Shown in pieces: positions 1 to 64,000 of a stretch of DNA of 64,000 nucleotides; the stretch's first letter is position 1, and every line of letters begins with the position of its first letter. This DNA comes from Agroathelia rolfsii (lineage: Eukaryota; Basidiomycota; Agaricomycetes; Amylocorticiales; Amylocorticiaceae): positions 5,084,001 through 5,148,000 of the forward strand of contig JABRWF010000002.1 of assembly GCA_018343915.1 (NCBI GenBank), given 5' to 3'. The notes beneath the pieces are model-generated. The model worked only from the letters and a program-made list of their open reading frames with translations. It was not told the DNA's origin and made no database searches. The translations under genes were made by a program, and so were the position numbers.

Positions 1-192
1 TGTAGTTGCCAGAGTTATAGTACACTTTATTATAGTTAACCTTAGGGTTGGAAACCCTAGGAGCGTCACTACTAGCCTTGGATTAGGCTTTACAACCCAT
101 TGTTTACTGCTAAGTATTTTTAATAGTCTTTTATATAGTAATCCTTCATAGTATTCATAGTGCTCATAGTTATAGTTTATAGACCTGTGACA
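1..192. mobile_element. LTR family R, right end, cut by window edge
   Basis: The end matches the R copy at 48435-49284 in the same orientation, including the motif GGTTGGAAACCCT and the terminus CCTGTGACA. The other end lies outside the window, so its TSD cannot be checked. It sits inside a family S LTR. No coding sequence is visible. Confidence 0.8.
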
Positions 193-335
193 GATGCCTG
201 GTGGAGTTAGGGTAAAAGTTCTTCCCCTGCATTGCTACACTTTATGCTTCTATCTCTGGCTGTGTACAGACCAATAAAGCTATGCACAGACCCTTAGTAG
301 TAATATAAATAAAGTATGTAACTTGTCCTGAAGAG

Positions 336-1028
336 TGTCAGGGGTTGATCTTTTGAATTTTTCACTTCCTTTGATTTTTCATCATTTTATTTTATTTTGT
401 GGATTAGTATTTTGCTTACTGTACTTGCAATTCTTCTTGGATCAAGATCTTACTTTTTAGGGTCTATTTGGTACTGTTCCTTTACCTTATTTTCTATTCT
501 AATCTTCTTATCTCTTGGTTGATCTCCTTAGTTTTGCATTTTACTGTACATATCTTCATTTCTTCACTTTGTGGCTGATATGGCTGCACTTTCATGCTCC
601 TCTTCAATGTTGAGACTCAGCTACTGTATAGTTCATGTACATACTTAAGGCTGGCTGTCCTAGAGAATGCCTCTCTAGTTCAGACCACTCTGTTCACCAC
701 TCAGTGTTCTTTGCTCAATCCACTCTTTTACTTTCTTATAACTTAGTGATGATGATACTGGCTTACTCTGGTTTATGTTCTTTGTCTATGCACTCAGGAA
801 AGGCTGTGGGCTCTAATAATCAGTGAGGGATAGGATATCCCAAAAGCCTGCTCTGTTAGGGGTACAGGTATGTAAAGTTCTATGATGATTGGCATTTATT
901 AGCCCTTGCCAGGGGTATTCCCACTATGTTATATTTCTCAGTTTCCCACCACCTTCTCATTACTCCTTACCCCCCCCTTTTATGGTTATTTGGAGTGGTT
1001 GGTCATGGCTTCTAGCCATGCCCTGATA
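336..1028 (+). mobile_element. solo LTR family X
   Basis: A 693-bp LTR from TGTCAGGGGTTG to GCCATGCCCTGATA, with the terminal inverted repeat TGTCAGGG/CCCTGA(C/T)A. Exact 5-bp TSD AAGAG at 331-335 and 1029-1033. Other copies are at 56909-58207 (reverse) and 58496-61522. A poly-C run lies near the right end (about 970-976). No gag or pol sequence is attached, so the parent element is unknown. Confidence 0.9.
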
Positions 1029-1059
1029 AAGAGCTTAGCTTTGACCTCTTTACCTTTAG

Positions 1060-1118
1060 GCAAGTAATAGGTTTTATACTCCCTTTATGTAGATTGCTAA
1101 TAAATGCTTCACCTTTAG
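1060..1118 (+). other. intron-like segment in S LTR leader (GC-AG)
   Basis: 59 nt with donor CTTTAG|GCAAGT, branch-point-like TTGCTAAT and acceptor ACCTTTAG. The 3' end of the upstream exon and the end of the intron repeat ACCTTTAG. It begins 12 nt after the 11-nt leader. Splicing itself is inferred. Confidence 0.6.
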
Positions 1119-1362
1119 GGTTAACTTATAGGCCTAGGCCCCTTTTCCTAGCTCTCTCTCCCCCTTTCACTAAATAGGAGGCAGTGTAAATCCCCTTATA
1201 AGTAGTTAGTATATTTGTGTATGCACGTAAAATACTAGAGCCTAATCACACAAAAGATAAAAAAGTATCTATACAAAGTCCTCAATAGATAAAGAATCAC
1301 GTAGCTATAGGAACACTTTTGTGTAGATACTAGATATAAGGTTAAGAAGTCAACCCTTAACA

Positions 1363-1613
1363 AGTATGTACCTAGCTACCTTAGTTTGGAAATTAACTTA
1401 GTTCCCCTTCTCCTGTCTAACTCCTGCCCCAGACTACAACTAGATAAGGGCCTGATATATACATCTTGGCTAAATCTAGTCACCCCTCTCCTTGCCTACC
1501 CACTTGTTACTTTCCACCCACTCTTCTATCTCTACTCTCATTCACTTCATCTCTACTTCTGTTCCACTCTACCCCTTCCCATTCTACTACCTCTATCCAT
1601 CTAAGACTTAATA
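1363..1613 (+). mobile_element. LTR family Y fragment
   Basis: Matches the last ~250 bp of the 601-bp Y LTR (compare 28431-29031), ending GACTTAATA where other copies have GACTTAACA. Its left part was displaced by the family S insertion and lies outside the window. It borders the copia remnant. Confidence 0.8.
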
Positions 1614-2150
1614 TATATATAAATTGTTCATGTAACAATTTATATGGAAATTCTTCTATACTCTTAAGTGTTTTTCCTATAGAGTATCTTGTTAATTTTT
1701 TTTGTAGTTCAAAATTATTGTTTTGGTTGATGTATACACTAAGGACCTTTTTCTTGTCTATAATTAACTCTATGGTTTATCTATTCTTCCTTATAACCTA
1801 GTATCCTTTTGTTTTCTAGGATATTTGTTATGGTGAAATTAGACATTTTTGAGTATCTAGGATATACCTTACATCTGTAATATTGACATAATATATTCTC
1901 CTACTTGAGTCTATATGTTTCATTTTTACAGTTCCTAACCTTTTAATATGAAGTTTTGTTCCATTAGATAATACTTTTCCTGGGGGGAATAGCTTATAAT
2001 TATAGAAATCATTTATATTAAAAGTTGAGTGATGACTTGTATCAGAGTCTATTAGGTAATGAAATTCATCATCTAATAATTTCTCTGTCTAGTATAATGA
2101 TTTTGACTCTTATGTTCCATTAATTTCAGATGTATATTCTTCTTCTTCAT
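1614..2150 (-). pseudogene. Ty1/copia pol: protease region
   Basis: Read on the minus strand with several stops, this encodes the aspartic-protease region of a copia polyprotein. The active-site stretch reads LIDSDTSHHSTFN, corresponding to LIDSGATSH in intact elements. A stretch like PNGTKLHIKRLGTVKMKHID, then a VRYILDTQKCLIS-type segment, follows; this order is typical between copia protease and integrase. It continues in frame from the gag remnant on its right and is cut at the left by the Y fragment. RT and integrase are not present. The Gly-to-Asp change and in-frame stops make it non-functional. Confidence 0.75.
1617..1645. repeat. perfect 12-bp inverted repeat
   Basis: Arms ATATAAATTGTT and AACAATTTATAT are separated by the 5-nt loop CATGT. 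It lies at the junction of the Y fragment and the copia remnant. It may be chance in AT-rich DNA. Confidence 0.5.
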
Positions 2151-2525
2151 CTATTTCATTATAACTTCCTTGATTTATTTTAGACTTTCCTCTTGGTTTC
2201 CCTCCTTTCTTATTATTATTACTAAGGGGTTTCCAGTTGTCTTGGTGCTATTCTGTAGTGTATTTTATATACTTCTTGCATTTCTTGCAATAATTCTTTC
2301 TATCTTGTTAATTATTTATCTTGAATTCACCATTGAATTTCTTGTTTCTTCTGGTATGCATATATTGACATATTATTTGTTCTTGCACAAGTTCAGCTCT
2401 GATTTTTTCTATTATAGCAGATTTAATTCCTTCTATTGCTCTTAGGATAGAGCTCCAATTTAACCTGTAGGTGTTGAGGCTTGTGCTCTTGACTACCTCA
2501 ACAACAGAAGTGTTCACACCTACTA

Positions 2526-3881
2526 TGTTATAACTTGGACTATATACTAGTATTTTTTACCTTTTTTTGTGAACATTTTATTATTTTCTTGTATTTTTAC
2601 AATTCTTCTATAATAAGTTATAAGGGAAATACCTTGTAGGTGGCATCTTATACTGCATGACTAGCTGTGCTAGCCCCATATTGTTATGAGATGGCAGACA
2701 TGCTATTGTAGGATGGCTAACATATTTTCTGTGTAAACAGATATATTTCTATGGGTTGGCAGTATGCCTCTAATTTTTCCTTATTTTTCCCTATTTTTCT
2801 TATGTTTTTATCTTTTGATTTGAGTATACAGGATATATTTCTTTATTTTCTAGTTTCTTGTTGTATTGTTTACATGGTACTATGTTACATTTAGATATGA
2901 TTCTAGATCTTTTGATATATATTATTGATTTCCTTCTTTAATCATTGATGCTTCTTTCATCTTTGATCTTTTCTCATACTATACTTCTGTTCTAACTCTA
3001 TTGATCCTTTTCCTTTCCTTTCTTCTATTTCCCTTGATGTGGAGTTAAGGACTATTCTTAGAATACTTGTAACTAGTATATAAAGGCCTATCTTTAGGGC
3101 CTTTACAATCCAGCTTGACCACTTTGTCTTTGTCTTTGTCTCTGCCCTTATTACTTGTCTGCCTTAGTGCTTTGCTCTATGCTTAGTACTCTGTTTTAGC
3201 CTCTTTGGGCTTCTTCTCTTGTAGCTACCTATATGAGCTTGTAAGAAGAGTGTGCTAGTCAGCAACCTATATGAGCTATGCTATGCCTTGTCCCTTAGTA
3301 GTGCTTACTCACACTTATCCCCACTCTCTCTTTTGTGTGTTTTATTACTCTTCCCACCATCATAATACACCTGGACCCCAAGGTTAAGGGGATATAAATA
3401 AGTTCTATCTAGTTAAGGAACTGTAAAGATGCTAGATTATTGAGTGTTGCTTGGGAAAGTGACCTTATTTGTGGGAGACCTTGCATTTAGGTCTTAAAAC
3501 ATAGATAGCACTTCCCAGCTAGAGGAGGATAAAAATATTAGTATGGTTCCTTTGCCAGCCTTTCAGGCTAGTCTGGTTAGGTTTGGCTAAGTTATGAGGA
3601 TCTCATGACATATATGACAGGAGCATTTATAACAAGAATATATTAGGAAGGCAGAGTCTAGACCTATTCCTTTTCATCAAAAGGTCTAGACTTGGAAACT
3701 AGAGTTATTCCAATTACTGTGCAATTACTAAGGAGTACTAGACTTATCTTCTAATTGGTTACTTGTTAGACTTGGTCAGAAAGCACTGCCCTGTGATAAT
3801 TTTAACTTTGGCTTACTTACCCTAGTTGTACACAGACCCTCTAAGCTGTATACAGGCCATTTGCTTTTATTATAAATATAC
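2526..3881 (+). mobile_element. LTR family T, 3'-truncated, split by U
   Basis: Segments 2526-2681 and 3616-3881 match the first part of the T LTR at 36199-37207 (shared blocks ATACCTTG(T/C)AGGTGRCATCTT and AAAGGTCTAGACTTRGRAAC). The T end with its leader and intron is missing; W sequence resumes at about 3882 (CTAGAGGCTGACTAAGC), so a deletion removed the T terminus and part of W. Confidence 0.75.
2682..3610 (+). mobile_element. solo LTR family U
   Basis: A 929-bp LTR from TGTTATGAGATGG to GAGGATCTCATGACA, with an inverted terminal match TGTTATGAGAT/ATCTCATGACA. TSD CATAT (2677-2681) against TATAT (3611-3615), one C-to-T change. The middle resembles family V (TTTGATTTGAGTAYAYAGG and AAGGTTAAGGGGATAT blocks), so U and V are related. 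A truncated reverse copy is at 12330-12633. Confidence 0.85.
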
Positions 3882-3905
3882 CTAGAGGCTGACTAAGCAT
3901 ACTAG

Positions 3906-4870
3906 TATTAAGAGCACACCTGCCTCTTAAGCACTAAAACTTAACTAAAGCTTACAATAACCCCTATAAGGTATGGGGTAGGCAGTAAGGCCTGTTTTAC
4001 ACTTCCCAGAGCTTGGGATGTAGGGGTGTATACTTCTTGGTGCCTGGTCTCTATTCTCATGCAAACTCAAGTTTTTCTATCACCAAGCTATACTCCAAGT
4101 GTGAATACTTTCTAGTAAGGTTTATAGTCAAAGCATGAATTATCTTGTGTATATAGATATAGGTAGAGATATCTTAACCCTAATAAGTATAGAGCTATTC
4201 TTTGCTTACTTAATTACACTAAGTACTATGATGGTTGTAATCAACAACTACAAGTGGCTAGCATAAAGCCTGAGCCTATATTATATAGTGTATATATAAA
4301 GGAGCACAAAGTAACCTCTAAATAATAGGTAGTATAGAGTACACCTACTACTTCTTAGCATAGAGCAGGGAGGATTTTTATGGAGGGTGAGAGAGAGGGA
4401 TGGGGATAGGCTCTGTAAGCCTATAGTAAGATGACTCTAAAGATGAAGTTTTTATTATGTTAGTGATTACTTAATATATAGCACTACTTATACTTACCTA
4501 AAGACAAAGAGAACAAATCTGAGGTCTTTAGGTAGAGGCACTACAGGGTTATATACTAATTCTATCTAGTCTATGCACTGGTATATAGTCTGTGTACAGA
4601 AGTACTAAATATTGTATCACTATGGTATTATGGTCTAGACTTATGTTCTAGACCTTTGCATATATAATAAGTTATATAACTAGTAGTCACATAATGGCCA
4701 ATCATATAGTAACTAATCACATAACTTGCTTAGTCATCAGGGTGCTTATGTGATGTCTGATTATATAATATATAGTTTATATATCAAAAAATAGAGAAAA
4801 ATAAGAAAAAAATTAGAAAAATAATAAGAAAATCTAAATAAATTTATAGTATAATAAGCATCTTGTAATA
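3906..4870 (-). mobile_element. solo LTR family A (gypsy)
   Basis: Reverse-oriented A LTR, TATTAAGAGCACACCTG to CTTGTAATA. TSD ACTAG (3901-3905) against GCTAG (4871-4875), one G/A change. Inserted in W. Confidence 0.85.
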
Positions 4871-5889
4871 GCTAGGAGGGCTAGAGGTAGTGTATAGGCT
4901 AGGACAATAAGCCTGAAGGCAAAAGGTCAAAGCTAAGGCCTTTAGGGAGTATTATAGGGTCCTTATATACTCAAACAAGAGCTATGCAATAATCTGTATA
5001 TACCCTCTGGAAATAACAAGGAATGGTTAAAGATAGTACAAATGGATAACTAAGCATAATAGCATGATTATTATGTTATGCTAACTGATCCAAATATAAT
5101 AATAGAATGGTCTAGACTCCACTTACTAACAGATACTGGTATAAGGGTATTATGATGGCCAGTCATGTGACCAAGTATTATATAACCAATTGTCCTTCAG
5201 AAATATTTGTAAAGAATAGATAAAATGTAGAAAATCAAGGAAAAATTGTAAAAATACAAGAAAAATATGAAAATATAGAGAAAAATTAGGAGAGTCTAGG
5301 TGTACCTATGACAGTAGGAGTCTAGTAGAATATGTACTAGTTGTACAATAAAATCTTTTTTTGCTATAGATATACTACTTGAATTTGCTCTTTGTTGTAA
5401 ATTTTGCATTGCAGAAATTTGAGTTTCCATGTCTTTATTTTGATTGAGATGGTATAAATAGAATAAATTGTGATATTTGGATTCTTTCTGTGACTTTTTT
5501 TCTTTATAAATATCATATATTGTTTTCCACATATAACTTACTATAGGTTTAACTAAGAGAATATTTGCCTATATTTTATTTACACATTCACCAAGTAATC
5601 CTTTTGTATAATTATTTGCTTGTTCCTAAGCATGTGCTAAAATTATTTTCTTATCTGGTGAATAAGTAATAGCAGCAACTAATGCAAGTTCAGGAGTTAT
5701 AAACTCTACTTCTATTACTGTGGGTTTTGTTATAGGATTTGGTGTTTCATTTAGTAATAATTTGGAATACATTCCCCAAATCCTAACTTTCTTGGCTAAA
5801 TAATAAAACTTAGATGTAAATAATGCCCAATTAGATCCATTAAATAATAGAAATCCTTGTGGAATTTCTTTGGTAAATATATCTCCCAT

Positions 5890-6389
5890 TTTAGAAATAA
5901 TCTGGATTGATAAGTTTGTTTTCTATTAGTTAAAGGATACTTCAAAAAGTTTGTATACTTAGGTTACTTAGTATTTAATATAGTCTTTATATATTTTCTT
6001 CCAAAAGACTTCTATATGGGTTAGTTCATAATCCAGTATAATTTCAGACCAATCTATCTTTTGGTAGTCTAAAATAAAATCCTTCTTTCTTGTGTTAGGA
6101 AATTTACCAATCTTCTCATTTATTTTGTTTACTAAAAAATATAATCTGCTCCAATTATATGGTGTAGAAGTAATCTACAGAATATATTCACTATAAATCT
6201 TTCCTTTCCTTAATTCTTCTTATGGTTAAATTCTAGAAATTATACTTCCTTTTTCCCAAATTCCTTCTTTCTTTGTTAGGAATATTTTCTAGCTTTGGTA
6301 ACTTATTACTTATTCTTTGAATTCTGGGGTTAAAGTTTCCTAATCTATAGATTTATTATCTTGAGCAAACTTTTCTACTTCCTTATATA
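5890..6389. other. remnant upstream of copia gag, no clear gene
   Basis: About 500 bp of AT-rich DNA upstream of the minus-strand copia gag start. Minus-strand fragments such as QKIDWSEIILDYE can be read but are broken by stops. It could be copia leader, extra gag sequence or an older repeat. I see no LTR boundary in it. Confidence 0.4.
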
Positions 6390-8262
6390 TGTTACAAGAC
6401 ACTTATTGTATTATAAATTTATTTAGATTTTCTTAGTATTTTTCTGACTTTTTCCTGATTTTTCTCTATTTTTTGGTATATAAATTGTATATTACATAAT
6501 TAGACATTACCTAAACACCTGGATGACTAAGCAAGTTATGTGGCTAGCTATTATATAATAACTGGCTATATAACTTATTATGTATGCCAAAGTCTAGAAT
6601 ATAAGTCTAGACTATAATATTATGATAGACCTATTATAGTGCAATATTGCACTATACTTAGCACAACTATGCACAGACTATATACCAGTGCACAGACCAG
6701 GTAGAAATAGTATATAACCCTGTAGTGCCTCTACCTGAAGACCCTAGATTTGTTCTCTTCATCTTTAGATAAGTACAAGTAGTACTTTGTATTTAAATAG
6801 CTATTAACATAATAAAACTTTGTCTTTAGAGTCTATCTCACTCTATCTCCCCCATCTCAAATCCTCTCTGCTCAGTGCTAGGAGGTTATAAGCATGCTCT
6901 GTGCTGCTTATAGTAGAGATATGCTTAGTATAGTCTCTGTATATATGTATAAGATAGGTTCAGCCCTTATAGTGACCATTTGCATCTGTAATAACACAAA
7001 AACACATAGTGCTTAGTACACTCAAGCAAGCAAAGGCTCTGCTCTGTGCTTGTTAAGGTTAAGATACCCCAACACCAACTTATATACAAAAGAACACTGC
7101 TGTCTCAATAATAGCCTTTACTTGAAAGTCTTGTAGACTTGGAGTAAAGCCTAGCAATTGAAGAGTGTTATAAGTCAATCTATATACTATAAATTTATTC
7201 AAGATTTCTCATTATTTTTCTGATTTTTCCCTGATTTTTCTCTATTTTTTGATATATAATATATATATTACATAAGCAGACATTATGTAAGTACTCTGAT
7301 GACTAAGCAAAGTTATGTGATCAGTCATCATGTGACTAGCCATTATATAACCACTAGTCATCTGATTTATTATGTAAGCAGGTCTAGAGCATGGGTCTAG
7401 AACAGGACACCATTATAGACTCACTATGGTGCAATATTGTATCATACTTAGTACCTCTATACACAAACCATGTACCAGGTGCACAGACCAGGTAGAATTA
7501 GTATATAACCCTGTAGTACCTCTACCTAAAGACCCCAGATTTATTCTCTCCATCTTCAGGTAAGCACAGTAGTGCTTTGTATTAAATAGTTAACTAACAT
7601 AATAAAACTCTGTCTTCAGAGCCTATCTCTTTCCTTTCCCCTCTACAAAATCCTCTTTGCTTCATGCTAGGAGGTTATAAGCATGCTCTGTGCTATCTCT
7701 ATATGCACGTATAAGACAGGTCTAGCCCTAGTAGTAACCATTTGCATCTGCAATAACACAAACACACATAGTGCTTAGTGCACTAAAGCAAGTAAAGGCT
7801 TTGCCCTGTACTTGTCAAGGTTAAGATACCCCAACACCTACTTGTATACACAAGACCACTAGTGTCTCAACAATAGCCTTTGCTTAAAAGTCTAGCAGAC
7901 TTGGAGTAAAGCTTAGGGATTGATAAGCTCTGGTGTGCATGACAACAAGGATAGTGCACAGGGAAGTGTACACCCTTGCATCCTAAGCCTTAGAAGAAGT
8001 AAAATAACCATTACTAGTTACCCTGTATCTTAGAGGGGTTTTTGTAGGCATTAGTTGAGTTTTGGTGGCAAGAGACAGGTGTACTCTTGACAAAGAGCTC
8101 TGGTATGAGTAATAATAAGGACAGTATATAGAGAAGTGTACACCCTTGCATCCTAAGCCTTACAAGAAGTAAAATAACCATTACTAGTTACCCCATACCT
8201 TAGAGGGGTTTTTGTAGGCATTAGTTGAGTTTTGGCAGCAAGAGTTAGGTGTGCCCTTGACA
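6390..8262 (+). mobile_element. LTR family A with a second A LTR inside
   Basis: An A LTR (6390-7165 and 8098-8262), starting TGTTACAAGACAC and ending GTGCCCTTGACA, split by a second complete A LTR. It is followed directly by a third, 5'-truncated A tail (8263 on). The 5-bp flanks (ATATA before 6390, TATTT after 8262) do not match, so the outer ends have been altered. Confidence 0.75.
7166..8092 (+). mobile_element. solo LTR family A nested in an A LTR
   Basis: TGTTATAAGTCAATC to GTACTCTTGACA; exact TSD AAGAG at 7161-7165 and 8093-8097. Both LTRs keep the TATA/leader/intron module. Confidence 0.88.
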
Positions 8263-8399
8263 TATTTCCCCTACCAAATCCTCTCTGCTCTGTACTAGGA
8301 GGTTTTGGGTATGCTCAGTGCTACTCATAGTAAGAGGTGTGCTTAGTGCTACCTCTTTGTATATACATAAGACAGGTCCAGCCCTCTGGTGTCATGAGT

Positions 8400-8601
8400 T
8401 GGAATTTTTGCCAATTTTTCTGCTATTTTCTTATAATATTTAGACTACTACTTCTCTTATTGTTGTATCTTTCTTTTCCTTTTTCTATTTTTCTTATAAA
8501 ATTACCCTTTAGGGTGTGGAATGTGGGCAGTGTAGTAGTCACCTAATTAGCCCTCATGTGTTCCAAGCTGCATGTCACAGGAGTAATCTTGGGGCCATGT
8601 A
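8400..8601 (+). mobile_element. LTR family S, 5' fragment
   Basis: TGTCATGAGTTGGAATTTTTGCC onward matches the first ~200 bp of family S (reverse complements of 20255-21085 and 21191-21982), through the GTGTTCCAAGC and CACAGGAGTAATC blocks. It is cut by the Tc1-like element at TA 8602-8603; the rest of S is not found on the other side. Confidence 0.75.
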
Positions 8602-8603
8602 TA

Positions 8604-8824
8604 TAGTAACCCACAAAATATGTTCTATATTTTGCTATTTTAGATGTCTAGCTTTATAACTCAGGGAGTAAAATAGGCAATATTCTAAGTTTATTCTAGC
8701 ATATAGATTAGCATATCGGCTTTTAATTGAGCCCTGGTTTACGTGATTCCGTCAAGAATTGATAATTCTACATCTATTTTTCTCAGGTAGTTATATAGAA
8801 CATGTTTTGTGGCTTTTATTTTTA
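8604..8824. repeat. left terminal inverted repeat of Tc1-like element
   Basis: Matches the reverse complement of 45038-45862 after removal of the Y LTR, including a GATTCCGTCAAGAATTGAT stretch. Each TIR carries the ACAAAAYATGTTCTATA box at its outer edge (about 8612) and the inverted box TATAGAACATGTTTTGT near its inner edge (about 8795), a layout seen where transposase binds two sites per end. Confidence 0.85.
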
Positions 8825-9486
8825 TATAGTAATCTACTATTTCTGATACTTTGTATAATGTCCCTTTGCTTTTAACACTGCTGCAAACCTTCTAGGCATA
8901 CTCTCAATGAGTTTCTGATATACTGAGAGTAGAATTGCCTCCTACTCCTTTTCTGCCCTCTGCTATAACTCTATAATAGATGGAGGTAGCTCAGGGTACT
9001 CTGCTAGCCTTCTTTTAAGGTAACTCCACAAATGCTCAATTGGATTGAGGTCTGGAGAGTTAGCAGGCCACTGCATAACTGCCATATTATGGTCTTTGAA
9101 CCATTCCTTAGCTAGTCTGCTAGTGTATTTAGGATTATTATCCTGCTGAAACTCAATGTTAGGTATAGTTTTCCCCTACCACTCAAGGCTATCCTGCAAC
9201 TCATCCTCTAGAATAGACACATAAAGCTCTGCATCCATCCTTCCATCAATCTTGGTTATATAGCCTATACCATCCCATCTAAAACATCCCCACATCATGA
9301 TATTTCTACCACCAAACTTCAGAGTACCCTATACCAACCTATTGCTAAGCCCCTCTTCCTGCTTTTTCCACATCCATTTCCTTCCATCTGACCCTATCCT
9401 ATTGATTTTAGTCTTATCAGACTAAATCACCCTCTTCCAGTCTTCTATAGTCTAGTGCTGATGTGCTTCAGCCTATTATAGTCTGG
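8780..9486 (-). pseudogene. Tc1-like transposase, C-terminal catalytic part
   Basis: The minus strand encodes the DDE domain of a fungal Tc1-like transposase. In order: the SDKTKINRIGSDGRKWMW region with the first Asp; FGGRNIMMWGCFRWDGIG; DGRMDAELYVSILEDEL; IEFQQDNNPKYTSRLAKEWF with the second Asp; and WPANSPDLNPIEHLWSYLK with the third acidic residue (Glu of IEH). A C-terminal SMPRRFAAVLKAKG follows. Several TAG codons replace Gln/Trp, and PKHTS has become PKYTS, so it is inactive. The N-terminal half lies 35 kb away at 44529-44960. Confidence 0.9.
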
Positions 9487-10461
9487 TCTCAAGAGTACAC
9501 CAGACTCTTATCACTAAAAACTCAATCAATGTCTATAGAAACCTCTTGAAGGTATAGGGTAGGCAGTAAGGCCTTTTTTACTCTTCCCAGGACTTGGGAT
9601 GCAAGGATAGACATGTATTGTGCACTTTCTTTGTTCTCACTCAACCCTGAGCTTGCTAATCACCAAACTTTACTCTAGACTTGCTAAGTCTTCAAGCAAG
9701 GTCTACCATTGAGACATAAAGTTTCTTGTATATACAAATAGGTATGTAGGGTCTCTTAACCTTGATAAATACAGGGCAAGCCTTTGTTTACTTTAGGTGT
9801 ACTAAGCACTATGTATTTTGTGATCAACAACTATAAATAGCTAGTATAAAGCCTGAATCTGTCTTATACAGTATATATATAGAGGAGCATAAAGCAACCT
9901 CTAAATAATAGGTAATACAGAGTATACCTATTACCTCCTAGCATGGAGCTAAGAGGATTTTTGGAATGAGGAGAGAGGGGGAGGGGATAGGCTCTATAAG
10001 CCTGAGAGTGAATAAACTCTAAAGACAAAGTTTTATATTATGTTAGCTACTTATTAAATACAAAGCACTATTATGCTTACCTGAAGATAAAGAGAATGAA
10101 TCTAGGGTCTTTAGGTAGAGGCACTATAGGGTTATATACAATTTCTACCTGGTCTATGCACTAGCATATAGTCCATGCACAGAGGTGCTAAGTATAATAC
10201 AATATTGCACTATAGTGAGTCTATAATAGTGTCATATTCTAGACCTATGCTCTGGACCTGTTTACATAATAATTTATATAACTAGTGGTCATATGATGGC
10301 TAGTTATATAATGACTAATCACATAACTTACTTAGTTATCAGGGTACTTATATAATGTCTACTTATGTAATATACATATTATATACCAAAAAATAGAGAA
10401 AAATCAGAAAAATAGTGAAAAATCTTAAATAAATTTATAATACAATAAGCAACTTGTAACA
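9487..10461 (-). mobile_element. 3' LTR of gypsy element 0
   Basis: Reverse-oriented A LTR (TCTCAAGAGTACACC to AACTTGTAACA; the first bases are normally TGTCAAGAG). A polypurine tract in reverse (CCCCCTCTTTAGGGG, 10464-10478) adjoins, confirming that this is the 3' LTR. Confidence 0.88.
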
Positions 10462-10556
10462 TTACCCCCTCTTTAGGGGTAATCTGCCTTGGATTGCCAT
10501 TCTGTCAGGTTATCCTAATTTTGGAAAGGTAGAAGTCTAAATACTGCTGTGCTAAT
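10462..10556 (-). pseudogene. pol: end of pol of gypsy element 0
   Basis: Reverse complement of the last ~90 bp of the A pol frame plus polypurine tract (compare 26585-26673). The W LTR follows. Most of integrase, expected next, is missing. Confidence 0.75.
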
Positions 10557-12329
10557 TGTTAAGGCTTACACTCTTAACTATCTAAATAACAGAGGTAACC
10601 TGTTACAAGTTGCTCATTGTATTATAAATTTATTTAAGATTTTTCATTATTTTTCTCTATTTTTTGATATATAATATGTATATTACATAAGTAGAAATTA
10701 CATAAGTACTTTGATAACTAAGCAAAGTCATGTGATCAGTCATCATATGACTAGCCATTATATGTCCACTAGTCATATGACTTATTATATAACAAGTCTA
10801 GAGTATAGGTCTAGACCACAACACCATTATAGACTTACTATAGTGCAATATTGCATTATACTTAGCACCTCTATACACAGACTATGTACCAGTGCACAGA
10901 CTTGGTAGAAATAGTATATAACCCTGTAGTGCCTCTATCTAAAGACCCCAGATTTGTTCTCTTTGTCTTTAGGTAAGCACAATAGTACTTTGTATTAGAT
11001 AGTTAACTAACATAATACAACTTTGTCTTCAGAGTCCCTATCTCCCCTCTCCCCTATAACAAATCCCTCAGGCTCTATGTTAGAGGGTTGCAAGTGTGCT
11101 CAGTGCTACTTGTAGTAAGGGTTGGCTTAGTGCTACCCTTGTGTATGCATATAAGACAGGTCCAGCCCTTGTAGTGACCATTTGCAATTATAATAACACA
11201 AATAATCATTATGCTCAGTACACTTGCCTCAACAAAGCTTTTATGCCTAGTTAGCCAGGGTTAAGATACCTCAACCCCTATCTATATACATAAGATAACT
11301 TGTGACTTAACTATAGACCTTGCTTGAAAGTGTTTACACTTGGAGTAAAGCCTAGTGATAGAAGAGCTTGAGTTTGCACAATAGTAGAGACAGGGTATAG
11401 AGAAGTATACACCCCTGCATCCCAAGCTCTGAGAAGTGTAAAAGAGGCCTTACTGCCTACCCCATGCCTTAGAGGGGTTACTGTGAGCTTTGGTTGAGTT
11501 TTAGTGACAAGAGTCAGGTGTGCTCTTGACATAACCCCTACTCACACTACAAACAGAACAATATACAGCTACTAGGTCCCAAAGGTGTACTTCAAGTCTA
11601 GAAGACTTTCCACTAAAGGCTACTATTGGCTAATAACTTGTAACTACTTGCTTAGTAAAGAAGGGAGTACTAAACACTCTGAGATGCTTAGATTCTTTCT
11701 TAGAGGGTAACAACCCTAAGTCACACTTTGCCCTGATTTATTAAGGGACTTAATATAGAGAGGGGGAGGTAGGTAATACAGCCTGTTCTATAGCTTGCTT
11801 AGGTCCTTATACAACCCTTAGGCTGACAAGGCACAAAGGGAGGGCAAGGGTGAGAGGGCTAGGATAATAAGCCTAAAGGCAAATATATTAGTAAATAGTA
11901 AAGAGAGATGTACATGCTTATTTACTCACCTGAAGGCAAAAGGTCAAAGCTAAGGCCTTCAGGGAGTGTTACAGGGTCCTTATATAAGTTTCAGGGGTGG
12001 TCTGTGCACAGAGACAGAAATAGAAAGGAATGCTAAACATAGTACAAATAGATGACTGAGCATGATAGTACAATCATTGCATCATCAGCTAATTGATCAA
12101 GAGTCTAGACTTGGGAGGAACTAGAAGGGTCTAGACTCTGTTTACTAATAGGTACTGGTATAAAGGTATAATGATGGCCGGTTATATAACTAAGTACTCT
12201 GTAACCAATTGTCCTAGGCTGTCTATTATGAATAAATAATGTTTAGAAAGTCCAAGAAAAATCATAAAAATACAAGAAAAATACAGGAAAATAAAGAAAG
12301 ATTAGGAGAGTCTAGGTGTACCCATGACA
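10557..12329 (-). mobile_element. LTR family W, split by A; flanks do not match
   Basis: Segments 10557-10600 and 11537-12329 form a full W LTR. Left flank CTAAT (gypsy pol) and right flank AGTAT (family U) differ, unlike other W copies. Gypsy sequence does not resume until 12634, about 1.5 kb of pol later, as expected if two W copies recombined and the DNA between was lost. Confidence 0.8.
10601..11531 (+). mobile_element. solo LTR family A
   Basis: TGTTACAAGTTGCTC to GTGCTCTTGACA with exact TSD TAACC at 10596-10600 and 11532-11536. Inserted in W. Confidence 0.9.
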
Positions 12330-12633
12330 AGTATAGTATGAGAAAAGATCAAAGATGAAAGAAGTATTAATAATTAAAGAAGGAAATCAATGATATATAT
12401 CAAAAGATCTAGAATCATATCTAAATGTAATATAGTACCATGTAAACAATATAACAAGAGACTAGAAAATAAAGAAGTATATCCTATATACTCAAATCAA
12501 AAGATAAAAACATAAGAAAAATAGGGAAAAATAAGGAAAAATTAGAGGCATACTGCCAATCCATAGAAACATATCTGTTTACACAGAAAATATGTCAGCC
12601 ATCCTACAATAGCATGTCTGCCATCTTATAACA
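12330..12633 (-). mobile_element. LTR family U fragment
   Basis: Reverse complement of about the first 300 bp of U (2682-2985), ending CATCTTATAACA. Truncated on the left at the W boundary. Confidence 0.75.
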
Positions 12634-14988
12634 GTTTGTTTGCTTGACAGAGTAAATAGGAGTCTATATACTGGTTTATTTCTTTTGTTATGTTAATCTA
12701 GTAATAGTTTCTACTAATGAGTTCCAAAGTCTTGGTGCATCCTGGGTAGCCCACTAAAGTAGAGTTATAGTATTTTGCCATAATTTTTATTATTATTTCT
12801 TTTTTTAGGGGCATAAATACCTTTTCTCTATATAATACTAGGCCGTCCTCCATTTCCCAATCCTGTAATCCTAGGGTAATCCATCTTGGACTAATCTTGA
12901 TAATCTGGTAGAGGGATTCCAGTAGCTTGGTGCTCTCCCTTTTAATGTCTGCCAAGATCTCCTTTTCTCCTTTAATCAAGATATATCCTCTTTTAGCTAC
13001 CATGATTTTGAAGTAGGAAGGTTACAGTACTATAATATTAAGGTTATCCTGGGAGTCTTCTGTATAAAAATCTGGTTGTCAAGATAGGGCATTGGCTCTT
13101 CTATTGGTAGATCCTTTTTTATAACATAGCATAAAATTGTACTCTTATAGGATCCAGTACCAATGTGCTTGTTGTCAACTAAGATATTGACTTATTGCCC
13201 AATACTCTAGGTTTTTGTAATTAGACCAGATTTCTATTGGTTCAGGTAACCCAATAATATAATGTCACTACTCTTTTAATGCTCAGATCATTGCTAGCAT
13301 TTCCTTGTCCCAGATGTCATAATTTTATTGAGTATCATCCATGGATTTGGAATGGAAGGCAATAGGGTGCCATTCACCATCATCTTGCAATTGGGAGAAC
13401 ACTCCACCAGTAACATAACCAGAGGTATTAGTTTTAATTTGACTTGCTCTTTGGTAATCATAAATTGTGAGCACTGGTGCCATAGTGAATACTTTCTTGA
13501 GTTTGTCAAATGAATTCTGCTCCTCCTTTTCCTATTTCTAAGTGCCTTTGCCTGTAAGTCTATCTAGAGGCTTGGTGATATCACTAAAGCCCTTAATAAA
13601 CCACTGAAATTTTGTACATCTTTGATAGTTATAGGAGTTAGCCAGTCAAGAATTGCTTGTACCTTTTCATTGGTCATTTATATATAGTTGTAACTAATGA
13701 TTACTCCTAGAAATTCCACCTCTAGTACTTTAAATAAGTACTTATCTAAATTAGTAAAGAAGTTATTTTCTGCTAATTATTTAAGCACTTTATATACTAA
13801 TCATTAGTGCTCTTCTAGTTCAGCAGTGGCAATAATAATGTTATCAATATATATATATACTAACCCTTGTGCAATTAGATCTGTAAATATCTTATTTATC
13901 ATGGCTTAGAATATAGCTAGGGCATTACATAGACTAAATATCATTACTAGGGGTTCAAATAGTCCTTGAGGAGCTATAAATGCTGCTTACTCTTAGTGTC
14001 TATTCTTTATAAGTATGTTGTTATATCCCCATTATAAGTCTAATTTGGAAAATATTTTTTGCCCTTGAGAGTCCATTAACAATAGAAGAAATGAGTGGGA
14101 GTTGTCATGGGTTGATCCTATGATTATTTTGTTCCCCTAATTTTTCTCTATTTTCTACTATTTTTCTTGATTTTTTGTATTTTGATTTAAGTATATAGGC
14201 TTTATTTCTTTATTTTTGGTTTCTTGTTGCATTGTTTATATAGTACTATACTTCATTTGGGTATACTTCTGAATCTTCTGATGTACATCATTGATTTGCT
14301 TCTCCCATCTTTGATGCTTCTTTCATCTTTGATTTCTTCCCACACTGTACTTCTGTTCTAACTCCTCTAATCCTTTTTCTTTCCTTACTTCTATTTCCCT
14401 TGATGTAGAGTTAAGAACTATTCTTAGAGTACTTGTAAACAGTATATAGAGGCCTGCCCTTGAGACCTTTGCAATTCAGCTTGACCACCTTTTGCCCTCT
14501 ATGTCACTCTCACTCACACCTAAAGTTTCTTCCCCCACTCTCTTTCTTGTGTGTTTTACCCCCCCCATTATCATCTTTATTGTTATACCCGGACCTCAAG
14601 GTTAAGGGGATATGCTGTGACTCCATGCTCTAAGGGAGTATAAAACTGAGTAAAGCTAAGCATGTGTCACCAGGATGTGTAAACATGGACTCCTAGGATG
14701 AGGGAGTATAAAGAATTATGTCAAAGCTAAAGACAGTATGTCCTACCTGGCAAAGGACTTTAAGAATACCAGTGATTGTATGTTGCATGGAAGCCTCTAT
14801 GAAACAGTAGGAGACCTTGCCTCTAGGTCTTTAAACATGAGTTGCACCTCCCTGCTGGGGGAGCTTAAAGATGTTAGTTGTACCCCCCTCCCCCTATTTG
14901 CTTCTGGCCCTTCTAGGCTAGGCATCTTAGGATTATGTTGGTTGAGTCATAAGTGTCCTATGACAGGAGTGGGTAGGAATTTTTTATA
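12634..14988 (-). pseudogene. pol: pol of gypsy element 0: integrase N-terminus to RT
   Basis: Minus-strand pol remnant read right to left. It keeps part of the RT domain (from about 14102 down), the RNase H region and the start of integrase with the zinc-binding stretch YPGCTKTLELISRNYY (the usual His has become Tyr). Matching RT/RNase H blocks occur in elements 1-3 at 23300-24450, 39900-40900 and 54000-55200. V interrupts it at 14103-14965 (TSD GGAGT). At about 14988 the sequence jumps from the RT start to the gag knuckle region, so protease and the RT N-terminus are deleted. Many stop codons. Confidence 0.8.
14103..14965 (+). mobile_element. solo LTR family V
   Basis: 863 bp, TGTCATGGGTTGATCC to GAGTCATAAGTGTCCTATGACA, exact TSD GGAGT at 14098-14102 and 14966-14970. 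Contains a poly-C run at about 14561. A nearly identical reverse copy lies 955 bp to the right. Confidence 0.92.
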
Positions 14989-15304
14989 GTGACTTTGTTG
15001 GAATGGTGTTACAAGTTGCTCATTGTATTATAAGATTTTTCATTATTTTTCTGATTTTTCTCCAATTTTTCTCTATTTTTTGGTATATAATATGTATATT
15101 ACATAAGCAGAGATTACATAAGTACTTTGATGACTAAGCAAAGTTATGTAATTAGTCATCATGTAACTAGCCATTATATGACCACTAGTTATATGACTTA
15201 TTATATAATAAGTCTAGAGTATAAGTCTAGACCACAATACTATTATAGACTTACTATAGTGCAATATCACATTATACTTAACACCTCTATGCATAGACCA
15301 TATA

Positions 15305-15882
15305 TGTTAAGTCTTGGACAGATGGAGATAGCAGAAAAGGGAAGGGGTAGAGCAGAATAGAGTGAACAGGAGTAGAGATGGGAGAGTGGATAGGAAAGGA
15401 GAGGGATGACCAGACTTGGCCAAGACATATGTATCAGGCCCTTGCCTAGTTATAGTCCGGGACAGGAGAAGGGGAACTAAGTTGATTTCTGAACTGAGGT
15501 AGCTAGGTATATGCTAGGTCAGTATAAATACTATAGTAGTAGGAGGATACCAAGAGGAATAGAAATGAAGTAAGACAGAGAGTGGGAAACAGAATATGGG
15601 GCGTAAATAGGCTGAAACTATCTATATAAACAAGGGTACTAGAATGTGTGGGGAAAATAATGGGAAAACAGGATACATGAGAAGAGGAAAAGACTCCAGG
15701 ACTCTGGTTGGGCACCGAGCAAGGGGTTGCTAGTTCCAATGCCTAAATTACGGAGGGTGGAGAGTGGAAGTTGGGAGCTGGAGAGGTGTCTTTGGTTATT
15801 GAATAGTAGTGGGCAAGGGTGAGTAGGGATATGTCGAAAATGTCTGAGTGGGAGCCACTTGTGTGTAGAGGGGGTCCTGACA
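15305..15882 (-). mobile_element. solo LTR family Y (reverse)
   Basis: TGTTAAGTCTTGGAC to GGGGGTCCTGACA, exact TSD ATATA at 15300-15304 and 15883-15887. The Y minus/plus label is only relative to the copy at 28431; the transcribed strand is not established. Confidence 0.88.
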
Positions 15883-15919
15883 ATATATCAGTGTATAGAC
15901 CAGGTAAAAATAGTATATA

Positions 15920-16785
15920 TATCATAGGATACTCATGACTCAACCAACATAATCCTAAGATGCCTAGCCTAGAAGGGCCAGAAGCAAATAGGAGGGGAGG
16001 GGTACAACTAATATCTTTAAGCTCCCACAGCAGGGAGGTGCAACTCATGTTTAAAGACCTAGAGGCAAGGTCTCCTACTGTTTCATAGAGGCTTCCATGC
16101 AATATACAATCACTGGTATTCTTAAAGTCCTTTGCCAGGTAGGACATACTGTCTTTAGCTTTGACATAATTCTTTATACTCCCTCATCCTAGGAGTCCAT
16201 GTTTACACATCCTGGTGACACATGCTTAGCTTTACTCAGTTTTATACTCCCTTAGAGCATGGAGTCACAGCATATCCCCTTAACCTTGAGGTCCGGGTAT
16301 AACAATAAAGATGATAATGGGGGGGGGGGTAAAACACACAAGAAAGAGAGTGGGGGAAGAAACTTTAGGTGTGAGTGAGAGTGACATAGAGGGCAAAAGG
16401 TGGTCAAGCTGAATTGCAAAGGTCTCAAGGGCAGGCCTCTATATACTGTTTACAAGTACTCTAAGAATAGTTCTTAACTCTACATCAAGGGAAATAGAAG
16501 TAAGGAAAGAAAAAGGATTAGAGGAGTTAGAACAGAAGTACAGTGTGGGAAGAAATCAAAGATGAAAGAAGCATCAAAGATGGGAGAAGCAAATCAATGA
16601 TGTACATCAGAAGATTCAGAAGTATACCCAAATGAAGTATAGTACTATATAAACAATGCAACAAGAAACCAAAAATAAAGAAATAAAGCCTATATACTTA
16701 AATCAAAATATAAAAAATCAAGAAAAATAGTAGAAAATAGAGAAAAATTAGGGGAACAAAATAATTATGGGATCAACCCATGACA
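15920..16785 (-). mobile_element. solo LTR family V (reverse)
   Basis: TATCATAGGATACTC to GATCAACCCATGACA, exact TSD ATATA at 15915-15919 and 16786-16790. With 14103-14965 it makes a large inverted repeat. Confidence 0.9.
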
Positions 16786-17822
16786 ATATAACCCTATAGT
16801 GCCTCTACCTAAAGACCTTAGATTTGTTTTCTTCATCTTTAGGTAAGCATAGTAGTGCTTTGTATTAGATAATTAACTAATATAATATAACTTTGTTTTC
16901 AGAGTAACTTTGCTCTAGCCTTGCAGAGCCTATCCCTATTCCCCTTTTTCCTCCCACAAAATCCTCTCTGCTTTGTGCTAAGAGGTTATAAGTGTGCTCT
17001 ATACTATTTATAGAAGAGATTTGCTTATTGTAGTCTCTATATACATACATAAGACAGGTCCAGCCTTTATAATGACTATTTGCATCTGCAATAACACAAA
17101 TCAAATATAGTGCTAAGTGCACCTAAGTAAACAAAGGCTTGCCCTGTGTTTATTAAGGTTAAGAGACCCTACATGCCTATTTGTATACACAAGAAATTTT
17201 GTGTCTCAATAATAGACCTTACTTAAAGACTTAGCAAGTCTAGAGTAAAGCTTGGTGATCAGCAAGCTCAGGGTTAAGTGAGAATAAAGACAGCACACAA
17301 GGTGTGTCCACCCTTGCATCCCAGGCCTTGGGAGTTGTAAAACAGCTATTACAGGCTACTCTGTACCTTACAGGGGTTAATATAGGCTCTGGTTGAGTTT
17401 TTAGTGACAAGAGTCTAGTGTACTCTTGATAAATGGGTTGTTGGAGGTTATAGTGGTATTGTTTTGTATTGCAGCTACTTATAACAGGGAGGATTGCTAA
17501 GCAGATTCTGTACTTATGAATGGGTTTTTTGATGTTTTGGGTTTTCCTCCCAAGATAGTAGCTGAAATATCCATGGTATTAGGATTACTATGTTGGAGAT
17601 TGAGCTGGGGATTATTGTTATACTAGTATTTTTAACTAGACAATATCTCTTCCTTTATCAGGTTAACTTCTGCATTATGTGTAGCATTTATAAGAAGTTG
17701 GAGGGTAGATATGTCTCTGTCCCAGCCTGTGATAATTTGCCTGAGCTTGATGTTTATTCTTTCTAAATATTTTTCTCTGAGGTCATTATCTGACAACCTT
17801 GTTTGTCTTCCTAGTAGCATAA

Positions 17823-18774
17823 TGTTACAAGACGCTCATTGTACTATAAATTTATTTAGAATTTCTTACTATTTTTCTGAATTTTTTCTGAATTTTCTCT
17901 ATTTGTTAATATATAACTTACATATTACATAAACATTATATAATCACCCTGATGACTAAGCAAGTTATGTGACTAGTCAATGCATGACTGGCCATCATGT
18001 GACAGCTAGTTATGTGATATATTATATATGTACAAGTCTAGAACATGAGCCTAGACTATGACATTATGATAGACTTATTATAATGCAATATTATACTATA
18101 CTTAGTACCCCTATGCACAGACCATGCACCAGTGCACAGACCAGGTAGAATTAGTATATAACTCTGTAGTACTCCTACCTAAAGGCCTAGATTTGTTCTC
18201 TTTGTCTTTAGGTAAGCACAAGTAGTGCTATATATTAAGTAATAACTAACATAATAAAAACTTTGTCTTCAGAGTCCCTATCTCTCACTCTCCCTTTCCT
18301 ACAAATCCATTGAGCTCTGTGCTAGAGGGTTACAAGTCAGCTCAGTGCTATTTGTAGTAGAGACGTGCTTTGTACTACCTCTGTAAGCATATATAAGACA
18401 AGTCTAGCCTATTAGTGGTGACCAATTGCATTTGCTGTATATACCATAGACATTATGCTTATTGCACTCACCCAACAAAAGCTATATGCCTAGTTGGTTA
18501 GGGTTAAGATACCTCTACCTATATCTATATACACAAGACAACTTGTGTTTCAACTATAGGCCTTGCTGGAAAGTATTTCTACTTGGAGTATAGCTTAGTG
18601 ATAGAAGAACTTAAGTTTGCATAAGAATAGAAACTGGGCACCAAGAAGTGTACACCCCTGCATCCCAAGCTCTGGGAAGTATAAAACAGGCATTACTACC
18701 TACCCTGTACCTTACAGGGGTTACTGTGAGCCTTGGTTGAGTTTTGGTGGCAAGATTTAGGTGTGCTCTTGATA
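17823..18774 (+). mobile_element. 5' LTR of gypsy element 1
   Basis: 952 bp, TGTTACAAGACGCTC to GTGCTCTTGATA. TATATAA at 18155-18161, 11-nt leader AGATTTGTTCT at 18189-18199 (34 nt from the TATA start), intron-like segment 18212-18272 (GTAAGC, branch ACTAAC, CTTCAG). Confidence 0.92.
18212..18272 (+). other. intron-like segment in A 5' LTR leader
   Basis: 61 nt: donor TTTAG|GTAAGC, branch-like AACTAAC, acceptor TTTGTCTTCAG|AG. The exon end TTTGTCTTTAG and intron end TTTGTCTTCAG are near-identical direct repeats. It lies downstream of the putative priming sequence. Confidence 0.65.
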
Positions 18775-18776
18775 TT

Positions 18777-18787
18777 AGAACAAATCT
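18777..18787 (+). promoter_or_regulatory. self-priming primer-binding site, gypsy element 1
   Basis: AGAACAAATCT starts 2 nt after the 5' LTR end and is the exact reverse complement of the leader 11-mer AGATTTGTTCT (18189-18199). No tRNA-type TGG site is visible after the LTR. The same layout occurs at 50488-50498 and 31069-31079. Confidence 0.75.
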
Positions 18788-20241
18788 CCCCTTTCTGCAC
18801 TAGTTGCTTTGTGCACTAGAGGTGGTGTAGTAAGCCACATTATTTTGAGCAAAAAACTATTACTGTAGAAAATTATTAGACTACCACGGGCAATTTACAT
18901 ATAAAAGTAGTAGTCTTTATTTTCAAATATTTCTTATTCTTAGGAGTATTCTTGGCTAGATTGAAAGTAGTATTAGTATCCACAGTTACATTGGTTTTTT
19001 CAAGCTATTAAAGGGAACATCACCTAAGTGGATAGATAAAAAAGACTCCGGTTGCTACAAGTAGCCTAAGATAAGAAAATACATTTAGTAAAAATAGGCC
19101 TAGCTCAAAGGGCAATAAAAACTTTTTACACAAAATCATCTTGGGAGTCTCTAGTAATTACTATCAAGCTTACCCACTATTTCACACCTAGACTATAACC
19201 CTAGTCAAACCCCAGAGGAAGAAAGTAGTAAAGACACCTCTTTAGAAGAGTATAAATCCTCCAATGAAGAAAACCCCACTTTCCTGCCTCTATTCCCCTT
19301 TGCACAAGTATCTGCCCTCCCTACCCCTTTCACCCTATATGCACAATCTCCTATGGCTAAACAACCCTAACTCTGTACCCTAGTTACCAACATGAAACTA
19401 TTGCAAATGTTATTGGCAAACCAAACCACTATAATGCAATAGATCCAGAACCAACAAGGATCTACAGCTAAACCTAAAGAAATTGGACATCCACCCCCCA
19501 CATTTAATGGATAATAGATTAACTTCCACCCATTTGTCCAAAAGTTCCAAGCTCACCTTGAACTCAACCCTAGGGTATATGTAACAGAGGAAGAAAAGGT
19601 CAAGTAACTCTTGGGTTTAATGGTGGATAGTGCAATAGTGTAGTCTGGCCTATGGCATGATGAGATAAAGTAAGCAGGCAAAGGACAGAGAGCAGAAGGA
19701 CTAGTAATGTTTGCTGAAGTTCTTCAAAGCTTCAAAACACTATTTGGAGCTTTTGATGAAAAGGTTGCAGCAAGAGACCAGCTGCAGAACCTCAGGCAAG
19801 GGTCTACCTCTACAAGGAATTTTGGGATAGTGTTCATGCTACTAGGAAGGAGAACTAGGTTATTGTCATGAGATGGAAATTTTGCCCGTATAGTAATCAC
19901 ACAATCACACAAAATTTTAATGGCAGGGGGGGTGGTAAAAGTGCCACTCAAGCTTAGCAATAATAGACTTTGATCCCGGGTCAGGGACTCCTAGAACACC
20001 AGGTGTGTGAGACCTGTTAGCGTGCTTCGGATACAGCCAAGAAATCACGTGGAACGTTCACGTTATTCTTGTCTGGACGGGGTTGCAAATAGGGTTTGGA
20101 GGCCGCTACGCAATGGCTTCCCGAAGTAGTTTATTGCTTACTTGTTCAGAAGTTTGTTCGTGCAAAAAGGTAAAGAAACTGCTCTTCGTGTGTGATCGTC
20201 ACTCACACCTTCTCAGACCGCGGGAGTCCGAGGGAACGGGT

Positions 20242-20252
20242 AGCTTCGACCT
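20242..20252 (-). promoter_or_regulatory. self-priming primer-binding site, family S
   Basis: Two nt outside the S LTR end (20255), the minus strand reads AGGTCGAAGCT. This is the exact complement of the 11-nt leader AGCTTCGACCT inside the same LTR (20615-20625, minus strand). The sequence differs from that of family A, but spacing and complementarity are the same. Confidence 0.75.
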
Positions 20253-20544
20253 AATGTCAAGGGTACTCTTGACTGTGTAAGGACGTTTGGGCTCGGTGTG
20301 CCTACTTTGTCTTTGTACAATCTCGGGCACACTCTTAACACTAACTCAAAGTACCTAAACTAAATAATTTTCCCACGCACGGATACCCTTTCTTATTGGG
20401 GTTCGTACAGGTACTCTCTTACTTAGTTTACGGGGGCTTCACGCGTATGAACACACAAGTCTTTGTGGGGATTTGCACCGCCACCAGTTAAGGAGAAAGG
20501 GGGAGAAGCTAGGACGGGTAGGCTAGGCCTAAAGTACGAATACC

Positions 20545-20602
20545 CTGAAGGCGAAGTTTTTATTAGTAATCTACTTTAAGAAATACAAACTTAATTACTT
20601 GC
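20545..20602 (-). other. GC-AG intron-like segment in young S LTR
   Basis: 58 nt on the minus strand: donor CGCCTTCAG|GCAAGT, branch-like TACTAAT, acceptor CTTCGCCTTCAG|GG. The 12-mer CTTCGCCTTCAG ends both the exon and the intron. TATAAAG starts at 20660, the leader 11-mer is at 20615-20625. Confidence 0.7.
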
Positions 20603-21190
20603 CTGAAGGCGAAGAGGTCGAAGCTGGGGCCTTCAGGACAAGTTACATGCTTTCTTTATACTACTATGGAAAGGTCCGTGCGCAGCCTTAGTGGTCTGTG
20701 CGCAAGCGGAATAGAAGCGGAAAGGAGGCTATGCAGGGGAAGAATGTTTTGCCTAACTCCAACGGGCATCCGTGTGGAGCTCCTTGCGGAGTGAAACCGG
20801 TATTCGTTAGGAATTATTCAGGGAAAGAAGGTTGTACTTCTTAGGCTGTGCGTAATGATGAAATGGAAGGCGCACAGCCCCGAGATTACTCCTGTGACGT
20901 GCGGCTTGGAACACGTGAGGGCCAATCAGGTGACCACAGCACTGCCCACAGTCCACGCCCTTAAAGGGTAATTTATTTAGAAAAATAAAGAAAGGAACAA
21001 AGAAAATGATAAAGACAAGAGAAATATTAGTCCAAATATTACAAGAAATATACCGAAAAATCGGCAAAATTTCCATCTCATGACAGTTATCTAATAATGA
21101 TCTCAGAGAAAAGTACCTAGAAAGGATGAATGTCAAACTTAGACATATCATTATAGGTTGGGATAGAGATATATCCACACTCCAACTTTT

Positions 21191-21982
21191 TGTCAAGGGT
21201 TCACCCTCTTGACCTTATTGCAAAGTACCGCGAACGCAAGTTTTCCCAGAGACACCTAATCCCTTATCTATTGGGGCAGGTGTACGGTACTCTTGGCTTA
21301 CGTTCACTCGTGCGTCACTCCTTGTATTTATAACTACTTTTACTTAGGCTTCATGCCTCTTTATACTTTGTCTTAGTAAGACTACCACTAAGCTTCACAC
21401 TTAGTGATAGAATGAAGAGTGAATGGGGGCGATGCACTAGGCTAGGCCTTAAAGATGAACCCTGAAGGCGAAGATTTAATTAGTTAACTTATTGGGGATA
21501 CAGAACTGGGTTGTTACTTACCTAAAGGCGAAGAGAACAAAGCTAAGCCTCCAGGTAAGAACTACATGCACTATTTATATGATTTCAGAATGGTCCGTGC
21601 TGTGCTAGCAAGGCTATGCCACAGTGGAGTTAGAAGTTTTTAAAATATCACATGCGGGGGAGAACATTTACCCTAGCTCCGACGGGCAACCGTGCGGAAC
21701 ACCGTAGAACGGAGTAGAACCGGTATCTGCCAGGAATTGTTCAGTGAGCAGAATGTTCTGGAATTCCAGGCTGTGCGTCTGATGGTTGAACGTTAAAAGG
21801 CACACAGCCTTGTTACCTAATCCTGTAGCGCAGCACTTAGACACATGAGGGCCAGTCACGGGCTCCGCATTGCCTACAGCCTACGCCCTGAGGGGTAAAA
21901 AAGGAAAAAAAACAACAAAATAAGAAGAAAGATTGTAGTCCGAATAATACAGAGAAATGCCGAAAATTTCCAACTCATGACA
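21191..21982 (-). mobile_element. solo LTR family S, young
   Basis: 792 bp, TGTCAAGGGTTCACC to TTTCCAACTCATGACA, exact TSD CTTTT at 21186-21190 and 21983-21987. On the minus strand TATAAATA (21579-21572), the leader 11-mer AGCTTTGTTCT (21544-21534) and a 60-nt GT-AG intron-like segment (21521-21462) can be read. CpG content is high for this region. Confidence 0.92.
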
Positions 21983-22494
21983 CTTTTCATGAGTGCTGCA
22001 CATAATGTAGAAGTAAACCTCATAAAGGAAGAAATACTGTCCAATTGGAGATATTAGTACAACAACAACCTGCAAGTAGATCTCCAATATAGTGATCCAG
22101 ATGCTATGGATATTTCTGCAACAATCTTGGGAGGGAAACCCAAGTCATTAAAAAACCTATTCATGAGTATAGGATCTACCTAGTAGTCCTCCCCATTGCA
22201 AGTAGCTGCAATACAAAACCATACTGCTACAACATCTAATAACCCTTTCCAATAAAATGACATTGTATGTTATAATTGTCAGAAAAAGGGTTACATTGCC
22301 TGGGATTGTCAAAGCCCAAAAGTAGACAGGGTTAAACCTAACAACCCATTCCAAAAAGTGGCTATGGCTTTATTGACAACACCAATGCCAACACTGGCAG
22401 TGGATAGCTAGAATTCATCCACTATGATATAGCAAGACATACTCAACATGCTACAAGAACAGGGGTAAATAATTGTAGCCCTTAAAGACAAATT

Positions 22495-22504
22495 GGGTTT
22501 TTAG
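22495..22504 (+). other. -1 frameshift site at gag-pol junction, element 1
   Basis: In gag frame the bases are TTG GGT TTT TAG, giving the heptamer G GGT TTT just before the stop. A -1 slip puts the ribosome into the pol frame (next codons TTA GAA TGG), which continues to protease. The same arrangement occurs at 53220-53229 and, with TAA, at 37302-37311. Confidence 0.65.
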
Positions 22505-25500
22505 AATGGTCAGAGTATGAGGCTAATGCTTCTAACCAATATATGCAAAATAAAATTTCTTCCTTCTCTATTTCTTCTTCTTTCTCAATTTCTTCCTCCT
22601 CTGTATATGGTATGAATGGACAACACCTAAAGATTCCTTTAATGTTCTATAGACATTCTTCTACAATTTCTATATCTGCAATAATTGATTCTAGTGCTTC
22701 TTCTATATTTATTAATAAAAAATTCATAGACAAAAAAAATAAAAACTTTGAAATTACAAAAGCAAATTCCTCTGTACAACATAGACAACTCACTAAATGC
22801 AATAGGGTTCATTTCTGAATATATAATTCTTTTAACCCAAATTGGTATAGAACAACAATATTTGGTCTTTTTAGTAGTAGATATTGGTATAGAAGATATA
22901 ATCTTGGGTATTGATTAGTTACAACTAGAAAACCCCCTTATCAACGGGAAAAAAGGACATATTACTCTAATAGACAATTTACTAAAAGATAAGGAGTATA
23001 AAAAAATTGAAAAAATCATAAAAGATGAGGGTTCTTCTCCACAACTTGCTGCAACCCTGGGTTTGCTACCCTAGTACCAAAAACATGCCAAGGTCTTTTT
23101 AGAAATAGACTCTCAACATTTTTCAACTAGTAAACCATATAATCACAAAATTGAACTAGTAGAAGGAGCAGAAATGAAAAGAGAAAAGGTATACCCACTA
23201 TCAATCCCTGAACTAAAGGAGTTGGATACATACCTGGAAGAGAATTTAGCTAAAGGATATATAAGAAAATCCCAAAGCCCTTATGCCTCCCCATTTTTCT
23301 TTATCCCTAAAAAGAATAGGAAACTCAGGCCTATAATGGATTATTACAAATTAAATAATATCACTATAAAGAATTTGTATCCACTTCCACTCATCTCTTC
23401 TATTGTTAATGGACTTTCAAGGGCAAGGATATTTACCAAACTAGATTTACAATAGGGGTACAATAATGTACTTATAAAAGATAGACACTAAGAGTAAGCA
23501 ACATTTATAACTCCTTATGGATTGTTTGAGCCCCTGGTAATGACATTTGGTCTATACAATGCCCCAGCCACGTTTCAAGCCGTGATAGATAAAATATTAG
23601 CAGACCTAATTGTACAAGGATTAGTGTATATATATATAGACAACATTATTATTGCTACTGCCAATCTAGAAGAACACCAATACTTAGTACATAAGGTACT
23701 TAAACAATTAGCAGAAAACAACCTCTTTGCTAATTTGGAGAAGTGCTTATTTGAAGTACCAAAGGTGGAATTCCTAGGAGTAATTATTAGCCACAACCAT
23801 ATACAAATAACCAATGATAAAGTACAAGCTATCCTTGACTGGCCAACTCCTATAATAGTCAAAGATGTACAGAAATTCAGAGGTCTGGTAAATTACTACC
23901 AATGATTTATCAAGGGTTTCAGTGATATAAATAAGCCCCTAGATAAACTAACAGGCAAAGGCACTTGGAAATAGGAAAAGGAGGAACAAGAATTATTTGA
24001 CAAGCTTAAAAAGGCTTTTACTATAGTACTGGTATTAGCCATTTATGACCATCAACAAGAAAGTTGAATTGAGACAGATGCCTCTGGATACACTACTGGA
24101 GGAGTATTCTCCCAGCTATAGGATGATGGTAATTGGTACCCTATTGCTTTTCACTCTAAATCTATGGATGATGCACAACAAAATTATGATATCTAGGATA
24201 AAGAGATGCTGGCAATTATCTGGGCATTAGAAGAATAGTGCCATTATATTATAGGATTACCAAAACTAGTAGAAATCTGGTCAGATCATAAAAACCTAGA
24301 GTATTGAGCAATAAGCTAACACCTTAGCAGGCAACAAGCACATTATTACCGGATCCTATAAGAATACCACTTTGTATTATGCTATAAAAAAGGATCCACC
24401 AATGGACAAGTTGATGCCTTATCTCAACAACCTGATTTCTATACCAAAGATTCACAGGACAACTATAATATTACCATACTCCAACCCACCCATTTCAAAA
24501 TAATGGCTGCAAGAAGAGGTTACATAGTAATGAAAGGAGAAAGGGAAATTTTGACTGAGATACAACAGGAGAGCACCAAGTTGCTAGAATTCCTCTATCA
24601 AATTGTCAAAATTGGTTCCCAACAAATAACACCAGAATTGTAGGATTGGGAAACAGAGGATGGCTTGGTACTATATTGGGATAAGGTGTTTATACCACCC
24701 AAAAAAGAACTAAAAGAAAAAAGTTTGGTCAAATATCATAATTCAGCACTAGTAGGACATCCAGGATACACAAAGACTTTGGAACTTATAAGTAGAAATT
24801 ACTATTGGATTAAAATAATAAAAGACATAAACCAATATATAGATTCATGCCTATTATGCCAAGTTAATAAACCAAGTCAATAAGCATTACCTGGACTACT
24901 ACAACCTCTTCTGGTATCAGGGAAACTATAGGAACACATTACATCAGATCTAATTGTGAAACTACCTAAATCACATAGGTATGATTCAATCCTAGTAGTA
25001 GTAGATTGGCTCATAAAATTGGCACATTTTATACCCACCAATGAAAATATCACTGCTAAAGATGTAGCTAATCTCTATGTAAAAGATATATTCAAATTAT
25101 ATGGTGTTCCATCAACATGGACCTTAGATTGTGGACTCTAGTTTACAAGCCAGGTTATAAAAGATATACATGGCAGTTTACACATTAAAACAGCACTGTC
25201 TATAGTATATCAACCACAAAGTGATAGACAGACTGAACAAGTAAACTAGAAGGTAGAACAATACCTAAGGATCTTTTGTAACCACAGACAAACAAACTAG
25301 GCTAACTTACTACTATATGTAGAGTTCATGCATAACAATCAGAGAAACAAAAGTATATACTCTAGTGCTTTTGAACTAACCTATGGTTATGTGCCTAACT
25401 AGGAAGCTAAGGATATTCCAAATGCCACCCTGTTAAGTCTCGGATGGATGGAGATAGCAGAAAAGGGAAGGGGCGGAGCGGAACGGAAGTGGAGACGGAG

Positions 25501-26662
25501 TGAACAGGAGTAGAGATGGGAGAGTGGATAGGAAAGGAGAGGGGTGACCAGACTTGGCCAAGACGTATGTGTCAGGCCCTTACCTAGTTGTAGTCTAAGA
25601 CAGGAGTCAGACAGGAGAAGGGGAACTAAGTTAATTTCCAAACTGAGGTAGCTAGGTACATGCTAGGTTAGTATAAATACTATAGTAACAGGAGGATACC
25701 AAGAGGAATAGAAATGAAGTGAGACGGAGAGTGGGAAATGGAATACAGGGCGCGAATAAGCCAAAACTATCTATGTGAACAAGGGTACCAGAACGTATGG
25801 GGAAAATGATGGGAAAACAGGATACATGAGAAGAGGAAAAGACTCCGGGACCCTGGTCAGGCACCGAGCAAGGGGTCGCTGGTTCTGACACCTAAATTGC
25901 GGATGGCGGAGAGTGGAAGTTGGGAGCCGGAGAGGTGCCTTTGGTTGTTGGATGGTAGTGGGTGAGGGTGAGTGGGGACATGTTGGAAATGTCGGAGTGG
26001 GAGCCACTTGTGCGCGGAGGGGGTTGTGACACACCCCTAGAGCCTTCAATTGGATTGAAAATACAAAAGAAGCACAAAAAGAGGTACAGGCAGCATTAGA
26101 ACTAGCTAGGGAACAAATGGAACAGTCCTACAATAAAGGGAAAAAGATGTTCCCAGACCTAGAGGAAGGACAGGAAGTTTGGTTAAATATACAAAATTTA
26201 AAGCTTGATAGACCATCCAAAAAACTAAGTTAAAAATGAATTGGACCCTATAAAGTAGAAAAGAAACTAAACAACCTAAACTACCAACTGGCCCTACTAG
26301 ATAACCTCAGAATCTATAATGTTTTCCATGTACACTTGCTTAAACTACACTATATATTGGACTGGCATCAAAAACCTCTACCCCTAGTAGAAGTAGAAGG
26401 AGAAGAAGAGTATGAAATAGAAGAAGTACTCAATTCAAGAATACAACAAGGGAGACTAGAATTCCTAGTAACATAGAAAGAGTACCCAGGAGAACAAACC
26501 TGGGTTAGGGAATTAGATATACATGTAGATGAAGCAATTAGGGATTTTTACAAATCAAACCTAAGTGTACCTAGAAAAATCAGTGTAGCATTATTCAATC
26601 TCTTACCCTTTTAAAACTGGGAAAACTTAATAAAATGGCAATCCAAGGTAGATTGCCCCTAA
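22505..26662 (+). pseudogene. pol: pol of gypsy element 1 (PR-RT-RH-IN-chromodomain)
   Basis: Chromovirus polyprotein remnant. Protease at about 22620-22820 (IIDSSASSIFINKKFI, normally DSGA). RT at 23040-23930 ([35 protein letters not shown], then YIDNIIIA in the catalytic box). RNase H at about 24000-24440. Integrase with HHCC finger (HNSALVGHPGYTKTLELI…DSCLLCQVNK, 24735-24870) and DDE core (LIVKLPKSHRYDSILVVVDWL, TLDCGL), split by Y at 25431-26031 (TSD CACCC). Chromodomain about 26390-26560 (EYEIEEVLNSRIQQGRLEFLV). Stop TAA 26660-26662 lies at the polypurine tract. Many premature stops. Confidence 0.9.
25431..26031 (-). mobile_element. solo LTR family Y (reverse), young
   Basis: 601 bp, TGTTAAGTCTCGGATGG to GGGGGTTGTGACA, exact TSD CACCC at 25426-25430 and 26032-26036. 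Keeps many CpG dinucleotides, unlike the pol around it. Confidence 0.93.
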
Positions 26663-26673
26663 GGAGGGGGTAA
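26663..26673 (+). promoter_or_regulatory. polypurine tract of gypsy element 1
   Basis: GGAGGGGG then TAA directly before the 3' LTR; priming site for plus-strand DNA in LTR elements. Equivalent tracts: 42503-42513 and 56784-56794. Confidence 0.75.
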
Positions 26674-27616
26674 TGTTACAAGATGCTTGTTGTACTATAA
26701 ATTTATTTAGAATTTCTTACTATTTTTCTGAATTTTTCCTGATTTTTCTTTATTTTTTAATATATAACTTGCATATTACATAAACATTATATAATCACCC
26801 TGATGACTAAGCAAGTTATGTGACTAGTCAATGCATGACTGGCCATCATGTGACAGCTAGTCATATGATATATTATGTATACATAAGTCTAGAATATAAG
26901 CCCAGACTATGATATTATGATAGACTTATTATAATGCAATATTATACTATACTTAGCACCCCTGTGCACAGACCATGCACCAGTACACAGACCAGGTAGA
27001 ATTAGTATATAACCCTGTAGTGCTCCTACCTAAAAATCCAGATTTTTTCTCTTTATCTTTAGATAAGCACAAGTAGTGCTATATATTAAGTAATAACTAA
27101 TATAATAAAAACTTTGTCTTTAGAGTCCCTATCTCTCACTCTCCCTTCCCTACAAATCCCTTGAGCTCTGTGCTAGAGGGTTACAAGTCAGCTCAGTGCT
27201 ACTTATAGTAGAGGTGTGCTTTGTGCTACCTCTGTAAGTGTATATAAGACAGGTCCAGCCTATTAGTAGTGACTAATTGCATTTGCTATATACACCATAG
27301 ACATTGTGCTTAGTATACTCACCCAACAAAAGCTATACACCTAGTTGGTCAGGGTTAAGATACCTCTATCTATATCTATATACACAAGACAACTTGTGTT
27401 TCAACTATAGGCCTTGCTGGAAAGTGTTTATACTTAGAGTACAGCTTGGTAATAGAAGAACTTGAGTGTTACGAGTCGCTCGTTGTATTATAAATTTACT
27501 TAGAATTTTTCATTATTTTTCCGATTTTTCTCTGATTTTTCTCTATTTTTTGGTGTATAATATGTATATTACATAAGCAGACATTACATAAGTACTTTGA
27601 TGACTAAGTAAGTCAT

Positions 27617-27665
27617 GTGATCAGTCATCATGTGACTGGCCATCATGTGACCACTAGTCATGTGA
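27617..27665 (+). promoter_or_regulatory. cluster of CATGTGAY motifs in A LTR U3
   Basis: Four CATGTGA boxes (near 27616, 27628, 27645 and 27658), mostly within GTCATGTGAC or TCATGTGAC, are spaced about 12-17 bp, about 100-150 bp before the TATA box. CATGTG is an E-box-type core. All A LTR copies show the cluster, in decayed form. Confidence 0.6.
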
Positions 27666-27724
27666 CACATTATGTAAGCAATGACTCACTATGGTGCAAT
27701 ATCGCATCATACTTAGCACCACTG

Positions 27725-27775
27725 TGCACAGACCATGTACCCCATGCACAGACCAGGTAGAATTAGTATATAACC
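27725..27775 (+). promoter_or_regulatory. core promoter of A LTR: paired TGCACAGACCA and TATA
   Basis: TGCACAGACCA occurs at 27725-27735 and 27745-27755, exactly 20 bp apart, followed by TATATAA at about 27768-27774. The leader 11-mer starts 34 nt downstream, where a transcript would be expected to begin. Related pairs precede the TATA box in S and T. Confidence 0.65.
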
Positions 27776-27824
27776 CTGTAGTGCCCCTGCCTGAAGACCC
27801 CAGATTCGTTCTCTTCGTCTTCAG

Positions 27825-27884
27825 GTAAGCACAGATAGTGCTTTGTATTAAGTAGTCACTAACATAATAAAACTTCGTCTTCAG
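27825..27884 (+). other. 60-nt intron-like segment in A LTR leader
   Basis: Donor CTTCAG|GTAAGC, branch-like CACTAAC, acceptor CTTCGTCTTCAG|AG. The 12-mer CTTCGTCTTCAG ends both the upstream exon (27813-27824) and the intron (27873-27884). Expected first exon is only ~23 nt if transcription starts at 27802. Confidence 0.7.
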
Positions 27885-28430
27885 AGTCCCTATCTCTCTC
27901 CCCCTCCCTATAAAATCCTCTCTGCTTCGTGCTAGGAGGTTGTGAGCGTGCTCAGTGCTGCTTACAGTAGAGGTGTGCTCCGTGCTACCTCCGTGTGCAT
28001 ACATAAGACAGGTCCAGCCCTCTGGGTGACCATTTGTACTTGCAATAACACAAACAATCATAGTGCTTAGTGCACCCAAGCAAGCAAGGACTCCGCTCTG
28101 AGCTTGTTGCAGTTAAGATACCCTGCACCCCTATTAACATACACAAGACCCCGGGTGTTACAACAGTAGACCTTGCTTGAAAGTCTTGCAGACTTAGAGT
28201 AAAGCTTGGTGACTAGCGTACTCCAGAGTGAGTGAAAGTTAAGACAGGGCACAAGGAGTGTACACCTGCGCTTCCCAGGCCTTGGGAGAAGTAAAACAGC
28301 CATTACAGGCTACCTCGCACTTTACAGAGGTTTTCGTAGGCTCTGGTTGAGTTTTAGTGGCAAGAGACTGGTGTGCTCTTGACATTGAGTTTGCATAAGA
28401 ATAGAAACTCAGTACTAAGAAGTGTACACC

Positions 28431-29031
28431 TATCACAACCCCCTCTGTGCACAAGTGGCTCCTACTCCGACATTTCTGACATGTCTCCACTTACCCTTGC
28501 CCACTACCATCCAATAACCAAAGACACCTCTCTGGCTCCCAACTTCCACTCTCCACCTTCTGCAATTTGGGCATCAGAACCAGTGACCCCTTGCTTGGCA
28601 CCCAACCAGAGTCCTGGAGTCTTTTCTTCTTCTCACGTATCCTGTTTTCCCATTATTTTCCCCACACATTCTGGTACTCTTGTTCACATAGATAGTTTCA
28701 GCCCATTTGTGCCCTGTATTCTGTTTTCCACTCTCCATCTCACTTTATTTCTATTCCTCTTGGTATCCTCCTACTACTATAGTATTTATACTGACCTAGC
28801 ATGTACCTAGCTACCTCAGTTTGGAAATCAACTTAGTTCTCCTTCTCCTATCTGACTCCTGTCTTAGACTACAACTAGGCAAGGGCCTGACACATACGTC
28901 TTGGCCAAGTCCAGTTACCCCTCTCCTTTCCTATCCACTCTCCCATCTCTACTCCTGCTTACTCCATCTCTGCTTCTGTTCCACTCCGCCCCTTCCCTTT
29001 TCTACTATCTCCGTCCATCTGAGACTTAACA
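28431..29031 (+). mobile_element. solo LTR family Y
   Basis: 601 bp, TATCACAACCCCCTC to GAGACTTAACA, exact TSD ACACC at 28426-28430 and 29032-29036. Confidence 0.92.
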
Positions 29032-29145
29032 ACACCCCTGCATCCCAAGCTCTAGGAAGTGTAAAACAGGTATTACTGCCTACCCCATACCTTATAGGGG
29101 TTACTATGAGCCTTGGTTGAGTTTTGGTGGTAAGAGTTAGGTGTA

Positions 29146-29992
29146 TATTAAGGTTTGCACTCTTGACTACCTCAACAATAGAAGTAATCACATCTACTAC
29201 ACCACAAAGTATATGCTGTACTACTAATAAGTCTTCTAGTATACTCTGAGTCTGCAAGACTTTTCACCAGGCTACTGTTTGCTAATGATGCATTTTCTTT
29301 GTTTAATAGTAGTATGTAATTCAAGACTTCTGTAATGTCTAGAGGCTTATCTTAGAGGGGTAGTCCCTTAAGTTATACTTATGCCCTTGATTTATTAGGG
29401 ACTTTAGCAAAATAGGGGAAGGGGTGTGGGAGAGAGAGAGAGGGGCTTATATGTAATGTAGAGAGTGCTTACTTAGTCCTTATACAATCTAGAGGCTGAC
29501 TAAGCATACTAGGAGGGCAAGAGGGGGTGTATATACTAGGATAATGAGCCTAAAGGCAAATTTATTAGTAAGTGTGTCTATTACATGAGCTACTACTCAC
29601 CTAAAGGCAAAAGGTCAAAGCTAAGGCCTTTAGGGAGCATTATAGGGTCCTTATATACATAAACAAGGGCTATGCTAAGGTTCATGCATAGCCTCTTGGA
29701 AATGTCAAAGAAAGCTTTAATAATAGTGTAAACGGATGACTGAGCATAATAGCATGCTTATTGCCTTATGCTGAGTGATCCTTAGCCTAACAATAAAATA
29801 GTCTAGGCTATGCTTACTAAATAGGCACCAGTACAAGGGAACTATAATGGCTGGTCATGTGACTAAGCACTATGTAATCCTTTGCCTTGTTAGGTAAATA
29901 AATAATAAAAAAGATATAGAAAATGGAAAATAAATTGTTAAAATACAAGAAAAATAGAGAAAAATCAGGAGAGTCTGGGTGTACCTATAACA
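29146..29992 (-). mobile_element. solo LTR family W, uninterrupted
   Basis: 847 bp, TATTAAGGTTTGCAC to GGTGTACCTATAACA; TSD GTGTA (29141-29145) against GTGTG (29993-29997). On the minus strand: TATATAA (29657), leader 11-mer AGCTTTGACCT (29622-29612) and a 51-nt intron-like segment (29600-29550; GTGAGT, TACTAAT, TTTAG) flanked by direct repeats CCTAAAGGCAAA. Confidence 0.9.
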
Positions 29993-30006
29993 GTGTGCTC
30001 TTGACA

Positions 30007-31040
30007 CATAAAAGCCATCCCAAAATTCCTTGTGGAGGTAGTGCCTTGTCTAAGATTTCAAAGTTGATCTCTAGCTGCTACTTTTTCATCAAAAGCCCTA
30101 AAAAGTGTTTTGAAACTTTGCAGTACTTCTGCAAATATAACAGGCCCTTCTGCCCTTTGGCCTTCTCCTACTCTCCTGATTTCATTATACTACAGATTAG
30201 ACCATGTGGTAGCACCATCAATCATTAACCCTAAAAGGTATTTTACTTTTTCTTCTTTGGTAACATATACTCTAGGGTTAAGTTCCAGATGAGCTTGGAA
30301 CTTTTAAATAAATAGGTGGAAACTAATCTATTGCCTATCAAAGGTGGGAGGAGGGTGGCTAATTTCTTTTGGTTTGGCTAGAGATCCTTGTTGATTTTGG
30401 ATCCATTACATCATAGTAGTTTGATTTGCCACTAGGATCTACAATAGGTCTATATTAGTAATAGGGGCAGAGGGTTGGGGTTGTTCAGCCATTGGGGATT
30501 GTGTATATAGGGTAAAAGGAGTTGGTAGGATAGATGTTTATATAAAAGGAAACAGGGGTAAGAAAGTGGGATTTTCTACATTGGAGGATTTGTATTCTCC
30601 TGAAGATGTATCTTCACCACTTTCTTCCTTTAGAGTTTAACTAGGATTATAGTCTTGGTATGAAATGATAGGCAAGCTCAACAGTAATTACTAGAGACTC
30701 CCAAAGTGATTTATATAAAGGATAAAAGCTTTTGTTGCCCTTTGAGCTAGGCCTACTTCTACTAAAGTTTTTTACTTGTTTTGGGCTACTTGTAGTAACT
30801 GGAGTCTTTTTTGTCTATCTACTTGGGTGTTATTCCCTTTAATAGCTCAAAAAAACCAATCCAACTATGGATACTAATACTACTTGCAAGCTGGCCAAGA
30901 ATACTCCCAAAACAAGAAAATGTATGAAGATAAAGACTACTACTTGTATAGATAAAATAACTGTGGTAGTTTTACTAAATTTCTATGGTAATTGTTTCTT
31001 TGCTCAAAGTAATGTGGCTCACTATACCACCTCTAGTATA
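30007..31040 (-). pseudogene. gag: gag of gypsy element 0, N-terminal part
   Basis: Continues the minus-strand gag broken at 17822 by gypsy element 1 (both ends share CATAA). Read right to left it holds the leader, the Ser/Pro-rich N-terminus and the capsid-like region (reverse complement of 50560-51550). The ATG corresponding to MAKQP is near 30494. Stops are frequent. Confidence 0.82.
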
Positions 31041-31068
31041 TAGAGCAACTAGAACAGAAAAGAAAGGG

Positions 31069-31079
31069 AGATTCATTCT
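31069..31079 (-). promoter_or_regulatory. primer-binding site of gypsy element 0
   Basis: Minus strand reads AGAATGAATCT, 2 nt from the LTR end at 31082. Elements 1 and 3 have AGAACAAATCT; both are explained by C-to-T decay on opposite strands of an ancestral AGAACGAATCT, the exact complement of the undecayed leader AGATTCGTTCT at 27802. Confidence 0.72.
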
Positions 31080-31081
31080 AA

Positions 31082-31190
31082 TATCAAGAGTACACTAGAC
31101 TCTTATCACTAAAAACTCAACCAATGTCTATAGAAACCCCTTGAAGGTATGGGATAGATAGTAAGGCCTTTTTTACTCTTTCTAGGACTT
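31082..31190 (-). mobile_element. 5' LTR of gypsy element 0, inner part
   Basis: TATCAAGAGTACACTAG onward matches the reverse A LTR for ~110 bp, then Y intervenes. The remaining part resumes at 44022-44528; about 370 bp of LTR between them is lost. Confidence 0.8.
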
Positions 31191-31776
31191 TGTCATGACC
31201 TCCTCTATGCACAAGTAGTTTCCACTCCAATATTTCCAACATATCCCTACTCACCCTTGCCCACTACTATCTAATAACTAAAGACACCTCTTTAGCTCCC
31301 AACCTCTGCTCTTCACCCTCTGCAATTTGAGTATTGGAACTAGCGACCCCTTGCTTTGTACCTAATTAGAGTCCTAGAGTCTTTTCCTTTTCTTATGTAT
31401 CCTATTTTCCCATTATTCCCCCATATATTCTGGTATCCTTATTTATATAGATAGTTTTGGCCCATTTATGCCTTATATTCCATTTCCTACTCTCTATCTC
31501 ACTTTATTTCTATTTCTCTTGGTATCCTCCTGCTACTATAGTATTTATATCAACCTAGCTACCTTAGTTTGGAAATCAACTTAGTCCCCCTTCTCCTATC
31601 TAACTGCTATTCTAGACTACAACTAGGCAAGGGCCTGATGCATACATCTTGGCAAAGTCTGGTCACCCCTCTCCTTTCCTATCTACTCTCCTATCTCTAC
31701 TCCTGTTTACTCTATCTCTACTTCCATTCCACTCTGCTCCCTCTCTTTCTACTATCTCCATCTATTTAAGACTTAA
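31191..31776 (+). mobile_element. LTR family Y, last 2 bp missing
   Basis: TGTCATGACCTCCTC to AAGACTTAA, where the final CA is replaced by the TG of the next A LTR. Left flank is GACTT; no matching right TSD is found, so a rearrangement occurred at its right side. Confidence 0.8.
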
Positions 31777-33623
31777 TGTTATGAGTTGCTCATGTATTAT
31801 AAATTTATTTAAGATTTTTCATTATTTTTCTAATTTTTCTCCAATTTTTCCTAATTTTTTGGTATATGATATGTATATTACATAAATAAACATTACATAA
31901 GTACTTTGATGACTAAGCAAAGTCATGTGACTAGTCATCACATGACTGGCCATCATATAACTACTAGTTATATGACTTATTATGTAACAAGTCTAGAGCA
32001 TAGGCCCGGGTTACAACACTATTATAGACTTACTATAGTACAATATTGTACTATACTTAGCACCTCTATGCACAGACTATATACTAGTGCATAGACCAGG
32101 TAGAAAATAGTATATAACCCTATAGTGCCTCTACCTGAAGACCCCAGATTTGTTCTCTTTGTCTTTAGGTAAGTACAATAGTGCTTTATATCTAATAAGT
32201 AGCTAATATAATAAACTTTGTCTTTAGAGTCTCCTCACTCTAGGCCTACAAAGCCTGTCCCTATCTCTCTCTCTCCCTTCCCCCACCAAATCCTCTTGGC
32301 TCAGTACTAGGAGGTTGTAAGTGTGCTCTGTGCTACTTATAGAAGAGACAAGCTCAGTACAAGTCTCTTGTCATGGGACACTCATGACTCAACCAACATA
32401 ACCCTAAGATACCTAGCCTAGAAGGGCTAGAAGCAAATAAGGGGGGGTACAACTGATATCTTTAAGCTCCCCCAGCAGGGAGGTGCAACTCATGTTTAAA
32501 GACCTAGAGGCAAGGTCTCCCACTATTTCATAGAGGCTTCCATGCAATATACAATCACTGGTATTCTGAAAGTCCTTTGCCAGGTAGGACATGCTGTCTT
32601 CAGCCTTGACATAATTCTTTATACTCCCTCATCCTAGGAGTCCATGTTCACACATCCTGGTGACACATGCATAGCTTTACTTAGTTTTATACTCCTTTAG
32701 AGCATGGAGTCACAGCATATCCCCTTAACCTTGGGGTCCAGGTATAACAATAAAGATGATAATGGGGGGGGTAAAACACACAAGAAAGAGAGTAGAGGAA
32801 GGAACTTCAGGTATAAGTGAGAGTGACACAGAGGGCAAAAGGTGGTCAAGCTGAATTGCAAAGGTCTCAAGGGCAGGCCTCTATATACTGTTTACAAGTA
32901 CTCTAAGAATAGTTCTTAACTCTACATCAAGGGAAATAGAAGCAAGGAAAGAAAAAGGATTAGAGGAGTTAGAACAGAAGTATAGTGTGGGAAGAAATCA
33001 AAAATGAAAGAAGCATCAAAGATGGGAGAAGCAAATCAATGATGTACATCAGATAATTTAGAAGTATACCCAAATGAAGTACAGTACCATATAAACAATG
33101 CAACAAGAAACCAAAAATAAAGAAATAAAGCCTATATACTCAAATCAAAAGATAAAAAATCAAGAAAAATAGTAGAAAATAGAGAAAAATTAGGGGAACA
33201 AAATAATTATGGGATCAACCCATAACATCTCTGTGTGCATATATAAGACAGGTCTAGCCCTTATGGTGACTATTTACATTTGTAATAACACAACCAAATA
33301 TAGTGCTCAGTGTACCTAAGTAAACAAAGGCTTGCCCTACATTTATCAAGGTTAAGAGACCCTACATGCCTATTTATATACACAAGAAACTTTGTGTCTC
33401 AACAGTATACCTTGCTTGAAGACTTAGTAAGTCTAGAGTAAAGCTTAGTAATCAGCAAGCTCAGGGTTGAGTGAGAACAAAGACAGCACACAAGGCATGT
33501 CCACCCTTGCATTCCAGGCCTTGGGAGTTGTAAAACAGCCATTACAGGCTACCCCATACCTTACAAGGGTTAACATAGGCTCTGGTTGAGTTTTGGTGAC
33601 AAGAGTTAGGTGTACTCTTGATA
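31777..33623 (+). mobile_element. 5' LTR of gypsy element 2, split by V
   Basis: TGTTATGAGTTGCTC to GTACTCTTGATA; decayed primer-binding site AAAACAAATCT follows at 33626-33636. V lies at 32369-33227. Confidence 0.88.
32369..33227 (-). mobile_element. solo LTR family V (reverse)
   Basis: 859 bp, TGTCATGGGACACTC to GATCAACCCATAACA, exact TSD TCTCT at 32364-32368 and 33228-33232. Confidence 0.92.
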
Positions 33624-33956
33624 TTAAAACAAATCTCTCCTTTCTGTGCTAGTTGCTCTGTACACTAGAGGTGGTGTTGTGAGCCACATTATTTTAAGTA
33701 AAGAAACAATTACTATAGAAAATTAAGTAGACTACTATGGTTATTTTACATACAAAAAAGTAGTAGTCTTTATCTTCATATATTTCTTGTTCTTAGGAGT
33801 ATTCTTAGCCAGATTGTAAGTGGTATTAGTATCTACAGTTATATTAGTTTTTTTGAGCTATTAAAGGGAATATCACCTAAGTGGATAGACAAAAAAGACT
33901 TTAGTCACTATAAGTAGCCCAAGACAAGTAAATATATTTAGTAAAATTAGGCCTAG

Positions 33957-34911
33957 TGTTACCAGTTGATTGATGTACTATAAATTTATGTAGAATTTCT
34001 TATTATTTTTCCGAATTTTTCCTGATTTTTCTCAATTTTTTGGTATATAATATGTATATTATATAAGCAGACATTATATAAGCACTCTGATGACTAAGCA
34101 AGTCATATGACCAGTCATTATATGACTAGCCATTATGTAACCACTAGTCATATGACATATTATATAAGCAAGGTCTAGAGCATAGGTCTAGACTATGATA
34201 TCATCACAGAATTATTATAGTGCAATATCACATTATACTTAGCATTACCATGCACAGACCATGTACCAAGTGCACAGACCAGGTAGAATTAGTATATAAC
34301 CCTGTAGTATTTCTATCTGAAGACCCCAGATTTGTTCTCTTTGTCTTCAGGTAAGCACAATAGTGCTTTGTATTAAATAGTTAACTAACATAATAAAACT
34401 TTGTCTTTAGAGTCCCTATCTCCCCTTTTCCCCTCTCTCCCTTAAAAATCCTCTTTGCTTTGTACTGAGAGGTTATAAGTGTGCTCAGTGCTACTTATAG
34501 TAGGAGTTTACTTTGTGCTACTCCTGTATGCATGCATAAGACAGGTCCAGCCCTTATGGTGACTATTTGTATCTGTAACAATACACATAGTGCTTAGTAT
34601 ACCCAAGCAAGCAAAGACTTTGCTCTGAGCTTGTTGTAGTTAAGATACTCTGCACCCCTATTAGTATACACAAGATCTTTGGTATTGTGACAGTAGACTT
34701 TGCTTGAAAGTTCAGTGAACTTGGAGTAAAGCTTGGTGACTAGAGCACTCTGAAGTAAGTGACAGTTAAGACAGGGCATAAGGCATGTACACCTATGCAT
34801 CCCAGGCCTTGGGAGTTGTAAAACAGCCATTACAGGCTACCTCATATTTTAGAGAGGTTTATATAGGCACTGGTTGAGTTTTGGTGGCAAGAGGCAGGTG
34901 TGCTCTTGATA
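33957..34911 (+). mobile_element. solo LTR family A
   Basis: 955 bp, TGTTACCAGTTGATTG to GTGCTCTTGATA, exact TSD CCTAG at 33952-33956 and 34912-34916. Confidence 0.92.
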
Positions 34912-36198
34912 CCTAGCTCAAAGGGCAATAAAAACTTTTATCCTTTACAAAATCACTTTGGGAGTCTCTAGTAAATACTATCAAGCTTGCCTACTATTTC
35001 ATACCTAGACTATAACCCTAGTCAAACCCCAGAGGAAGAAAGTAGTAAAGACACTTCTTTAGGAGAATATAAATCCTCTGATGAAGAAAACCCTACCTTT
35101 CTACCTCCATTCCCTTTCACACAAGTATCCACCCTCCCTACCCCCTTCACTCCATAAGTACAGTCACCTATGGCTAAACAACCTCAACCTCCTACCCCAG
35201 TTACCAATATAGATCTGCTGCAAATATTAGTGGCAAATCAAACCACTATGATGCAGTAGATCTAAAATCAACAAGGATTACAAGCAAAACCCAAAGAGAT
35301 TAGTCACTCACCTTCTACCTTTGATGGACAATGGATTAATTTTCACCTATTTATCCAGAAATTCCAAGCCTATCTGGAACTTAATCTAAGGGTATATATA
35401 ATAGAGGAGGAAAAAGTCAAGTACCTCCTAGGCTTAATGATAGACGGTGTAACAGCATAGTCTAGCTTATGGTACAATGAAATAAAATGGGCTGGAGAAG
35501 GAATAAGGGTAGAAGGACTAGTAGTATTTGTGGAAGTACTACAAAGCTTCAAAACTTTGTTTAGGGCATTTGATGAAAAAGTAGCAGTAAGAGATCAGCT
35601 GCAAAATCTCAGATAAGGGACTACCTCTACTAGAAACTTTGGGATGACCTTTATACTTTTAGGGAGAAGAATAGGGTTATCTAATGATGACCTCAGGGAA
35701 AAATACCTAGAGAGGATGAATATCAAACTTAGATGCATTATCATAGGTTGAGGTAGGGATACCTCTACCCTACAACTCCTCATGAGTGCTACACATGATG
35801 TAGAAGTAAACCTCATGAAGGAAGAAATGTTATCCAGCCATAGATTCTGGTATAACAACAACCTACAAACAGACCTCTAGCATAGCAACCCTGATGCAAT
35901 GAACATCTCAGCTACCATTTTGGAAGGGAAACCCAAGCCATCAAAAAACCCATTCATAAATACAGGATCTACCTAGCAGTCCTCCCTATTACAAGTACCT
36001 ACAATACAAAATCAATCTACTATAACATCTAACAACTCCTTTTGATGAAATGACATTGTGTGTTACAACTGTCAGAAGAAGGGATATATTGCATGGGATT
36101 GTTAAAGCCCTAAAGTAGACAGGGTTAGAACTAATAACCCATTCCAAAAAGTGGCTGCAGCTTCATCAACAACACCAATGCCAACACCAGCAGTGAAT

Positions 36199-37207
36199 TG
36201 TTATGAGTTGAATCTTGTACTATAATTTTTGCGCCTTTTCTACAAATATACTTATATTTTATTTATATTTTTACAATTTTATTTGACTAAGATACAAGGA
36301 AAATACCTTGCAGGTGACATCTTGTAATGCATAACTAGCTGTGTTAGCCCCATGTGACAGGAGCAATCATAACAAGAGTATATTAGGAAGGTGGAGTCTA
36401 GACCTATTTCACTTTCATCAAAAGGTCTAGACTTAGGAACCAAGTTATTCTGATTACTATGTAATTACTAAGGAGTACTAGACTCATCCTCTAATTGGTT
36501 GCTCATTGGACTTAGTCAGAAAGCACTGCCCCATGATTAAAATAACTTTGGCTTACTCACCCTGGCTATACATAGACCCCTAAGGCTGTGTATGGGCCCT
36601 TCTGTTTTAGTATAAATACAGCCCTATAGCCCTTACCTAAACTTTAGCTTTGACCTTCTCACCTTCAGGTAAAGGTATTCCCTATGTATTTACTATAACT
36701 AACTAATATATATCTTGCCTTCAGGCTTGTTTCTGTCCTAGCTACTCCCCTCCCTCTTTATTCCCCTCACTTATATAAGGCCTCAAAGGCATTAGGCAGG
36801 GTCCTCTATAAGGCTTAGTATAAGAAGCCATATAAGTTACAAGCCCCTAATTAACAGAGGGCATTATGCATGATACAAAACCCACCTCAGTGTGGTCAAG
36901 GCAGTGAAAAGACCTTGTAGTTGCTTTTGTAGATATAGAGGGCTAAGCCGCCTCTCTAGAGTATAAAAGGAACTTAGATTATTAGATGTAAAGCAAAGAA
37001 ACCTAGGAAAGTATACACACTTGGAGTACTAAACCTCTAGCTAAGCATAGTAACCAAAGAACCAATAATACAATAGGAGAAGAACAGGAGCACATAGGTA
37101 ACTAATAAGGTCAAACAAATATATGTGTAAAAAAGGCCTTACGGTCCACCTCTGTACCTTACAGGAGGTTTTGTTGTTTAGTCATGTCAAGAGTACAAGC
37201 CTTGACA
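36199..37207 (+). mobile_element. solo LTR family T
   Basis: 1,009 bp, TGTTATGAGTTGAATC to GAGTACAAGCCTTGACA. TSD TGAAT (36194-36198) against TGGAT (37208-37212), one G-to-A change. TATAAATA at 36611-36618, leader 11-mer AGCTTTGACCT at 36646-36656 and a 56-nt intron-like segment at 36669-36724 (GTAAAG, CTAACTAAT, CCTTCAG). Confidence 0.9.
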
Positions 37208-37325
37208 TGGATGGCCAGAATTCATCTACTATAACACAGCAAGACATGCTTAATATACTGCAAGAACAGGGCTAAATGATTGCAGCCCTTAAAGACAAGT
37301 TGGGTTTTTAAAACAGTCAGAGTAT

Positions 37326-37983
37326 TGTTACAGATCTATGGACAGAGTGCACTATAGAGAGATAAGATAACTAGGGTCAATCCAGACCCTAATAGTATAG
37401 CAAAGAGTAATTAGAGACTATGAAAATAAAGATACAATTTGACAAAAGAGGTCTGTGAGATGGGGGACATCTCTTAGACTCTAGTAGCTTAAATACATGC
37501 TTGTATACTATTGTTATCTACTTTGGTGCATTCTCTTGACTTCTAACTCTTACCAAATAATCCAGTAATGATCCTAAGTTCCTCCTTGATTGTTTCAAGG
37601 TCTAGTAGCATGTGCTGCAGTTCCTGTGTAACTATGATAGTACCTGAAGATAGGAGATTGTAAAGTTACACTCTTTTATGTGACATAATACATGATATAT
37701 CACAACCAGTGCAATAGTGATAGTAAGGGAGTAGCCTAGTTCTAAGCTAAGGCTTAGAACTAAGCTATAGCTAAATAGTAAACTATAGCCTACTATAATA
37801 TACTATGACTTATAAATATTATACTGTGAAATAAATTATACTATAGTTTCTATAGCATAATATATAGCTTGATATAATAAATAATAAATGCCTAAGTAAT
37901 TACATAGTTGTTCTAAGTATATGCTTGGTAGATATGAGTAAATGCTATTGTGTCTATAATATGATATAACTAGGGTTGTAACA
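37326..37983. mobile_element. solo LTR family R, internally shortened
   Basis: 658 bp, TGTTACAGATCTATGG to GGTTGTAACA, exact TSD AGTAT at 37321-37325 and 37984-37988. Same orientation as 46039-46886 but ~190 bp shorter in the first half. Confidence 0.92.
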
Positions 37984-38815
37984 AGTATGAGGCCAATGCT
38001 TCTGACCAATATGTACAAAATAAAATTTCTTCTTTTTCTATTTCCTCTTTATTTTCAATCTCTTCTTTATCTGTACATGGTGTGAATAGATAACACCTAA
38101 AAATTCCCTTTATATTCCATGGACATTCCTCTATAATTTCTTTATATGTAATGATTGACTCTGGTGCCTCCTCTATATTTATTAATAAAAAATTCATAGA
38201 AAAAAATAAAATAAAAACATTAAAATTACAAAAACAAATTCCTCTGTACAACATAGACAATTTACCTAATACAATAGGTTTCATTTCTGAATATATAATT
38301 CTTTTAACCTAGATTGGTATAGAATAATAATGTTTGGTATTTCTAGTAGTAGACATCAGTATAGAAGATGTAATTCTAAGTATTGATTGGCTATGGTTAG
38401 AAAATCCCCTTATCAACTGAAAAAAAGACATATAGCTTTAATGGACAATTTGCTAAAAAATGAGAAATATAAAAAATTAACAAAATTATAAAAGATAAGG
38501 ACTCTCCTCTACAATTAGCCGCAATATTAGGCTTGCCACCCCAATACCAAAAACATACCAAGGTCTTCTTAGAAGTAGATTCCCAATGCTTTTTAACTAG
38601 CAAACTATATGACCATAAAATAGAACTGGTAGAAGGAGCTGAAATAAAGAGAGCTAAGGTATATCTACTATTAATCCTAGAGCTGAAAGAGTTAGATGTA
38701 TACCTAGAGGAAAACCTAGCTAAAGGATATATAAGAAAATCCCAAAGCCCTTATGCCTCTCCATTTTTCTTTATCCCAAAAAAAAATGGAAAACTTAGGC
38801 CAATATGTCAAGAGC

Positions 38816-39282
38816 ACACCTGACTCTTGCCACCAAAACTCAACTAATGCCTATGAAAACCCCTCTAAGATACAAGGTAACCAGTAATAGTTATTTTACT
38901 TCTCCCAAGGCTTAGGATGCAAGGGTGTACACTTCCCTGTGTACTGTCCTTGTTATCACTCACACTAGAGCTTGTCAATCCCTAAGCTTTACTCTAAGTC
39001 TGCTAGACTTTCAAGCAAAGGCTATTGTTGAGACACTAGTGTTCTTGTGTATACAAGTAGGTGTTGGGGTATCTTAACCTCAACAAGTACAGGGCAGAGC
39101 CTTTACTTGCTTGAGTGCACTAAGCACAATGTTTGTTGTGTTATTGCGGATGCAAATAGTTACTACTAGGGCTGGACCTATCTTATACATGTATACAGAG
39201 ACTTGCACTAAGCTTATCTCTTGTATAAGCAGCACAAAGCACACTTACAACCTCCTAGCACTGAGCAGAGAGGATTTTGGTG

Positions 39283-39317
<35 letters not shown>

Positions 39318-39778
39318 GGACTCTGAAGACAAAGTTTTATTATATTAGTTTAACTATTTAATACAAAGTACTATTATGCTTACCTGAAGATGAAGAGAAC
39401 AAATCTAGGGTCTTCAGGTAGAGACACTACAGGGTTATATACTATTTTTACCTAGTCTGTGCACCAGGTATATGGTTTATGTACAGAGGTATTAAGTATA
39501 ATGCAATATTGCACTATAGTGAGTCTATGATGGTGTTATGTTCTAGACCCATACTCTAGACCTTCTTTACATAGTAAGTCACATGACTAGTGGTCATATA
39601 ATGGCGAGTCACATGATGACTAATCACATGACTTTGCTTAGTCATCAGAGTATTTATGTAATGTCCACTTATATAATATACATGTTATATACCAAAAAAT
39701 AGAGAAAAATCAGAGAAAAATCAGAAAAATAATGAGAAATCTTAAATAAATTTATAGTATAATGATTGTCTTGTAACA
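38816..39778 (-). mobile_element. solo LTR family A (reverse)
   Basis: 963 bp, TGTCAAGAGCACACC to CTTGTAACA, exact TSD CAATA at 38811-38815 and 39779-39783. Contains an expanded (GA)n tract at about 39286-39314. Confidence 0.93.
39286..39314. repeat. (GA)n microsatellite in A LTR
   Basis: About 14 GA units where other A LTRs have a short mixed GA/GGA tract (CTCTCTCTCT in the forward copies). Confidence 0.85.
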
Positions 39779-42513
39779 CAATAGTGGATTATTGAAAACT
39801 AAATAATATCACTATAAAGAATTCCCATCCACTTCTGCTCATTTCTTCTATTGTTAATGGACTCTTAAGGGCCAGAATATTTTCCAAGTTAGACTTACAA
39901 TAGGGATATAACAATATACTTATAAAGAATGGACACTAAGAGCAAGCAGCATTCATAACTCCTCAAGGATTGTTTAAGCCCCTTATTATGATATTTAGTC
40001 TATGTAATGTCCCTGCTACCTTTTAACCTATAATGGATAAAATATTTGCAGATCTAATTGCACAAGGGTTAGTATATGTATATATTGATAACATTATTAT
40101 TGCTACTACCAAGCTAAAGGAATACTAACAGCTAGTATATAAAGTACTTAAACAATTAGCAAAAAATGATCTCTTTGCTAATTTAGATAAGTGCTTGTTT
40201 GAAATACCAAAAGTAGAGTTTCTAGGAGTAATTATTAGCTATAACTGTATCTAAATGACCAATAATAAAGTATAGGCTATCCTTGACTGGCTAACCCTCA
40301 TGACAGTCAAAGATGTGCAAAAATTCAGAGGTCTAGCAAATTACTATTGGCAGTTCATTAAGGGCTTTAGTGACATCACCAAGCCTCTAGACAGACTTAT
40401 AGGCAAAGGTACTTAGAAATAGGAAAAAGAGGAGCAAGATTCATTTGACAAACTCAAAAAAGCATTCACTATAGCACCTATGCTCACAATTTATGATTAT
40501 CAAAGAGCAAGTCAAATTGAAACTAATGCCTCTGGTTATACTATGGGTGGAGTATTCTCCCAATTACAAGATGACAATGAATGGCACCCAATTGCCTTCT
40601 ATTCCAAATCCATAGATGATGCTCAGCAAAATTATGATATCTAGGATAAAGAAATACTGGCAATTATCTAATCATTGGAAGAATAGCAACATTATATTAT
40701 TGGGTTACCTAAACCAATAGAAATCTGGTCTGATCATAAGAATCTAGAGTACTAGGCAACTAGTCAGCATCTTAGCCAGCAATAAGCATGTTGGTACTAG
40801 ATCCTACAAGAGTATAACTTTACACTTTGTTATAAGAAAGGATCAGCTAATGAAAGAGCCAACGCCCTATCTCAAAGACCAGATTTTTATATAGAAGACT
40901 CTCAGGATAACCTTAACATTATATTACTCTAACTCTCCTATTTCAAAGTTATAGTGGCTAAAAGAGGATATATATTGGTGAAAGGAGAAAAGGAAATTGT
41001 GGTAGATATTAAGAGGGAGAGCACCAAGTTATTGGAATCCCTCTACCAAATTGTCAAGATTGGCCTAAGAAGGATTACCCTAGGATTACAGGATTGGGAA
41101 ACAGAGGATGGCCTAGTATTATACAGAGAAAAAGTATTTGTGCCTCCAAAAAAAGAAATAAAAGAAAAGATTATGGCAAAATACTACAATTCTGCCTTAG
41201 CTAGCCACCCAGGATGCACCAAGACTTTGGAACTCATCAGTAGAAACTACTACTGGATTAATATGACAAAAGAAATAAACCAGTATATAGATTCATGCCT
41301 GCTATGCCAAGCAAATAAACTAAGTCAACAAGCATTACCTGGACTCCTCCAACCTCTTCCTATACCAGGAAAGCCATGGGAACATATTACATTGGATTTA
41401 ATTGTAAAATTACCCAAGTCACATGGATTTGATTTAATCCTAGTAGTAGTAGATTGGCTAACAAAATTGGCATACTTTGTATCCACTAGTGAAAACATTA
41501 CTACCAAAGATATGGCCAATCTCTATGTAAAAAACATGTTCAAGTTATATAGCATTCCCTCAACATGGACCTTGGATTGTGGCCCTCAATTTGCTGCCAA
41601 GTTATAAAAGATATACATGCCAGTTTACACATAAAAACAGCATTGTCCACTACCTATCACCCAAAAAGTGATGGACAAACTGAGTGAATAAACCAAGAGG
41701 TAGGACAATACCTAAGGATCTTCTGTAACTATAGGCAAACAAACTGGATTGACCTACTTCTATATACAGAATTTATGCATAACAATAGAAAAAATGAAAG
41801 TACATATTCTAGTGCCTTTGAACTCACCTATAGTTATATGCCAAACTAGGAAGCTAAGGACATTCAAAACCCACACTAGGAGCTTTTAACTGGATTGAAA
41901 ATGCAAAGGAGGCACAAAAGAAAGTGTAAGCAGCATTAGGTTTAGCTAGGGAACAAATGGAACAATCATACAACAAAGGAAAAAAGATGTTCCCGGATCT
42001 TGAAGAAGGATAGCAAGTATGGCTTAACACACAAAATTTGAAACTTGATAGACCATCTAAAAAATTGAGTCAAAAATGGATTAGACCCTATAAAGTAGAG
42101 AAAAAGCTAAATGACCTGAACTATTAGCTGGAACTACTAGCTAACCTCAAGATCCATAATGTATTTCACATGCACCTACTAAAACCACACTATGCCTCAG
42201 ACCAACACTAGAAACCTTTGCCCCCAGTAGAAGTAGAGGGAGAAGAAGAGTATGAAATAGAAGAGGTACTTAATTCCAGATTATGCCAAGGAAAGCTAGA
42301 ATTCTTGGTTATATAGAAAGGCTACCCAGGAGAACAAACCTGGGTAAGGGAATCTGATATACATGCAAATGATGTAATTAGAGACTTTTACAAAGCTAAT
42401 CCTAGTGCACTAAGAAAAATCAGTGTGGTAGTATTTGGACTTTTACCATTTCAAAATTGGGATAATCTAACAGAATAGCAACCCAAGGCGGATTGCCCCT
42501 AAAAAGGGGGTAA

Positions 42514-43472
42514 TGTTACAAGTCGCTTGTTGTATTATAAATTTATTTAAGATTTTTCATTATTTTTCTGATTTTTCTCTGATTTTTCTCTATTTTTTAG
42601 TATATAACATGTATATTACATAAGTGGACATTACATAAGTACTCTAATGACTAAGCAAAGTTATGTGATCAGTCATCATGTGACTAGCCATTATATGACC
42701 ACTAGTTATGTGATTTATTATGTAAAGCAGGTCTAGAGCATGGGTCTAGAATATGACACTATCATAGACTTACTATAGTATAATATCACATCATACTTAG
42801 CACCTCTATACACAGACCATGTACCAGTGCACAGACCAGGTAGAAATAGTATATAACCCTGTAGTGCCCCTACCTGAAGACCCCAGATTTGTTCTCTTTG
42901 TCTTTAGGTAAGTATAGTAGTGCTTTGTATCTAATAGTTAGCTAACACAATAAAACTTTGTCTTCAGAGTCCCTATCTCTCTCTCTCCCTCTCCCCACCA
43001 AATTCTCTCTGCTCAGTGCTAGGAGGTTGTGAGTGTGCTCTATGCTGCTTACAGAAGAGACAAGCTTAGTGTAAGTTTCTATGTGCATGCATAAAATAGG
43101 TCTAGCCTTTGTGGTGACCAATTGTGTCTATAGTAATATAAACCACACATAGTGCTTAGTGCACCTAAGTAAACAAAGGCTTGCCCTGTATTTATCAAGG
43201 CTAAGAGACCCTGCATGCCTATTTGTATACATAAGAAACTTTGTGTCTCAATAGTAGACCTCACTTGAAGACTTTGCAAGTCTAGAGTAAAGCCTGGTAA
43301 TCAGCAAGCTTAAGGTTGAGTAAGAACAAAGACAGCATACAAGGCATATCTATCCTTATATCCCAGGCCTTGGGAGTTGTAAAATAGCCATTACAGGCTA
43401 CCCCATACCTTACAGGGGTTAATATAGGCTCTGGTTGAGTTTTGGTGGCAAGAGTCAGGTGTGCTCTTGACA
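42514..43472 (+). mobile_element. 3' LTR of family A next to pol of element 2
   Basis: 959 bp, TGTTACAAGTCGCTTG to GTGCTCTTGACA, preceded by a polypurine tract. Contains TATA, leader and intron module (AGATTTGTTCT at about 42885). Confidence 0.9.
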
Positions 43473-43481
43473 CCTATGACA

Positions 43482-44021
43482 GTCTTCAGAGTCCCCTCAC
43501 TTTAGGCCTACAGAGCCTGTCCCTATCTCTCTCTCTCCCTTCCCCCACCAAATTCTCTTGGCTTAGTGCTAGGAGGTTGTAAGTGTGCTCTGTACTACTT
43601 ACAGAAGAGACAAGCTCAGTGCAAGTCTCTATATGCATATATAAGACAGGTCTAGCCCTTGTGGTAACTATTTGTATTTGCAATAACACAACCAAACATA
43701 GTGCTTAGTGTACCTAAGTAAACAAAGGCTTGCCCTGCATTTATTGAGGTTAAGAGACCCTGCACACCTATTTGTATATATAAGAAACTTTGTGTCTCAA
43801 CAGTATACCTTGCTTGAAGACTTAGTAAGTCTAGAGTAAAGCTTAGTAATCAGTGAACTCAGGGTTGAGTAAGAACAAAGATAGTGTACAAGGTGTGTCC
43901 ACTCTTGCATTCCAGGCCTTAGGAGTTATAAAACAGCCATTACAGGCTACCCTATACCTTACAGGGGTTAACATAGGCTCTGGTTGAGTTTTAGTGACAA
44001 GAGTTAGGTGTGCTCTTGACA
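43482..44021 (+). mobile_element. 5'-truncated A LTR
   Basis: Begins inside the intron-end repeat (GTCTTCAG|AGTCC) and runs to GTGCTCTTGACA. Preceded by CCTATGACA, the last 9 bp of a W LTR. See gypsy element 2. Confidence 0.8.
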
Positions 44022-44528
44022 ATAAGGAGAGAGGGGGAGAGGATAGGCTCTATAAGCCTAAGAGTAAATGAACTTTGAAGACAAAGTTTTATATTATATT
44101 AGCTACTTATTAAATACAAAGCACTATTATACTTACTTAAAAATGAAGAGAACAAATCTGGGGTCTTTAGGTAGAGGCACTACAGGGTTTTATACTATTT
44201 CTACCTAGTCTGTGCACTGATACATGGTCTGTGTACAGAGGTACTAAGTATAATGCAATATTGTACCATAGTAAGTCTATGATAGTATCATATTCTAGAC
44301 CTATGCTTTGGAACTGCTTACATAATAAGTTATATAACTAGTAGTCATGTGATGGCTAGTTATATAATAACTGATTACATAACTTACTTAGTCATCAGGG
44401 TACTTATATAATGTCCACTTATATAATATATATATTATATACCAAAAAATAGTGAAAAATCAGAGGAAAATCAGAAAAATAGTGAAAAATCTTAAATAAA
44501 TTCATAATATAATAAGCAACTTATAATA
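44022..44528 (-). mobile_element. 5' LTR of gypsy element 0, outer part
   Basis: Matches the reverse A LTR from the GAGAGAGGGGGAG tract to the end CAACTTATAATA; TSD TCTGG follows at 44529-44533. Confidence 0.85.
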
Positions 44529-44960
44529 TCTGGCCTTAATATAATAAAGCTTAAGTTTAGCCTTTTTAATCTTGGTAGTAGCTTTTATCCTTTACTTTTT
44601 GAGTGTCCTATGTATAGTTTCAGATGAAACAGATACTTGGTGACTATTTCTGAGCTTCCTAGCCACCTGGGTAGCAGTATCTAGTTTGCCTATAGAGATA
44701 AGGTGCATAGAGTAATAAATAGTAGTAGTAGAAAGTTTGGAAGGATAGCCTCTATAGGACTTCTAAAGGTTAGAGCAGTGTTTAGAGCAAATTTTACTGA
44801 TGGTAGAATGTCCTAAATGAGTCCTAGAGGCTATAGCCTTAGGTAATAGTCCTTGATCAAGTAGAGAAAGGATAATATTAAGTTGAGTTAAAGAAATAGG
44901 CTTTATAATAATGGTAGTAGAAATTTAAGGATTGTTTGTGTTTTTTTGGGCGCTAAAGTG
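44529..44960 (-). pseudogene. Tc1-like transposase, N-terminal DNA-binding part
   Basis: Minus strand encodes the paired helix-turn-helix domain: KPISLTQLNIILSLLDQG, a second helix region ASRTHLGHSTISKICSKH, a basic GYPSKLSTTTIYY linker and RKLRNSHQVSVSSETIHRTLKK. It is followed by KIKKAKLK and breaks at TCTGG where gypsy element 0 entered; the catalytic half is at 8780-9486. At least two TAG stops replace Gln codons. Confidence 0.88.
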
Positions 44961-45037
44961 TCTATTTGTATCTCTAACATAGCTGCTTACATAATTATAT
45001 AAATATTATATATGTTTTATATAGGAGTATTACTAAT

Positions 45038-45862
45038 AAAATAAAAGCCATAAAACATATTCTATGTAACTACCTGTTAAGTCTCAGACGGACAGGGATA
45101 GCAGAAAAGGGAAGGGGCAGAGCAGAATGGAAGTAGAGATGGAGTGAACAGGAGTAGAGATGGGAGAGTGGATAGGAAAGGAGAGGGGTGACCGGACTTG
45201 GCCAAGACATATGTGTCAGGCCCTTGCCTAGTTATAGTCCAGGACAGGAGTCAGACAGGAGAAGGGGAACTAAGTTGATTTCCAAACTGAGGTAGCTAGG
45301 TACATGCTAGGTCGGTATAAATACTATAGTAGCAGGAGGATACCAAGAGGAATAGAAATAAAGTAAGACGGAGAGTGGGAAACCAAATACGGGGCATGAA
45401 TGGGCCAAAACTATCTATGTGAATAAGGGTACCAGAACGTGTGGGGAAAATGATGGGAAAACAGGATACGTGAGAAGAGGAAAAGACTCTAGGACTCCAG
45501 TCGGGCACCAAGCAAGGGGTTGCTGGTTCCGACACCCAAATCATAGAGGGCAGAGAGCGGAAGTTGGGAGCCAGAGAGGTGTCTTTAGTTGTTGGATAGT
45601 AGTGGGCAAGGGTGAGTGGGGATATGTCAGAAATGTTGGAGTGGAAGCTACTTGTGCGCGGAGGGGGTTGTGATACTACCTGAGAAAAATAGATGTAGAA
45701 TTATCAATTCTTGACGGAATCACGTAAACCAGGGCTCAATTAAAAGCCAATATGCTAATCTATATGCTAGAATAAACTTAGAATATCGCCTATTTTACTC
45801 CCTGAGTTATAAAGCTAGACATCTAAAATAGCAAAATATAGAACATGTTTTGTAGATTACTG
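45038..45862. repeat. right terminal inverted repeat of Tc1-like element, split by Y
   Basis: Segments 45038-45074 and 45681-45862 match the left TIR in reverse complement. It ends ATTACTG then TA at 45863-45864. Confidence 0.87.
45075..45675 (-). mobile_element. solo LTR family Y (reverse)
   Basis: 601 bp, TGTTAAGTCTCAGACGG to GGGGGTTGTGATA, exact TSD CTACC at 45070-45074 and 45676-45680. Confidence 0.93.
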
Positions 45863-46038
45863 TATGAGATCTTTGGTATTGCAATAGTAGACCTTGCTTG
45901 AAAGTTTTGTAGACTTGGAGTAAAGCTTGGTGACTAGAGCACTCTAAAGCAAGTGAAAGCTAAAACTAGGTACAAGTTATATACACTTGTAATTCCCAGG
46001 CCTTGGAAGAAGTAAAATAGCCCTTATAGGCTACCTTA

Positions 46039-46886
46039 TGTCACAGGCCTAAGGCAATATCCTGCAATACTATGATTTTAGCTATTAATACTATGATGAT
46101 ATATTCTGTGAAAGACTATGAAAGATAAGGAATAGTTAATACAACCTAGTACAGGGCCAGCAGTAACGCCTCTAGGGTTTCCAACCCTGAGGTTACTTAT
46201 AAGAACAAAGCTATGATTAGGATAACTATAATAACTGTGACTTATGACTTGGACTTGTAGGAGCGGTATAGAGACAAGGAAATACTCTTAAGGCTGATAG
46301 ACACTTGAAGGGGACTTTAGACAGTGAGACAATAATACTAGAATTGACGAAAGAGGTCTGTGAGATGGGGAACATCTCTTAGACCTTAAAGGTTTAAATA
46401 CATGATGGTATACTATTGTTCTCTATATTGGTACGCTCTCCTAGCTTCTAACCCTTACTAAATACTCCAATATAACTCCTAGGATCCTCCTTGATTGTTC
46501 CAATGATTATCATGATGTGTTGTGGTTCCTATGTAACTGTGATAGTGCCTGGAAGATAGAAAATGTAAAGTTACGCTCTTTTGTGTGACGTGACGCGTGA
46601 CATGTCACAACCAGCGCGACAGTAAAAGGGAGCGGAAACAATGATATACCTTCTTCTAAGCCTTGGGCTTAGAGCTAAGCTATGATCAAATCATAAACTA
46701 TGATTTGCTGTAATATACTATGACTTATAAGTAATATACTGTGAGATGCTATGTATCATAGCCTCTATACCATGATTTGTGGCTTGATAATAATAATATT
46801 AAATACTTGGTAAACCTGAATGTATGCTTATTAAACATGAATAAATGCTATAGTGTCTATGGCATGGTATAACTATGGTTGTGACA
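46039..46886. mobile_element. solo LTR family R
   Basis: 848 bp, TGTCACAGGCCTAAGG to GGTTGTGACA, exact TSD CCTTA at 46034-46038 and 46887-46891. Carries a dense TGAC/GTCA cluster at about 46585-46612. Confidence 0.92.
46583..46622. promoter_or_regulatory. TGAC/GTCA dyad cluster in R LTR
   Basis: GTGTGACGTGACGCGTGACA followed by TGTCACAACC: overlapping TGAC and GTCA cores including an exact TGACATGTCA palindrome. Conserved in reverse at about 48717-48740. It looks like a binding-site cluster; the factor is unknown. Confidence 0.5.
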
Positions 46887-46958
46887 CCTTATACTTTATA
46901 GAGGTTTTTGTAGGTACTAGTTGAGTTTTGGTGGTAAGAGTTAGGTATACTCTTGACA

Positions 46959-47213
46959 GTATTAATTTTATATATATATATTAATTGTGAAATATGAGAT
47001 AAAAGAATACAAAAGATACAAAAGAAATTATTGTTATAATACATACAAAAAGTCTGTGTTATATTTGTAGCTATTTATTATCCTTATTATCCAATAAGAA
47101 GCATATGATCTATTAAACAAACTAAATTAAGAGCCCACTATAAAAGGGGTTTTACTACCTACCCATATACCTTTAAGAGGGTTAGTATCTTTTGGTTATA
47201 TTAAGAGCATAAG
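46959..47213 (+). mobile_element. degraded LTR end, family T-like
   Basis: The end (GGTTATATTAAGAGCATAAG, continuing as CCTTGGTA at 62327-62334) resembles the T terminus GTCATGTCAAGAGTACAAGCCTTGACA. The AT-rich left part (46959-47100) matches nothing I can name. Confidence 0.45.
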
Positions 47214-48434
47214 TGTTATAAGTTGCTTGTTGTATTGTAAATTTATTTAAGATTTCTCATTATTTTTCTGATTTTTCTCCAATTTTTCTCTATTTTTTAG
47301 TATATAACATGTATATTATATAAGCAGACATTACATAAGTATTCTAATAACTAAGCAAAGTCATGTGATTAGTCATTATGTGACTGGCCATCATGTGACC
47401 ACTAGTCATGTGACTTATTATGTAAAGCAGGTCTAGAGTATAGGTCTAGAACATGATATTATCATAGACTCACTATAGTACAATATCACATTATACTTAG
47501 CACCTCTGTGCACAGACCATGTACCAGGTGCACAGACCAGGTGGAATTAGTATATAACCCTATAGTACCTCTACCTGAAGACCCTAGATTTGTTCTCTTT
47601 GTCTTCAGGTAAGCACAATAGTGCTTTGTATCAAGTAGTTAACTAATATAATAAAAACTTTGTCTTCAGAGTCCCTATCTCTCTCTCTCTCTCTCCCCAT
47701 TAAAAATCCTCTTGGCTTAGTACTAGAGATTATAGGCGTGCTTTGTGCTGCTTATAGAAGAGACAAGCTTAGTGCGAGTCTTAGTGTGCATGCATAAGAC
47801 AGCTTCAGCCCTTGTGGTGACCATTTGTATTTGCAATAATACAAAACCTAATATAATGCTCAGTGCACCTAAAGTAAATAAAGGCTTGCTCTATGTTTAT
47901 CAAGGCTAAGAGACCCTGCATGCCCATTTGTATACATAAGAAACTTTGTGTCTCAATGGTAGACCTTGCTTAAAGACTTTGCAAGTCTAGAGTAAAGCTT
48001 AGTGATCAGCAAGCTCAGAGTTGAGTGAGAATAAAGACAGTATACAAGGCATATCCATCCTTGCATCCCAGGCCTTAGGAGTTGTAAAATAGCCATTACA
48101 GGCTACCCCGTACCTTACAGGGGTTAATATAGGCTCTGGTTGAGTTTTGGTGGCAAGAGTCAGGTGTACTCTTGACACTAGGCCTATAGAGCCTGTCCCT
48201 ACCCCTCTCTCTCCCTCATAAAATCCTCTCTGCTCCATACTAAGAGGTAGTAGGTATGCTCTGTGCTACCTATTATTTAGAGGCTGCTTTATGCTCCTCT
48301 ATATATATACTGTCAAGGCTCACACTCTTAACTACCTTAACCAACTAAAGTGATGTCACCCAATACACTACACAATATATGCTATACCGCTAATAAGTCT
48401 CCTAGTGTATTCTAAGCTTGCAAAGCTTTCCACT

Positions 48435-49284
48435 TGTCACAACCCTAGTTGTACCATGTCATAGTTATTATAGCATTTAGTTATGTTTACCAAGCAAATA
48501 TCTGGAATTACCATGCAGGTGTCAAAGGATTTCTTAGAGATTATATCAAGCCATATAAAAGCCATAGCATATTATACTTCATATTACACTAGTTACAAGT
48601 CATAGTATATCATAGTAAGCTATAGTTGCTATTTTATCATAGCTCAGTTCTAAGCCTTAGGCTTAGAAAGAGGTATACCTATATTTCCGCTCCCTTGCTG
48701 CCATTGCTACGCTGGTTGTGACATGTGACATGTCACGTCACAAAAAGAGCGTAACTTTGCAATCTCTCATCTTCAGGCACTATCACAGGTACAAAGGGAC
48801 TACAGCACATGCTGCTGATCACTGGAACAATCAAGGATAATCTTAGGAGTAATACTAGATTATTAGTAAGGATTAGAAGCTAGGAAAGCGTACCAAAGTA
48901 AGAGAACAATAGCATACAAATCATGTATTTAAGTTACTAAGGTCTAAGAGATGTCCCCTATCTCACAGACCTCTTTTGTCAATTCTATTGTCTTTTCCCT
49001 TGTCTAAAGTCCCTTCACAAGCCACTACTAGCTCTAAGAATATTTCCTTGCCTCTGTATTATTTCCTGCAAGCCCAAGTTATAGTCAAAGCTATTATAAG
49101 TCATAGTTCACCATTCTATAGTTAACCTTAGGGTTGGAAACCCTGAGAGCGTCACCTCCAGCCTTGGATTAGGCTAGAGAAGTCATAAGATTTTACTAAC
49201 AATTCCATAGAAACTATTCACAGTGTTCATAGTATTCATAGTATTATTCATAGTATTATTGTTTATTGCTATAGACCTGTGACA
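48435..49284. mobile_element. solo LTR family R (opposite orientation)
   Basis: 850 bp, TGTCACAACCCTAGTTG to CCTGTGACA, exact TSD CCACT at 48430-48434 and 49285-49289. Confidence 0.93.
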
Positions 49285-49533
49285 CCACTGGGCTATTGTT
49301 TGCTAATAACATATACATAGTGCTTAGTATTGGTATGTAGTACTATACTTCTATTATGTATAGAGGTTTGGCTTAAAGGAGATACTACTCCCAAGTTCAC
49401 ACAATTGCTCTTATATATTAGGGACTTTAAAATAAGAGGTAGGGGTATAGGGGTAGTGCAGGAGGAGAAATGTGGGCATAGAGCTTACATAGTCCTTATA
49501 CAACCTAGGGGCTGACTAAGCATACTAGGAGGG

Positions 49534-50485
49534 TGTTACAAGTCAATCCATGTACTATAAATTTATTTAGAATTTCTTATTATTTTTCCAAATTTTCCCT
49601 GATTTTTCTTGATTTTTTGGTATGTAATATGTATATTATATAAGTGGATATTACATAAGTACCCTGATGACTAAGCAAGTCATGTGACTAGTCATCATAT
49701 AACCAGCCATTATGTGACCACTAGTCATATGACATATTATGTAAGTAAAGCCTAGAGTATAGGTCTAGACTATAACATCATTATAGATTTATTATGATGT
49801 GATATCACATCATACTTAGCATTACTGTGCATAGACCATGTACCAAGTATACAGACCAGGTGGAATTAGTATATAACCCTGTAGTGTCTCTACCTAAAGA
49901 CCCCAGATTTGTTCTCTTTATCTTTAGGTAAGTATGGTAGTACTTTGTATTAAATAGTTGACTAATATAATAAAAACTTTGTCTTCAGAGCCTATCTCTT
50001 TCCCCTCCCCTCTCAAATCCTCTCTACTCTATGCTAGGAGGTTATAAGCATGCTCTATGCTGCTTATAGAAGAGACATGCTTAGTACTCTTTCTGTGTAT
50101 GCACATAAAACAGGTCTAGCCCTAGTAGTGACTATTTATGTCTGCAATAACACAATATACATAGTACTCAGTGTACTCAAGCAAGTAAAGGCTCTGCCCT
50201 GCACTTGTTGAGGTTAAGATACCCTAACACCTACTTGTATATACAAGAACACTAGTGTCTCAACAATAGCCTTTACTTGAAAGTCTAGCAGACTTGGAGT
50301 AAAGCTTAGGGATTGATGAGCTCTGGTGTGAGTAACAATAAGAACAGTGCATAGGGAAGTATACACCCTTGCATCTTAAGCCTTAGGAGAAGTAAAATAA
50401 CTATTACTGGTTACCTTGTATCTTAGAGGGGTTTTTGTAGGCATTAGTTAAGTTTTGGTGACAAGAGTCAGATGTACTCTTAATA
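49534..50485 (+). mobile_element. 5' LTR of gypsy element 3
   Basis: 952 bp, TGTTACAAGTCAATCC to GTACTCTTAATA. TATATAA at 49870-49876; leader AGATTTGTTCT at 49905-49915; intron-like segment begins at about 49928. Confidence 0.92.
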
Positions 50486-50487
50486 TT

Positions 50488-50498
50488 AGAACAAATCT
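50488..50498 (+). promoter_or_regulatory. self-priming primer-binding site, gypsy element 3
   Basis: AGAACAAATCT, 2 nt after the LTR, exact complement of the leader at 49905-49915. Confidence 0.75.
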
Positions 50499-51604
50499 CC
50501 CTTTTTCTGCACTAGCTGCTTCATGCACTAGAGGTGGTATAGTGAGCCACATTATTTTGAGCAAAAACAATTACCGTAAAAAATTTAAAGTAAACTACTA
50601 TAGTCATTTTATATACAAAGTAGTAGTTTTCTATTTTACATCTTTCTTGTTTTAGGAGTATTCTTGGCCAGATTGCAAGTGGTATTAGCATCTATGGTTG
50701 CATTGGTTTTTTTGAGCTATTAAAGGGAACATCACCCAAGTGGATAGATGAAAAAGACTCTGGTTGCTACAAGTAGCCCAAAAACAAGTAAAAACCTTAG
50801 TAGAATTAGGCCTAGCTCAAAGGGCAAAAACAAAAAACTTTTACTACTATATAAATTACTTTAGGAGTCTCTAGTAACTACTATTAAGCTTGCCCACCAT
50901 TTCACACCAAGACTACAATCCTAGTCAAACCCCAGAAGGAGAAAGTAGTAAAGACACCTCTTTAGGAGAATACAAATCCTCCAACAAAGAAAATCCCACT
51001 TTTCTGCCACCCTTCCTATTTGCACAAACATCCACTCTTCCCACCCCTTTCACCCCACATGCATAATCTCCCATGGCTAAACAACCCCAACCCCCTGCCC
51101 CAGTTACTAATGCAGATCTATTACAAATACTGGTGGCCAACCAAACTACTATAATGCAATGGATTCAAAATCAACAAGGGTCCACATCTAAACCCAAAGA
51201 AATTGGGCACCTACCTCCTATCTTTGATGGGCAATGGATTAATTTCTATCTATTTATCCAAAAGTTTCAAGCTTACCTTAAACTCAACCCTAGAGTATAT
51301 GTAACTGAGGAAGAAAAAGTCAAATATCTCTTAAGCTTGATAGTGGATGGTGCAACTGCATGGTCTAGCTTATGGTACAACAAGATAAGATGTATAGGAG
51401 AAGGAACAAGAGTAGAAAGACTGGTAGTATTTGCAGAAGTACTATAAAGTTTTAAAACCTTGTTTGGGGTATTTGATGAAAAAGTAGCAGCAAGAGACCA
51501 GCTGCAAAATCTCAGATAAGGAACCACCTCAACTAGAAACTTTGGAATAGCCTTTATACTTTTAGGGAGAAGGACAGAGTTATCTAATGATGACCTTAGG
51601 GAAA

Positions 51605-52628
51605 TGTTGAAAGATTGAATATTTACAGGCTTCATATCTTTCCAATAATTCCAATGAATACTTCAAATAATCATCTAACATTATGTCATACATGATTATT
51701 TATTTCATGATTTTACAACCATTCATTGTTGAGATATTAACAATGCTTTACATACATATATTTATTGAAATAATATGCATATATTCTTTTATTTAATATT
51801 TTCAATATTTCATTATATCTAATCTTATTGGAGATAAGATCATCATATCTGAAGTCACTTGACTTTATCATTTATGAATATCTTTTTTATAAATATTAAA
51901 CAATTCCATTTAAATATTCATTTCTTAATAATCATTGTGAATATTACTAATTGATTTTTCACGCCCTAGATCCTTGCTTATAAATTACCAAAATATTTAC
52001 TAAGCAAATTCATAATATTAGTAATGTTTATAAAATATTACTAATACAGATCTAATAATAGGATATTGAGATAAATGGACACTTTCACTTACTAATACTA
52101 TATAAATTACTGACTAAGCACACAGATTGCTTACCAAGCATATTATTCAGCAAATAGGAATATTACTAAGCTGATTTATAAGTTGATTTATAAGCAATTT
52201 TCCTTACTAAGTAGATTAGATAAGTACAGGATTAGCTTACTAATCTTGTAGAAATTAGAATATTTTGTATTATATAAGCACCAGCAAATTCGGCTAGAAA
52301 TAACAAGTTATTTCACTTGAAAATAGTGAGTTAAATAGTCTAAGGACTAGCTCACAGTACTAACTTCACTAACAGACTTACTAAGTCTACTATAAGACAA
52401 CAAGCCTTTCCTAAAGGGAAAATAAGTAGGTAGTCTCAAAGGGACACCGGCTAAGTCTTATATTAAAGATATAGAAGTAAACTAATCGCTTCCAATCTCT
52501 TGTAGATCCAAGCCTATCTACCAAGACAACCAACCCTGCACTTTTCTACAACAAGTAAGTGTTTGGTTTAAACAAGGTTTACAGTAGTGCACACATGTAT
52601 TACATTCTATATCATAACCCTTTCATTA
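51605..52628. mobile_element. solo LTR family Q, copia-like ends
   Basis: A 1,024-bp insertion starting TGTTGAAAGATTG and ending CCCTTTCATTA; TSD GGAAA at 51600-51604 and 52629-52633 restores the gag sequence exactly. The TGTTGAAAG start is common in Ty1/copia LTRs. It has no match elsewhere in the window. Confidence 0.75.
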
Positions 52629-53219
52629 GGAAAAATACCTGGAAAAGATGAATATGAAACTTAGATGCATCATCATAGGTTAGGATAGGGATACCTCTAC
52701 CCTGCAACTCCTCATGAGTACTGCATACAATGCAGAAGTAAACCTTATGAAGGAAGAAATGTTATCCAGCCATAGATTCTGGTATAACAACAACCCACAA
52801 ACAGACCTCTAGTATAGCAACCCTAATACAATGGACATTTCAGCTACCATCTTGGGAGGGAAACCCAAGCCATCAAAAAACCCATTTATAAGTGCAGGAT
52901 CTGCCTAGCAATCCTCCCTGTTGTAAGTAGCTGTAATGCAAAATCACACTGCTACAACATCCAACAACCTGTTCTGACAAAATGACATTGTATATTATAA
53001 TTGTCAGAAAAAGGGTTACATTGCCTGGGATTGTCAAAGCCCAAAAGTAGACAGGGTGAAAACCAATAATCTATTCCAAAAGGTGGCCATGGCTTCATCA
53101 GCAACACCAATGCTAATACCGGTAGTAGATGGCCAGAATTTGTCCACTATAACATAGTAAGACATACTTAATATACTGCAAGAACAGGATCAGATGATTG
53201 TGGCCCTTAAAGACAAGTT

Positions 53220-53229
53220 GGGTTTTTAG
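53220..53229 (+). other. -1 frameshift site at gag-pol junction, element 3
   Basis: TTG GGT TTT TAG as in element 1; the -1 frame continues LEWSEYKAN into protease. Confidence 0.65.
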
Positions 53230-56200
53230 AATGGTCAGAGTATAAGGCCAATACTTCTAACCTATACGTACAAAATAAAATTTCTTCTTTCTCCATTTCT
53301 TCTTCATTCTCAATTTCTTCTTCATCTGTACAAGGTATAAATAGACAATACCTGAAAATTCCTCTTATGTTCTATAGACATTTTTCTACTATTTCCATTT
53401 CTGCAATAATTAATTCTGGAGCTTCCTCTACTTTTATTAATAAAAAATTTATAGACAAAAATAATATAAAAACACTGAAATTACAAAAACCAATTCCTCT
53501 ATACAATATTGATAATTCACCCAATGCAATCAGATACATCTCAGAATATGTCATACTTTCAACCTAGATAGGTATAGAATGACAAAGGCTAGTTTTCTTA
53601 GTAGTAGATATTGGTATAGAGGATGTAATCCTAGGTATTGATTAGTTATAACTAGAAAATCCTCTTATCAACTGGAAAAAAGGGCATGTTACTCTAATGG
53701 ACAATTTGTTAAAAGATAAGGAATACAAAAAAAATAAATAAAATCATAAAAGATGAGGACTCTTCTCTATTATTGGCAGCAACCTTGGGTTTACTGCCTC
53801 AATACCAGAAATATACCAAACTCTTCTCTAAAGCAGAGTCCCAATGGTTCCCTACTAGCAAACTCTATGATCATAAAATAGAGTTAGTAGAAGGAGCCAA
53901 AATGAAGAGGGCTAAGGTATATTCATTATTAATCCTAGAGTTGAAAGAATTGAATGCATATTTAGAGGAAAACTTAGCCAAAGAATATATAAGAAAATCA
54001 CAAAGTCCTTATGCATCTCTATTTTTCTTTATTCCAAAGAAGAATAGGAAACTTAGGCCTATAGTAGATTATTGTTAACTCAATAATATCACAATAAAAA
54101 ACTCCTACCCACTTCCTCTAATCTCCTCTATTGTGGATGGACTCTCTTGGGCAAAAGTGTTTACCAAATTGGACTTATAATAGAGATATAATAATGTCTT
54201 AATTAAAAATAGACACCAAGAACAAGCAGTCTTCATAACCCCTTAAGGACTATTTAAACCCCTTGTAATGACCTTTAGTTTATGCAATGCCCCAGCTACT
54301 TTCTAAGCTATAATGGATGAAATATTTACAGACCTAATTGCACAAGGATTAGTGTATGTCTATATTGACAATATTATAGTTGCCACAGCCAGCTCAGAAA
54401 AACACCAATGTTTAGTACATGAAGTACTTAAGAGATTAGCAGAAAACAATCTTTTTGCTAATTTGGAAAAATGCCTATTTGAAGTCTCTAAGGTGGAATT
54501 CCTAGGTGTAATAATTGGCTACAATTGTATATAAATGACCAATAAAAAAGTCCAAGCCATCCTTAACTAGCTAACCCCTACAACAGTCAAGGATGTTTAG
54601 AAGTTCAGAGGACTAGCCAACTATTACCAAAGATTTATCAAGGGGTTCAGCAAGATTACTAAACCCCTAGATAGGTTAACTACCAAAGGTACTTGGAAAT
54701 GAGAAAAAGAAGAATAAGAATCATTCAACTATCTCAAGAAGGCTTTTACTACTGCCCTAGTATTAGCTATCTACAATTACCAGTGAGAAAGTTGGATTGA
54801 AACTGATGCCTTAGAATATGCAATAGGAGGAGTATTCTCCCAGTTGCAGGATAATGGTGAATGGCACCCTATTGCCTTCTATTTCAAATCCATGAATAAC
54901 ACATAAAGAAATTATAACATCTAGGATAAGGAAATGCTTGCAATTATTTGAGCACTGGAAGAATAGCACCACTACATTATTGAGTTACCTAAACTGGTGG
55001 AGATCTGGTCAGATTACAAAAACTTGGAATATTGGGCAGTAAGTCAACACCTGAGCCATTGACAAGCACATTAGTATCAGATCCTACAATAATATAATTT
55101 TGTATTATGTTACAAAAAAGGATCAACCAATGGATGAGCTGATGCCCTATCTAGAAGACTGGATTTTTATACCAAAGACTCCCAGGATAACCTCAATGTC
55201 ACTGTACTCTAATTCTCCCACTTTAAAATAATAGCTGCTAAAAGAGGACATATACTAGTTGAAGGTGAAAAGGAGATCTTGGCAGAAATTAGAAAGGAGA
55301 GCACCAAGTTGCTAGAATCCCTCTATTGAATTGTCAAGATTGGCCTACAATGGATTATACTAGGATTGCAGGATTGGGAAACAGAGAATGGATTGGTTTT
55401 ATACAGAGAAAAAGTCTTTATACCCCTAAAAAAGGAACTCAAGGAAAGATTTTGGCTAAATACTATGATTCAGCCCTTACTAGTCATTTCAGGCATATAA
55501 AAACCTTAGAATTCATTAGCAGAAATTACTACTGGATTAACATAACAAAAGAAATAAACCAGTATGTAGACTCTTGCTTACTCTGTCAAGCAAATAAACT
55601 AAGCCAATAAGCATTACCTGAACTCCTCCAACCTTTACCTATACCTGGAAAACTATGGGAATATATTACCTCAGATTTGATAGTCAAACTACCTAAGTCA
55701 TAAGGGTTTAACTCAATTCTAGTAGTAGTAGATAGGCTTACAAAATTGGCATATTTCATATCAACCAATAAAAATATATCAGCCAAGGATATAGCTAATT
55801 TCTATGTTGAAAATGTGTTTAAATTACATAGTACCCCATCAACATGGACATTGGACCAAGGACCTCAGTTTGCTAGTTAAGTGATGAAAGATATACATGC
55901 TAGTCTACACATTAAAATAGCCTTATCCACTGTATATTATCTACAAAGTGATGGATAAACTAAGTATATTAATCAAGAAGTAGAGTAATATCTAAGAATC
56001 TTTTGTAATCACAGGCAAACAAATTGGGTAGAATTGTTACCTTATATAGAATTTATGCATAATAATAGGAAAAATAAGAGTATACATGCTAGTGCTTTTG
56101 AATTAATCTATGGCTACATTCCAAATTGGAAAGTAAGGGACATTCCAAATCTGACTCCAGAAGCCTTTAATTAGATTGAAAATGCTAAGGAAGTATGAAA

Positions 56201-56783
56201 AGAGGCACAGGCAGCATTAGGTTTGGTAAAAGAACAAATGGAATAATTACACAATAAAGGAAAAAAGATGTTTCCAGATTTAGAAGAAGGACAAGAAGTT
56301 TGGCTAAATACACAAAATTTAAAGCTTGATAGACCATCCAAGAAGTTAAGTCAGAAATGGATTGGCCCCTATAAAGTGGAGAAAAAGCTAAATAACTTGA
56401 ACTATCAGTTGGACCTTCCAGCTAATCTTAAAATCCATAATGTGTTCTATGTTCACTTGCTAAAACTACATCATACCTTAGAACATCACTAAAAGCCTTT
56501 ACCTTCAGTAGAAGTAGAAGGAGAAAAAGAGTACAAAATAGAAGAAGTACTTAACTCAAGGATATGGCAGGGAAAACTAGAATTTCTGGTAACATGGAAA
56601 GGATACCCAGGGGAACAAACATGGGTTAGAGAATCAGATATACATGCAGATAATGCAATTAGAGAATTCTATAAGTCCAATCCTAGTGCTCTAAGAAAAC
56701 TTAGTGCTGTATTATTTAATCTTCTCCTATTCCAAAACTGGGATAATCTGATAGAATAGCAATCTAAGGCAGATTGCCCCTAA
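53230..56783 (+). pseudogene. pol: pol of gypsy element 3
   Basis: Protease (53367-53567; INSGASSTFINKKFI, catalytic Asp changed to Asn). RT (53780-54640; RKSQSPYASLFFFIPKKN, then VYIDNIIVA in the catalytic box). RNase H (about 54700-55170). Integrase (55270-56150) with a damaged HHCC finger and DDE core (TLDQGPQFAS). Chromodomain after YVHLLKLH: EYKIEEVLNSRIWQGKLEFLVTWKGYPGEQTWV (about 56530-56640). Stop TAA at 56781-56783. Chromodomains guide chromoviruses to heterochromatin, which fits the nested layout. Confidence 0.9.
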
Positions 56784-56908
56784 GGAAGGGGTAATGTTAC
56801 AAGTTGATCCATATACTATAAATTTATTTAGAATTTCTCATTATTTTTTCCAAATTTTCCCTGATTTTCTTGATTTTTTGGTATATAATATGTATATTAT
56901 ATAAGTGG

Positions 56909-58207
56909 TATCAGGGCATGGCTAGAAGCCATGACCAACCACTCTAAACAACCATAAAAGGGGGGGGTAAGGAGTAATGAGAAGGTGGTGGGAAACTGAG
57001 AAATATAATATAGTAGGAATACCCCTGGCAAGGGCTAATAAATGCCAATCATTATAGAACTTTACATACCTGTACCCCTAACAGAGCAGGCTTTTGGGAT
57101 ATCCTATCCCTCACTAATTATTAGAGCCCACAGCCTTTTCTGAGTGCATAGACAAAGAACATAAACCAGAATGAGCTAGCATCATCATCACTAAGTCATA
57201 AGAAAGTAAAAGAGTGGATTGAGCAAAGAACACTAAGTAGTAAACAGAATGGTGTCACAACCCCCTCCGCGCACAAGTAGCTCCCACTCCAACATTTCTA
57301 ACATGTCCCCACTCACCCTCGCCCACTACCATCCAACAACCAAAGACACCTCTCTGGCTCCCAACTTCCGCTCTCTACCCTCCGCGATTTGGGCGTCAGA
57401 ACCAGCAACCCCTTGCTCGGCGCCCGACCGGAGTCCTGGAGTCTTTTCCTCTTCTTACGTATCCTGTTTTTCTATCATTTTCCCCACACGTTCTAGTACC
57501 CTTATTCACATAGATAGTTTTGGCCCATTTGCACCCCATATTCCATTTCCCACTCTCTGTCTCACTTCATTTCTATTCCTCTTGGTATCCTCCTGCTACT
57601 ATAGTATTTATACCAACCTAGCATATACCTAGCTACCTTAGTTTGGAAATCAACTTAGTTCCCCTTCTCCTGTCTAACTCCTATCCCGGACCGCAACTAG
57701 GCAAGAGCCTGACATATACGTCTTGGCCAAGTCCGGTCACCCCTCTCCTTTTCTATCCACTCTCCCATCTCTACTCCTGTTCACTCCATCTCCACTTCCG
57801 TTCCGCTCCGCCCCTTTCCTTTTCTGCTATCCCTGTCTGTCTAAGACTTAACAAGTGGTCTGAACTAGAGAGACATTCTCTAGGATAGCCAGCCTTAAGT
57901 ATGTATATAAACTATACAGTAGCTGAGTCTCAATATTGAAGAGGAGCATAAAAGTGCAGCTACATCAGCCACAAAGTAAAGAAATGAAGATATGTACAGT
58001 AAAATGCAAAACTAAGGAGATCAACCAAGAGATAAGAAGATCAGAATGGAAAATAAGGTAAAGAAACAGTACCAAATAGACCCTAAAAAGTAAGATCTTG
58101 ATCCAAGAAGAATTGTAAGTACAGTAAGCAAAATACTAATCTACAAAATAAAATAAAATGATGAAAAATCAAAGGAAGTGAAAAATTCAAAAGATCAACC
58201 TCTAATA
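56909..58207 (-). mobile_element. LTR family X (reverse), split by Y
   Basis: TATCAGGGCATGGC to GATCAACCTCTAATA, the reverse of 336-1028, with Y at 57253-57853. Confidence 0.88.
57253..57853 (+). mobile_element. solo LTR family Y, young
   Basis: 601 bp, TGTCACAACCCCCTCC to TAAGACTTAACA. TSD AATGG (57248-57252) against AGTGG (57854-57858), where X has AGTGG. CpG retained (CCTCCGCGCAC, TCCGCGATTTGGGCG). A frame of 127 codons runs over its first ~380 bp. Confidence 0.92.
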
Positions 58208-58921
58208 TGAAAGTCTAGCAGACTTGGAGTAAAGCTTAGAGATTGATAAGCTCTGGTATGAGTGATAATAAGAATGGTGTACAGGGAAGTATACACCCTC
58301 ACATCCTAAGCCTTAGGAGAAGTAAAATAATCATTACTAGTTACCCTGTATTTTAGAGGGGTTTTTGTAGGCGTTAGTTGAGTTTTGGTGATAAGAGTCA
58401 GGTATACTCTTGACAGAGGGCAAGTTGGTGTATAGGCTAGGATGATGAGCCTGAAGGCAAATTTATTAGCAAGCATGTCTATTATATAAGCTACTTATTA
58501 GAGGTTGATCTTTTGAATTTTTCACTTCCTTTGATTTTTCATTATTTTATTTTATTTTGTAGATTAGTATTTTGCTTACTGTACTTGCAATTCTTCTTGG
58601 ATCAAGATCTTACTTTTTAGAGTCTATTTGGTACTGTTCCTTTACCTTATTCTCTATTCTAATCTTCTTATCTCTTGGTTAATCTCCTTAGTTTTGCATT
58701 TTACTGTATATGTCTTTATTTCTTCACTTTGTGGCTAATATAGCTGTACTTTCATGCTCCTCTTTAATATTGAGACTCAGCTACTATATAGTTCATGTAT
58801 ATACTTAAGGCTGGCTGTTCTAGAGAATGCTTCTCTAGTTTAGACTACTCTGTTCACCACTTAGTATTCTTTGCTTAATCTACTCTTTTACTTTTTTATA
58901 ACTTAGTGATGATGATGCTAG

Positions 58922-60387
58922 TGTCATGGGTTGATCCTATGATTATTTTGTTCCCCCTAATTTTTCTCTATTTTCTACTATTTTTCTTGATTTTTTATCT
59001 TTTGATTTGAGTGCATAGACTTTATTTCTTTATTTTTGGTTTCTTGTTGCATTGTTTATATGGTACTATACTTCATTTGGGTATACTTCTGAATCTTCTA
59101 ATATACATCATTGATTTGCTTCTCCCATCTTTGATACTTCTTTCATCTTTGATTTCTTCCTACACTGTACTTCTGTTCTAACTCCTCTGATCCTTTTTCT
59201 TTTTTTACTTCTATTTCCCTTGATGTAGAGTTAAGAACTATTCTTAGAGTACTTGTAAACAGTATATAGAGGCCTACCCTTGAGACCTTTGCAATCTAGC
59301 TTAACCACCTTTTACCCTCTGTGTCACTCTCACTTATACCTGAAGTTCCTTCCCCTACTTTCTTTCTTGTGTAGTTTACCCCCCTATCATCATCTTTATT
59401 GTTATACCTAGACCCTAAGGTTAAGAGGATATGCTGTGACTTCATGCTCTAAGGGAGTATAAAACTGAGTAAAGCTATATATATGTCACCAGGATGTGTG
59501 AATATGGACTCCTAGGATAAGGGAGTATAAAGAATTATATTAAGGCTAAAGATAGTATGTCCTACCTGGTAAAGGACTTTAAGAATACCAGTGATTGTAT
59601 GTTGCATAGAAGCCTCTATGAAACAGTGGGAGACCTTGCCTCTAGGTCTTTAAATATGAGTTACACCTCCTTGCTAGGGGAGCTTAAAGATATTAGTTGT
59701 ACCTATCATAACCCCCTCTGCATACAAGTGGCTCCCACTTCAACATTTCCAACATAACCCTACTCACCCTTGCCTACTACTATCTAATAACCAAAGACAC
59801 CTCTCCAGCTCCCAACTTTCGCTCTCCACCCTCCGCAATTTGGGTGTTGAAACCAGCAACCCCTTGCTCAGCACCTAACCAGAGTCCTGGAGTCTTTTCC
59901 TCTTCTCACATATCCTGTTTTCCCATTATTTTCCCTACATGTCCTGGTACCCTTGTTCACATAGATAGTTTTAGCCTATTTACACCCTGTATTCTATTTC
60001 CCACTCTCTGTCTCACTTTATTTCTATTCTTCTTGGTATCCTCCTGCTACTATAGTATTTATACTGACCTAGCATATACCTAGCTACCTCAGTTTGGAAA
60101 TCAACTTAGTTTCCCTGCTCCTGTCTAACTCCTGTCCCAGACTGCAACTAGGCAAGGGCCTGACACATACATCTTGGCCAAGTCTAGTCACTCTTCTCCT
60201 TTCCTATCCACTCTCCCATCTCTACTCCTGTTCACTCTGTCCCCACTTCTGTTCTGCTCCATCCCTCCCTTTTCTACTATCCCTGTCCATCCAAGACTTA
60301 ATAGTACCCCTCCCCCTATTTACTTTTGGCCCTTCTAGGCTAGGCATCTTAGGGTTATGTTGGTTGAGTCATGAGTATCCTATGACA
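58922..60387 (+). mobile_element. LTR family V, split by Y
   Basis: TGTCATGGGTTGATCC to GAGTATCCTATGACA, exact TSD GCTAG at 58917-58921 and 60388-60392. Confidence 0.92.
59704..60303 (+). mobile_element. solo LTR family Y
   Basis: 600 bp, TATCATAACCCCCTC to CAAGACTTAATA, exact TSD GTACC at 59699-59703 and 60304-60308. Confidence 0.92.
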
Positions 60388-60658
60388 GCTAGCTTACTCT
60401 AGTTTATATTCTTTATCTATGTACTTAGGAAAGGCTGTGGGCTCTAATACTCAGTAAGGGATAGGATATCCCAAAAGCCTGCTCTGTTAGGGGCACAGGT
60501 ATATAAAGTTCTATGATGATTGGTATTTATTAGCCCTTGCCAGGGGTATTCCCACTATGTTATATTTCTTAGTTTCCTACCACCTTCTTATTACTCATTA
60601 CCCCCCCCCCTTTTATAGTTGTTTGGAGTGGTTGGTCATGGCTTCTGACCATGCCCTG

Positions 60659-61514
60659 TATTAAGGCTTATACTCTTAACTATCTAAATAACAGAGGTAA
60701 CCCCTACCTACACCATAAACAGAATAATGTACCACTACTAGGTCCCAAAGGTATACTCCAAGTCTAGAAGACTTTCCACCAAAGGCTACTATTGGCTAAT
60801 GACTTGTTATTACTTGCTTAGTAAAGAAGAGAGTGCTAAACACTCTGAGACACTTAGATTCTTTCTTAGAGAGTAACAACCCTAAGTTACACTTTGCCCT
60901 GATTTATTAAGGGACTTAATATAGAGAGAGGGAGGCAGGCAATACAGCCTGTTCTATGGCTTGCTTAGGTCCTTATACAACCCTTAGGCTGACAAGGTAC
61001 AAAGGGAGGGCAAGGGTGAGAGGGCTAGAACAATGAACCTGAAGGCAAATATATTAGTAAATAGTAAAGAGAGATATACATACTTATTTACTCACCTGAA
61101 GGCAAAAGGTCAAAGCTAAGGCCTTCAGGAAGTATTATAGGGTCCTTATATAAGTTTTAGGGGTGGTCTGTATGCTTCTGAATGGTCTGTGCACAGAGAT
61201 AGAAATAGAAAGGAATGCTAAATATAGTACAAATAGATAACTAAGCATAATAGTGCAATCATTGCATCATTAGCTGATTGATTAAGAGTCTAGACTTAGA
61301 AGGAACTAGAAGGGTCTAGACTCTGTTTACTAATAGGTACTGGTATAAAGGTATAATGATAGCCAGTCATATAACTAAGTACTCTGTAACCAATTGTCTT
61401 AGGCTGTCTATTATGAATAAATAATGTGTAGAAAGTCCAAGAAAAATCATAAAAGTACAAGAAAAATACAGGAAAATAAAGAAAGATTAGGGGAGTCTAG
61501 GTATACCTATGATA
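60659..61514 (-). mobile_element. solo LTR family W
   Basis: 856 bp, TATTAAGGCTTATACTC to GTATACCTATGATA, exact TSD CCCTG at 60654-60658 and 61515-61519, 3 bp from the end of X. Confidence 0.92.
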
Positions 61515-62334
61515 CCCTGACACTACTACTTACCTAAAGGCAAAAGGTCAAAGCTAAGGCCTTTAGAGAGTGTTATAGGGTCCTTATATATATGAACAAG
61601 GGCTATGCTAAGGTCCATGCATAGCCTCTTGGAAATGACAAGGAAAGCTTTAATAATAGTGCAAACAGATGACTAAGCATGATAGCATGCTTGTTACATC
61701 ATACTGAGTAATCTTTAGCCTAACAATAGAATGGTCTAGGCTGTGCTTACTAAATAGGTACTGGTATAAGGGAACTATGATGGCTGGTCATATGACTAAG
61801 CACCATGTGATCCTTTGCCTTTTGAGGCAAATAAATAATGAAAGAAATGTAGAAAATAGAAAATAAATTGTAAAAATACAAGAAAAATAGAGAAAAATAG
61901 AGAAAAATCAGGAGAGTCTAGGTATACCTACAACATACACTGTATAATACAGGCTCAGGCTTTGTGCTAGCCACTTACAGTTGTTGATCACAATTATCAT
62001 AGTACTTAGTGTACTCAAGTAAGCAAAGACTAGCTCTGTGCTTATTAGGGTTAAGATACCTCAACCCATATCTATATATATAAGACAACTTGTGCTTCAA
62101 CTATAGACCTTGCTGGAAAGTGTTCACACTTAGAGTACAGCTTGGTGATAGAAGAACTCAAGTTTGTATGAGAATAGAGACCAGGCACCAAGAAGTGTAC
62201 ACCCCTGCATCCCAAGCTCTAGGAAGTGTAAAATAGGCCTTACTGCCTACCCCATACCTTACAGGGGTTACTGTAAGCTTTAGTTGAGTTTTGGTGGCAA
62301 GAGTTAGGCATGCTCTTGATAATAAGCCTTGGTA

Positions 62335-63041
62335 TATCTATAGTTGCTTTTCTGTGTATCTTTGTTACTTTTATACTGTTTCTCTTTAAACAAAAATTTT
62401 CATACCCTAGGATTTTTTTCAAACACTTTATAAAGTATCTATTTTATAGCAAAAATAAATTTTCATTGGAAAAAAAAAATGGTCTTATAGAGCTAGTTCT
62501 AAGCATACATCCAACCCTTCCTGTTATATATTCTATATTGAATATTTTTAAAATTCAACTGTACAGGCTTATAAAGAACATGTAAAAGGTGTAATTCAAA
62601 TTTCTGTTTGAAGAGAAACAGTGTGGAAGTGACTGAGATATGCAAAAAAGCAACTACAGATACTTTTGAGAAGCACGGGTACTAGTAAATGGTACCGTTT
62701 GAGCCAAGTATTAAATCCAGAGACTTCCGAAATCCATTTAATTAATCATTCGCTATAACACAACAGTCGCCATAGTCACTTTTGGGGGTGCCACTGGCAT
62801 TGTAACTGTCATTGGATCAAGACTAGTTTCAAGCCGTCGGAGGTTTCTTTTCTTTTCTTCTTTTCTCACATTTGTTTTACGAAATAGTAGTGATAGTAGT
62901 ACATGACTTGGATAATGAAGCATGAACTCGTGAAGGTGGTCTAAGATGCATAATTGGGTTAAATGTACTCAAATCTGATTGCCATGTTTCTCTGGCAAAA
63001 AGGGAGAAACTACGAGGCATACTCGTCCGAGTCCAGCATGA
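62335..63041. other. host intergenic DNA at the repeat border
   Basis: First non-repeat sequence. 62335-62600 is AT-rich with a poly-A run (62470-62478). From about 62640 base composition becomes ordinary and CpG reappears. I see no gene in it; it should contain the 3' untranslated region of the minus-strand gene that follows. Confidence 0.6.
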
Positions 63042-64000
63042 TTATGGCTCTCGTCGAATAAGTAATGGTAAAGACATATGCTTTGTACGCCAGTGTGCCT
63101 GACATGGCTTTTCGATATCGATATCACTTTTCGAGTAGGAGGGAGGCAGAGATTGGTATATAGACCGGCCGTAAATAGGAAGAATTTCGCTAGACGCATT
63201 GAATAAACTGAGCGTCTGATTGCTTTGCAATTTGAGTTGCGAATCCAAATATGATTGTTTGAAGTTCCATTTGCTAGAGGTCGAGATCTCCCTCTTTATC
63301 GCGTTTGACCTCCGCAAGGGGAGGTAGATCGTGTAGAGGGAGGTAATGGCCTAACGAAAGTGTAGTTGTCAGTCGATGATTAGTTTTTAAATTGAAATCG
63401 GCTGACACTAACTTGAATGAATCCAGAGGGCATTACGAATGTGTCCAATATACCGGCACTTACGGTATATGGAACAATTACTGCGATGCTCCAGCTGCAA
63501 TACAGTATAGCTGAGATACTCAGGGTAATGGCAGGAGAGAGATATACATCATGATCATGGTCATGAGATATAGAGGATACATCGCGCAACAGTGCACGTG
63601 CCCGCAGTATGTGGAATACAATCGTTGCTGTAAGGACTGTGTTGAGGGCTAACGATATTGACCATAAAATAATTGCCGACGACTTTAAGTCAGGCTGAAT
63701 AATGCTACGATTGAGGCTCAAAAGGAAAAGTACTGCAAAAACTTTCTCAAGGAGGGATTTAGTACGAAACGGGTGATTGATAGAATTAGGTGCTGACCTA
63801 TTGAAGACAACAGGAATGCGATGGAAATATATTTGACTCGGAAAGACGTAGAAATCAGGGTAAATCGCCAAACCTTTTTTATAATTATTAAGAAAATAGA
63901 CCACGATGTTCAAGGCGTGATTACACACCAGCAGAGTATCAGACTGCCAGGAGATGAGAATCAACCTAAACCGAAATAAAATACGGATTTTCTACGAGAG
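63042..64000 (-). CDS. multi-pass membrane protein, 3' part (partial)
   Basis: Minus-strand gene cut by the window edge. Exon 63413 to about 63985 encodes several hydrophobic segments, including IILWSISLALNTVLTATIVF, a charged loop (RARALLRDVSSISHDHDHD) and YLSPAITLSISAILYCSWSIAVIVPY. An intron of 62 nt (63412-63351; GTTAGT, ACTAATC, CGTTAG) joins in phase 0 to the last exon (63350-63042): AITSLYTIYLPLRRS and a ~75-residue hydrophilic tail ending IRREP then TAA. The spacing of TM helices, with an N-T motif in one helix and a polar loop before Y-SPAI, resembles a large Agaricomycete membrane family of unknown function. Another intron may lie near 63980. Normal CpG, no premature stops: a real host gene. 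Confidence 0.65.
63351..63412 (-). other. 62-nt intron in host membrane-protein gene
   Basis: Donor ATTCAA|GTTAGT, branch-like ACTAATC, acceptor TTTCGTTAG|GCC. Removing it joins two open frames in phase 0 and replaces a stop 8 codons into the intron. Confidence 0.65.

Follow-up and report, generated by a model that had tools for sequence, protein, structure and literature searches.

Matched leader and primer-binding 11-mers in LTR retrotransposon families of Agroathelia rolfsii point to self-priming of the Tf1 type

The window analyzed here, a stretch of 64,000 nucleotides from the Agroathelia rolfsii genome (C2:5084001-5148000), is rich in repeats and has the appearance of nested LTR retrotransposons. 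One LTR in it, of a family designated S, carries an 11-mer whose exact complement stands just outside that same LTR, at the place of a primer-binding site (PBS), and the question that this locus raises is whether such elements prime reverse transcription from the start of their own RNA. Self-priming with a primer cut from the RNA start has been known since the 1990s, and an earlier note on this DNA had proposed it for S. The landmarks on which that proposal was built all check at their coordinates, as follows, and the genome searched for their counterparts comprises 37.7 Mb in 8 contigs.

20255-21085, minus strand: S-family LTR, 831 bp, TG...CA, reading TGTCATGAG...CTTGACA
20654-20660, minus strand: TATAAAG, 35 nt before the leader, counted start to start (first T to leader start)
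20615-20625, minus strand: leader 11-mer AGCTTCGACCT, the presumed RNA 5' end, with a presumed transcription start, and the presumed self-primer
20253-20254, minus strand: TT spacer between LTR and PBS
20242-20252, minus strand: PBS AGGTCGAAGCT, exact complement of the leader AGCTTCGACCT, 2 nt outside the LTR

The leader and the PBS form the longest exact complement between the S LTR, whose 3' end reads ...TTGACA at 20255, and the first 60 nt outside it. In 300 dinucleotide shuffles of the LTR, the longest complement averaged 7.2 nt and never exceeded 10, against the 11 observed; and when the PBS was scanned over 821 LTR positions, there was a single 11/11 match, with the runner-up at 8/11. 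The self-priming design proposed before is the best reading of S. The leader is taken as the RNA 5' end because of the TATA at 35 nt; the leader sites of all five LTR families considered below (S, A, H, T, and W) follow a TATA, but a TATA near that distance was a condition of the search. In the Tf1/sushi group the PBS is complementary to the element's own RNA 5' end, and the same complementarity is found here over 11 nt, with the RNA 5' end placed by the TATA. When the RNA from leader to PBS was folded without constraint, the folds contained the pairing (10 or 11 pairs) in 11 of 16 elements and lacked it in 5, the window copy among them.

The S copy in the window is not a full element. It is a 1,222-bp aberrant insertion (19864-21085) with an inverted LTR end, made up, in order, of the LTR, about 373 nt that include the spacer and PBS and can be aligned with the untranslated 5' region present in other S copies, and an inverted stretch of 23 nt. 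Its boundaries are these:

19864-19886, minus strand: the first 23 nt of the S LTR in inverted orientation, copied exactly, at the far end of the aberrant insertion
21086-21090: target-site duplication, 5 bp, GTTAT on the plus strand
19859-19863: the other copy of the target-site duplication, 5 bp, GTTAT on the plus strand

Comparison with intact elements shows that GGCAA at the junction is shared with the LTR start (microhomology). Among 10 exact LTR starts in the window and in loci L031-L050, this is the sole such inverted pair within 3 kb. The insertion looks like a template-switched cDNA, which integrase would have accepted although both of its ends were U3 ends.

Full-length S copies are located elsewhere in the genome. 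S loci were collected as the best matches to the S LTR together with chosen surroundings, and 21 further LTR copies obtained in this way align with the window LTR end to end at 77-90% identity. Where S-like LTR copies have an intact 3' end (22 copies), TT and a partner 11-mer lie 2 nt outside in 6 (five at 11/11, one at 10/11), and 15 of the remaining flanks score 0-4 of 11, as expected for 3' or solo LTRs; the flank of L042, at 4/11, retains the first five PBS letters only. Four of the five S elements with two LTRs have the PPT AAGGGGGTAA before the 3' LTR, and L033 has the one-base variant AAGAGGGTAA. The 5-bp target duplications are exact for L031-L034 and one base off in L035. Long open pol frames run to 1,209 aa in L032 and 1,182 aa in L034, and that of L032, the one S element scanned for domains, holds in order RVP_2, RVT_1, RT_RNaseH, Integrase_H2C2, rve, SH3_Tf2-1, and Chromo. 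The chromovirus arrangement of PR-RT-RNase H-integrase with a C-terminal chromodomain is found in L032, and TG...CA LTRs, a PPT, and a short target duplication, also chromovirus traits, are found in the S elements. S, the family whose proteins were scanned, consists of Ty3/gypsy chromoviruses. In pol, the S2 copies L043-L045 are 81-85% identical to S, whereas identity to S is 62% in W and 55% in A, whose pols were assigned by position downstream of their PBS; on these identities the S, A, and W families appear related by descent. Most of the 120 matches listed are unnamed; those with a name include Phellinidium pouzarii at 50%, Agaricus bisporus at 49%, and a fish at 39%. In a search for gag homologues, 7,995 candidates were scored and not one reached E <= 0.001.

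Other LTRs in the window carry leaders of other types:

21534-21544, minus strand: H-type leader AGCTTTGTTCT in a solo LTR with its 3' end near 21191; no PBS after this copy
18189-18199, plus strand: A-family leader AGATTTGTTCT
18777-18787, plus strand: A-family PBS AGAACAAATCT, 11/11 with the leader at 18189
49905-49915, plus strand: A-family leader AGATTTGTTCT
50488-50498, plus strand: A-family PBS AGAACAAATCT, 11/11 with the leader at 49905

The LTR at 21191 had been read as a solo S copy. At 68% identity to S in the matched part, it belongs to a separate family, which has its own matched PBS elsewhere. Moreover, the S and A leaders (AGCTTCGACCT vs AGATTCGTTCT) differ at positions 3, 8, and 9 only, that is, at 3 of 11 positions and not at the four once counted.

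Does each leader type go with its own PBS across the genome? The PBS pattern CATTAGNNCNAANCT, with the TT spacer required, occurs at 232 sites, while its reversed control occurs at 13; a form that has T at PBS position 5 occurs at 43 sites, and its reversed pattern at 0, which gives 275 candidate PBS sites for both patterns. Fifty-six of them were checked against the leader lists, 42 from 100 listed places of the 232-site pattern and 14 from the 43. Among the places listed, a leader lies within 800 nt upstream for 31 of the 56 (19 S with S, 10 A with A, and 2 H with H), and none is crossed, although a crossed S leader was detectable only on C1, to 1.17 Mb on the plus strand and 0.76 Mb on the minus strand, a range that takes in 4 of the 10 A pairs and neither of the two H pairs. 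The remaining 25 PBS have no leader among the places listed, part of which is owed to the strict patterns and to leader lists limited to about 50 places per strand. The H leader AGCTTTGTTCT implies the PBS AGAACAAAGCT, and there are 2 such among the 100 listed places, both with the leader 356 nt upstream. Ten H leader places were listed in all; 8 have no implied PBS among the listed sites, and two of the 8 are found 6-7 kb downstream from the H pairs, as 3' LTRs would be. For T leaders, S-type PBS were found at 461 and 478 nt (2 pairs, from 17 of 92 T-leader places). T and W do not constitute a primer type of their own; they share that of S. The TT spacer recurs, as the note had it, though TT was required in the 232-site pattern.

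When 16 leader/PBS pairs were compared letter by letter, 11 stood at 11/11 and 5 at 10/11, with the mismatch always at a CpG; these pairs had been preselected for a partner of at least 7/11, and hence the S series (6 of 22 partnered, 15 at 0-4) is the less biased count. Rare 11-mers that the PBS pattern also picked up, such as AGGGCTAAACT, were set aside, their number being within that of the reversed control (13). The proposal that different families have different, internally matched 11-mers is supported: three primer types (S, A, and the hybrid H) each track their own PBS, and a PBS mismatched to its own leader, the outcome that would have told against the proposal, did not occur as a crossed pair within the limits just given.

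By analogy with Tf1 of Schizosaccharomyces pombe, S, A, H, T, and W are very probably self-primed LTR retrotransposons of the Tf1 type. The exact 11-nt pairing, its position, and the type-by-type matching support this, as do, for S, the domains, the PPT, and the target duplications. In Tf1, according to the available portion of PMC7175516, the first 11 bases of the RNA are complementary to the PBS and the cut falls between bases 11 and 12, and since the 11-nt leader/PBS match here is as described there for Tf1 self-priming, the case is new but the mechanism is a known one. The likeness to Tf1, as far as the available parts of the sources go, extends from the 11-nt complement between the presumed RNA 5' end and the PBS beyond the 5' LTR to the Ty3/gypsy pol with its chromodomain (PMC7175516, PMC10085805, PMC4600332); unlike Tf1, these are other families in another host, and gag and pol are in different frames in the copies examined here. 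The available excerpts describe self-priming as a common feature of the Tf1/sushi group (PMC10085805), propose it for Tj1 (PMC4600332), and predict it for most Tcn1-clade plant elements (PMC6317226). The elements described here would thus share self-priming with a group that includes Tj1, Tosmo1-3, and Tcry1, with the moss and club-moss Tcn1 clade nearby. In contrast to those Tf1/sushi reports, a single genome here has three or more primer types along with five LTR families, and matching can therefore be counted within one host.

The transcription start, cleavage, and priming are pictured by analogy with Tf1. Transcription would begin at the A of the 11-nt leader, and the RNA 5' end would fold back to pair with the PBS, which stands 2 nt outside the LTR. 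A cut by RNase H after nucleotide 11 would free the 11-mer to prime the minus strand; once transfer to the 3' R region has taken place, the 3' LTR copy would supply the leader anew. Plus-strand DNA would presumably copy the attached primer, and a changed leader would in this way rewrite its own PBS.

Such linked change can be looked for at position 6, within S-type PBS on C1 below 3.6 Mb and with wider patterns, where 33 of 43 PBS have a listed leader and 10 do not. The leader/PBS combinations at this position are T/A in 10, T/G in 3, C/A in 2, and C/G in 18 (Fisher p = 0.00016), a p-value that overstates independence, since the copies fall into few sublineages (leader-to-PBS distance of about 338 and 380 nt), on counts in which some TG leaders may be missed, the TG-leader list having demanded a downstream motif and the CG and CA lists a TATA. 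Within the limits of the TG list, a TG leader goes with a TG PBS in 0 of 13 cases and with a CA PBS in 10 of 13; unlinked CpG decay would often yield the former. Positions 6-7 form a CpG, and part of the C/T and G/A differences found there look like decay, yet T:A at position 6 also moves as a pair. Decay is in evidence between paired LTRs as well: in seven elements (L031-L035, L044, and L045), every one of the 86 LTR-LTR differences is a transition and 35 lie in CpG, a pattern suggestive of CpG decay plus RIP-like mutation, and some single-base matches and mismatches at CpG are accordingly to be put down to decay. L035 was not used to argue for a compensated T:A pair, since its LTRs differ by 48 transitions; the claim for position 6 rests on the counts above. 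The PBS AGGTTGAAGCT with the leader AGCTTCAACCT was likewise considered as a further co-varied state and is a weak candidate (position 7: A/T 2, A/C 1, G/T 4, G/C 26; p = 0.08). In addition, 6 of 11 C1 sites with this PBS variant, which occurs for example at C1 519549-519563 and 588816-588830, have no listed leader; the leaderless sites may come from an additional family or from one that is more decayed.

Could the PBS be paired with a host tRNA or tRNA fragment, the match to the LTR being incidental? It does lie directly behind the LTR, which is the usual position for tRNA priming, and the S leader contains TTCGA, which we take to resemble the tRNA T-loop. But the PBS does not start with TGG, the complement of the tRNA CCA end, the A-type leader has no TTCGA, and the PBS changes with the LTR leader across three types and again at position 6, as it would not if a fixed host tRNA were the partner; priming by tRNA is exceedingly improbable. 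The all-transition differences between LTRs bear rather on another account, in which one ancestor had an accidental match and its decay mimics co-variation. Both leader and PBS hold a CpG, and the families appear to share descent (pol S-A 55%, S-W 62%), as that account would have it. The type differences at positions 3, 8, and 9, however, include transversions (C/A, A/T), on both sides of the pair, and symmetric decay should give TG leaders a PBS with TG as often as CA, where within the limits of the lists the cases are 0 and 10 of 13; a shared repeat in decay is thus very improbable too.

A further notion is that selection acting on either side is all that maintains the pairing and that the primer is not copied into the PBS, which we regard as possible though somewhat unlikely. 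The CpG mismatches in decayed copies (5 of 16 pairs at 10/11) imply that mismatched states persist after insertion, and selection on replicating copies would maintain the match. If the primer is copied, however, a change of the leader alone carries the PBS with it, a simple account of T:A at position 6, seen with 10 of 13 TG leaders. The matched pairs had been offered as strong evidence for selection on pairing, a claim that goes too far: a primer copied into the plus-strand PBS would match anyway, and hence matching alone is not evidence of selection. Co-variation may result from replication, as a side effect, no less than from selection, and nothing in the present data separates the two.

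Around the leader itself, each of the five families has an inverted repeat, with a core CCTGAAG / CTTCAGG and extensions that vary by family, for example CCCTTACCTGAA/TTCAGGTAAGGG in W. In the window S copy its arms are:

20629-20637, minus strand: U3 arm CCTGAAGGC of the leader-flanking inverted repeat
20602-20610, minus strand: R arm GCCTTCAGG of the leader-flanking inverted repeat

When arms were swapped among 80 leader sites (72 distinct; 3 of 83 were dropped for lack of the surrounding motif, and H is represented by 2 sequences), pairing within a family averaged -21.1 kcal/mol, compared with -16.3 across families, the best of 120 family permutations. There are exceptions: in H and A, the R arm of W is a better partner for the U3 arm than the family's own R arm is, and in T, W, and A the U3 arm of H outdoes the family's own. 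The test stands alone, since the stems of the families are out of register in the MAFFT alignment and no pair count was possible there. As the two arms lie in U3 and R, respectively, the RNA 5' end has no U3 arm, and only the 3' LTR copy can form a local hairpin in RNA. That the repeat is an RNA element of self-primed retrotransposons is possible but unlikely; if true, it could mark the RNA 3' end, serving 3'-end processing or keeping the second leader copy from the PBS, or alternatively it could pair the RNA 5' end with the 3' end for strand transfer. The available part of PMC5445492 terms a hairpin fundamental for Tf1 and does not place it at the U3/R border. The repeat is a concrete and checkable feature of which we found no description or mention in the available parts of the self-primer literature that treats hairpins or inverted repeats, a set apart from the classic Tf1 papers.

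Two hairpins lie downstream of the PBS in the window copy:

20190-20208, minus strand: hairpin 44-62 nt past the PBS start, with compensatory changes among 11 S-type copies
20212-20232, minus strand: hairpin just past the PBS, 6 of 7 pairs of which never vary

In the alignment of the 11 S-type copies, both sides have changed in 5 of 6 pairs of the first hairpin, and the second, with 6 of 7 pairs invariant, says little for or against a helix. For the two helices jointly, the covariation score was attained in 0 of 500 shuffles, the count of pairs changed on both sides in 27 of 500, and further pair types in 457 of 500. In the pretzel of the Tf1/sushi group, two more duplexes join the flanks of the PBS to the LTR downstream of the leader. 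A search here for perfect Watson-Crick runs between the stretch from 25 nt after the leader and the 160 nt after the PBS gave runs of 5-6 nt, which did not rise above shuffles in any of the 16 elements.

The finding adds cases to established self-priming and not a mechanism. Its value lies in a natural test set within one genome, which comprises, besides 275 candidate PBS sites, three types of primer and five LTR families related to each other, and which allows one to ask whether the PBS follows the leader by copying or by selection.
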